Positions 1 to 64,000 of a stretch of 64,000 bases of DNA are shown here, in pieces. The stretch is from positions 7,135,001-7,199,000 of the forward strand of contig JAKZAN010000006.1 of the NCBI GenBank assembly GCA_023053545.1, written 5' to 3'. Below the pieces are notes generated by a model. The model saw only the letters and a list, made by a program, of their open reading frames with translations, ran no database searches and had not been told where the DNA came from. Origin of the DNA: Lepidurus packardi. Its lineage: Eukaryota; Arthropoda; Branchiopoda; Notostraca; Triopsidae. Position 1 is the stretch's first letter. Each line of letters begins with the position of its first letter. The position numbers and the translations under genes are program-made.

Positions 1-24
1 CCTCAAAAAAAAAGACAGTATTAC

Positions 25-1572
25 CAGTTCAGGTCGAATCAGCAAACGAAATTCCAGCAAAGGGTTGTAACTGTGCATTAGCCAGACGGCAATGTACGTG
101 TATTTGGACACCCCTATCGGATTGCTCAGGAATTTAGCTTGCAAAGGTCTCCCTATTTCGAAACAAGGCATTAGACCCGCAATGATTAAAGCTCTCATTA
201 CTTACCCGTTAGCTCTAACACCCGCTGCGTCCTTCCCAGTCCATTCTCCGCTACACAAGTATAGTTGCCGAGGTCGAATTCAGTAATTTGATGTATAATC
301 AATCGATGTGCATCTCCTGAGCTTTCAATGACTCTCCTTTCAGAGGGAATGACTAGCTTGTTGCCTTGATACCACATAAGCTGCAGAACATGGCACAATA
401 ATTAAAGTATATTTTGTTCCAACTCGAACAACATTTATAAATAACTTCTTACTGTTGGAGTTGGTTCGCCATCCGCTTGGCAAACCAGCACAGCATCGCG
501 ACCAGGTGTTGTATGAAGAATATAGTCATCGTCTACCATGATAGGCGCATCTAAAGTCCGCAGTCGACGTAAAATGGTATACAAGCAAAAGTAAAATGTT
601 ATAAAAACAATTCAGTGGACCACGTTTATATGAAACTTACAGAGCACGTTGACTTCAAATAGCGCTTTCACCGGTTTACCAATTTCATTGGACGCCATAC
701 AAAGATAAGTTCCAGAGTACATACGATCGGCAATTCCCAAGTCAAGTACAGCGCCAGACATGGGCCCATTCAAATTCTGCAGGAGCAAATTTGAAGAAAA
801 AAAAAGTTAAAAAGATAGAACTTTATTTCATGACGGCTTTAACTTGTTCCGTAAATCAAACAACCTGTGATGTCCAAGTAATATTGGGCTGCGGGTTCCC
901 ACTTGCTGCACATTTAAGAGTCAAGGGCTCTCCTTTAATGATTTGAATACGAACATCATTTGTCGGCAAGATGGATGACGGAACTAACCAAAAACCAGAA
1001 TTCATAATTCGTCAGTGAAAAGCCCAAGAAAAGGCGCTCGGGCGAGAGAAAAATTGTAAAAAAAAGTCGAGAAAAATGAGGAACGGATTAAGTATTAAAA
1101 GGAAAGTGCTTACCGAAAATGTCGACAGTGACCACTTTTTTAAGCGCGGGTTCAGTATTAATCTCGCAACTGTAATTACCAGAATCGCTGGCGTTTAATG
1201 GGTTGATTTCAAGTTGAAAATTTTCAAGCAGCACAAAGCGAGAATCACGCACAACTTTCAAGGGACCGGCAGTTAGAACTAATTGATTTTTCTTCCACAA
1301 AACCAAGTAGTTTCCTTTATAAACATTTGAGAAAATAAAGAAATGCGAGAGAGAAGAAATAAGGTATTGGGCGGCTAAGAAGATATAGTTCCGACAGTTG
1401 GATCGTAAAAATTACCTAGGTTTACAACGTCACAGCTTAGCCGCACGCTCTCATTAACTTGCGCCTTGATATATTTTCCACCTCCCATGAAATACGGCAG
1501 GGAAGGTGACTTACAAATGACTTCCATAATGCTCAACGTCAGTAAGAAGATATTCCGCTTAATCACTTCCAT
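25..1572 (-). CDS. klg: klingon-like Ig/fibronectin-III cell adhesion protein (5' part, truncated by window edge)
   Basis: Exons read downwards: 1416-1572, 1114-1314, 865-983, 641-776, 453-550, 206-380 and 25-152, giving 338 in-frame codons; the rest lies left of the window. The order is a signal peptide (MEVIKRNIFLLTLS), Ig1 (GNYLVLWKKNQLVLTAG, then SGNYSC), Ig2 (LTLKCAASGNPQPNITW, then SGTYLCMASNEIG), Ig3 (VLVCQADGEPTPT, then LGNYTCVAENGLG) and the start of a fibronectin-III domain (GRPLQAKF ... YIAVWLMHSYNPLLEFRLL). Three Ig domains plus one FN3 is the layout of Drosophila Klingon, a homophilic neuronal adhesion protein anchored by GPI; lachesin-type relatives lack the FN3. The GPI signal, if present, is outside the window. 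Introns are 91-200 bp. An acceptor at 1591-1592 lies 18 bp before the ATG, so a further 5'UTR exon should lie upstream in the gene-poor region. Domain identity is clear; orthology to klingon rather than a close paralogue is an inference. Confidence 0.85.
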
Positions 1573-2164
1573 ATTCAGCACCCGAGGGATCTGCAATGAA
1601 GACAGAAAAAAGCCGAGATTACGAAAAGAATCAAACCAAATCTGTCGCATTCCTGCTTTCTCATTCTCTAAATATAAAAGTCGTCCCCAACACTTTTGTT
1701 TAACAGAAAGACGTCAATGAGAAGATATGACAGCTAAAGATTTCGAACAAAGTAATGGAAGACTGTGAAAAAACAACAAAAAAAAAGGAAAAAACAGGCA
1801 CGTTTATCGAATGACAATTCCAGAAAGAAAACTAATTAGCCCATCTTTAGTCAAAGACCGCACCGAACTTTATGATTTTCCCCCCACAAAACACGACCAC
1901 AGATGGATCAATAGAAGCTAGGCAAGACTCTCTAGCCAATACAGAACAGTACAACACCATACAGCAGGATCATTCTGGTAAGAAAGAGAAAAAAATTTTA
2001 TCCCGGTCATGAAAAGCTGAATATGGGAAAAGCTGAACTATAACCTAGATGACATGTTTTATTAGGCTCTATATCGCTGTGTGGCTCTTTTACCTCAAGC
2101 CTATCACTGCAAGGATAGCTTTGGGAACTGTACTATGCGTACATCCGGTAGACCAAGTTCAATG

Positions 2165-2210
2165 TATCAGACTAACCTATCAGACTAACTATATCAGACT
2201 ATCAGATTAC
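2165..2210. repeat. Short degenerate tandem repeat (TATCAGACTA unit)
   Basis: About four imperfect copies of a 10-12 bp unit, TATCAGACTA(AC), lie head to tail in otherwise unique sequence. Confidence 0.6.
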
Positions 2211-4424
2211 TCTATTTTAACGAAAGGCAGAAAGAGCTAATTCCAATAAAAAAATATTTATAAAAAAGTAAGACAAAATGAATTTCTAAAATCCACTTTG
2301 CTTATCTCACTTTCAATTGGTTAATTCGGCGTTGGGGTGGGTAATACCAGGGAAAGTGCTACGTCATGTCTTGGCAGCGGAATCCTTACGACTAAGATGG
2401 ATATATAGGGTGTGACGGAAACGAAGTTTCTTAGTAAAAAGACCTTGTGCCAAAAGTTGAGTAAGAGGCAAGATCAAAAAATGAAAAGTGAGCACCGGAT
2501 CAGGTACGAAAAAATATACTTTTTATTTCGTTTTTTTTAGAGCCACTGGACAAAAGGGCCTATATAAGTGGAATGGAAGAATTAATTAGGCCAGCACTCG
2601 CAGCCAAGCTGAGCTGCACAATTGAAATAAAAAAGGACTGCCATAAAAAGGAACCAATTTTAGGACAAAAAAAGGAAAAAACGGGAGTTGGAAGTTGGAC
2701 CTGGAAATCTCGTCTCAGGTGCATCACAGAACATGATGGCCTTATTTACTCGCATAAAACCTGTTCGGGAATGCGCAAGAAACTTCGAAAGACCATTGTT
2801 GAAAGAAACAAAAGTCTTTAAAAGAAATCAAATAGCGTTTGCTTTTTATACCCAGGCACGCAAAAAACAACCATTACGTGCTATTAAAGCTAAAATATAT
2901 GCCGTGGGATGTTTTTTCTTTTTCTTTTTTTTGTAATACTCGATAGTCAAGTTTGCCATTGCCAACATTCGTCCTGAAATCTTTTTCTACTTTCTCACTG
3001 CATAATCCCCGTTGCCTTTCCGGGATTCTTAAAAAATATTTCCGAGGCTTCAAGAAAGGTAAGACGCAGCACTTTTCTCCCAGTGCAATAGATATAAAGG
3101 GGGTAAAAATGTAGTTTTTACTATTGTAACATATCCCGACCGCCTTCGGAAACCCATTTAAAGCGAACCCAATAAACTTTTGGGGTTTCAATGTGTTGAG
3201 TGAATTCTGGGTGAAGGAGTCGGGAAAATGATGTGACGCCCTTTACTCTGCAATATAACTGTCGACTTGACGCCACCCCCACACAGCCGAGGCGTCTAAT
3301 GCAGTTAAAACTACTCCGCCACACCAGAAAAAATAAATAAATAATAATAAAAAAACTAGAGGAAAAAATAGAGGAAAGGGCCGGATCGGGCCGAAAATTG
3401 GCAAGCGTGCCGACTTTTTTCCGATCATTTACCAAGCTTATCGGTTTAGTTGGAAGTATCATGAAGAGCACTACGTATGGTCTAAGCACACGAGGACTGC
3501 AACACCATTCCAACACAACCCGCTATAAAAAAAAAGAAAAAAAAAAGAGAAAACGCTTTTGCCATGGGAAGGAAGAATTTTCTCACTCTCGATAGATCTT
3601 CCCTCTCCTTTTTTTCATTTTTATAGATGTTTGTTCCGTTTCTTTCGTCTCTGGGGAAAATTATGACAAATGAGCTGAAGAAGAAAATCGTCTCTTGATT
3701 ATTTTATTCAATAAGCCGACTTTGGGAAATTGTGGTTCTGATAAGTCTCCAGGTCTTGGGTGACTCGGGAGCAGGGGAATGAAACGGAAGGAAGAAAGGC
3801 GCTTAATTTGCGGCGATTGAGTCCCCGGGACGAACGACGACACACGAAGAGCACCACCGGCAAGAAAAGTAAGTAAGTAACTTGCGGGTGCGGAAAAAGC
3901 CATTCGTAAGCACAAGGATGAAAAGAAAAGAAAAGAAAAAAAGCGAAGGAGGCAAAGATTCGCTTCTTCTTCCCCTTGAAGGTTTTCTTCCGAAAATTTT
4001 CTTGAAAGCAGTTTCATCAATCACATTTACTTACAGACACTAGATGCTCTCTGCTTTTTTCCAATTTTGGAGGTGTGCTTACTGGCGTGAATGACGACTT
4101 GTCACCCCGAAGAAGTTTTCCTTCCCGAACTCTGCGTTTGCTGTTACTTTACTTTCACGGGGCAGAAAACTGAAGGGTAAAAGGGTGGTAGGAAGCATTT
4201 GTTTGGGTTGGCCCCTTAACGATGTGTGCCAGTGAAGGTGAAAACTCGATTGGCCTTTGATCTTTAATTAAGATACGGTATAGAGTCGTTATCCAAGTTG
4301 TGGGTGCAGAAACTTCGATTAAAAGTTTTCGGGACGGCTGTATTAGGAAGCTTGGGTTTCTCCTATGACGGGTAAGTGACACATCCCTAATCGATTTCGC
4401 CTGCGATGAAGCGCAGGCCGACTA

Positions 4425-4472
4425 TACATACATAAATATATATACGTAATTCTCATATATATATATATTTAA
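4425..4472. repeat. AT-rich simple repeat
   Basis: A run of TATA/ATAC dinucleotides with few interruptions, including about nine uninterrupted AT steps near 4455-4470. No other feature is associated with it. Confidence 0.6.
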
Positions 4473-7400
4473 GTTTTAGGAACTAAAACGTTAAACCTTT
4501 AACCGAAAACCTTCACTATAGCCAACTCACCAACTTCCCCGTCCATGACTTTGACATCAAGGTAATACAACGTTGATGAACTTCCCTTTCTTGCATATTA
4601 GAAAAGTTGGGCTTTAAGTTTGAAGTGCTGACGGCAGCAAAGTAGCCAAGTATAATAGACCTTAGGCATTACTTCACTTTGGAGCATGTCTCGTCTCAAA
4701 CTCTTGGTTAGCTCTCTTACTTTGTACTCTGATATATAGGCGCAAATAGGCTCATTTCGTTACCGCCAGTATATGTATATATAACCCAGCTGTGTTGGAT
4801 TTGGCATGGCCGCGTCAGGGCAACATGTGGAGAAGATTACCAGGTATATTATTTCGTTCTCGCCAAGTAAATTGCTAAAAGGGATGTCGGTCACACAAAG
4901 GGACGCAAAACTCGAACCTTTTCCTATATGACCGTGAAACTAACGCAAGAACCCAGTGTGTGTATGTGTGTTCATCAATCCCACCATATCCACCCCACCC
5001 CTACCCCCCAAATAAAGCTCCTTGCCTTTTTGGTGCTCATAATAAGCCACTCTTGATATGTCGAGGAGAGGAAATCGATTCCAGACCCGCCGGGAGGAAT
5101 CCTGACTATTTTCTGCCTGTTAGCACAAAAACATGGCGAATCTTCTACAACCAAGAAAACTTTTGTCAGCGCCCACATTCGTTCCACTTTTGAAAATTAC
5201 CCCCCTATTAAATGCATTAGGGCAGTTACAAAATTTTTGACAAGAGTGAAAAAAAACAATAAAGATGCATCCTAGTATCGTCGAGCAACTTATCATCCAC
5301 AGGCGAGGAAGACAAAAAAGGGGTAAATGTATGAGTACCACTTGTGACGCAGAGGTAAATAAAGAAAGAAAGAGGTAGGATGGTGGGGTGAAGAACCTCG
5401 CACCTAAGGGAAAGGTCGCTTCAGTAGTGGCTATTAGCCACACTCATTAAAACCCTGACCAATTTTCAGATTTCTCAGTCGGTGTGTTACAGTTTCCAGT
5501 TTCGTTTCTACGTCGCAATTTCGAATAAAAAGAGGGAGAGAAAAAATGTCTAATGCTTTGTTGGAAGTTGGCCAAAATAATCTGGCTGAGCATTGCACCT
5601 TGGCGGGGTAAAACTATAGGTGGTTCCTTCTATATAAAAAACAAAAACTAAAAAAGGAAAGGAAAAAAATATAATTCATGTAAAAGAGAGAGATAGTGCG
5701 AATTTTGAAAGGAGGGACTAGTCGTTTGAGTTTCTTCTGTTTTATCTCCATAACTTTGTTCTCTTCTTTGCCCCGTTTGCTCTAGTGAGATAACTGCGCA
5801 AAAGGCGGGCAAAAGGCAAGCAGAAGTTACCCAGGGTACCAGTACAAGGGTCTAAAAAGAAAATGCAATGATGCATTTACTGTGGAGTATACGGAATCAA
5901 TGGGAGCAAACACGACAATAGAGAGGGGTAATCCCGTTTACGGAGACCTGGCTCTATGGTATTATCAAGGTATTATATGGTCGTTATTAGCAAATCTGGC
6001 TATTAAAGCAATTACGGCCAGGTAATATACCTACTCGAGTACTGCTGTAGACTTCCGCAGCATTAACGACGGGGTGAGGGAGCCTTTCCATTTAAACCAA
6101 CAAGGGGGCGGGGACAAGGATAGATCGAAAGTCGCAAGGTAAAGATCATCAATCCAGCAGAAGGGTTCCCAGTGCGAAACCAGGATGCTGGTGGGATATT
6201 CATCATCTATTTCCAGGCTTTCCTATATAATGTCTCGATGTACCTGGTAGTGGAGTAGTAGTACAAGGAAAAGAAGGGAAAACGCAAGGTATTTGCAGGG
6301 AAAAAAATATCGAAAAATAACTGGGTCCGTAACTCATTATTAAGAGCCTGGAGAGAAATATCTTTCATTCTAGGAAAACGTATTTCATCTCAGTGTAAGG
6401 CACAAGAACACGGGGAACTTAGATGGTATTACGAGGGGAAAAAATTTCTCATTATAACAAGTTAAAAACAAGAAGAACGTTCATTTCTTAAAAAAAAAAA
6501 CTAATAATAACAAAATAAACAAACGAACTACGAAGAGAAATTTCTGGCGTTTCGGTCTCCGTTGTGCATGGGGAAGAATTTTGGAATATTGAGAGCCAAG
6601 AAAGACACGAACAAACTTTTGTCAATCTGCAAGTCTTTTGGGATTCCGCGGGTTTGTCAGGTTTCTTAGCATAGATATATATACAAGTACGTGTATACGA
6701 AATGTTTGGGAAGCCCGAGTTGAACAATCTCACGGAAGCTTCGCTTGTTTGTTACTTTGGTTGTGTAAAGAGCAGAGTTTTTGTAAAACAAAACAAAACG
6801 GCTCAGGGAAAAAAAGGGAAAGACTGACGTGTTATATGTTGGGTTTGGTGCCACCTTATTCGGGACGAAGGATGTTATCAACGTTCTCCCGGAAGAAAAA
6901 AGGGGAAGAAATAGGATGTTGGATTTCTTCCTAACTTTCCCGAAGTCTGTTGTTGTTGTTTATATTGTCCTCTGGCATTTCTAGTCTTTTTGTGTGGGGC
7001 TTAAAACCCGGCTGAGCGCCTAGTTTTAAAAGAATTATAGCGAATGTTTTTTTACGAAAAAATAAAGTCTGTGCAATTTTCTGCAGCGGCAGAGCTTAAC
7101 ATCATAGCCAGAGAAGAGGTGACGCCGCACACATCGCGAAGTCACATAGAACCTACGCAACTTCCTTTGCTTAACATGATACATAGATAGAAAGAGCAAA
7201 AGAAGACGTGAGGCATACTTGATATGGCTTTTAACAGCATCTGGGATCAATGAGACATGCCCGGAATTTCTTTTTCTATGGTTAAAGGCCCTTCTCAGCA
7301 CCAGATCGTATAGGCCCTAATGCGAACTAGATTAACCTGTCGTGCCTTCCTTTCTTCTTAGGTTTTCCAGGAATGGAAGCGGTGGTTCTTTTGGTGGCTC

Positions 7401-8370
7401 ACGTCTGCTGCCCCACCAATATAACGGGGGAAAGGTGGTCCAATATAAGGGGGAGGGGGCAGTGCAATACACGAAGAGCCAGTATGTCCTAATAGAGGTT
7501 CCCTATAGTTCAGATGGAATCATTCTCTAATCCATCTGAAAACGTGATCAGGTTTCGTACAAAAGCCAACATTTTCGTACAGTAGATACAACTTACGCAG
7601 ACAGACACACAGGCTGATGGCAAAGTGTTGCTGGTACTGCTGTGGGGGGTCATAAAGAATGCCTGCTGCCACCCAAGATGCCCTTCTTTAACTCCTCCCC
7701 CTCCCCCCCAAAAGACCACGCATATGCATACCAGAAGTTGCCCATAAATTTTTGCATTTCATGTTCCTGTTTTTTCTTTATTCTACTCCAAAGAAGGGGC
7801 GTTTAACGGTTACAAACATTACGTATGGCCCATCCCTGCTCCAAAAGACGGACTTCTGCAATGCAGTAGTGCTCTTATAAACTTACTGTACACATGATAC
7901 ATCACAGAAATTACAGTTACTGCAGCACCGAAGGCACCGTAAGCCACATAAAAGTTATGACAGACACACAGATTACACTGGCCCTTTTATACGAATGTTC
8001 GTTATGCGCAGGCTCACCTTTTGCATTTTCGACAAAATACTGTATAGGCAGTGAATCTGGCAACAGAAATGTCTTACTTCAAATAAGTACAAACACAATG
8101 CAACAAAGAATTATGATGTAGTTGTAAAAATGCTCAAGTTTGGTACTTTTATTTCAGCTCGTAAAGCTACCAATGGTAAAGCAAGGCAGAATTTCGACAC
8201 TATAAGCAGAGCAGTGTTTTTTTCCCGGGTTCTAAATGATTTGGAATCGCAAAAGAAAAGTTCAAAGTTTGATACTTCAATCCAGCTCGTAAACATAAAG
8301 CGTTTGCCGGAAAGCGATTAACCGTCTATTGCAACAGTACGACATTTACAAGAGAGTCGAATTGCAACTA

Positions 8371-8978
8371 CAGTGGGTGATCGCGGTTAACGAACATAAT
8401 TCGTTCCAAAAATATGTTCGTTAACCGATCATCGATGTACCATTGACTTTAATGGGAATTTGATTAATTCGTTCTGGAGACCCAAAAAATAAATAAACAA
8501 AGAATATAAATTCTTACTCCGCTTATTTATATGTAATAACAATAATCCGGAGAACGTGTTGACAAATCTTACACACAGCGTCCCTTCTTGTGCTTGTTCT
8601 GTTCAACACGCTCTCTGTATTTCGTGACAAACGGGTGTACTGTATCCCGCTGTAAAATTTTTTGAACATGCATTTTTTTCAGCTAATGGAGTAAAAGGAA
8701 GTACAAGTCTTAACGATTCTCATCAGCGACAGTTGAAGACAATCGTCAACCTAACCTAATTCATGTCGAATCCAACTACAAATTTTCGACTCGAATGACA
8801 CTTGTTGTCACTCTTTTCCGGAGAACGTTTTGCAACAATACGACACACTCATGTCATATTTGACCTCCGGCCTTTTTAAGCGAAGGCTGTGTTGGTTATG
8901 TTAGGTGTTCGTTATCCGATCATAAAAATGCGAAAAAAAATTCGTTATCCGATCTATTCGTTAACCGATCACCCACTG
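8371..8978. mobile_element. Non-autonomous pogo/Tc1-mariner-type DNA element (MITE), 608 bp
   Basis: The ends are inverted repeats: left CAGTGGGTGATCGCGGTTAA, and right, read outward-in, CAGTGGGTGATCGGTTAACG, which differ by a 2-bp gap. The element is bounded by TA on both sides (8369-8370 and 8979-8980), the usual target duplication of Tc1/mariner/pogo transposons, and it begins CAGT as pogo-like ends do. Subterminal copies of TTCGTTAWCCGATC recur at about 8407-8420 and three times within 8909-8970. The interior has no intact transposase. One short open stretch on the minus strand (about 8590-8640, KYRERVEQNKHKKG) could be a residue of coding sequence, but I do not recognise it. Confidence 0.85.
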
Positions 8979-10908
8979 TATTGTTATTTTATATTTCTTT
9001 TTATTTTTAATTTATTGTTTGCCAACGCTACGTGGTTCATGAAATCCGTTAATAACTCATATCGCCTTAGCGGATTGTACCTGATTTCCCCCCTGATGTA
9101 CTATTCTAACAATACTTGTTCGGAGCGCCGTGTACTAAAAGGCTTATGTACTTGCGGAAACCTCTTGATCGTGTAGTTAATCACTTGAAAGGATTCTTTT
9201 TACTATTTTGGCTGCAAGAGACTTGAAGAAAGAGAAGTGTACACGCTAACCATGTACGGTGCAGTACAACATTAGCGATTTTCATGACGTCAAGAGAACC
9301 CTGTCGACGTCATATTATCGCTAAATAAGCTGAGGTTGTCGCGTACGAGTAACTGATGACTCCAGCAAAGGATTGATAGATCGCAGCTGTATAAAGAGAA
9401 AAAAAAGAAAGGTAAGAGCTATACTGAATGGGCCAACTGACAAGAGACTGGACTCTGGGTCCCAACCCTAAGATACATTCAGTTGTCTCTTGCTATGTCT
9501 GCTGACAGGCGCATGTTAGCTTGGGTTTGGGACGGGGAATCGCTTGGGCGGAATGTTGCGTTCCCGGAATGGGATCGGAAAAGCACACATACACACACAT
9601 ACACAGACACACGAACACTAGAGTCCTTGGGTGCTGAGAATCTATAAGAAAAAAAGAGAATAAGAGGGCAAAAAACCTTCAAGTGGCGTCACATGACAAT
9701 TCTGCGGGAATAATGACATTGTCACCGAAAGCGTTTTGCTCATGATGGAGACCGCTTGGTATGGTGGTGTTGGTGGTGAGAGAAAAACCTCTTGAGCCGA
9801 TCGTGGGGTCTGTTTTCTTTCGCCGAGGCGTTTGTTTTGTCGCTCTCCAGCTCTCTTTACCGCTGGGCGGAAAATTTGTTGTTTCACACCTTTCAGGCAA
9901 CAATGTTCCTGCATGAAGAGGCTCCGAAGGGGGTTATACAGTCCGTATAGACTTTCGCGACAGGCTGGTTTGTTTGCTTGTCTTCCCTTGATCACACGCA
10001 TCAGTACTCGGTTGTTATCAAGAAAAAAGCAATTTCTTTTCGATTTTCTTTTCTTAATTAAAGTCTTGTTATCATGCCTGTACCCCCGTCTTCCAACAAA
10101 AAAAAAGAAAAAGGGGGACTTAATAATTCTTTTGAAGCAAAACGAGCAAGATATTGATGAGATATTATACCAGTCACAACAAGAGTTGTTACTACTGTGG
10201 AGGGGTGGAGGGGGGGTAAGGCAGCAAGAACTTGAGCGCAACGCCACAAAAAACGCTGTTATCAAAAACAGCTTACGGTATGTAAATGTGAGTCAATGTA
10301 GCCCCTTTAGAGTTTTCGAGCTTTTTTTTTATCCTCCCACCCTTTTTCCTCCCCCGTTCAGGGGGCCGGGTTCTCAAGCAAAGCCCAGTAACAGGCATCT
10401 TAAACCTCAGGTCTCTCTTCTCTTTCGAGACCAAGACGAGGGGATGAGATGCCTATTTGCGCAGGCGAAAGAATAGGCTGGGATTTTTTTTAATAAAGGG
10501 CTTTATGCAAAATAGGCTCTTCTCGTCTGCCTCGTGTCAATGCTTGTTTTTTTTTATTTTTATTTTAACGCTAGTCGTATACAGGAGGACGAGACGACTC
10601 TGCCAAGTTGTCAGATCTCATTTACATATTTCTAGGTTTTTTCTACCACCTTTACCCTAGGCACCCTCGGCTTTCTCCTCTGCTTTTCAAACCAAGTCAG
10701 ATCTTAGGCAGTAGATTAATCAAGAACGTCAGTGCAATAGACAAGACTTTCTGGTCCATAGTAGTCTATATACAAAGAATATGAATGTTAATCATGAGCA
10801 GTTTTCCTTTTAACCTTGTTTTCCTCTCTTTATGCTTGTTTAGAAGGGGAACTCACGTAAAAGTTCTAAACGAAGATACACTGCACAAAAAAATGCTTTT
10901 AAGTTTTC
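8979..10908. other. Non-coding stretch with a CA-rich microsatellite
   Basis: Between two DNA transposons. It includes an imperfect CA repeat at about 9582-9616. Two long frames overlap on opposite strands (9642-10265 minus, 9832-10476 plus), but both are low in complexity (runs of F, P, K, R) and match nothing I know. I see no supportable gene. Confidence 0.5.
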
Positions 10909-11773
10909 GAATATATGCCTCTTATTGTGATCACTGCAGGTTATTAGAATCAGCAGTTTTATGGAATCAAATTTTAAAGGACCGATTCAAAAGGATAAAA
11001 TTAATATAAATTTAATCGGTTATTAGCATCACACTTTCGGATATTAGAATCCACTTCAAAAGAATCTTCACATGTCCAGTTACAAAACCACAGTAGTGGT
11101 TACTACACGGACTTTGCATATTGACCAATGACATTGCTTTTACGTCATGTTGACCAATCGTGTCACTTCCAGCCTACGACTACGCTTGGGGGGAATCCCT
11201 TCTAAACTCAATCAATTAAATGAGCAGGTTATTCAACTGAATGATCAGTTCCTTTAATTGACTGGGACAATTAAAAGGGATATTGACTTGAAACCCTACC
11301 AAAGCGTAGGAGTAGGCTTCAAGGGCGCAGTGTTAGTTGTGTTTTAGACGTGTGGTTATATAAAAATGGCGTCAAACAAGAGTTGATTTAAATGTAAAAG
11401 AGAAGTTGCGGCTCATTGAAACTTATAACAAGTTAAGTTTAAAAGATTTGCCAGAAAGAAAGCGGCCGGTAAGTTAGGAATCCTTCAATCATCTCTATAA
11501 AAATTTTTGAAAATCGCTAGTAGTAAAAAACAATAGTGGGTCTAGTGAAAGGAAACGCTGTCAAAAAAAATCTAGAAAAAGGAAACGTGTCAAAAAGTGT
11601 CAACAAGTAGACGATACTTTCTTTCTCTGGTTTAAACAAGCTAATTCGTTTCACGCATCGATTAATCATAGCATTTTAGACAAGTGAAATTTCGATTTTG
11701 GGTTCTTAGAATCTCCGCTTGATAAAATCAATATTCACTTGACAAATGAAATCACAATAAGCGGCATCTACTG
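10909..11773 (+). mobile_element. Degenerate Tigger/pogo-family DNA transposon, about 865 bp
   Basis: The right end, read inward, is CAGTAGATGCCGCTTATTGTGA, followed outside by TA (11774-11775). The left end at 10909-10930 matches it at 18 of 22 positions (ATGCC, then CTTATTGTGA intact). TTATTAGAATCA-type subterminal repeats recur at 10941-10975 and 11015-11045. From 11365 a CENP-B/Tigger-type N-terminal DNA-binding domain is readable on the plus strand in two frames: MASNK, then VKEKLRLIETYNKLSLKDLP, and later FFLWFKQANSFHASINHSIL up to about 11685. The DDE catalytic core is absent, so this is an internally deleted, decayed copy. Several in-frame stops and at least one frame change show that it has been inactive for a long time. 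Confidence 0.85.
11166..11325. repeat. Long imperfect hairpin inside the Tigger relic
   Basis: The arm CCTACGACTACGCTTGG (from 11173) pairs with CCAAAGCGTAGGAGTAGG (11299-11317), with a further inner complementarity between AATCAATTAAATG and the CTTTAATTGACTGG region. The roughly 150-bp foldback could be a small nested MITE or a palindromic part of the host element. I see no certain target duplication. Confidence 0.55.
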
Positions 11774-11888
11774 TATTTTATGGATATAAAGGTTATTGAA
11801 TAGTATTGAATTGTAAGACAGTAAGATTTTCACAATATTTGTATGGTAAAGTTGTACACATTTCTGTTGTAATGTGGCTCCAAATTCT

Positions 11889-12076
11889 AGGCAACGCGAC
11901 ACAAGGACGACCCGACAATAGGACTACGGCCCGACTTAAGGACTATGAACCTCGACTTAAGGACTAGATTAAGTTAGGTTAGGTTAGGGGTTTGCAGTCC
12001 GTAAGTCGGGGTTCCTAGTCCGTAAGTGGGGTCCACCGTAGTAAAATTGTCAAGTCGTCCTTGTGTCTACGTCCCT
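11889..12076. mobile_element. Short hAT-like MITE, copy 1 of a family, about 188 bp
   Basis: The terminal inverted repeats are AGGCAACGCGACACAAGG on the left and, read inward, GGGACGTAGACACAAGG on the right, both continuing into ACGAC. The direct repeat AAATTCT flanks it on both sides (left 11882-11888, right about 12077-12083), close to the 8-bp duplication hAT elements make. Internally CGACTTAAGGACTA is repeated and there is a GTTAGGTTAGGTTAG run at 11973-11990. It is non-coding. The same ends occur in the longer element at 17594-17979. Confidence 0.75.
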
Positions 12077-12198
12077 AAATTCTGTACAGTAAGGGGCCAA
12101 AAACGGCAACAGTGAAACCGATTTGTGAGTCCGGACTTTGCATTCAATTGCTCAACAACGAATAGTAAATAAACACGAATTAAATGTTTGAAATTCTT

Positions 12199-12801
12199 CT
12201 AGAAGCTTAGTAAAAAAAAGTTGAGATTTTCTAATTGTAATTTTAATATTAGAATATCATTTCTGTCATTACAAGTACCATTACAATTGAGTGGGAAATT
12301 ACCAGTAAATCTGTTGCAGTGTTCGTGAACGAAAAGCTTAGGATTCCGAACGTTTTGTAATTCTATAGCATGAATTATGCCACCTGCTTCAATAAAATCT
12401 TCTTTTCTTTCCATATCAATGGTTAGGAGATGTACAAAAGCATCTTGAAAGGCCATATACAGCTTGTCGAGTAAAACATATAAAATTTCACTTATCTCAG
12501 GAATTTTATACAGCACGAAATTGCATTAAAGGTGCTCGAGAGCTCTAAAGAAGGATGCGGAGTCATAACGACAAGAAAAATGGAGTTTGCCCGGGGCAAA
12601 AAAACGGAGAAATTCGATTAAAAGACAAAAAAGACGGAAGATACATAGTTCAAGCCTTGAAAAATCTTGTAAGCAGCGCAAGTGGGGCTTCTTTATCAAA
12701 CTTGATCTCACTGGATGGAAAAGAGGCTCCACTGGCTGATCCTGGAAGTTTGCTTTATAAAGACAGGTTGGCTGCAATAAAGTCTCCTTGACAAAATGCA
12801 T
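12199..12801 (-). other. Open reading region of uncertain status
   Basis: One minus-strand frame stays open for about 200 codons from 12801 to 12199 with a single TAA at 12526-12528. The downstream half (IPEISEILYVLLDKLYMAFQ ... LTIDMERKEDFIEAGGI) has protein-like composition, but I do not recognise it. The plus strand is also open at 12555-12791. It could be a decayed gene, one exon of an unrecognised gene, or chance. No convincing splice sites or start context tie it to a transcript. Confidence 0.2.
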
Positions 12802-15800
12802 ATACCTTCTTCTATGGACCCCGAGCGCGAGTATAAGGATCTATAGATGACGCTGCACCCGTCTCTCAAAGCAATATATGCAAACAACAATGTTGGCTTT
12901 AATCAATTGAATTGTATGTGGACCCCCCCCCCCCAAAAAAAAAATCCTCGTCCCAACTTATTCTAGCAACTTGACGCATATACTCCAGCTCGTATCTTAT
13001 AAAATTCCCTAAAAAAAGTTCGAAACTAAAACAAAACCAGAAAAAAGCGCCAAAGTTTATGCCAACAAAAGCTGCTGTGTAGCAAGATTAAATAAATGTT
13101 GAGACAATATTTGCACAAAATAAACTAACGCAAAAAGAAAAGTTCTGCCTCCGTTTCATGGGGGGGCGGGTATAAAAAAATTACCAGGCAGGAAAAGTGA
13201 TGGCACAAATTTCAATATCTCGTCATAAGCATAACTTTTCTGCTAGGCAACGTTACTCAAGTTGGAAAACTTGACTTAAAAAAATAAAAGGAAAAAAAGA
13301 AGAACGTGGCTGTGAAAAAGAAAATCGGCTCACTGCACATCTCGCATGCAAGTCCCGGCCGGATTTCCTTCTATATAGCTCTTTGGCTGTGATGCTTTGG
13401 GTTCTTTATACTAACGATGCTTCATTTTTTCCTTTCTTTGTCTTTTTTTATTCCATACCTGCATTTCTTAAAGCCAGCCAACAGTAAAAGTGCATTCTTA
13501 GTAGTTGCTAGCAAAATTAGGCTCATTTGGCCAAACAAAAAGGAAGAGGCGCCTACAATATTTTACACAAATATAGGAAAAGTTTTTGCCCAAGTGCAAA
13601 GACGGCTTTAGGGCACACAATAGCAGGTGAAAAGAATACAATCGAAGAAAAAAAGGGCTAGCTAAGCCGCCTTAGTAGTGGAGACACACTGAGAAAGGTC
13701 ATACAAGAAAAAATCCTAACGACTGCATCCTCCGAATCCACTTCAGGAACCCAAAAACAAGATTACATTTTTTTATTTTTTAAGTGGACGAATAAGTGGC
13801 ACCTCATCAGAGCTTGAACCCAACTTTGGCGGCAGGAGTTACACGGAACATGGAATCTAACTGCTGAAAAAGGGAAGTTTTCTCTTCTCTATGAATCTTT
13901 TCTTCTTCCCTTGGCCTTCACAAAGGTAAGAAGAAACGCCTAAATGACGCCTAATTCTTCGTTAGGAATCTTCAGTTTTCTTTAGTATTTTTTAAAGCAA
14001 AGATATTTTCTTAATTTTTTCTACATATATCTTCTACATAAATTCGCTACAAAAACTCTCTTCCTATTCTTCTTCTTCTGTTTTACAAATTCAGCGCAGT
14101 GTATGCATCTATGTATAACGGAGAAGCGTTCAAGTTGGGTTTGTATAGCTGCAGCATTCTCCTTTCCTACGGAAAACCTTAAATCATCTCTCAACTTCTT
14201 CTCATTTCCTTATAGTTCTTTTATTTTTTATATATTTCCGGGAACTGAAAGTTATCTACTCCACTTTGCCTGAGTAACCTTTTGGTGAAAACGTGTTGGT
14301 GGTTATATGGCGGTTCAAACATCCCACATTTCAATTTGATTACACGATAACTTCCTTGTCTCGCCGTCGTTTTTGATCCACGTCAGCAGGTCGCGACCAC
14401 CCAAACAGGGCCACAACTACGACCTAGTTTTACGCCATAAACGTTCGATTTATAGAGAGAAATAGATAGAAGTCCGCTTGGGTGCTGGGTTCTGCACGAG
14501 TGGAAGACCACCATCAAGACATTTTAGCCCCAGACCATGCCACATAGAAGATCCCGAAAATATTTCTATAGCCCTATCATAGAAATATTAAAGGCCACCA
14601 AAATTCCTGGAAAACTTTTGAAGGAGGTTGCGTTTTACGACCGGAAGATCTACGGAAAACTACTTCATGGCTGAAATGCTATATCCTTGCTCTATGTAGT
14701 ACTCATCCCGAGCTGTTAAGTACAAGTGGTCATTGTCAGGGTCAATTGGGTCGACCGTGGTTATCCCAGCGTTTAAAGCTACTCAAGAGTATTTCTGTGT
14801 CTATACGTGTGGGTATTCTTGACTCGGGTCCATTGAGCACGAACTATACTTCATAAAGTCCATCCGTCTGCGGAGGATTATGCGAGGAGGGCATGCGGTG
14901 CTTCTTGGACGCTACAGCATAACAGACGAAAACATATAGAGAGGTTTGAAACGTCCCCCAAGATGACTGTATTCTGGCGGAATCATCAGCATTGGCCAAA
15001 GGATTGTTCTTGTCCATTGCTGTCAAGCTTGGAGGGGGGGTTCAGCAGCACACGCTTGGCTGCAGCATCGCATTGTACAGTTGTTGCTTGCTGGCTTTGC
15101 TGACTTCCTGTCGTCTTTCCTGAACTCCTTCGCGGAATCGGAATCCCCAACAAAACAGGTCCTCCGTCGCGGTTAGACAGCACGAAGGAATAGAGCATAC
15201 AGCCAAACGCTTTGAGCAGCCACGAAAAGGAGTAAGAGGTAATGAGTCGGAAGATTTTACATGTTCTCCTCTACGGATCCGGTGACTTGTTACTTAATCG
15301 TGCAACAAAGAGACTCTACTGCGTTCTATATAGCCGCTTCTTTTTCCTGCTGCTCAAACAAACACTATGGCGTACGTAGACAAAGACAATATAACCTGCT
15401 CGGTCCCAAAATGCTTTTGAAGTTGTGCACCGAACCCTTTTTTGGCTTCTTCACATTTTTACCGCCTTTTAAACAATCCTTAGTCTTCTTAGGCGCACAT
15501 GAACATGGCATATACGACCTCTGTATAACTTTGTAACAGGGCTTCGTATTCGGCATTACCTGTGTCAAAAGCGAGGAGCATTCCATATAGACCGTGTGTA
15601 GGATTTTCATAGGATGCCCGAGCACAGGAACACTTTAATTAGTCGTTCAAATGAGTCTGATTAACTGAGGAGAGCATCTTGTTGGGGAGCACAGCAAAAG
15701 CCTGGAGCCGGGCTTTAAATACGAAAAGGAGACAAGAGCCAGAGGAGAGAGAAAGACCTTTTATTGCTGTTAGAAACTGCTCGCATCCCCGGAACAAGGA

Positions 15801-17593
15801 GTTTTTGCATAATAACGTCCTTCCCCTCCTCTCATAATATGAGGGAATGAGCAATGGCAACCTGCTTTCCAAAAAGCTCGTCATCCCATAGAAAGCTATA
15901 TAATCTCCAGGGTCTATCTCGGTTCATACGTTAAAAACGGACACACGCGGAGCCAAAGAAGCAAAACCATGTAAAATACATGTACTCGAGGCGATAAAAC
16001 GTGCGGAACGAACCACCAAGCCCAAATTTTGGCATTCCATAAAGAAAAAAGTCTTTGCTGGTTCCATGTATTCCATTTATACGACTGCACGCTGCCATTG
16101 GGTTTTTCCTGGTAATTATATTAAGTAGCAGGCGTTGTTACGCTCTAGTTTTTCCCCCTCTTCTTTGTTTCCTCCGACAAGCAGTTAAAAAAGCTGGGTA
16201 GAACCTAATGATGGATGAAATAAGGGAATCATCATGCATTTTAGGCACAAATCGCTGCTCGATACCATGTATATGACCTCTAATTCACCTCCTATTCTCT
16301 TTTTATCCGTCTTCATTAAGAAACGATTGAGGAACCCCTGTTCCCAAATAAAACCTAAACAAACAAAAAATAAAAAAAACTCGGGAACATGCCAAAAGCT
16401 TCCCACAGAAGGACGCTTTGTAGATATTTGTCTTTCGACAAGTTTTATATCATTGGTCTAAAAATTATGTTGGATACTTTCCCATGCTGTCGGCTATTAG
16501 CAGATCGTGCCAACAATGATCGTTTTACTACTGTCAGCAAACGAACATATCAACGAGTAACGGGGGAATATGTCGCCACTATAATCCAGTCTCGATTCGT
16601 CGTCGAGACAATCGTAGGCAGCAGTTTGCGGGGGAAATTCATCGATTATGGATCAGAGTTAATTTTAATAGGCTAATTTTGGAATGCTTAGGTAAACACT
16701 AGGCTCTAGACCGGCAAACCGACGCAATTCCCAGCTTATACGACAAAATATGTAGATACTTCCCATATATATACGAGCCTTTGTTTCTATTCCTTCGTAA
16801 AAAAAAGTGCAGCAAACCAGAGGCATATCAAAGATAAGGTGGTGGGTTGGGTACACTGAAAGAGGGCGGGAAAAAGGAAAAGAAACCAAAAAAAAGGAAA
16901 TACACATAAAATGCCTTGATCTAATACCTAAGCGTCTTTTGTTCTCTAGAGAGTCGTAGCAGCACCTTTCGTAACGAAACCGATAACAGAAAAAGATGCA
17001 GCCATTGCGAGTGCAGCGTTAGCGTTACGATAAATGGCTCTTGCGAGGTTTTTCTCTCTCTCTCTCTCTCCTCCTCGCTTTTCCGCGGAGTCTGGAATGG
17101 ACGCGTGCGGACTTGTGGAGGGGCTGGCGATATCTATACATTTATATATAGGAGCAACACGAAACGCCGGTGTCTTTCTGCTGGGAAATGAGTGTAAACT
17201 CAGTAAGCTATATAACCAGACAGATGGGTCATAGTAATCCATCACGCCCTGGTGAGCTCTGTTACGATACCAAGTCATCGACGAGAGCAATTAAAACTTG
17301 AGATGGATGGTATAGTGGTGGGCTACCCCGGTAACACTTTGGGCTCTAGTGGGGGAAATATCTCTCGCCATATTTATACATTAGTTTCCGCAACACATCG
17401 CACGACCAAAATTGGCTTTTCCATCCCTGGAAGAAGAAACAAAATGCCGTGGCCCCCAGTGGTATATCGCATCCTTTTTGTTCACTTTTCTTTCTACTTA
17501 TTACACCAGAGATGAGCACACAAAATAAAAAAAATAAAAAAGAGTCAGAATAACCATGTTGCATCTCAGTGGATTCTATATGCAGCACACCCG
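12802..17593. other. Non-coding stretch, nothing supportable
   Basis: Mostly unique sequence with homopolymer runs (a C run at about 12927-12936) and no conserved frame, RNA gene or transposon that I can support. Confidence 0.5.
17053..17071. repeat. CT microsatellite
   Basis: An uninterrupted (TC)n tract of about nine units. Read from the other strand it is a GAGA tract, the kind of site bound by GAGA-factor proteins in arthropods; function is unproven. Confidence 0.7.
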
Positions 17594-17979
17594 GGCAACG
17601 CGACACAAGGACGACTTGACACAAGGACGCCGAACCCCGACAGAAGGACGCCGGCAATGCCGACGAGATTAGAAAGTGCTTAAACCGTATTCAAAATACG
17701 TCACAAGGTTAAGTTAGGTTAGGTTAGTCTAGGTCACTTTACGTTAGGCTAGGCAACCTTCTGTAGGTGTCCGGAGTTCTTGTGACGTATTTTTTTTAAC
17801 ACCGCTTAAGCACTTTCTAATCTTGTTGGCGCTTAACCGATGATTGAAGACTTTTTAAACTCGAAATTCTATACGTTCCTTTAAAGATTACGGACTTGGC
17901 GCCTTTTGTCGGGACCCGGCGTCCTTGCGTCAGGTACATGGAGTCCTTTTATCGAGTCATCCTTGTGCCTACTTCCCTG
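17594..17979. mobile_element. hAT-like MITE, copy 2, about 386 bp with internal foldback
   Basis: The left end GGCAACGCGACACAAGGACG is identical to the copy at 11889. The right end, read inward, is GGGAAGTAGGCACAAGGATG. The short direct repeat CCCGG flanks both sides. The interior holds a second inverted pair, GATTAGAAAGTGCTTAA (about 17668) against TTAAGCACTTTCTAATC (about 17806), with ATACGTCACAAG against CTTGTGACGTAT inside it, so the whole centre can fold back. Between the arms is GTTAAGTTAGGTTAGGTTAG. No protein is encoded. Confidence 0.75.
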
Positions 17980-19914
17980 CCCGGCTGTAGGTAGTAAATA
18001 TAAATAATTCTGCCTGAAACCATGACCACGTTTTTGGTGCATAATGGGGTTGAAGCACGGGAGAGTCTTTCGTTTCTGAAAGGTTTGGGGGTAAAAGAAA
18101 GAAAGATATAAGGGGGGACTCTTCTAGGGAACACAAGTACCATACTTGGGTTTGTAATGCAACAGTTGAGCGTGATTATCATGTAAACTGCTGTCCGAAG
18201 TTGTAGTTATTAACTTGGAATGCGACTAAGAGTTACTAGCATATCTGTATACCAAGTAAATGAGGTCTGGGGGATGGTATAATACCCTGGCGAGTTACGC
18301 TATCAGAGTGTCAGTTGTTTAAACGGGGCCAAGTTGCAATATTACCCGTTTGCGTTGGAATGGGTCCATGTCGTTGCACAATCCTGTCTCTGTGTTTCTG
18401 CAAGCTCCAGTCTGTGCAAGCTTGAAGCTGTTAAACGCTCGACTCCATTAAGCTCTCATTTCACTAATTGAGTGTCTTGACAGATATGAAACCCTCAATC
18501 AGATTTACCGCTTCCCACGAGCTTTTCCCCCACAATCAATACTTCGTCCCTTCCTCTTACACAGTGGTGGCGGTCAGTAACTTTCGTTTCATTTTTTTCT
18601 AGATTTTTTTTCTTTTCTAGTACAATTATCAATAGTATATTGTAGTTGTAGCCTTAACAACTAACTAGTTCCATCCAGCCCGTAATTTTTTCATCAGCTT
18701 ATAATGTGTTTTAGTACACCAAAAGATTTCCCCCATCTTTAATGGAGGAAGAACAGGAAAGGTCATTGACGGCGCAAAAAAATAGAATAGCAAACCCTTC
18801 ACTCGTTAGTAAAGCGAAAAATAAAACGCAAAAGGAACTGGAACAAGTTGCTGTATATAGCAGATAAAAAAATAAAAAAAAAGTTATCCCAATGAGACTA
18901 TAGCACTCTGTTTTTAATTTAATTTCTCAACTTCATTTCTTTCTCCGCGTTTAAGGTGGATACAAAACGGGTTTCCTGCAGCAGCAGAACACAGTCTCGG
19001 AAAGTTGAGAAGAGAAGTGTAGTACATCTAAATGATTTTTCTCAATTCGGTCCCTTTTCGACTCACTATACCAACTCCTGGATCTTTTTATTCGTTCGTA
19101 TGTTGACGCCGGCTCCACGGAGGGCATAAGAAAACAAGTTGTTCGAAAGCAAGACAAAAAAGGCGGAAAAAATATCACGCACGTGTACAATATAGCTTTC
19201 GGAGTGAAAAAAAAAGGGTTTGACAACCTCACGGCAGCATTCGCATAGTCCTGAAAAGGACAGAAAACCAAGGAGAAGAAAAAATAAAGAAAAAAAATCT
19301 GTTGCTGTTGGTTGTAGTCGGTAGTCATATTTATTCTATAGCTAGTAGCGATCTAAATCTATAATGATCTTTTGAGGGAAACAAAACTGCGGTAGACCGA
19401 AAAAAGTTGCGCCTTCTCCATATTGTCTTGATTCATTTTTTATTTTATGTTTTTTTCTTGTCTTCTACTTTCGTTCCTGGAAGGCTTGAACTATGGGAAA
19501 GAGAAGATCGAGATTAGATAGGCGGCAAAACATCAGCAAGCCGCTGGAGAGGCACAGCGGTGTTATGCTGCAGGTTTGTATTATGTTTAATTTTCTTTTT
19601 TAAATTCCACGCCTGTTCTCTTTAGCATGCCAACGGATCAAAAGCAGTTATTGGATTCCAACAGCGTACCGCAAGCTACCGCAAATTTCCGGAAATGTCA
19701 ACTTTCTTTCGGGAATATTCATATACGAGGGAAAAACAAGAGATGAGCCTTGCCTCCCTGGTTATTTTTGTTTCCAAACTATTTCTCAAATTTCCTAACG
19801 ATGAGCTGGTGCAAAGCCTTTTCCCCCATTACGAAACGGTGACAATAAACAGATTTTCAGAGGGGAAATTCCACGAGCTTTCATATAAACGTGTACATAT
19901 ACATGAAGGGTCTT

Positions 19915-19996
19915 GCAAAATTTCGAAATTCCACAATTTCCTTGTGAAATTTGCAAAATTTCACAACTTTACAAATTTTCTTGTGAAATTTCCTGA
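19915..19996. repeat. Clustered imperfect repeats of GAAATT / CTTGTGAAATTT
   Basis: CTTGTGAAATTT occurs twice (about 19951 and 19989, within CCTTGTGAAATTTGC and TCTTGTGAAATTTCC), together with AAAATTTCACAA, its near reverse complement. The cluster can form several small hairpins. It lies within an open frame that is probably not a gene. Confidence 0.5.
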
Positions 19997-22900
19997 GTGG
20001 AGGGGTGAAAAAAGTCCCAAGTCACCGTATGGGATTAACTTCTTTTGTCCGGTGAAATAAACCCTATATTGATAACCAATAATGAAATTCCGGTCTTGGC
20101 CATTCTTAACCTCATGTTGTCAGTCATTTTGGGCTCCATCATCCCAAGTTTCCAACGAAGGAAATATCGACAGGTTTCATACAAACCAGTCCGAGGTTTA
20201 ATAAGCAAATAACCGGGGTGCTTTCGAGTCTATTTTTCGATTATATATACACTGTGTTGGTATTGATAATGCCAACATGTATTATCAATGGTTGGCAGCA
20301 ATAGCAACGGCCTAAACACAGTTCTACATCCAGAGCATCCAGAGTGCACAGAGTATACCTTTCTTGAAAGAGCTGTGAAAGGCCAAATGAATTGTATTAA
20401 TAGTCTAGTTAAGAAGATTTAATTAAATAATGTGTTATTTAAGGAACTTTGCACTTTACCTTGATTGTGCATGTCCATGGATCGAGTTCAGGGGTTTCCA
20501 ATGTTGCACTAAGGGAGTTGTAAATATTCGGAGGGGACAAGACAAATTATATTCGAATGCACTGGATGGATAAAGCTTGTTTTTCGTTGTTAATTATATT
20601 CCCCAACGAGGGCAAACTGAACGCGAAACACCCGAGAGAATAAGGCGAACATGTGGAAAGGTTCGTTACGGGGGGCGAAAAAAGACAAAGACGTTCAACT
20701 AAACTTAACTCCACTTAATGCTGCGCGCAACGAGCTGTTGTCCTTTTTTACTTGCCTGACACGGGACTGGGACAGCATCATGCTTACAAATGCTCCGCTA
20801 ATGCAATGCTGGCAAAAGAAAAGCGGCTTTCCAATATATATACGATGTCACCCAGGAAATCTTGCCTTAACCGTGTTGTATGTGTGAGAAAACGCGCGTA
20901 TAAGTCGACCAAGGGAGCAACAACAAGTTCGTTTTCGTTTCGGTTGCTCCTCCAAGTGACAATACTTTGCCTTTTGTGCCCCAAAACTCCACATCTCCAG
21001 CCATGGAGAGACAGTGTAATGGCATTTTGATTAAGGAGCGAATAATCGCATAAATCTCTCTCGTATCGACCAAAAACGAAACACGGTTGGAACCTCCGCA
21101 AATTCCTGTATCGAATCTAAAGTGCTTTACCGCTCCTTCTTGCAAATGGAAAGTGCCTCTTTCTATAAGTCTATTATATTTTCAAGATCCGACCAAGAGT
21201 TGACACGAAGAACTTTCGCATATTAAAGGCACTCGAAACTTGCTATCTAACGCTCTGCGTCCCTTGCAAAAAAAAGAAGAAATAAAAAAATTAAAATAAA
21301 CAAGACCCCCTAAAGGGATACAAAACAAAATGCCCTTCATTGACCGTAACTGAAACTTCAAGGACCATAATCCTTTTTTCCGTCTCAACTAGCATCGAGC
21401 TAAATTTTCATTACCAGTTATAGTTATGACCCTAAAAAAATCGACGAAAAATACCTCATTTACTGTCCGGAAAGACTGTCTGCGGCAATGCCTAGTTCGC
21501 AGTAATATATTGGCAGCTGGGGTTGGCTGGGAAGATTGTGTGGGCGAAGCTAATGGCATAAGCCAGCAGAACCGACAGGCAATGTGGTGATAAGGGGGGG
21601 GGGGGGGGACAAAAAAAATAAGGAAAGTTTGAGAAAATCTTAAGGCCGGTCACATTTTAGACAATGTAGAAATCCGAACTGGAAACAGGAAAGCGACGAC
21701 CGCCTGCTGACTTGAAAATAGCTGCGGGTTGCACAGAGTATAGAGCTAACAAATGGGGCAGCAATGTCCATCCGTTTCCGCGCATAGAGATTCTTATAGC
21801 TGTTGGGATGCTCAGTTCCCGACTGTTAAGATGATCTGCAATTGCTAGGCGAGACGATTGAACTCTTAGCATCTCGCCAAACTTCCCAAGGCCAAGGCTA
21901 AGCGACTCTTGTCTCTTGGGAGTTATTTGGCATGCGAAACCAAACTTATGCTTGCTTGTGTTTCCTCTGAATTTTCGCTGAAATGAAGACAGAAAATTCT
22001 CATTCTCATCCCAAGCGCCGCATGAGCAGCAATGTAAAGTAATGCCTGGTTTATTGCTTGCCGGCCAGCGCCAAGCATCTTTAGTACGGACAAGTGAAGT
22101 GACGCAAAGTCTCTGCGGATACGAAAACTCCAAGTCCAAACCCTCAACTCGGCGAAATCTTTTAAAATCTTCAACTCAAGTCCAAAGCCTCAAGTGTTGT
22201 GAAGTGTCTAAATTCAAAATTACACATGAACATGAAAGCACTCCAGACAACAGCAGCGCCGCTCGTGCTTACAAAAGCGGGTTTCATGTTTTTGTCTGGG
22301 GGACTGGGTTCGTAAACAATATCGTAGGGATCAAGTGTAAATTGGGGGTAAAAAAAAAACTCCCACAAGCGACAAAAGATGTCCGCGATGAAAGAAGATA
22401 CATACGTAAAGAGTGATTCCATGTTCTTTGGACAACTTTTACGACCATGTTTTATATACATATATCGACACGCCTCTCTATATGGTACTTGATATTGCAA
22501 CAACAAAACAAGGATAATAAAAGCAAAATAAAGAAAAAAATCGCGTCTGTGTGGAAAGAGCTCATCTCAAAGATGAAGCCTATACAAGCCAGGATACAAT
22601 TTTGGTTCAAGGTCCAATTTTCTCATGTTAGGTCTATTGTAGTAGAAGTGTACAATAGGCAGGACGTTGCCAGGTTCTGCAGCGTAAAATTTCTGTCTAA
22701 AGTCTGAATCTTATTGGAACTTTCATAGTACAGCCTAAAGAAAGAATGCTCGATTTTCTGGGTTTTATATGGACCTTGTTGTAAGGAAGCATTCAGAACT
22801 ACTATGCTTGGTACTATGTGTCTTTACATTGTAATCTGCCGTCTGGCACGGGAACGCAAAAGGTGAAATAAGGAGATTATCTTAGAAAGAAAGAGAAAAT

Positions 22901-25900
22901 GTGCAGTTCTGAGTATTCTTCCGACGCCTCCATACGAGAGCTATTCAGTCAGGTGTGAAAAGGTAAAAATATGCCTTTCTAGCACCGCTGAACAAGGAAC
23001 TTTTTCCACTTCCCACCCAAAGAAAAGAAAAAAGTTGAGGTAAGAAAGAGGGGCTAACGGTAAAAGTTTTGCCGGGACAAACCGGCGCGCCCCAACATAT
23101 TGGATTGTCAGACGAATACATCATCATTAAAGGCAACTGCTTGGCAAATTGGAGTAAAACATCTCCTCTCCACTCGCCGCAGAGCAATCGAGATGAGACA
23201 GCAGAAACGCCTCCATGAAGCGATTCCGGAATGCGAGTGCACGGACTGTACCACGAACTCCATGACCGCTATGAACTCTATTGTAAACTAAATTACGGAA
23301 AAATGAAAGTGGAGGCTTACTGCGTTACACGTATCGGTTTTGGCATGTTAAACGCACTTGAATTTTTTTAAAGGAGAAGACCACCCACTTTATCCATCCA
23401 ATGCCTGTACTTCATTCATCAATAGCCCTAACAGCGACTTCTGGGACGCAAGTTACTGTCAAGTTTGCTTGCAATGAAGATAAACAGGGACACAATAAGG
23501 TGGGACATAAAAGGACCTACAACAACTTGCCATGTCAGGATGGATTCTATCCAGCTATGCATTTCGCGTGGGCCTTGTCAGATTCCTTCCCCCGAATAAT
23601 AAAGAGAAAAATAGTGTTCGCGAAGCTGCAGAACAGCAAAGCGATAGAGATTGAGCAATTGTATATATATACTACGTCCATCATAGCAACGACCATGGAT
23701 GCGAGAGGACATAGGAAAAACAGTCTACTGCGGCAAAAGAGAGAGAGACAAACCAGGAAGATACGAATGTGAATTGAAAGGGAACAAAGCACACATACGA
23801 CGTCAACGACGCCGAGTCTGTGGGCCAGGCGGGAACCGTCACCATAAACAATCGGCGGACTCTCCAGTTATATGGCCCACACGGGCGAGCCGAGTCCAGT
23901 CCAACCCAGTCCTGTCCCGTCCTCGCACGAAAATATACGGGGGCCGAGACAATTCGAGAAAAATTCAGTTTTCGTAACTTATCGCGGGGGAAAACGGACC
24001 TTGCAAAGACGATCATAAATTAACTTTTGCTTTACGGCAGGGCCTCAGTTCGTTGGATAATACAATAGAAATAGAAACCGAGATTTAGGCCCATACCCCC
24101 CTCTTTCCCTCAAACTAGCTTCCACAGAAATATGTTCCAAATCCCAACCCCCGAAAGTTTATCTCAGCAGTTTTTTGCGATTTATTATTCCTCTTTAAGA
24201 AAAAAATTACACATAAATTTTTTAAAAAGGACACCTTTATCGTTTGATCTACTAAACTGCAGAAGAGTGACCAAAAGCCAAAGAGCAACCAACTTGCATA
24301 ATGTTGGATCGCCATGCGGGACTGGTTTAGTTTGACGGGAATATGGGAATATTTAAAGTGTACTTAGAGTATTAAAGCGTAGTGGTGAACACCATCAGAG
24401 GGATTTGGGTAGTGAGAAGTAGCAGAAGAAAGTGCCAACTTGACACGTCTTGGGTCCCTTTTCCAAGTCGCGTAGTGTCGAGCTTCGCATAAGTTTCCTT
24501 TTACTTGCCTTTTGCAAGCAAATGCAATTTTGGGGGAAATAAAAAAAGGTGGTTCGTTGTCCTGTATACACTTTTCTCTATATTTTTGGTTTTTACTAAA
24601 AATCCTCCTGGAGAACCCGAAGCTCTTCGAGTAATGCTGAGAGGCAATGTGTACAAGCACAAGTAACCGCCCTCTGTAAGAAAAGCAGAAAATGAAATGA
24701 AATCGTAGGAAGAGGATTTTTTTTACTGCAATATTCCGCAATATGTGCAATCGCCGCTCTTTGTTGAAAGGAACGTGGCAATGTTCCACCCGGACAGGGG
24801 GAAAAAAGTACCCAATTTCTTTCCCGTTCCAGCCTTTTCGTCAGATTTACTCAAAGGGAGCACACAGCAGTATCATCCCAAATCCCCTAGGAATATTCAT
24901 AGTTCGTTGTTGTGTGTCGCTAGTGAAAAAGTTAGAGGCTCGAAAACGCATCAAGACCATAGGACCAGTGAGAAGAAGCATGCAAGAGAGCAAAGCGGCC
25001 AAACGAGGCATTCCTATGTGTCTGCCTCGCAGTCAAGGCGCTTTTCTCTCCGTCTCATCAGGCACGAGTGACTTTCTTTTCTTGTATGTGTGTAATGCTA
25101 TAATCCTTTACCCGCTTCTTTCTTTTGCTGTATTTGCAACCCTTAAGGTTGGTAGCTTGGAAGCACAAAATGGAAGCAGTAAGGATGCGCGCCTTATTTC
25201 GACACATCCGAATCAACCGAGCATGAGCCGATAGACGAAATCAAACCAAACACAGTCCTTTGCCTTTGCCTCCTCAATGCCTTTGCCCTTGGATCCTACC
25301 GCATCAGCGACAGACTTTTCGGATCAGGTAACCCGCAAATGCCTGTACGCTATCCACCCTGCTTAGTTCCAACTCTCCCGTAAAGGGCTTAAACTGAACG
25401 TTAAGATGCTAGATTGCTTAAATGTCGTCTATCGCCTTTGTAAGAAATAAAAAAAGTCAGGATGGGTGTTTACCGCACCCTTAATTCCCCTCAATCCCAC
25501 CACATGGTACTATACGTCACAATTACTGATGTGATTACCCTCATAAATCAAGACTATTTATTCAAATTCCAAGGTTTATAGCTTGTACCTCTTCCTACAG
25601 ATTACACAAGACTTTTGCTGCTTGTTTGAGAGTACTACTTTTTTACCTGTTTGAGAGGGACAATAGCGCAATTGCGTTGTCGTTCGCTCCACGAGAGCTT
25701 TTGGCCGGAGCATGGAGGAAACATGACCAAACGGCAAGTTTGGCGGAGGAAGGGGGGCTAGAGTCGAAAATCTTTGTTTAATTGCCTGCTAACACCAAGT
25801 GAACCCAGAGACCTGTAGCCATTGCGTTGAGGTGTGCGCAGATGGCGAAGCTTTGCATTAGAAAAAAAAACTTGGAAATAGCACACTTCATAGTTCCAAG

Positions 25901-26230
25901 TTTTCTGCACAACATTATGGCTTCCATAAACAAACTGCACATGCACGACGTTATCAAGATAAATGACAGTGAAGGCGAAATGCTCTAGGCAAATAGATAT
26001 GGACTCCCTTACCCTCCCGCCCACAGAAGGCGAAAGTGAGATTGCTTGAGGAAGCCAAACGTGTGGGGGGTACGCTTCTGAATTTATATACTGCGGCGAA
26101 TCTATGGCGAGCAGAAGATTGCAAAGTTGGCACACACAAGTTAGCAGATCTGACAACACCAATTTAGGCCAGGCAAAGTATAGTTGTGTAGAAGACACGG
26201 GCTAAATTGCGTTGAGCGTCCCCAGATAAA

Positions 26231-26262
26231 GAGGGACCTAAAGAACCTAAAGGACCTAAAGA
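26231..26262. repeat. Short tandem repeat (GGACCTAAAG unit)
   Basis: Three consecutive copies of a 10-11 bp unit, (G)GACCTAAAG / AACCTAAAG / GACCTAAAG. Confidence 0.65.
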
Positions 26263-26376
26263 GTGTATACACACATTTTCATTCTTGTGTGGGCTTCTTC
26301 TGGCTTTCCTGCATAGCAGACTGGGGTTTGGGTGAAAACAATTGACTCTTCGCCCTAACTTTGTCGAATTTATGTT

Positions 26377-26583
26377 CTACTTCGGTGCCGTGTAAGCCTC
26401 ACGTAGATGTGCCTTGAAGGCAGGCTGCAACAAAGTCAGTAAATATTGCCTTAAAACAAACGAGCTTCCATTACCCTCGACTGTAAAGAAATAACTTTGC
26501 AAAGAAGAAGGACGAAGGGATAAGAAAAAAAACAAAATACATACAAGAGCTAAAGTAGCCAGAAAGGAAGACATGCTCATCAT
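26377..26583 (-). CDS. Possible small secreted-protein gene or signal-peptide exon
   Basis: A 68-codon frame opens MMSMSSFLATLALVCILFFF, a good signal peptide or membrane anchor, with a TATATAAG box at 26609-26616 just upstream on the same strand. A strong donor sequence, GTATGTATTTTG, falls inside it after ...LATLAL, so this could be the first exon of a short secreted protein whose later exons I cannot identify. The rest of the frame (ending AHLREAYTAPK) matches nothing I know. The TATA box lies only about 27 bp from the first ATG, which would give almost no 5'UTR unless the third or fourth Met is used. Confidence 0.2.
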   Translation of the reverse strand: MMSMSSFLATLALVCILFFFLSLRPSSLQSYFFTVEGNGSSFVLRQYLLTLLQPAFKAHLREAYTAPK

Positions 26584-27984
26584 AATTCCGTAAATAAAAT
26601 AATCCCGGCTTATATAGCGTAGTGCTCTCCCACCCTCAAGTCTACCTCTTAACTCCGCTGTAATATATTAAAGCCAAAATAACCCTTCTTTTTGTAAATA
26701 TGTTTTTTTCTTCTTTTACCAACGCGACCATACCAAAAGAAAAACGGAACTTGGGGAGGAACGGGAACAAACGAAGAACAATCTAAACCGGCTAAAATAA
26801 AAATAGGAAACCGGCTAAAATATCGCTGCCCATGACACCCCAGCTTTGTCCTCTTGCCCAGTTAAGTTAAGGTTGGTTTCCTTTACACTTAACGACCGCA
26901 ATCTATCAAGCTTCCTAATTACCAAGTGGGCCAAGAGCTAAAGCCACGGGATGCCCAAGGTTCAGACTGTGTTACAACCTGTCATCTACCATAATTGCTT
27001 GTCTTCTGGTCTTCAACAACTGCAAACTTTCCAGTTAGAAAGTTGGCTAAGCTGGCTACTAACAAAAAGCTTATCTATACCTAACCAACACTTCAACTAT
27101 AGTTTTCCTGGCTATCACGTTCTTTAACTGGTAAGACAATTTCTTTGCTCGACAGCCGCGAATATAAAGCTTTTCCGAAGCTTCCTGCACAGCCAAGTAA
27201 AAACTGTCGGTTTCGGACTCCCGTAAGTAAGAATGAAAACAACGGGCGTCCGAAGAGCTATAAGAGCAAGCTGAAAGTACTCGCCACCAGTAAGAAAAAA
27301 ATTGGGAAAAAGGGGGGTGATGCACTTACCTCGATAAATAAAAGTGGTCGTCTTGGTAGCAGTATAAGACTACGTGAGTGCTGTTGTGTGGTCAGTTACG
27401 CGTCCATCCAATTGCTTCAGCTATCAGGTGTCATTACCATTCTCCATTTCCTAAGGCAACTGCCACTTCTGTTAGGAAACAAGAAACGATTAAACGCTGT
27501 CAATTAAGAGACTTGAACTTAACACTTCGGGGCTTTATTACGTGTGCAAAATATAAGTTAAATGACAAAGGAGAAGCGAATGAATTATGTTTTTGCCTTT
27601 TTTACCTTTTTTAAAAAAACTCTTTTGAAACTTTTCACACAATATTCACTATTTTGAGGAACACGAAAGTTGATGAAAAACGTGACTTGAGCTAGCAAAT
27701 CTACGGGCACCAAACAAAACTCAGCCTACTTCAGCTAACGACCAAAGTATGCCCAACGAGGAAAGGTTCAATTAAACTAGTTTTACTTATTTTTGCTGTG
27801 CAAAGTTTGGGGCTTAAAAGGTGGAAATGTCACAGTGGAAAGTCGGAGAGGTGGGAATTCGCTCCCAGATCTTTCAACTGAAGCTTCTCTGGAGACTGAA
27901 GAGCGTTTTCAAGAAGAGAGATGCTTTTGCAGCAACATCGGAGGAGTGCGCAAATGCGACAGAAACAACCAGACCGGCAGCAAA

Positions 27985-28026
27985 CGAGCAGAGAGAGAGG
28001 AGAGAACAGAGAAGAGAGAGAGGGAA
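27985..28026 (+). repeat. GA-rich purine tract
   Basis: About 40 bases composed almost wholly of G and A with repeated GAGAG cores. It could bind GAGA-type factors; function is unproven. Confidence 0.55.
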
Positions 28027-29384
28027 GTTTCGATAGTGTGAAGGAAAAATGCATTACGGACATCGGAATCGGAAGAAGGGCTCACTGGACATTTGACTCC
28101 AACTCCGGCCAGCAATAACACTAGACGTGTCACATCCTTAACCACACAACCCGGGAACGCTGCTGCAAGATAACACGGTTAAAGCCTTGTTCCTTTTGCG
28201 AAATATTCCATATTTTTTCTTTTTAAAAAAAGTTTATTTAATTGTCTTCTTAGTAATGGGATACCTCAAGATGGTGTGATCTTTTGTAGCGGGGTTTAAC
28301 AAACGCTCCAGCGGGTTTAATACATCAGAAGACTTCGCGTGAAAAGCACCAATGGTTTCTCATCATGCGATGCAAGTTATCATCTGACCCATCCATGAGT
28401 ATACAAATCCTATCTTTCGACCACATTTATCTCTCGGCTTTTATGCTTTACATACATCGGTCTTTTCTTTGCGGAAGCATCATAGCATGTAAAGGCTTCT
28501 AAAAAATTCATGTTTCCGCGCGCGAAAACTCCTAAGATTTGTTCAGGTTGACTTGCATGTTATGGACGTTATGTCTGTATCGGCTACTTTCTTCCTCCGT
28601 ACTACCTCTTCTTCTTAAGGGCCGGGCCCGTGGGTTGATTGTAATCCAGCCAAAACCGTTTGAACAGCTGTCGCGTGTTGTTTCCGGAGAACTATTAGAC
28701 GATTAACACAACCTTTTTCGCCTTTTGGTTCTCACCTCTTCCGTCAGAAGCTTCGGAAGATCACCATAATCAATATCGATCTCTGCATTTATAGATAAAA
28801 GAGTCTCGCTTGGGTTTTTCATGTTCCCCATAACGGTAACAGAGACGATAAAAGCACGGAGTGCTTCAGCCTCGCAACCAACTCTTCTCTTCCGTCGTTT
28901 TGAGGCCCCCGTGGTCATATACGTGAACCATAACAACTATCAGACTGAGAGATCCAGGTTTATATGGACTCTGTATAAGAGCAACATAGCAGCAGTCAAA
29001 ACAGGGAACTAAGCGGCAGTGCAGAAAGGCTCTTAGGATTTGGATCCTGTTCAATTTTTTTAACTTTTTTTTTCTCCCTACACAACTGAATTTGTTGGAT
29101 ATTGATAATAGATAAGCACTATATGCTTGATTGGATGACACGGCCCAAGCTGCGCAGACCAAGCGAAGCCAAAACTATGTTGTATAAGGAAAAAAGTTTT
29201 CTCGGAATAGCTAAGCAGGCTGGGCTGTCAATACTGCTGACTGGATCAATTTTTTCCCCGACAATACCCGACAGGGCTTAATACACATAAACTAAGAAGT
29301 TAAGCATAGAAGTAATAATGTATCCCAACCAAGCAAGCCCACAGTTGAAACGAATACCGAGATTTAGAAAAAAATCAAGAAGAT

Positions 29385-29423
29385 TTGGAAGATTCGTGGA
29401 AAGAAAAATTGGAAGATTCGTGG
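29385..29423. repeat. Direct repeat TTGGAAGATTCGTGG, two copies
   Basis: The 15-mer occurs at 29385-29399 and 29409-29423. Nearby, ATACCCTTCGCGA is repeated back to back at 29637-29662. Confidence 0.7.
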
Positions 29424-30263
29424 CGAAGAATGTTTATACATAATGAGATGCAAGTTCATAAAGACTACACGCATGCGATTTATGCTAAACTTGTAGAAGA
29501 TTACAACTCTTCATGCCTCTATTGAGGAAAAGACTCTGCGACACGAGATTCTCCCTAGAAGAGCTTTATATTGCTAACGAAGCTTCCCATAAAGACGACA
29601 TGTTTCTTTTGCTCCTCGGGTTTCTTTTGCTTCGCGATACCCTTCGCGAATACCCTTCGCGAAATTCTGGGTAAAGAAATTAAACCTGTTACATAAAGCC
29701 TCGAAATGTTTTCATTAAGTTGTTTTTCGTTTTACCTTTACCGAAACATTCTGCATCTAATTCCTGCACTAAGAAGCAATGTGCTAACTTAAAAAAAAAA
29801 AAAAATGGTGGGAACAGGCCCGTGTAGAATCCAACCTTTCAGGTAACGCTACTTTATTGCGTAACTTTTTTTTTCTTTATTTTCGAAGCTCAACGCGAAC
29901 AATTAACCAAAATGGACCTTTCAGACTCCCTTTTAAGGACTACGTCGCATACTTTAGCCCCACATTTTGGCTTGAATATACGGAAGACCTTTATCTAGAC
30001 CGGTGAGCACACGATTGCTATGAAATGTTGCGAAAAGGAACGAAACGTAATTATCGCTGAACAAAAGAAAGAACCTGAGCTCGAATTGCGCAAATACGTA
30101 GAATGGGGTAATGTCTCCCTGACGCTTCCAGTCGGACCTTTACTGCGCCTGTAATAAGAGACGGGCTAGATGCGTCCAGATCTAATCAAGATGTCTTGAA
30201 ATGAGAAATGCTCAATTGCGGAAAAAAGTACTCAATTCTCAGAATTGCAGTTTGGCCTAACAC

Positions 30264-30564
30264 CAGGGGCGTCGCGAGGGGGTTTCTATTGGGGGGTGGA
30301 GACCTTAGTTTTACCGACTGTAGTTGACGATTTTACCGACTGTATTATAGTATTTTCTATCGACTATTAAAGATTTAAACAGTTATTATCGTAGTTATTT
30401 CCTTTAATTTTACGAGATTTATTGAATAATCCTCGTTCTGCACATTCCGATTAAATACAAACAAGCGTCTGGGAACCGCACTACAAATCGTAAGCAGGCT
30501 ATTCGCAGCACTGTTTTCAAGCACAAGCACCCCCCAACCCCAACCCCCCCTCGCGACGCCCCTG
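30264..30564. mobile_element. hAT-superfamily MITE, 301 bp, with perfect target duplication
   Basis: The ends are CAGGGGCGTCGC(GAGG) and its reverse complement (CCTC)GCGACGCCCCTG, a terminal motif widely seen in animal hAT transposons. The identical 8-mer CCTAACAC flanks both sides (30256-30263 and 30565-30572), exactly the 8-bp duplication made by hAT transposases. The 300-bp interior is AT-rich and non-coding. The intact duplication and near-perfect ends suggest a younger insertion than the other elements here. Confidence 0.95.
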
Positions 30565-30572
30565 CCTAACAC

Positions 30573-30888
30573 ATATATCATGCTACGAAAAGTTACATAG
30601 CATGAAGCTAACACGTAAACTACGTAAATAAACATAACTGTAATTCAGGTTACCTTTATTATCCGACACCTATATTTGTGGCTTCAATAACCCATGAGAA
30701 CATCCTCAGGCTAATAATGCGTAATAGAGCTTCAACCGCTGCGAACAACAACGACATTTCACACAAGAATTACATTCCTACAGGAAATATAAAGCTTATG
30801 AATTGTTACTTAAAAGTAAATTTTATGTAACTAACTTACCGTAGTATTAGGGTCTGCACACTTTAAAGATAACTTCCACGCGCCAGAA
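30573..30888. other. Short intergenic stretch
   Basis: AT-rich sequence between the hAT MITE and a possible small reading frame. No RNA gene or regulatory element is recognised. Confidence 0.5.
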
Positions 30889-31074
30889 ATGGAAATACAA
30901 TTCACACAGAACGCGCAAAATCACGTTTGCTCGACCTTAATGCGAGAAAGTGAAACCCGATTAAGAGGGAATCTTGAGATATTATTTGATGGCGAACCGG
31001 GTGCCGTGAAAAGCACATTGGCCGTGCTCCATTGTTTTGTAAAACAAAAAGAGAAGATTCTTTCCGATAAATAA
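30889..31074 (+). CDS. Small reading frame upstream of TRIAP1, status uncertain
   Basis: A 61-codon frame with balanced, protein-like composition (MEIQFTQNAQNHV ... VLHCFVKQKEKILSDK) ends 107 bp before the TRIAP1 start on the same strand. I do not recognise it. It could be a real small protein, the last exon of an unseen gene, an upstream open frame in the TRIAP1 leader, or chance. Confidence 0.25.
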   Translation: MEIQFTQNAQNHVCSTLMRESETRLRGNLEILFDGEPGAVKSTLAVLHCFVKQKEKILSDK

Positions 31075-31178
31075 GATAAGGTTTAGGTATACAATGACTT
31101 TAGGATCTTAGAGGGAGCAAAGTAAGTTAGTTTTATATAAGCTTCCTTAATAAATAGACTTGCGTGTTGTACTTTTAG

Positions 31179-31477
<299 letters not shown>

Positions 31478-31706
31478 CCCGGAAGCGAAACTAGTTATGG
31501 GAATTTATATAGAAATATGTCCATATTTGTATGAGTGTACGACTTCTGCAATCAATGTGCATCTTATAGAAAAAATCTGTATTGTCTAAGCGTACTAAAT
31601 GGATTGACTTAGCCATACAATGAATTGCGGCTAGTATGTAGTCCTTTGTTTGCTGACTTCCCATAGAAGGCCAATGCGGAAAGCTGCAGTCTCAGAATAC
31701 AGGAAA

Positions 31707-32785
31707 TTACTTGGACTGGATAAAGCCTTGCAATTTTTCGAGGAGATTAACGTAGAGTCCGTGCTCGAAGTTAGTGGTCAAGTTTGTCACTTTCTCTGCA
31801 AACTCGTTAGACACGCCACGCTCTTCGAGAAGATTCATGAGCAAATCATACATGTACTACACGGGAAATAAAAACACAATGAAATTCTACCAAATAATGA
31901 AACTTTCAAAATTACCCCATCCAGGATGTCACCAGATACGGCATAGGTTTTGTCGTTAGGTTCTCCTTCGTAAATGGCAAGCTCGTCAATGGTGTAAACG
32001 TCCGCTACAAGAGAATGGTATACACAAATGTTCTGCCAAAGGTTAGTAAACATGATTACTGATGGTATCGGTATCCTGAGGCGCTCCGGTGTCTTGCACA
32101 AAACTGCATGCCAATCGCACTACTTTGCCACCCTTGCAAATCCGCACTTCAAACTGAGGCTTGCATTTCATCTCTGCATCTGAAGCAGCATCCGCTTTCG
32201 TGTTAAGCTCGTCCGGAACTTCTGCGTCCACGGAATGGTTCACGTTAAACGAAACAATGATGCTAAAAAAAAATTAATAAGCTATTATAAATCGAGTCAA
32301 TGAGCGCAGTTGAAACCTACGTTTCATCGTTGAATTTTTTGGATAATTCGAGCTCAGCACCATTGTTCTTCACCTCGAAGCCATCAAAATTAGGGGGTAA
32401 GCTTTTGGTCTTCTGGTTCGCCTTCTCAGCCTGGATTTCTTCAGTCAAAAACTCAACTAACTCTTTATCTCCTAATGTAATACAGATATAGAAATAGATA
32501 AGAAATACTTATAGTACAAAAAGGGGTTTTACCTTTAGTGTGGAGGCCTTGAATCCCACACCCACAAGCACAAGACTGTCCCCATGGGGTATTTTGACTA
32601 ATTTTGGTGGCGAATTTGTTAGAGGAAGACAAAGAAGAGGACGTTAGGTGCCAAATTGATCGGTAAGTTGACGTTTTCCCAATCCCAGAGCTGATCAGGT
32701 GAGATTTTGTAGCTAAGGCCTGGCTGGAAACCCTTGACAAACCTTTCAATAACGAGTGAGCAACAGGGAGAGACATGGTACGCAA
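31707..32785 (-). CDS. C1QBP: C1QBP/p32/MAM33, mitochondrial matrix acidic protein
   Basis: Five exons (32533-32785, 32321-32471, 32060-32262, 31916-32004, 31707-31856) give 281 residues, against 282 in human. A basic, serine-rich presequence (MRTMSLPVAHSLLKGLSRVS) is followed by GLHTKGDKELVEFLTEEIQ, the normal start of the mature protein; then FDGFEVKNNGAELELSKKF, VSFNVNHSV, the acidic middle, VYTIDELAIYEGEP, and a C-terminal helix pair (YDLLMNLLEERGVSNEFAEK ... LLEKLQGFIQSK). The family forms a doughnut-shaped trimer in the matrix, supports mitochondrial translation and oxidative phosphorylation, and binds many partners in vertebrates. Either Met1 or Met4 could be the start; neither alters the targeting peptide. 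Introns are 55-61 bp apart from one of 59 bp and one of about 55 bp. Confidence 0.95.
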
Positions 32786-34178
32786 CCTGCATTTACAAAA
32801 TGATTATTTAACTGATATAGAAAAGTGCTGTTAATTGTTATGTTACTTTTAGCTAAGCAAGAAACCGGTAAAAGGCGTTATCCACGGAACTTTCGCGTCG
32901 CTCGAAGCACGTTGTCAGTCGCCGCTACTAGCAGAGCCGGTGAACACTAGCGGAGGTCAAACGCGACGTCAAGTTCTGTTCAGCGCACGTTTCAAAAAGA
33001 CAACCAATGGTAAACTTTAGCTTAACATTAAAATGTCACATTTTAAAACCCATTAATGGCAATTTGAGTTTATATTGGACTCTGCTTGATCTTAGCTCAT
33101 TGCTGATGTTAGCCTATTTCAACTGATGATTTTACATGCGAATTGATGGGATAAATCAACATTCGTACATCAGCACAGCATTCAATCTTCATACTTACAT
33201 TCAGACGAGCTTAAATGATTATATGATCAGTATTAATTTACTCGTGCACCTTAAGTTCATTGTGACTCAATCATAAAACATTCATATAAACATGCGTATT
33301 CACCGTTGAGTTAAGTGTCTTTGGGTGAACATAAAGTATATTTATAGTTAGTAGTACTAGGGAGTTTTAATTGAGTTTCACTACTTGGAGAAGCAATTAT
33401 GAAACAGCATACTGTATGAAATTAAGCTCCGAAAACGAGTCAGTATTTCTCTGTATTGTTATACAAACGAAAACAATAATCTCGTTGTTGGCTTAAAAAT
33501 TAATGCTGACATACAGGTATATCGTGGTTATGCGTCCTGTATTATTTGTCATGAGATATACCCTATAGATGAGTTCATCAACCATGTATACAATCCCAAC
33601 TAAATAATTGCGCCTTGTCAGGGTTAAGTTATTAATTACATAAAGCGTCTGCCCACTGCCTATTCTACCTTTAGAGACTGAGGAGCCTAAAGGGGTTATC
33701 TTCCACGTCATTTGCTGTTATAAATTGACATCACGTGTAGAGAGCCGCCTAATTGACCGACAGCATAATATTTGGTTTATATGAGCGTCACGACAATGGA
33801 CCAAGGTGGTACTATAGCTACAGTCTAATCACAAAACATATGATAAGCTTAGTTACAATTCTAATAACATTTTCAGCGTGCATCCTAAACCTATAACGCG
33901 AACTTCACACCAAGTAAATCGAATGTGAAAGCGACCTGAGAACCGAATTTTCTCTCGAGTAGCTCTTAAACTAACCAGGACTAAAAGCTCTGTACGTAAA
34001 CGAATAAGGTTCTACAGAGCTCGTGCGGTACCACATTTGCTTATACATAAAAAATGATACGTAACAACGGACCTGCGCAATGCTCTTATGTTGCGTAAAA
34101 GAATAATGGGATGAGATTACGGCTAACTTAAATAGAGCATCCTTTCAGGCAAAAAGACAGTAGTATTACTAAGCCGAA
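32786..34178. other. Intergenic region between divergent C1QBP and AMT genes
   Basis: About 1.4 kb, AT-rich, with no conserved frame. It must hold the promoters of both flanking genes, but I see no clear TATA box or known element at either start. Confidence 0.5.
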
Positions 34179-36965
34179 ATGGATTCATTCAATGGAACAA
34201 CTCGTTTTCAGTCTAGTGAGCAAAACAATAAAGCTATTGTTATTCTACAAGACAACTTAGATGACTTCTTCCTTGTACTAATGGGAAGCATAGTACTCTG
34301 TAATTACAACTAATTAACGATGTTTCAAAGTAAATAGTTTTTGTATAGTTCTCCAAGCAGGGTTCGCTTTTCTGGAAGCTGGTTTCGTTCGAAGGAAAAA
34401 TACCACGAGTATTTTACTGAAGAATTTCTTGGACAGTGGTAACACGAACCAGAACAGTGAACAATTAATTCCTAACCGTAATCTTAGCTATAAGTTGCCT
34501 TCTGTATTGGCTGGTTGGCTATGCCTTCGCATATGGTGACGGAAACAGCTTTATAGGAACTCGATACTTCGCTTTAATAGATCTGCCGCGGAATAAATAC
34601 GCACATTGGTTCTTTCAATATGCATTCGCAGCGACTTCTACTACAATAGTGTCCGGTTCTGTTGCTGAACGTTGCAGTATGGTCACTTATTTTGCGTACA
34701 GCGTGTTAATATCTGGTAAGTAAAATCATTCCATGTCGAAACGGCGATCCTGAGCATGCTTCACAATGCACAATTATTAGTCTTCCGCAAGAAAACTAGT
34801 TTCCTTTATATTATGCGTATCTTTGATTCATAAATTGAGTCGGGGAAAGCGCGTACGCAATCCCCACTACCAAAAATTATGCACCCGAAATACCCACATA
34901 AGGGGTATTCGCAGAAGCCCCTCCGACCGGAGTGCAATGGCCGGTGAACTCCTGGAGGAACCACCTTCGTGATCATGGTATCCTCGGCGCCAAGTAAGTA
35001 TGCTTTCCCTGGCTCACGTTAACGGCTACGAGGGTGTACAGCGTATTTGTAAAACGCTTACGATCGACCTGCCCACTCGTATGATCCTTAACGATTTCTC
35101 GGCCAGATTTTCAAAGAAAAAAGCTACAAAACCTCAAAAACAGATTCAGCTTTACATTATGAATGCTAAACATAGATGACATATTGCAAATATTCGCTAA
35201 AAACTTAAAAAAGACTCCAGTAAAAGGATTGAGATATTTGACAAAAACGTGACGCGTTACGTACGTAACAAGCTTGATACTAATATTTACCTCTAACCAT
35301 GAATAATTTCTGTCACTTTAAGAACAGAAAACCTGAGTTACTTAATTTTAAAACAGAATCTGAGGCAAAACACCGTGAGCTTACTAGAAAAAAAATAGAA
35401 AATGTGCCACGCGACGGCATCTTAACGTAAAAGATGTTAATTATAGTAACTTTATTGTGACTAAGTTAATGTATTGAACGTAACTTCTCAATTTCCTTAC
35501 AAATAAAACAATTAAACATAATAAATAATAAGCTACTATCTTTTATAAGAACAAAGCACAGGCCAAATTACAATTGAACGCATGTCTGCCCTTTGTTTTG
35601 TTGTCAGGTCTGCCAGCCGCGGTATGGCATATCATTTAGTCACCTGCTTTCACTATTTTTACTACAGAGTTATACTCTTATGCAATAATAATAAGCCTGT
35701 TTAATCTTACAGGATTTGTTTATCCCGTAATTTCCCACTGGGCCTGGTCAGAAAAAGGATGGCTGAAAACTCTGGGATTTGTTGATTTTGCCGGCAGCGG
35801 AGTTGTGCACTTGACTGGTGGCGCTATTTCGATCCTGGCGGCCTACTTTGTCGGACCTCGCATTGGCCGGATTGACTGTGGCGGTAAATTCAAAGAAATC
35901 CCTGGACACTCCGTCCCGGTATGGAATTTCGGAAACAGACTCTTACAAATCTAATCATTTAGCAATTAGCTTGCGTTGCTAGGTACTTTCATCTTAAATC
36001 TGGGATTTCTGGCGTTCAATGGAGGATCACATGGGAGTATTGTTCATGAAGGAGATGGAATTGTTCTGGAACGTTCGGTCTTTAACACGGTATTGTCAGG
36101 CGCCGGTGGTGCCATAACTGCTCTGTTCTTCAATCGTTTCGTGGTTGAAAGAAAAAACAAACAATGGAGCTGTCTAACGACCATCAACGGATCAATAATT
36201 GGGATGGTAAGAAATGCATTATGTTTATCTCACAATGATAACTAAAAACGCGACAGGTTTCCGTCTGCTCTGGATGCAATCAATATACTCCGCTCGCCGC
36301 TTTAAGTACAGGAGTAATAGCCGCTTTGGTATTTATTAGCCTACGTTCACTGCTACCTTTAATTAAGCGTAAGTTATATAATGAAAAGTTATAATCCCTG
36401 ATTAAGTTTTACTCTATCTTGTTATAGTCGACGATCCCTTAGACGCTGTGCCGGTACACTTCGGTGGTGGTCTCTGGGGCTTACTTGCCTTACCTTTCCT
36501 TGGACCTGTGGGTATTATACAAACTTGGAGCTTGGAATCGGGAAAAGTTAACTAGAAACACCAGTTATATCACATCTAAACTACTTTTCGTCTAATTTCT
36601 TGCAGCAACTGTTGTACAACCTCGTAGGAGCCATCGCTATTTGCTGCTGGTCTTGGCTACTTGCTGGAACATTATTTTCTCTACTTCAGTTAACTGGGTA
36701 TCACCGGCCCAGACCAGAAGTAGAGATTTTAGGTTTGCCTTAATTACTTCCTGCATCCGATACTTTCATAAATGTGTTGCATGCGGATACAGGTTTAGAT
36801 TGGGCTGTCCATAAAGAACCAGCCTATCCCTATGAGTCAAATGCCATGTTTTTCGACAAAGCTCCAGTGATGAGTCAGACGAAAGTTGTCGAGATCAACT
36901 CACGGACTCGACCTCCTTCACAAGCCTGGCGAGCTTCTTCATTGGGTATATGGATGTTCGTTTAG
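34179..36965 (+). CDS. AMT-type ammonium transporter
   Basis: Nine exons (34179-34299, 34358-34438, 34488-34715, 35713-35918, 35970-36206, 36257-36368, 36428-36546, 36606-36732, 36793-36965) encode 467 residues in one frame. Family marks in order: GFAFLEAGFVRRKNT, the signature DFAGSGVVHLTGGA with the first pore histidine at about residue 176, FNGGSHGSI, SGCNQYTP, and VPVHFGGGLWG with the second pore histidine at about 339. Eleven hydrophobic helices are expected; the short cytoplasmic tail begins after LLQLTGYHRP (GLDWAVHKEPAYPY). AMT/Mep proteins pass ammonium through a trimeric plasma-membrane channel and are known in invertebrates but absent from vertebrates, which use Rh proteins. Exon 2 has a tandem AAGCAG acceptor: only the upstream AG restores the family sequence (SGFAF). 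The third intron (997 bp against about 50-60 for the rest) carries a U1 snRNA gene on the other strand. Confidence 0.93.
34839..35001 (-). ncRNA. U1: U1 spliceosomal snRNA (C9U variant)
   Basis: Reading the minus strand from 35001 gives a full-length U1 of about 163 nt (human 164). It has the 5' end ATACTTACTTG; stem-loop I with the U1-70K loop (CCATGATCACGAAGGTGG); stem-loop II with the U1A loop (CATTGCACTCCGG); the third stem; the Sm site AATTTTTGG between stems; and the 3' stem GTGGGGATTGCGT...CGCGCTTTCCCC. The one departure in the recognition sequence is nucleotide 9, U instead of C, the base that pairs with position -1 of the 5' splice site. Every structural element looks intact, so this is probably an expressed gene or a recent copy rather than an old pseudogene. 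It sits antisense inside intron 3 of the ammonium transporter. I could not identify its proximal sequence element with certainty. Confidence 0.93.
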
Positions 36966-37560
36966 GAAACAGCTTAGGAAAAGTTTGCTTATTTGCAGAT
37001 GACACGATAACTAGGCCAGCAATTAACCCTGCTTTTTACATGTAAAAGAGAAAAGGTTCGGGAATCCGAAAGAATGGCCCTGATAAGCTCTGACTATTCT
37101 AACGGATTTTCATCCAAGCTCTGTATTGTCTTTTTCACCAGAGGCAAATGTGGAAAGGCACCGAAGCTGTGAAGAAATATTGGGGTTGGGCGTTTTTAAA
37201 AAGTTACTAACCTAGGCATTTACACCTAATTCTGGTTAGTAGTGTGAGAATCTCTTTTGAAAATCAAACAAGCACGAAGTGACGTTTGGCACTACAACTG
37301 GTCTTTTAAAAAAAAAAACTTTTGGCCGCCGCACCAAAAAGCTGTTTTGTTTTTGTCTCTCCTAAGCCCTTGACAGCAGCACCCTGTACAAAAAAAAAAA
37401 AAAGAAACGGAATTCACTAGCATATTTTTTTACAAATAAAACCGAGCACTTCAATGTTGACAAAAATGGCTTCGCGTCCATTCACATTTGGTGTAGAAAA
37501 GAATGCAAGAAAAATCGCTTAAAAAGGCACGGGCAGTGGCAGCGAACGCGAAGTCAATCA
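36966..37560. other. Convergent 3' flanks of AMT and the EMI collagen
   Basis: About 600 bp between two converging stop codons, with A-rich runs (37390-37404) and no conserved frame. It should contain both 3'UTRs. AATAAA occurs at about 37434 on the plus strand. Confidence 0.5.
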
Positions 37561-40500
37561 CTAAGCTTGCGATTTAGCTTCTTTCTTGCTGGGCTTGCTG
37601 GTCTTCTTCTCCTTGGGGACCTTTTTCTTATTCGCTTTCAACGATTTGTCCTTCTTGATTTGTTTTCCTTCTTTCGCTTGTGCGCTCATCTTGTGTTCAG
37701 ATTTTCGTTTTCTTCGGGCAATGCCGCCAGGATTGTATACATCCCTGCATAAAACGTTAACAGTATACCAAACGGAGGGTAAAAAAAAATAACTAAAAAA
37801 AAATAGAATGATTACTCATCATAGTCGCTATCTTCGTCATCTAATCCATCTATAAGAGCATCTTCTCCAGTAGCAAGATTTGTCTCAGTTCCGTCATAAT
37901 CGTCCTCATCGTAGTCACCAATAGTTGGTGGTTTGGTCGCCGCCGGACCTCTTCCAGTTGTGCCGGGTCTCGCAGAGGGCTTCTTTTTCGGAGCGGAGTC
38001 GACGATGTAGTCATCATCGTCGTCATCTTCTTCTAAATCATCGTCGTAGAAGGAGTCTAAGGTGTCGTTTTGGGCTGGAATGTTGGGAAGGATGCCCTTG
38101 GGATTTCGGGGTCCGTCTTGATTAGGTCTAACTGCAACCCCTGCAGGAGGAGGAGGAATAGGCGGCAAGGGCGGAGCTGGAAGAGGATCTTCGTCATCTT
38201 CCTCAAATTCATCCTCTTCGTCTTCGTCCTCGGCCAGCGAAGTAGGTACCAAGACTGGTAAAGCCAAATCGGGCAATTCGCTAGCATTACGCTCAGCAGG
38301 TCCATCGAGACGTCCCGGGCTGGTAGGTTTGCTTTCAATGGCACTCAAACGTTCTTCAAGTTGACGAATGGTCTTGCGCAGTTCTTCCACGGACCCCAAG
38401 ACTTGCAAAAGGGGACCAGACATATCAGCAGCTGCCGCATCTGTCATGGACAAGAACGTTGAATTGATTCATTGTTAGCTTAAACAATGCACATGGACTT
38501 TTCACGCTCTACCTGCGGAAGAAGCAGTTCCGGGTTCGCCTTTGTCTCCTTTCGGACCGGGAAGACCTCGTAAACCGGGTTCACCTACAGAAACAATGCG
38601 AACCTTTTAACTTCAAAACAAAGCTTCACATTAACGGTACACTTTACGGCAAACAATTCGCAGGCAACAACCATGTGCTGAATAAAATATGAAACCAAGT
38701 TGAAGCATTGTAACGTGCCTGTCACTCGTAAAATACAACACCATGCAAAAAGAAAACAAAAAAGGTTTTGGCACTCCACACTAAATTCCATGACCAACCT
38801 GGTTTACCCCGAACTCCGTCAAACCCTCTTTCCCCTTTAGCCCCCTTCTCACCGCGTTCAAACCTGCCTGGTTCGCCTAAGATATAGAAATCTCACTGTC
38901 TTAAATGCAGCGACAGTAAACGCATCGAACACTAATAATTACCACTAGCTAATCATCACATTAATACAGACAACAACAATCAAGGCAACAATAAAAAGTA
39001 GAAAATAGTATTTAAAAAATCTCTTACCAGGAGGTCCTGCGGGTCCTTGCGCTCCTGTACATAAAGGAAAAGAAAACAATGAATTGACAATCGAATTCTA
39101 TGGTCAGAAAGAATACTACATAAGAAGTTGACTTGATTGAATAATTTGCCAATTCAGATGATCATAAGGATAGCTGGCGAAGAGGGTGTTGACCGTAAAA
39201 AGGAGCATGACATTTAATATATTGCATACCTGGTGGTCCAGGTCTTGAAACACCATTAAAATCTTCATCGTCGGAAAAGCCGGATCCCTGATCACCTGCT
39301 CCGATTCGCAAGTTTCTGAGAGCTGGAATAGCAACTCCAGGTGGGCCTAAAGGAAAAAGTAACCGAATAAATATTAAATTTTCGGTACGCAGAAACATCC
39401 CATAAAAGGCATAGTCAATACAGCCATGCTAATGACTAGCACTAACGGATTTATAATTGACAATACTTTTAAACAATATTGTAGTTCGCTTATCAAAGGC
39501 ACACATTACTGTTTCGAGGAAATAATCTTCAAAGCAGACTAAAAGATAAACACTTCGCAGGAAGAATATCCTAAAACAACAGAAATAGTACAAAGCGATT
39601 GCATTACCTGGTGGTCCCGCCAACCCTGGTGCTCCTGGTTTACCAGCCTCTCCAGGGCTTCCCCTTTGCCCAGCTAGTCCAGGTGATCCTGGTTCTCCTT
39701 TCAATCCAGGTATTCCTTGCAAACCTACCCGAACATTAAACAGATAATAAGAACAGCATACACAAAAAATGCCGAGTCAGCAGTAAAGAAACGAAAACCA
39801 TGATTCGAAAAACAACGTAGTCAGAATGCAGGAGCCGAAGTAAATAAAGCAAGGTTCATCTGACCAAACATCTTTGATCCATAAATTATATGCCTAACAT
39901 ACCATTAATTCCGGGCTCCCCGATTATTCCCATAGGACCCGCTATACCATTCTCTCCTGTTTCTCCCTTCGGTCCTGGAATTCCTATAAAAATTCGCCAC
40001 GCAAAAAAAAATCCTTTATTTCGTGGAACTTCAAGGTTTATTTTAGTGAGCACATCGAGCACCATTTGTATTTTATTTGGCTCTATTTTTATTTTATTTA
40101 AATCTCTTTTTCAATACTAAATCACGACAAGTAGCAGTGAAAGGAAGTACTTGAATTGACTACTTGAAATACATACGATTAGTTATCTTTGTAACTATAT
40201 CTGAATTGCCTTGTATAGAAATATATGTATATAGAAATATCGGTTACCTGGAGGGCCTATAGGTCCCATTAATCCTGGCAATCCATCAATTCCATTCCTT
40301 CCTGGTTCTCCGTTTCGTCCAGGAATTCCGTCGACACCTAACGTCAATACGATGAGTTATAAAATGTAGTTTTACGGGAATAGCAAAGCTTGCAATGTCG
40401 CAAGGGATATCTTGAGACCACATCTTTATGGACAGAAGGTAAAACAGATTACCCACATTACACAAAACCTTCAACAATATTTGCCAGTATGTATACCTTC

Positions 40501-43500
40501 CCATAAAACCGTCTTCTTAGTTATCAGCGCAAATTTGCATATTACCGTTTCTTCCCGCAATTCCTGCTAAACCAGGCGATCCAGGAGGGCCAGGTGGACA
40601 AGAGCAAGACTGGGGCACTACAACAGGCCGAGCATTTGAACCAACTTCATTGTACTCATTGCTCACGTCCGCTTCCAAGTAATCGATATCCCCTCGAACA
40701 CCCGCCAACCCGGGCAATCCAGCTTGGGCTCCAATATCGCGTGGTGTGGTACTAGGTTATGCAAATAGTTTTAAAGTCAAGAAGATTCCAACACCGCGGC
40801 AGACAACAAGACTTGCATTGTTTCCATACCTGGTAGTAGTTCGTCGCCCTGCAGGTCGTGTGGGTCTTCCCCCTGGTCTACTCGTGGTAGAAATCATGCG
40901 CGGACTAGTAAAACAATGATACAGTCAAAGGAATTTCCCTCCGTTATCGCAAGTCTCTTTTGTTTCGTTTTAGGTTTCCTTACTTGAGACGAGTACCATT
41001 TCCATTACCCTGACCCATAAACGGTCGTCCAGGACGAATCGGGCGCCGCTGTCCATTATTGTCTTGGAACGATTCCGATGACGGAGTTCGCAATACTTTG
41101 ATTTCAAGGGTCCTCAACCGACTTTCAATTGCACTCAATGTAGAGCAATTATAGCACTCTAAGAGAGCCAAAAGCTATGCTTGCATTCTTAAACAGCAAA
41201 TAAATTAAATGTACCCGTATCACAGTTAGTTCCACTGAAGCCCGGGCAGCATCGGTACTGAATTTCTGACACGGTCTTGTACGACGTGACGTAACGTGTT
41301 CGCTCTTTCACGCGCGTACTGAACGACAATCAAATTTCTTTTAATCCTTGCTTGCTTATAAGCAAGTCAAAATATTTGTTATAAAAAATACCATGTTTCG
41401 CCGGTACATTTTTCTTTTTTCCAAAGCGGACTGTTTTTCCGAAGACGTTCAGTGTAAGTTTCTGTCCCATTGGGGACTTGGCAGGTGACTGTCCGTGAGA
41501 CGGTATAAGAACACAAGTTCCTGTATATGCAATAGAAAGAAACACAAAAATAGAAATAGTGTCATTAAGGGATACCAAACACAGTGACGGGGAAGACCAA
41601 CATGTGTAGGGCAAAAAATTAACAAACGGTGTGGCATTTAACCGTTTTCTTAAGCACAATGACGACGCCCCAAATTGCATGGACGTGAGCTGAGAAGGCT
41701 CTCGCGAATAAGCCTTCTTTCGCCATCCACGTCTTCATAAATCTTGTCGCCTTTTATGCACCTTTCCTTGCATAATTCCTTCCTCATTTCCTGAGCCGGA
41801 CGGATTTGACTGTATTATTGTACACATTAAGCTTCTAGCGTTTGCTAACCATAATAGCCCTTAATAAGCATCAACTACTATAACTTTGTAACTTTTATGG
41901 CTTGGTGTAAGTGTTTGTCCGACCATACAAGGGCATCCCACCAGATAGCATCCCATGCCATGGCGCAAGCAAGTTTACACTCAGCAGACATTCCGCATTC
42001 CGAGCTACATTAGCGTAAACTTTTCTGCAAGCTTTAACCCTTGTCGAGCACACAAGAGCTCGAAGCGAGACAAGGTCAAATCACTGATAGAATGGAACAT
42101 TTGCATATCGTGAGTTTGGCTTGGGTATCTGCATGCACAAAGGATCAAAAAGAAACACCACTTTACCTGTCTCCATTTAAGATGTAACTAACTCAACATT
42201 ACAACCCATGTTGGCCTGATTTGGGCAATGCTTTTGCTTTAGGTTTTGGTGCTGGCCTGACAGCTCGTTGGTCTTTCCTCACCTATCTTTGTATCGCGTA
42301 TATTATTCATGGGTGCTTGATTAGAATAAATCTGTCACGGACCGTGACCAAAGGATGACTTAACACCTCAACATATGACTCATCCTGCCTCCCGAAAAAC
42401 TGACTCGCATTTTCCGAGCGTTCCACACCCTGTAAGTTCCATCAACCTTAAATGTCACCAAAGTCTCGCCAAAAATCTGTTGCACACATTCATCACTTTA
42501 AAAGCAATAAAACCGAGAGAAAAACGCTCATTTAATCTATATGCTAACAGCATGTATGTAAAGCATGTATGCAAGCTACAGACGAGGTTTTCCACTTCTT
42601 TTTCTTAGATTGGTGTTGGCCCTTTGGTCAACCACGCGTATAAAAAGTCCATTGAACGCTTTATCACGTGGCTCATCAGACTTGGGGAATATCCAAGGCT
42701 TCGCCGGTTTTTGCTATGTCTGCTACGCTGCGCTGAGAGAAGCAATCAAGAGCGGGGAAAAATGCGATACCCGAAAATAGGAAAAAATTATCCATCGACA
42801 TGAGTGGCATATAGCTCCGCCCCCTTACTTTTATAACGTGCTACCATAGAGCCAAACGAGGTTCCATAATGATTAATGACTTCGGCGGAGCAAATTACGG
42901 ACCACTCAAGTTAACAAGGCTAATTAGAATCACGCGTTCCCCCAGTTTTCAATCGATTTGTCTTGAGCCAAAGGTGGAACACTTAAAGGAGCTATGCTTC
43001 TGCAGGACAAAAGATTGGCAGCCACACGATTACCAAAGGAGAGAGTCTGTCGTTGTCAGTCGCTTGAGCTGTCTGGTCATCGGACATCTCCTGACCCCTC
43101 TGGTCACATTTGCATATCAAGAGACTCATTTGCATACTGGTTACTTTGTATCCCCTGCAGCTTTCATAGAAGCAAAAAGTGAGAACCCGGGCATCGTTTT
43201 TTAAACGCGAAGGCCACGCGAGTATGGATCAAAAGCAACGATCTCAACTTGTTAAACGGCACAGGCGATGCGCAGCTCTAGCTACAACTTTTATTGGTGT
43301 CCTGAACCCTTTTTTTCCTCATATGGAAATCAAAGATTATGGATCGCTTAGCGCCTGTCCATGATATCGGACAGATTCAAGACTTTCAAGTTCAGGATGC
43401 TTCTACCCACCAGAAAATTAATCAGACGCGTCTTTTGTGAGAGCACGTACGGGTTTTAGCGGGATGATGAGGATCATCGTGATTGTGAGGGACCCTGTTG

Positions 43501-46500
43501 GCCAACCTCATTTTCCGGCTTATTTTCTTTTTCTTGTCTCCTAGAAAACTTTTACAAAGCAAAACCTTAACGGAAAATTGTTTTCTTTTTCTTAAACGAT
43601 CATATATTACACATGGGGACACGAATCTTTGTCATAGCTAAAGTCGTAATTTGCATGACTGCAGTTTCGAGCCCATACAAAAATTGAGTGTAAGGTTTCG
43701 TGACCACTAAGCAACTGACAACACTGCTATTTCTGAACCACTGATCAAGCCCAAGAGAGAGAGAGAGAGAATGGCGCGACGAGGTGACTCAGCATTAGTG
43801 ATTAAGCCAATAGCTAGCAATAGCTTTTTCTTTTTTGTAGTGGTATAGGAGTTCTTAGCGGAAACCCCACTGCCACAAACAGCCCATCTAAAAAAGGCGA
43901 AAAACGAGCGAGAGGGAGAGAGTGAGAGTATCTAAAGAGTCATGTTTCAAAGTGGCAGATAAAAAATCTTGCCGATAGCTTACGGAGTTATAAGGAGAGA
44001 GATTGCTTCACACTCATGCGAGCGAATAGCACAGAAAAACACATGGCCCCCTTTTGGCTCCGCTACCATTACGTTGGGATGCTTTCAGTAATCCAACGTA
44101 CATACATCAATACAAGTACGTAGCGGACATATTCAATTAATTTGCTCTTTATTTTCCAACACTCCGGGGGTCGCCAAAGCCCACTGCGTGGGCTTTTCTG
44201 CACCGTGTACTAACTAAGACGAAAGGGCCCATGTATACCCAAAGCTTAGGCTAATGGACGAGTCATGTTCGCTTTCCAGATAGCATGCAAGTCCCGTAAA
44301 AATTTTTAACGAGACATTTCCACTTCCGGAAAAGGCACAACGTAAAAACAACGATGGATTCTTGTTGGCCAAAAAAACAGAGGCGAAATGGGTACGGCAA
44401 CTTGGCCCTGTTGGGTGAGAGAAAGGCGCCCGAGGCTCTCCTGCACGTACCACAAAATGCCCATGAACCCCCCATCGAATGCTTGGCTTATATGGACAAA
44501 CGGCAGGGGGATTGTTGGTTACCCGGCTTATAGAGATGCTATACGGAGGGCCTTTAGGAGAATCTTATTAGAGTCTGAGCACGTGTAACTTGACACCCTG
44601 AGCTGTGAAGGGTCCATTAAGTTGCATGTGTGTTCCGTTACAAGCAAGGCATTGCCAAGTGCCTTGACAGCCCATAAGTCTCCCCTGTCTCAACCCTTTG
44701 TAACCCACATTAACTCCCGCACTACAGAGCGCAAGAGAGAGAGAGCCGTTCTTGAATCCACCACACGCAAAACGCATTCCAATACGCCAGTCATAGAAGT
44801 ACGAACAGCGCATAGCAAATTAATTACCATAAATGTTTCCCTCTTTCTCTGGCCCGATCCTTATTTTTTACTCGGATACCACCACTTCCCTTTAAAAGCT
44901 GCACTCCACAGCTTGAACACGGTTCCATCTTTAATGCTTACAAAAAAAGAAGCAGCGGTCAAGATTTTGTAGGGGGGTTATTCTCTTATACGTTAGCACC
45001 GAAGCATCCAGGAAATTTCAACGTCAGGAACAAAAGTTTTTCGGATCTTTTTTTCAGATTCAAGATGTAAACTGACATAAATTGTCATGGTCGCGTATAT
45101 GCTGGATGACAATGAACCATGTTTCCTCCCGGGCGGGAATGGGATTCTGATAAGACATCTTGTCTCCTTGCCATGACATTTTTCTTACATATAGCTATAT
45201 GTATAATATTTTTGGGTCCTCTCCTTTTGCTCTCTACTCGTTGTCCTCGCTTGGTAGTAAGTATCTGCCCCTTCTTCTCCGATTTTTTTTACACGCAAGT
45301 TATCCTTAGTAAAAGGAGGTAAGCTCATGTCGTTATCGTCAGAGAGGACCGGTCCTTGGGATTCACAATGCCTGACTTGTAATTAATTGTCTACAGACGG
45401 GCGGGTTCGTAAGTCCGAGCCAATATAAGGGGATATTAAACTTTTATAGCTGTCTTTTCCAGCTGTCGCATCTGAACTAAAGGACTGAGACATGGACCAT
45501 GAACAAATGATTTTGACAGCGACAGGGAGGTTTTAAGTTGTCATATAAAAAAATTCTCCTTATGAAAAAAGTCTTGTAACATAAAAAATCTTATGTCTGG
45601 ATTAAGAAAGGGAAAAAAAAGAGGTTTTTAAGTGTTTTTAAGAAATGTCCACCCCCGGAAGCTCAACCGAAACTTCTCATGATCTCACCAGGCGTCTGCA
45701 ACACTTTTCCAGCGTCACCAAAACAGTTTTTGGCCTTTGCACAGGTCATTAGAAGCGAAACAGCCTGTAGTTTCGTTTCGTTAGCAAACGACATCGGTTT
45801 TAGAATGTAAGGGAGGAGCCAATTAAGCGACTAATGGCTCTACTAGACTGAGTGACAAACTAGATACAGATGCAAGCGTAGAGGGAAAGCTGTGCTGGCA
45901 TTTAAGCTATCAGTGGACGACCTTCATAGCATTGGCCTACATAGAGGAATGAGGAATTGAGGATGCGAGTATCTTAAAAAAGCGTGTTGTAATCAACTGT
46001 ATACACTCGCAGCTTGTAGACCGAAGAGAGACCATGGGGCGTTAACGCCTGCCAACCTGGAATTCACACAGCAAGGCCAATGTTGGCGAAATGAAAACGC
46101 GTACATCGTTAAACAGACTGCCTTTTCCTTTCGGTCGACACTTCCCAACGAGCTATGCTACGCTTCGGGATGGAAACACGTTTTGAGGTACAGGTAATTC
46201 TCCAATTTGCCAAACGTGAGAGGCATAAATGAGTGTCGAGACCTGACCATATATGTAAATACAAGTAACGTATAAACACGACGCGAAACACAAGTCAAAA
46301 GTTGCAGCCTGACAAGTACACGACATCCAAGCTGCCAAGTTCTTTCTTTATTATTTTTATTTTTTATATCAAGATTTTTGGCAATTTGCTGTTACAACAC
46401 TCGACTCCTCTTTTTCTTTCTCTTCTCTTACAACGATATAGGGCCAAAGAAATAAAAAGAGAAAGAAAGGATCGGGTTGCAAAGAGAGCAACAATACCTG

Positions 46501-47413
46501 CTTTTCCCCTCGACCCCGCTGCGTTCCAGCGAATACGGTAGCAAAAAACTTGGAGTCAATTGCCCTTCTGGAATCAAGCATGGGATATGGGATGCCCATT
46601 AAAAACGCACAGCTTCACAGAATAGAAACCCCCGAAACTGTGTGGTGGGGGAAAATATAAATAAGTAGAAACACTTCTAGCGAGCGTGAGAGTTTTCAAC
46701 ACCCTTCCCCGGTTTTGCTTCCAAGGCAAACTATGGGGCGTCGATGGATGATACAAGCTCCTGCTGACTTTGGGAAACTATTTCTTCTACTACTTGTGAC
46801 GCCATGTGCCATAGAAAATTTGGTTCTCCCCTTGCAATGATTACAGTGTGCATTGTTGTGATGGCATCGTGTTGTACAAGGGGTGGGTTTGCGTATGCCG
46901 AGTGCCATAATTCGTCGGCTTGTTATGCATCGTACGAATTGTCAGTTTCGGTAGTCCCTTTCATGCATGCTAATGGCCTGCTTGGCACTGCAGCCTTCAG
47001 CAGCCTTTTGCACCTGGCCCACTACCACGAGAGACATAACAACGTGGCAGAAAAAGCTCCACTAACCAAAACAAAAAATATACTACCTGACAGCTCATAT
47101 GCATAGACCGCGCATATACGAAACCCCCTTTTTTTATGAGAATCATTCGAAGGCGCCTCTGCCTCACTGCTCTTAACTCAAATGCACGCCAAGTCCATAA
47201 GACTGTACGGCGAGAATATTTCCAGGAAGTTTGGCCCTTCTTTGTTTTCACACAAACACACTCACCAAGTTCCGGCTCTTTCTAATAAAAGATCAGAGGC
47301 ACAGAGGGGGATGGATGTCAGATAGGAAAATAGAGAAGAGTCACTTACCCATTCCTCATCCAGCCGAGCGTCACATGTAGCAAAAGGGCGATAATCCACA
47401 CCTTGAGAAGCAT
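37561..47413 (-). CDS. EMI-domain collagen, COL26A1/EMID1-like, with acidic-basic tail
   Basis: Fifteen exons: 47349-47413, 41392-41520, 41215-41318, 40984-41158, 40830-40904, 40546-40751, 40248-40337, 39903-39983, 39608-39724, 39230-39346, 39028-39054, 38799-38876, 38513-38584, 37816-38440 and 37561-37744; 714 residues, in frame throughout. Exon 1 is a signal peptide ([17 protein letters not shown]) and joins in phase 2 to give [16 protein letters not shown], the start of an EMI domain that ends [13 protein letters not shown] (about 22-95). A short helical segment ([20 protein letters not shown]) follows, then interrupted Gly-X-Y blocks (about 238-445), a coiled-coil-like stretch ([19 protein letters not shown]), a proline-rich and strongly acidic region, and a lysine-rich end. 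EMI plus collagen is the layout of secreted COL26A1/EMID1 matrix proteins. Intron 1 is 5.8 kb. The final donor is followed at once by an in-frame TAA, so retaining that intron would end the protein at ...DYDE. Confidence 0.88.
41521..47348 (-). other. First intron of the EMI collagen gene, 5.8 kb, with GAGA tracts
   Basis: It has no supportable internal gene. It carries several GA-rich tracts (43754-43770, about 43906-43930, about 44732-44743), candidate GAGA-factor sites. A Met-starting frame at 41576-41637 followed by a GT could be spliced to the EMI exon as an alternative first exon but would give a poor signal peptide. Large first introns that separate a signal-peptide exon often hold enhancers; here that is inference. 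Confidence 0.55.
43754..43770. repeat. GA microsatellite
   Basis: Eight uninterrupted GA units within the first intron of the EMI collagen gene. Confidence 0.7.
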
Positions 47414-49364
47414 TGTTAAAGCCGGGCCCGGGAACGCTTCTGGTGGCCTTGCCGCACAATGGAGACTACCGCAGAAATGGCGAGGAAGCGCGGATTACTT
47501 TAACAAGAGAGCACACAACAGGCGGAGTCGCAGCAGGGCTTGTGTTGTGCGCCACCGATAATAGGTCAATGATGTGAATAGTCCAATGACGATGTTTCGC
47601 TTCCCCAAGAGCCAGTTTTTCGGGAGGTTCTATGTTCCAACTATGTTCGCTGCTAAAGCTCGTATACTTTAGCTAAAAAAAACGTAATGATAAAGTGTTC
47701 GTCTGGGGTATAAATCACTGCCTTAGCCGGCTTTTGATTGAATCAATGCACTTAAGGTTTAACGAAGCGCAAATTTGAGCACTCAATTTGACTATAAAAT
47801 GGCTCAGAGGCGAATGTTGGCACAACTCCCAAGACCACAGCTGAAAAAAAAACGTAAAGAAATAAGAGGAAAAAAGCTAATTACGCAAAGTTATTCCGTC
47901 AAATCAACTCTTGCATGCAAGAATAAAAACAGGCGAGCTCACACTTACGAGCTCATTGCTGGGATCCTACACTCAATAAAAGGGAAGCGATCAGACCTAA
48001 ATAGCAGGGGTAAGACTGCAACTCGTGTGGCCACTGGGGAAGTTTCCGAAAGTCACACTTCACAAGTCCGTGGTTAGACCCTGACTGCAGCTCTTGGGGC
48101 AGCTACCAGCTGCTGTTATAAGGCACACACACATATCCGATTAAGCATTTATGCACCCAATTCTTATCCGAACCAACACAGAGCATAACATGGCAAAAAA
48201 ACAACAACTAATAATGAAAACGCTACTTAAAAACAAGAAGAAAAAGGCAGTCATAAACGCTATTAAACGCACGATTAAATTTCAAGTATCTTTAACTGCC
48301 TCGGTAGTTTTGCTTGTGCACGACGAGCAATGACATTGCTTCAGGCTTACACCAACAAGGCATAAAAGTCATTACGTATATGAATAAATCGTGCAGCACG
48401 ACGGAAAGCAGTAACTATAGATCTTTGTTTATTCACCCCGTCCAGACAGCATCCTTCTTGCCAATCCCATGTGCCAACAATTCATGCGTTATGCGAAAAC
48501 CGATCTGCGTGGTACAAGAAAAAAGAGAAACACCTACTTTCATACTGCTAGACTTTCTTCTTTTAAACCCAGTTCCAAAAACAACGGGAGACAAAAGCTT
48601 CGACTTAAAAGCTGGAAACATGTTCGGAATTCTAATGATTTTTTCTTTTACAGGGATCCGATGAATCAAGGCTTTTTTGTAGTATACGTCCACATCCGTT
48701 GCTTATTAGTGTTCTCGTTTCTTGAGCGTCTCCTGTTTATTAGTTTGTGCCAGGACAGGCTTGAATCTGCTCTTTATATACTCATAACAGTCAAAACAAT
48801 GATCGAAACCTACACGAAGCGCCGCCCACAGAAGGCGTATAATGAGGAATCAAGAGATTGTATATATGGAAGGGAGTTAGTAATAAAAACGACTTATTCA
48901 AAGACGTGTCCAAACCGGGATTTTACAGAAGAGCCGTGTGAACATAGATACAAGAAGACGCAATTTCCTTCGATGATTGCAAAAGCTTGTTCAGCGTCTA
49001 GACTGCAAGTCGCGACACTATGACGTCACACCAGTGCACCGGTCGACCACAAGTAAACCCGGTTCGCTTATTCAAAAACTTCAACAATGTTTCCTTAGCT
49101 CTGGTCCAGCTCTTCATGCTCTTAGCTTCGTAGCTCATGTGGATTTCTCATTATCTCTCTGTCGTCTCGGACTTCCGACAGATTTATTCAATGACACGAC
49201 AATAATTTTCACACCTAAAAACAGAACCACCCCCTTTTTCTCCTTCTTTCGCTACTTTACGGTCCGATTAAAGGTGAACATCACCGCCGGATTTAACTAA
49301 GAAAACAACCTGACAGCTTTAAAGGTCACACAAAATGTGAATAAAAATACCTCACTGGTGTCTA
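47414..49364. other. Intergenic region, EMI collagen 5' flank and rabaptin 3' flank
   Basis: About 2 kb. A 184-codon plus-strand frame (48469-49023) has no recognisable features and no splice context. The minus-strand sequence just above 47413 should be the EMI collagen leader and promoter; no TATA box is evident. The low end of the rabaptin gene abuts the other side. Confidence 0.45.
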
Positions 49365-52300
49365 TCAGACTGGCGTGTGAGGAGGCTCCGTACTAAAAAA
49401 CGGAGCAGAATCTTGTACGAGAAGATAATGGCACACGTTGCAAACTTTGTTTGCCCTACGCTGCGGTCCGCTGTACACGGTTTTGCGCAGGCAATCAGCG
49501 CAAAATATATGGCCGCAATGACGACAATGATGCTAAGTGACAAATGGGAGTTAACAAGGCAGTGTTGTTTAATGCCGCCAAAGGTGCGAACTCACCTTTC
49601 TCTTAGTGACTGAAAAAGGCTGCTTGCATTCAGAACATTCTTCAACGTCATCTTCATGCTGCCAGCGCAACTCCTTTTCAGACTGACGTATGCGCTCTAA
49701 CTGCATCTGGAAAACAAACAAACATCTTCAACCACTTTCTCTGGAACTGTTGCTAAAAAAGTGTTTACCTGAAGTGACTGCGAAAGCTTAACGAAATCTC
49801 GTTGAACAGTTTCACTCGTCTCCATGTCTGCCTGAAGGGACGACACTTTACTTCGCATTTGAAAGACCTCTTGTTCAGCTTTGACCTTAAAAGCATAAGC
49901 GTGTTATTCAACTATTTAAATCCTAGAAGAAAAGAATATAAATGTTGCTTACCTTCCCTTGACTAATCTCCTGATAACGTTTCTCCAACTCGTTTAGTCT
50001 TGTCATGCATTCACGGAACTTTTTTTCCAGTTTTTCTTTCCTTTTGCATTCTTCTTCAAACTGGGTTTGGACACTTTTCAAAATGCCCAACTCTTGCCTA
50101 CAATCAATATGAACAATTACATTAATTAATTAATTCATTACAATACTATCTTTACAAAAAGTTGCTTAAAAGCATTTTTCTCAGCATTTTTCACCTGAGA
50201 TGGTCATTTTCGCTTGTTAAAGAATCTTCCAGCTGCTCTTTGGCTTGCTGTTCGACCATCACTTGATCTTTCATAAACAGTAGTTGAGATTTCAACTGGT
50301 TCTCCATAGCTTGTTTAGCTACTTTGGCTGCAATCAAATCTTCGCGCCACTTCAACAGCAGGAATTGCATATCCTGAAATGAAAGTCAGGAAAGATGCCA
50401 AAAACTAACTCTTTTTAATCTCACTTGAAGGTTATTGGGAAGGTTAATGATCTCATTTTGCAATTCCTCTGCATGGATACTGTGTTTTCCAACCAGATCT
50501 TCATTTTCCTGCTGAAGCCTAAGACAGTCCAAGTTTTGAAGAAAGACAAAGAAAGAAACTTGTTAATAGCCAAAATACCTCGTTAATTCTTTATTGACCC
50601 TTTCCCTGTCATAGGTCAATTCTCTCAAGCTTTCCTGGGCTTGTTGTCGGTAATCGCGATACAGCTGCTTGGCTTCAGTTAGATTTTGCTGCAGCGTCTC
50701 CGTTTGACCAAATAGCGAGGTCACCTAGCAAAACCTAGGCTTCAAATCTTTAAAAAAAAAAAATGTGCAAGAAACTTGTTTCTCGTAGTCCTGCGCAACT
50801 TCAGTCCATTTGGCTTCCATGTCTTTGACTAGCTGTGTCATACCGGCTAGATCTTGGCGAGCTTTGTCCAAGTCTTTCTGCATCGTTTTCGCCAGTTTGT
50901 CTGATTCAGCCATATCTTTCTGGGCTCTCTGTAGCTGAGCTTCATAATTCGCACACATGGAGCATGGCTGCGATACGACCATCTTGGAATCCAAAGACTC
51001 GTCATGTAACTGCCACGACTCATCCGTCACAGGTTTTGCGAGATCTACTAATCCTATAACGATAACCTTACGCTTTTAGCGGTTTTGATGTGCAAATAGC
51101 ATGCAATGTTACCTGCCAAGCTGTTTGAATGAGACATGGGCGTTTCCGCTAACAAAGAACTCGTCTCTTCATGGGAGAAGTCATTCAGTAATGGCCCTGT
51201 TAAATTCAACCATGACTGCTTTTCGGTGGTACTTTCTCCACTTGTGTCTAAGTTAACAAGATTGGGCGGACTCGTAGAGAATAATTCTAGACGTTCCTCA
51301 GCCCGAATTGGAGAAGCTTCGCGGCTCACTTCCTGCAATACGAGAATCTGCATATTTTGATTTAATGCTTAATCTAATGGCATACCACTTTGCTTGGCGC
51401 ACTAGTTGGCGATTTCCGCCTCAGAACGGGTGATATTCGGTTAAACATTGGGGATAAGCTGAGCTTTTCTTTAGCTGCGGAAAGTTTATCTTTGATACCC
51501 ACTGATTCTTTATCAGCTTTGGGTTTAGCATGTTTCAGTTCTGTTAGATTTTTCTTTTGAAATAAAATTGAAAATTGAATGGTTAGTGCTACCCGAAACC
51601 TGACGAACTTGCTCAGCGGTTAAAACAGCATGTAAGCTTGATAGCTCTTGAGAATGTTCACGCTGTGTCTCCAAAAACCGATCATTTGCTTGCTGCCACG
51701 TCCTTCTCAGTTCTCTATGCGCTCGTCGTTCTTGTTCCAACAGACGACACGCCTCTTGAAGTTGGTTTCTACGATACATATCGAATAAATGAAGAAATGT
51801 TGAATAAAGGAAGATTTTACTTCAGCCTATCCCTGTCTTCTTGCAACACGGTCTTCTGTGTGTGTAAAATCGTCACGTACATCTCCAAGTCCGCTCGTGA
51901 AGACTTCTCAGCTTTCAAATTAGTAGAGACTTCGTTTAACTAAGATACACAGATAAGCCGTGTGCCATATTGTAAGCCAAAATTGATTACTTTTTCATCT
52001 AGCTGATTTAATACATCTGGTAACGGAGTGCCCTGCAAAATTGAGCCTAACGCTTCTGAATTCTTAACCATATCCACCTGTTAAAAAAACTAATTATATT
52101 ATAACACGGAAGCCAAAAACGTACCTGCATGGCTTCCTGCATGCGCAATTGGTCATCTGCTGCTCGTAACTTATCCTTTAAAGCTTTGATTTCCTCTTCT
52201 AATGGAAGGACCAATGATCGTAATACTTCAACATCCTCTTGCGCCTACAAATACCACAGATTTTCAGACCAGACAAACTCAGTTTGGTCAATTAATACCC

Positions 52301-53099
52301 TTTTCATGCTGTTCTCCAAATTATCGTCTACTGATGGAGAGGAGCTTAGAGCCATCGTTGCTTTCCTTGCCAAGGTTTTTGTTACAGTGCTTAATACATT
52401 CGATCCTTCCTTGTCTAGGGACTTCAGTTCCTAAAGAACAGTGATTAAAAAAATTCAATGTACATATTTAATGAAAATATACTTGGTTTTCTGATTCTAG
52501 CTTAATAACGACGCCTTTTAGACGGCGAATTTCTGCCTCAAATCGCGCTTGCGTGGAACGAACTGCTTCCGTAATATTCTCTAAGGAAAGCAAAACGTTA
52601 CTTCAAAACAACTGTTGACGTGTACAATATCAGCACACCTCTCATAAGCTGTTGGAACGTTGCTATTTCTTCTCTACATTTCCGTCTTTCGGAATCTACC
52701 TTGTCTTCAAGGGTACACTGGGCAACCATGACCAAACTTCTCGCTTCGTCCAACTCCATTCTTAACTTTGTATTCTCTGCCTGGCAATTTTTCAGCTCAG
52801 CCGCTTCCTGTCCGTCAGAAGGAACCGGGGTTTGCTCTTTATCGTTATCTAAAACAATTCTAATATCGGCATCAAGACCAGGACTTGAACGTGTATCGCT
52901 GGCTTCTTCCTTCGTTACGTTCTTGTGCTCATTTCTCATGCCCCCTAAGCATTGGTCGATTTAATTATTAAGCAAAAAAAGGGCGATAATTGAACGAACT
53001 TGTAGTCGTTGTCGTACTATTGACAACCGTGTCTAATATCTCTTCTTCTGTCGAGGACGAATCTTCGCCCCATTCCCTAATATGCACAGAGGAATCCAT
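49365..53099 (-). CDS. RABEP1: Rabaptin (Rab GTPase-binding effector) with C-terminal FYVE zinc finger
   Basis: Eighteen exons (53000-53099, 52639-52944, 52483-52580, 52299-52430, 52125-52244, 51991-52077, 51821-51939, 51593-51768, 51386-51540, 51113-51332, 50776-51047, 50579-50724, 50425-50518, 50195-50373, 49953-50097, 49769-49885, 49596-49706, 49365-49532) sum to 915 codons. Most of the protein is coiled coil. Anchors to human rabaptin-5 are AQEDVEVLR...LPLEEEIKALKDKL, QEACRLLEQER...TWQQANDRFLE, CSMCANYEAQLQ and TVQRDFVKLSQSLQMQLERI. Rabaptins bind Rab5 and Rab4 and partner the Rabex-5 exchange factor on early endosomes. The last two exons add WQHEDDVEECSECKQPF and KRKHHCRHCGHIFCADC ... 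NKVCNVC, a complete FYVE finger (WxxD, R+HHCR, CxxC pairs) that binds PI3P and is missing from mammalian RABEP1. The acidic first exon, with its weak GTTCGT donor, is the least certain part; Met at 52939 is the alternative start. Confidence 0.93.
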
Positions 53100-53676
53100 A
53101 AATTGGAGAACAGTAGATCACTGCTGTGAAGAAAGGTGCTATTTTTTAAGTACAGCCAACTTAAATGGTAGTAAAGAAAACGGACTATTATTGTTTATAA
53201 CTTCATAGTACTTGTTTGCTCTTTTTTACAAACAAAATCGATGTACAACATTGCCAATTGCAACGTTAAGGTAGTTTACAGCGAATTCGATGGTAAAAGT
53301 CAATACAAGGACAGTGATACATAGTATGGTATTAACTTAAAAAACAACATAAATTAAATGGTATTAAAGTAGTAATTAAATATGTAACCGATTTTGGTTT
53401 CGTTATTTATAGTGGCGCGAATTTTAAAATCACATTAACGCAGCAAAATCAAGTACTAACGTAATTTCATTAACGTACTTGAATACACTAAATCAATTAC
53501 GCCCAAATGACAACTGAAAAAACAATTTATTTGGTGCGATACATTAACCTAATGAATATATTTTACACGTATATAACTATAACAAAAACTAGAGTTTAAA
53601 ATATGCTCTGCACCTTATTTCGTACTTGTACCTTTATACCAAATACGTTTTCCATTGCCGCTTTCTTTCCCTTGTT
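53100..53676. other. Intergenic region, rabaptin promoter side and ACADL 3' flank
   Basis: AT-rich, about 580 bp, with no conserved frame. The two genes lie head to tail on the minus strand, so this contains the ACADL 3'UTR and the rabaptin promoter. Confidence 0.5.
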
Positions 53677-55421
53677 TTATAGCTTCTTCCCAACAATGGT
53701 ACGAGCAATTAGCTCCTTCATGATTTCGTTGCTGCCTCCATAAATCGGTTGCACTCGAGCATCGACGTAGGCTTTGGCAATAGGCGTATCTGCTAAATAG
53801 CCAGACCCTCCATGTAGCTGTACACATTCATAAGCAACGGCATTTTGCACATCGGATGCCCTACAAGATCATTTTCTTGAACAAAACGGATTTTATCAGG
53901 TGATTAAACGCTACCAGTATTTCGCCATTGAAGCAGTAGCGGAATCCAAGTTTCCAGTCGAATGCTTCAGAAGACATTCATCCACAAAAGCGCGAGTTAC
54001 ACAAATCTTTGTCTTCAGCTCAGCTAGTTTATGTTGAACACTCTTTGTAATTGTGAAACAAAGATGAATTAACTTCCATTTATATGCACAATAATATGAC
54101 GCTACTTGCAGAGCAGCAATAGGTTTGCCAAATGCCTTTCTTTGCAGAACATACGATCTCGTTTCTTCAAACATCCATTCTGCATGAGCAGTGCCATGTA
54201 CAGCAATATTCAGGCGTTCTTGAGGCAGTTGCTGCATTAGATACAGGAATCCCATATTCTCTTCGCCTAAAAGGCAACTAGCTGGCAGGCGAACATCGTC
54301 AAAAAACAAAGCGGCAGTGTCCTGTCAAATTATAATTCGTATCAAATGCCCTTTTAATTTAATTTGCATTTAAGTTAGAATCTTACTGAAAGATGGAGGC
54401 CCATTTTCTTCATGAGCCATCCTTTGCGGAATCCTTCGCTCTTCACGTCAACAAGGAATAGCGACATGCCGCGAGCTTTGCTCTTGGCATTTTTATCCGT
54501 AATGGCCGCAACTATTACGAGGTCGGCAAGCCACCCATTGGTAATAAATATCTTGGAACCGTTCAACACGTAATCGGAACCGTCTTTTCTAGCGAACGTC
54601 GTCATACCTTGTAAATCACTAAACAAGACAGTTTTGCATTCAGATACACAGGGAACCATTAATTTGGAATACCTGCCGGCATCGGGCTCGGTAAGGGCAA
54701 TTGCACTCACTACTTTGCCCTCTGTTAAAGCGGGAATATAGTGCTTTATCTGATCTGCAGACCCGTACTGAGTTATATATGGCATAACAATATCTGAATG
54801 TACGCTAAAAGCAGGGCCACCCATATTGCAATAACTCCTAATACGACACGGATGATACGAGTATGAAGTACAATACTTAAATATTTCTACAACTATTTTA
54901 CTGTTCTTCCATTACTATTGCCGCATCTAAATAGTTTCCGCCAATTCCTCCATGTTCAGCAGGGGTATTCACACCAAGCAAACCTTGCTGACCTGCTTTA
55001 TCCCATATATTTTTGTCACAAGCACCTGCGGCTTCCCATCTAGCAGATTCGATACGGATTAGGATTACACGAACGAAGTCAGCGATTCGTCCAATGATGG
55101 GTTTACTTGGCTACATGAGGAACCATTTCATTTCGAAAAAACTTTCTTGCAGCTTCACGAAACGCATCATGATCGGAATTAAAAATAGCTCGAGTGCCGA
55201 TCTCCATCATATTAGAAGCTTGACTAGCGGATGGCCTAGTATCTGAGCATGCCACGCTTGAGCTATGGATGCTATTATTTAATCATTATATAATGAGTTA
55301 CGATCTTTTTTTCTAAAAGGAACACGCTAATATAGCACCTGGAAGAATGTTTACTAACAACGCATCGAACGCTGTTCTTCGTCAAACAGACGCGTAGAAG
55401 ATTGCTTCTAACTAAGGCCAT
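53677..55421 (-). CDS. ACADL: Long-chain acyl-CoA dehydrogenase, mitochondrial
   Basis: Eight exons (55355-55421, 55107-55242, 54902-55039, 54673-54837, 54387-54618, 54106-54321, 53915-54042, 53677-53860) encode 421 residues (human ACADL 430). A basic presequence (MALVRSNLLRVCLTKNSVRC) is followed by MEIGTRAIFNSDHDAFREAA, EHGGIGGNYLDAA, the FAD/substrate segments IALTEPDAGSDLQG and YVLNGSKIFITNG, FFDDVRLPASCLLGEEN, FEETRSYVLQRKAFGKP (helix G, where the family's catalytic glutamate lies), HKLAELKTKICVTRAFVD, and the end QPIYGGSNEIMKELIAR. The enzyme makes trans-2-enoyl-CoA from long-chain acyl-CoA, passing electrons to ETF. ACADL-specific motifs (ELKTKICVTRAFVD, LDSATASMAKYW) separate it from short- and medium-chain relatives. 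The first intron was chosen to keep the frame open (donor after GTTGTTA); the presequence boundary is the only soft spot. Confidence 0.94.
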
Positions 55422-55490
55422 TTTTGCACTACGCCGTACCCGTACGGTAGGTATTCGACGTTAATCGCTAGAGATCCTTTAATTCTGTAC

Positions 55491-55804
55491 TCAACTATTC
55501 CAATGCGAGTTGACTTTTAATCTGAAAAATTAAATGTCAGAAAATAAGTTTATATACATCGTGAACAGAATATACACAAACCGACCGTAAAGTTCTGCAC
55601 AGGTCTTTTAAGTCCAGAATATTGTTGCGCTCATGTGCTTACCGTCTATGAGGATTGTAAACAGTGAAGAGTGATTTCTTTTTAGCATCGGCCCATTTCC
55701 AAACTGGAGCCGCATACACATGTAACACATTCCCGTGTTCCACTTCGTCTGTTTGATCTGAGCCTATTCTGCAACACCAGTCGTGAGCACCCTTCACTCG
55801 TTCA
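55491..55804 (-). CDS. 3' exons of an unrecognised gene
   Basis: Two exons on the minus strand look real: 55643-55804 (ERVKGAHDWCCRIGSDQTDE ... VYAAPVWKWADAKKKS ... VYNPHRR), bounded by a TTTTCAG acceptor and a GTAAGC donor, and 55491-55521 (LKVNSHWNS, stop), with a TTTTTCAG acceptor. Phases match (2 into 1). The 5' exons are not found; the frame runs into stops just upstream, so at least one more intron is needed. I do not recognise the protein. Composition (many W, C, K) is unlike chance sequence. It ends only 70 bp above the ACADL start, head to tail on the same strand. Confidence 0.45.
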
Positions 55805-55881
55805 CTGAAAACAGCTGGTTTAACTAGGTAGGAATACCGGTATAGCCAAAGGCGTTACTATGGTAACTCCCGTCTTATACG

Positions 55882-56309
55882 ATGCCTTCTTCCTTTTCTA
55901 ACGTCGGACGGCGCAGGCAAGGCTACTTGGCGGCCTTTCAAGGTTTTTGTGACAAATTTGGTTTTACGCAGTACAATATACATTATATTTCTTATTTAGG
56001 TCTTACCATCTCTAAGTGCCTGTTTGTGGCTGAGAAGCACAGCCACTATACGAGTAATGTTTGCAAGAATGCCTCTCCACGCTTCCAAATGGACTCAAAC
56101 AGTAAGGCAGATTTTTTAAAACTTGAAAGCTCTGTTATATAACTTTTCTTAAGACTAGAACATGCTTGGAGCGCAAAGCGTCTTCAATTGCAGCACTTCT
56201 AGCTATGGTGGGGGTCACAGTCTCTTCTTTTAGTGCGGTACAAATGACCATGGATTTCTCCAAACCAAAAAGAAGTAGAAGCCATTTCCCCAGAGCACCT
56301 TGGGATTGA
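55882..56309 (+). CDS. Possible small membrane protein, unrecognised
   Basis: A tentative three-exon model (55882-55942, 56000-56101, 56194-56309) gives 92 residues in frame: MPSSFSNVGRRRQGYLAAFQ, then GLTISKCLFVAEKHSHY, then TLLAMVGVTVSSFSAVQM, a likely membrane helix, ending FPRAPWD. The second donor (ACA then GTAAGG) and the CAATTGCAG acceptor are good. The opposite strand is also open over 56135-56428 and could instead be the coding one. A further plus-strand frame after an acceptor at about 56498 (DVFGCLFVVCIVDIEK) suggests an alternative last exon. I treat strand and structure as unsettled. Confidence 0.25.
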
Positions 56310-56599
56310 GCAACAATGAAAAGAATACCTGGGATACGTTTATATCTGAAACAACAACCCTTTTCATGTGTTTTGAAGTTCCCCTGTGCTAGTCCGGCAT
56401 TTTGGACGGCCAAATGTTGAAAATACAACAGCCCTTCACATTGCTTATGTTACGTAACTGGTTTTTCTTCATCTCTCTTTCTTTATACGTTTTTACAGAT
56501 GTTTTCGGCTGCCTTTTTGTGGTGTGTATTGTGGATATTGAGAAATCCAATGACAAAAGCGGAGAATTGAAAATAACACAGGAAGAAATCTGAGTCTGA

Positions 56600-58006
56600 A
56601 AAATAAGATGGGACTTCATCTATAAATCGCTATTGAGCAATAACCCATGTAAAATCTGCCTAACACATAACAAAAAAATCCGGTGGTAAATAGGAGGCAC
56701 TGGAGTATACACAGCTGCGTACCTGAATCTGTTGCTGGTAACTTACAAATGCAAGAATACAAGAAACATAGAAATTTACATAGAAGTTTGGCCTTTATAA
56801 GAAATTAAGACTGACGCACCCTTCGAAGTGGGGGCGGAGAAACGACTCTGCACGGGGAAATTCTTAGCCCTTATCGGGAGTTTCTTTTTTAAGATTACAT
56901 CAACGCATTCACTGAAATGGCAAGCAAAGGCTTGGGGGAAAAGCGTGGTTGGCTGTAGTTATATGTAGCTGTGAAGTGGAACCTGAGACTGTTCAAATTG
57001 TACTGTTTGATACCGGGCTTTTCCTCATGAGGTGACGTGGTCAACAAGCATCACCCCATCAGGAAAGTTATGGAACTATTGTTGCGATGGTTTAAAAAGC
57101 TGTGTGGCTATGGAGAAAAATTGTTTCCGGGGATAAACGGTATTGCGGCTTACTATAAAATACGGAAAAGTTGAATATTCAATGTAAAAAGAACAGAAGT
57201 TAACCAAGAAAAAGAAATGATAAGTGGTTTAACATGTCAAAAGTAGGAAGATAATACCATAACAACTAATAATAGTAATAACACAGCAAAAAAACTTACT
57301 ACGCATAAGCCTACGTCTACCTACAAAATCCTACCATTACGAACCAAGCTGCTACTGCCTACGGAGGTTAATACCACTCAGAATTCTAACATATTTTTTT
57401 TTCAGTTCCAAGAAGCACAATCGTTCGTTCTTTCAATTGTGCATAAGTCGTCTGTCGTAGACAAACAAACAAAAGAAAGAAAAGAAAACGTTCTGAAAAA
57501 TGCAGCCTCGTCAATGGCTATCGGCATCGGATCCCCAAACCACATATGGTCTCTTCTGTACTTTCGAACCAAAAGTAACCTGCGTCTATCCAGTCTATGG
57601 ACCTTAAAGAAATAATGTTGCGGGCAGCAGTTACCGGGATCAATATCGAAGGCCGTTTTCTCCCCCAAAGTTATCACGCTTGTCACAATCACATGCATAC
57701 ACCATTCTTCAAGCTGAAGTTTTGTTACACTCATCCATTTGAAAAAAGAGTTCACAGCAGAGTATAGTAGACGTCCCATATCCGCCGATCTTGCATTATC
57801 ACATACACAAACACTTTGAAAACATTTAGCTTTAGGTTGATCGGAGTCAGTAAGTTGCTGAATTTTTCCTCTTGCCAAAAGCGATGAAAAATCAATAGCG
57901 AAAGTGGTAAGCCTTCTGCCATTTTCAGTTGCACTGAGATGCAGCTACGTATAAAAAGTTCCAAACTACCCCCCCAACTTGTTGATTTGCTCTGGGTTTC
58001 CCCTTA
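56600..58006. other. Intergenic region downstream of Smad2/3 with overlapping open frames
   Basis: It contains a 158-codon minus-strand frame (57402-57878) and, antisense to it, an open plus-strand stretch after a strong polypyrimidine-AG at about 57388-57404 (FQEAQSFVLSIVHKSSVVDK...). Neither resembles a known protein. The minus-strand sequence next to 58006 should be the Smad 3'UTR. Confidence 0.4.
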
Positions 58007-59897
<1,891 letters not shown>

Positions 59898-59958
59898 CTA
59901 GAAAAAAGACGGCTGAAGAAACAAGCCCCAATGGAAAGAGGAAGTAATAACGACTATT

Positions 59959-60618
59959 TCAAAACATAAAGGGTAGTTGTGGAAGTGGGCTGGCAGCAAG
60001 AGACCCTGGAAAAAGAGATAATACATAAATACAATTTAAGATTCGTGACTCTATAGTTAAACACGCGGTATTTTTTTATGTTTTTTTGGGAACATAATAA
60101 CAAACGTCCTAAACTTATTCAGCGAGCGAATATATAACCCTCGCCACTTTTCAACTACATTTAGACAAAAGTTTAAACTCATCTCATTTAATTAAGCATT
60201 CAGCGTTGCTTAAACTTTTCTTTAAGACTGATAAAATATAATTTTCACAAACCAGAACCAATGTCATCATAGCAAAATTTAAACAGTTGTTGTTTCCAAG
60301 GGCATTATTACGGGCCATTTCTTGTTTTAAAGTTTAGTGTTAGACTAGCAATATTAGCTTACCAATTACAACATTGGATTCGATGGACACAGACGATGAG
60401 GTCGTAGTCCTCAAACCTTTCTTTAAACCAAACGCGCCAAATTTAGCATTTAATCCAAGATTTTGACGAGAAACATCGAAAATATACCCTACGAAAACAT
60501 GAAGGCCAATCAAACCGCGAATCGCAGCTCCCACAGATGTGAGCATACGCGTACTTTTAAAAAAGTCCGGGACAAAACGAAAAAGTTGTTTGACCCAAAT
60601 TGCGTCGAAACTACTCAT
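59959..60618 (-). CDS. Small predicted membrane protein, about 100 residues, unrecognised
   Basis: Exon 60363-60618 opens MSSFDAIWVKQLFRFVPDFF and contains one good hydrophobic segment (AIRGLIGLHVFVGYIFDV), then a basic, serine-rich stretch. It ends in a strong GTAAGC donor, phase 1. The best acceptor in phase (TTTTTCCAG) gives a short last exon at 59959-60005 ending PLPQLPFMF. Size and composition suit a small organelle membrane protein, but I know no family that matches. It lies between Smad2/3 and translin, all on the minus strand, with about 130 bp to the Smad ATG. The second exon is the weak part of the model. Confidence 0.45.
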
Positions 60619-60902
60619 TCGTACGAGAAGAAGCCTAAGTTTTTTACATTAGACTTTTTATAAGTTTCTGTTTGAATACTGGACAATAAAGATAGTAAGA
60701 AAACATTGCACCTAAGTTGTTCGTAGTCTTTGGTCTAGCATGTCAGCTTGTAACCTCTGAACCGTAACGAGCGCGAAGTTTGAATACGTTGTATCATAAC
60801 AGGGCAAAGCTACGTGTCTTTTGGATAAACAAGTTACGTAAGCTTTTCAGTACAAATGAAGGACAACACGCTAAAGTTAGGCAATGCAGACCACAACATG
60901 AA

Positions 60903-61851
60903 TTAGCAGGTCTCCTTTGGGCTTTTCAATCCTCGGATGGAAAGATCGTAAACCACTTCTTCGATCTTCTTAACGTCATACTTCAAAGCATCAAAGCGTT
61001 TTCTCAAAGTATCATTCTTGAGATTCAATAAGCGAAATCCACCATTGAGGTCCGACACGAATCTTGCAATCAGAATTGGTCTGTTATAATCGCCAGCTGT
61101 CACGCTGTTAACCGCAAACCGAGACTAGAATAGCGGAATATTAGGCTATAATTCTATAAACCTATTAAGCAGGTTAAATAAGTCTACCAATTCGGAAGCC
61201 AGCTGTAATAAGCCATTTAAATAATCTTCCAAATCAAGATGAAAGCCTTCCTCTTCTTGGGTACAAACTAAACGAAAGAAAAAAATATTAAAACACGACG
61301 ACCCATGGCACCCACCAAACTTACTGCCTAATAATGCAGCTACTTCGAGCCATAGTGCGAGGCGCTCTTCCTTCAGGTATATCATCAAGGTAGCTAGAAA
61401 CGCCAACTTCTGATTCAACCATCTCCAGTGGTCATTAAACCGATAATAATGCCTCGGCGGTACCTTCGACGCTAGTGTAGCATACTGGTTTTTTACTTGT
61501 TTGAAAAGGTCCTCCGCTTTTTGACACAGACTCTGAACTAAAACAAAAAATAAATTCAAAAAAGCGTTAACCTTAGTTCGCTATTATTATTCTCTTTTGC
61601 TTTATTATTCTCTATCAGTACTTTGTCGAGTTCCATCTTCTTTGTGTATCTTCTGTAAAGTTATGAGTATCTCTCGAGCAGTTTGGTCTATTTCTCTGAC
61701 GACCACACGAATTTCCTAAAAATTAAAAGAGTTAAGTCGTCAATATTTTTTAAATGTTGTTTTAAGAAATGCTTGTAATTTATACCTCTCTCAGGTCCTG
61801 TTCACCGTCGAGATTCGCCTGATATGTATTGAAAATTTCAGCGATGTCCAT
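60903..61851 (-). CDS. TSN: Translin, RNA/ssDNA-binding subunit of the C3PO endonuclease
   Basis: Five exons (61786-61851, 61622-61715, 61325-61537, 61188-61267, 60903-61124) encode 224 residues (human 228). Matching blocks in order are MDIAEIFNTYQANLDGEQDL, EIRVVVREIDQTAREIL, RHYYRFNDHWRWLNQKL, EEGFHLDLEDYLNGLLQLAS and VNSVTAGDYNRPILIARF, followed by GGFRLLNLKNDTLRKRFD and YDVKKIEEVVYDLSIRG. Translin is an all-helical protein that forms octameric rings and, with TRAX, the C3PO complex that removes passenger strands in RNAi and processes tRNA. Catalysis belongs to TRAX, so no catalytic residues are expected here. The gene is divergent from PIF1, with about 340 bp between start codons. Confidence 0.96.
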
Positions 61852-62192
61852 GTTTATTATAATCAGACTCAAATCGAAAAGTCAAACGTGCATTTCAAAG
61901 TGCTTTTCTTCCTGGGATTCACCGCTTGCGTAGCTTGTATACGGTTTTTCACTTTTCACGCCCTAGGGCTAGTTTAATGGAAATCCAGCCTCAAAGAAGG
62001 GCGTGTTTAAGATCTTTCCACCTATTGTCACCTTTTGCGCGCCTTCTGTGAGGGAAAACAACGGACAGCGGCAGGAAAAAGAGGAACAAAGTAAATTGAG
62101 TTTATTAATCTAAACACAAGTACTTAATATAGATTTATTGGCTTTACAGGAGCCCGGATTAGCGTGCATTCAAAGAAACTTTTAAACTAATA
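61852..62192. promoter_or_regulatory. Probable bidirectional promoter of translin and PIF1
   Basis: 341 bp separate the two divergent start codons, so both promoters must lie here (or within the first leaders). I see no TATA box at a suitable distance from either start; the GC-richer centre (about 61960-62060) is the likeliest core. Assignment rests on geometry alone. Confidence 0.5.
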
Positions 62193-64000
62193 ATGGATTC
62201 GAGTCAATGTTCGCCCCCAAAGGAGTTCAACTGCCCGCCTTTGTTGTGCACGTTAACAGTAGAACACATAGGAACAGGAAGTAGCGCCAAGAAGGTAGTC
62301 TTAAAAGATGCCAATTTGATTCTAGGACGTAATGAATTCAAAGATCTCATCCTTAAAGTGGAAGTCAAGAAACTCCCTCCTCAGAGCTATGCATTGAAAG
62401 ATGCCGCAATCCATGGAAAATTCTGTAAAGAAGGCAAAGCTACGTTTGTCATCAACAGCTCTCAAAAGTATCTTCTGGTCTCCAATGCGCCTCCTGACCA
62501 GCTGATACAATTCCTACGGTCGATTTCTATTAAACTCAAAGTTGTTCGCACTCCAGTGTCCGCCAGAGAAAGGCTTTTGTCTTCCAGATCCCGCTCATTT
62601 TCTGAAATCAGTCCCTTGACTGCAAAAGACCTCATAGCTGTCAAGACAGGACAGCGTGCTTCCAAAGTGCTGAGCGAACAATCCGGCAATATTCCTAGAA
62701 TACAAAGCCAACCTGTGCAAGGCTTGAAACGCAAATCAGACGATTCCCATCAAGAAATTACGAGTACACAAGCCAAACGAAGCTTGTCTCGGTATATGAA
62801 TCCATTCCAGTTGACCGAGGAACAGAAGCTAGTATTAGAAGCTGTAAGCAAGAAGAAGAACCTCTTTTTTACCGGCAGTGCTGGAACTGGGAAATCCTTC
62901 TTATTGCGACGCATCGTGAGTACTTTACCTCCTGACGTCACATTTGTGACGGCCAGTACGGGGATAGCAGCTTGTCATATTGGCGGAACTACCCTGCATG
63001 GTTTCGCAGGTAAGAAAACTGAAACAAAGCTTGCATATTGGGAGAAGTTCTAAACTATACCCCCATTAATTAGGAATCGGAAGCGGTGAAACGTCGCTGG
63101 AGCAGTGCGTTCAGTTAGCTAGTCGGAAGGCAGTTGCTGCCCAATGGAAGCAATGCCAGCATTTGATCATTGACGAGATCTCTATGGTAAACGGCAACTT
63201 CTTTGACAAGCTAGAAGCAGTCGCACGGGCCGTTCGCAAAAACGACAAACCCTTTGGGGGAATTCAGTTAATTCTCTGTGGGGATTTTCTGCAATTACCG
63301 CCCGTCAGCAAGGGAGACAAAGCCAAAACGCAGACGTTTGCCTTTCAAAGCGCGTCATGGCGAAATTGCGTTCATAATCTGTTTGAGCTAACGACTGTAC
63401 ACCGCCAGTCTGACCAGCAGTTTGTGAAAATCTTGGAAGCTGTTCGAATGGGCGAGTGTTCGGAGCAAATCTGCCAGAGACTGAAAGACACGGCTTTCCA
63501 AACGATCGAGAAGAATGGACTCGTAGCTACTAAGCTCTGTACCCATTCCGACGACGTTGACCACATAAATCAAACCAAGCTAGACGCTTTACCCGGCTCC
63601 GCTCAAGTCTTTGTAGCCATTGACAGTAATCCGTCGATGGAAAAAAACTTGGACCAGCTAGTTTTAGCGCCGAAAAAATTAACCTTGGTAGTCAACGCGC
63701 AAGTTATGCTAATTAAAAATGTGGATTTATCTCGCGGACTGGTCAACGGAGCGCGCGGAGTCATCACGGGATTCAAAGAAGATTTACCAGTGGTGCGGTT
63801 TGCTAATGGGGTGGTGGAAGTGCTGAAACGAGAAAAGTTTGCCTTACCCAGCTCAACTGGCACCGTCACACGTACGCAGGTTCCTTTGCGTTTAGCGTGG
63901 GCGTTTTCAATTCACAAGTCACAGGGTATGACTTTAGATTGCGTAGAAATGACTCTCTCTCGTGTTTTCGAGCCTGGACAAGCTTACGTCGCCCTGTCTC
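62193..64000 (+). CDS. PIF1: PIF1 5'-3' DNA helicase (3' end beyond window)
   Basis: Exon 1 is 62193-63009; after a 64-bp intron the frame continues from 63074 to the window end. About 580 residues are present. The N-terminal region ([51 protein letters not shown]) matches the DNA-binding PINT domain of animal PIF1 proteins. Helicase motifs follow: Walker A GSAGTGKS at residues 228-235, [20 protein letters not shown], Walker B region [34 protein letters not shown], and [14 protein letters not shown], with GQAYVALS at the edge. PIF1 unwinds G-quadruplexes and telomeric or replication-fork DNA in nucleus and mitochondria. No mitochondrial presequence is evident at this start, so the nuclear form is the likelier product. 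Nothing looks broken. Confidence 0.96.

Follow-up and report, generated by a model that had tools for sequence, protein, structure and literature searches.

Among the U1 snRNAs described in animals, the nearest counterparts of the gene reported here are the neoblast-enriched U1C1 and U1C2 of the planarian Schmidtea mediterranea, in which the base that anneals to donor position -1 is U instead of C (PMC6312358; this and the other papers are cited for the open-access portions covered). They occur alongside canonical U1, and their predicted structure is overall similar to that of the canonical RNA. The human variant U1 genes (vU1) are diverged U1 paralogues, many of them with changes in the donor-pairing arm, and make up a small fraction of U1, vU1.8 amounting to about 1% in stem cells. 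In vU1.3/.4 a C-to-T change in the arm is said to allow AT donors (PMC5159530, PMC13172311), so the changed position would differ from that of C9U. In Drosophila, 95Cc and 82Eb are minor variants among the few U1 genes of an arthropod and are reported as not pseudogenes; their changes, at positions 123 and 134, fall within or close to the Sm site and leave the 5' arm unchanged (PMC10645366).

Here we describe a U1 gene with C9U in Lepidurus packardi. The window analysed is a stretch of 64,000 nucleotides, C5:7135001-7199000, and the gene within it is called copy C. Like U1C1 and U1C2, copy C has U in place of C opposite donor position -1, keeps the overall structure of U1 and coexists with canonical U1; like the human vU1 genes, it is a diverged paralogue with a changed donor arm; and like the Drosophila variants, it is a minor form in a small arthropod U1 gene set. 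It differs from the planarian case in three respects. The planarian U1C copies are expressed and enriched in neoblasts, whereas copy C is a predicted gene; 11 U1 variants were validated in the planarian (PMC6312358), whereas three U1 genes were found here; and the present analysis also covers which base the sampled donors have at -1. In the open-access literature covered, no C9U U1 came to light in an arthropod, nor any link between C9U and the -1 profile of a genome, and the covered portions of PMC2721852, PMC4291461, PMC8773931 and PMC8942981 contain no C9U case. The planarian report means that C9U has been seen in animals before, including in an expressed U1. What is new is a C9U U1 in a crustacean and an unusual donor profile beside a C9U U1.

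Identification of the variant gene and its family

A search of the window against Rfam gave a single match above threshold, the U1 gene copy C, at 132.3 bits compared with the RF00003 gathering score of 69.5 and with model positions 1-166 covered (Table 1). This full-length match and the U at nucleotide 9 bear out the first-pass annotation, which had placed a U1 snRNA with C9U at this locus; the start that it gave, 34839, should be one base higher. The 5' end of copy C reads AUACUUACUUGG, with U at nucleotide 9 where the Rfam consensus has C, and the recognition arm is AUACUUACUUG as against AUACUUACCUG in canonical U1. Nucleotides 1-8 (AUACUUAC) are complementary to the intron start. With U at nucleotide 9, copy C is a variant and not a canonical (C9) U1, and in presenting U to donor position -1 from an otherwise intact U1 it is of the planarian U1C type.

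Table 1. Features of copy C and its surroundings, and the two other U1 genes (window positions unless a contig is named)
Feature	Position	Strand	Remarks
U1 snRNA gene copy C, 162 nt, C9U	34840..35001	-	Rfam RF00003, full-length match; also located by the genome-wide search
5' splice-site recognition arm AUACUUACUUG	34991..35001	-	U9 at window base 34993
Stem-loop I loop GAUCACGAAG	34965..34974	-	agrees with Rfam consensus
Stem-loop II loop AUUGCACUCC	34929..34938	-	Rfam alignment
Sm site AAUUUUUGG	34870..34878	-	Rfam alignment
Proximal-sequence-element-like core TAAGCG-N4-ANAAATA	35044..35060	-	-59 to -43 of copy C
GGAAAGC	35002..35008	-	-7 to -1; identical in the three U1 genes
3'-box-like TATGAATCAAAGA	34820..34832	-	just downstream of copy C; like other snRNA gene flanks; by eye
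Ammonium transporter intron, 997 bases	34716..35712	+	flanking exons match PF00909; borders by eye
GCCAAGTAAGTAT, complement of the U9 arm	34989..35001	+	perfect donor-like word in the transporter intron
U1 copy A	C3:6076642-6076804		155.3 bits; C9
U1 copy B	C3:6078027-6078189		144.3 bits; C9

In the Rfam search of the 108.6 Mb assembly, which scored 41 of 1413 first-look candidates, three U1 genes (A, B and C) lay above the Rfam cut-off. Copies A and B form a tandem pair, are 94% alike and share the 5' end AUACUUACCUGG; C and A share 77% identity. With copy A as the query, a DNA search returned exactly the same three U1 places, and with copy C as the query it matched C and A only, so that neither these searches nor the Rfam search gave a further U1 copy. 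Comparison of nucleotide 9 across the genome copies, two with C9 and one with U9, supports the earlier suggestion that copy C belongs to a mixed U1 family. The word ATACTTACYTGG, counted across the genome with the U1 genes included, had T at 16 of 23 places and C at 7; the backwards control gave 14 places, and this count was left unused as evidence.

Several other sequences came to light in the assembly. Three full-scoring U2 genes (179-181 bits) were accompanied by 25 weaker matches, seven of them above the cut-off, and these weaker matches suggest pseudogenes or chance. Open COX1 frames, stop-free in the standard code, were found at L023, L024 and L025 (contigs C52, C214 and C43), outside the large contigs; they may be bacterial, perhaps from associated bacteria present in the assembly. 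Many COX1 fragments with in-frame TGA occur on C1, C2, C4, C5, C6, C21 and C38 (for example L046), and one COX1 fragment translated under table 5, the invertebrate mitochondrial code, gave a COX1-like protein with one stop. The TGA-bearing fragments suggest nuclear copies of mitochondrial DNA.

Structure, flanks and genomic setting of copy C

The fold of copy C is well kept. Of the 46 pairs of the Rfam structure, 43 are standard in copy C and 44 in both A and B. The Sm site reads AAUUUUUGG, and the statement that the stem-loops, four in number, and the Sm site are intact therefore stands. Loop I, the U1-70K site, retains the consensus in copy C, while model position 35 is G in A and B; loop II is the U1A site. 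Copy C differs from A at 22 of the 92 paired positions, and seven pairs are altered on both sides with pairing kept. When 22 changes were placed at random among paired sites, ignoring mutation bias, 20,000 neutral simulations averaged 1.05 compensated pairs and 29.9 standard pairs, and not one of them attained seven of the former or 43 of the latter. At the 70 strongly conserved Rfam columns, copy C departs from the consensus 6 times, A 5 times and B 7 times, and C9U is the sole such departure of copy C within the 5' arm.

The three U1 genes also have upstream elements in common. The proximal-sequence-element-like core begins at -59 in A and C and at -58 in B, and with it the stretch next to the gene (Table 1) stands out from upstream flanks that have mostly diverged among the three. 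In the window the core has one mismatch-free occurrence and no other place with one mismatch; since 0.59 occurrences with up to one mismatch are expected there, its occurrence alone is weak and the argument is its position. GTA stands four bases ahead of the core in A and B but not in copy C, whose own GTA sits nearer the ANAAAT part. A looser promoter pattern drawn up by eye (GTA, 9-10 bases, WANAA), located at -63 to -60, fits A and B together with the three U2 and three U5 genes, that is, eight of the nine U1, U2 and U5 genes, copy C alone missing it.

A pseudogene was set aside as the leading reading because of the compensated pairs and the promoter-element core common to the U1 genes; the missing leading GTA is a small point in its favour. 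Copy C is probably a transcribed gene. The first-pass proposal that it is expressed gains indirect support from the promoter core, albeit without the leading GTA, the 3'-box-like stretch and the compensated structure.

Copy C lies within an intron of an ammonium transporter gene and is antisense to it. The transporter transcript therefore contains GCCAAGTAAGTAT, the perfect complement of the U9 arm. This donor-like word, at 34989-35001 on the plus strand, misled the gene finder described below.

Composition of the sampled donors

Donors were predicted by a small home-made gene finder trained on C5:7100001-7300000 (200 kb of one chromosome), which never scored the -1 base and which recovers recognisable genes. 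A first working run (268 introns, 31% C+T at -1) was too permissive and was discarded; later runs had a stronger intron penalty. The main set consists of 143 introns minus 19 copies in an identical tandem duplication, leaving 124 donors, and a stricter run gave 74 distinct donors. C or T stands at -1 in 16% of the 124, compared with 52% in the background before GTA, which bounds the false-donor share at roughly 30%.

A homology-checked set was assembled from seven genes whose products match PDB chains of PKG, V-ATPase H, a CP2-type factor, ROR-type nuclear receptors, long-chain acyl-CoA dehydrogenase, C1QBP and TopBP1. Of 55 junctions, 28 lay inside ungapped alignment stretches and were kept; they were picked by eye, and the sequence was visible during the choice. 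The remaining 27 sat at an alignment edge, fell outside the alignment or had been joined incorrectly. Among the 28, one HR3 junction (before AHEELW) is near the alignment start and one TopBP1 junction was placed by equal-length coordinates only. Two three-gene runs (one CP2-like) in the 200 kb have identical proteins and junctions and are about 22.5 kb apart. They lie beyond the window, at window coordinates 128045-141134 and 150526-163615 (C5 about 7.263-7.276 and 7.286-7.299 Mb), and suggest either that a tandem duplication took place very recently or that the region was duplicated in the assembly.

The base at -1 was G in 66, A in 38, T in 11 and C in 9 of the 124 donors over the 200 kb. 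The stricter set contained 39 G, 26 A, 5 T and 4 C, and the checked set 17 G, 10 A and 1 C (95% interval for A(-1), 19-56%); laxer settings over the 200 kb gave A(-1) in 45 of 153 and 52 of 184 donors. About a third of the sampled donors thus have A(-1), above the figure for human donors, where A(-1) is near 9% and G(-1) near 80%. The elevation of A(-1) noted earlier, at 28% of 69 donors, recurs in direction in all our sets, yet inside the window A(-1) reaches only 21-23% (8/36, or 11/53 and 15/66 under laxer settings).

The donor consensus is otherwise weak (n = 124: +3A 85%, +4A 66%, +5G 45%, +6T 44%), and its strength on the intron side was compared between donors grouped by their -1 base. 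G occurs at +5 in 15 of 38 A(-1) donors versus 28 of 66 G(-1) donors (Fisher p 0.84) and, in the checked set, in 4/10 versus 8/17; T occurs at +6 in 34% versus 45%. Because neither +5G nor +6T is higher than in G(-1) donors, A(-1) donors, like G(-1) donors, need no stronger intron side, as is expected if A(-1) is paired. Donors with C or T at -1 have +5G in 13 of 20, and the contrast with A(-1) (p 0.097) is only suggestive. Subsets chosen by flanking coding score showed a striking contrast, with +5G in 1 of 10 A(-1) donors as against 6/6 pyrimidine(-1) donors under one setting and 6/8 under a second; given their small size and post hoc selection, they were not relied on.

Human donors are 53.6% //GURAG and otherwise 45.1% AG//GU, with little else left, and this -1/+5 pattern has been ascribed to U5 and U6 (PMC11732430). 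U5 and U6 scores are anticorrelated in Drosophila, C. elegans, zebrafish and human (PMC9803359), and exonic and intronic consensus bases are negatively coupled in almost all of 30 species, +6T:-1G being the strong pair in the metazoan group (PMC10599564). In our sample, 53 of the 124 predicted and 11 of the 28 checked donors fit neither //GURAG nor AG//GU. The commonest -2/-1 pair among the 53 is AA|GT (18 donors). G(-1) is also common among the unclassed donors (17/53 predicted and 4/11 checked, with C(-1) in 1/11 checked), so part of the pattern is plain donor relaxation. The 68 donors without +5G comprise 23 with A and 7 with C or T at -1, against a background before GTA in which T is as common as A (0.32 and 0.27). 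In computed duplexes, U9 was the better partner for all 38 A(-1) donors and C9 for all 66 G(-1) donors, as expected by construction.

The sequences of U5 and U6 are unremarkable at the relevant sites. U5 loop 1 is GCCUUUUAC, the canonical form, in all three genes, and a search for the word ACAGAGA located the U6 box in the four loci examined among eight U6 matches. An altered U5 or U6 was therefore rejected as the cause of A(-1), and of the U1, U5 and U6 sequences examined only U9 would favour A(-1).

Possible roles of U9 in donor recognition

We tentatively favour, at a probability of about 0.43, a working third U1 gene. Since the U1-70K, U1A and Sm sites are kept, the RNA of copy C would probably assemble into an ordinary U1 snRNP. 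C9U would alter one donor contact, with U9 forming a Watson-Crick pair with A(-1) and a wobble pair with G(-1), and a pool of C9 and U9 U1 would hold donors of both kinds. The earlier idea that the variant is suited to A(-1) donors is consistent with the share of A(-1) at about a third, the lack of a +5G excess in A(-1) donors and the canonical U5 and U6; on the other side, G(-1) donors are also unusually weak. A fit of U9 to A(-1) donors is plausible and circumstantial, and the causal link, like transcription and snRNP assembly, is what we infer from these data. That one in three U1 genes and roughly one in three donors carry the matching bases may be a coincidence.

It is quite possible that the gene works and C9U is nearly neutral, the wobble with G(-1) being sufficient and A(-1) being common through general relaxation of donors, by way of short introns, intron definition or other factors in the hand-over from U1 to U6. 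The weakness of donors at +4, +5 and +6 as well, the share of G(-1) among unclassed donors and the two genes that still encode C9 U1 are all in keeping with this. Because donors are weak in general (+5G 45%), such relaxation may explain A(-1) without U9, and the -1/+5 pattern may owe its shape to something other than U1 pairing. Near-neutrality sits less well with the excess of A over C and T among donors without +5G, which arises despite a background in which T is like A. At the opposite end, U9 U1 and the donors may have co-evolved, with AA//GU lacking +5G as a third large class beside //GURAG and AG//GU, one that Watson-Crick pairing of U9 with A(-1) would make possible, and with C9 and U9 sharing introns; this we regard as unlikely.

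More doubtful still is that the U9 copy is silent or starting to decay, or that U9 is a variant of a single animal or an assembly error. Copy C has the lowest Rfam score of the three (132.3 versus 155.3 and 144.3), a strongly conserved position is changed, and the GTA that leads the promoter element in A and B is missing, but the promoter-element core, the loops, the Sm site and the compensated pairs have all been kept. A mainly non-donor role for copy C, in protection from early polyadenylation or in action on the antisense transporter transcript, is highly improbable: that transcript bears the exact complement of the U9 arm with the gene antisense in its intron, and deletions of single U1 genes in Drosophila brought limited splicing change with many polyadenylation events affected (PMC10645366), but the nesting in the intron may be chance.

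Copy C bears on whether U1 itself, or U5 and U6 at hand-over, sets the donor preference at -1. An animal with very few U1 genes, one copy altered at exactly the -1 contact, canonical U5 loop 1 and U6 box, and sampled donors rich in A(-1) but lacking a +5G excess is a natural test of that question. If C9U arose independently in the planarian and in Lepidurus packardi, the same contact was changed twice.
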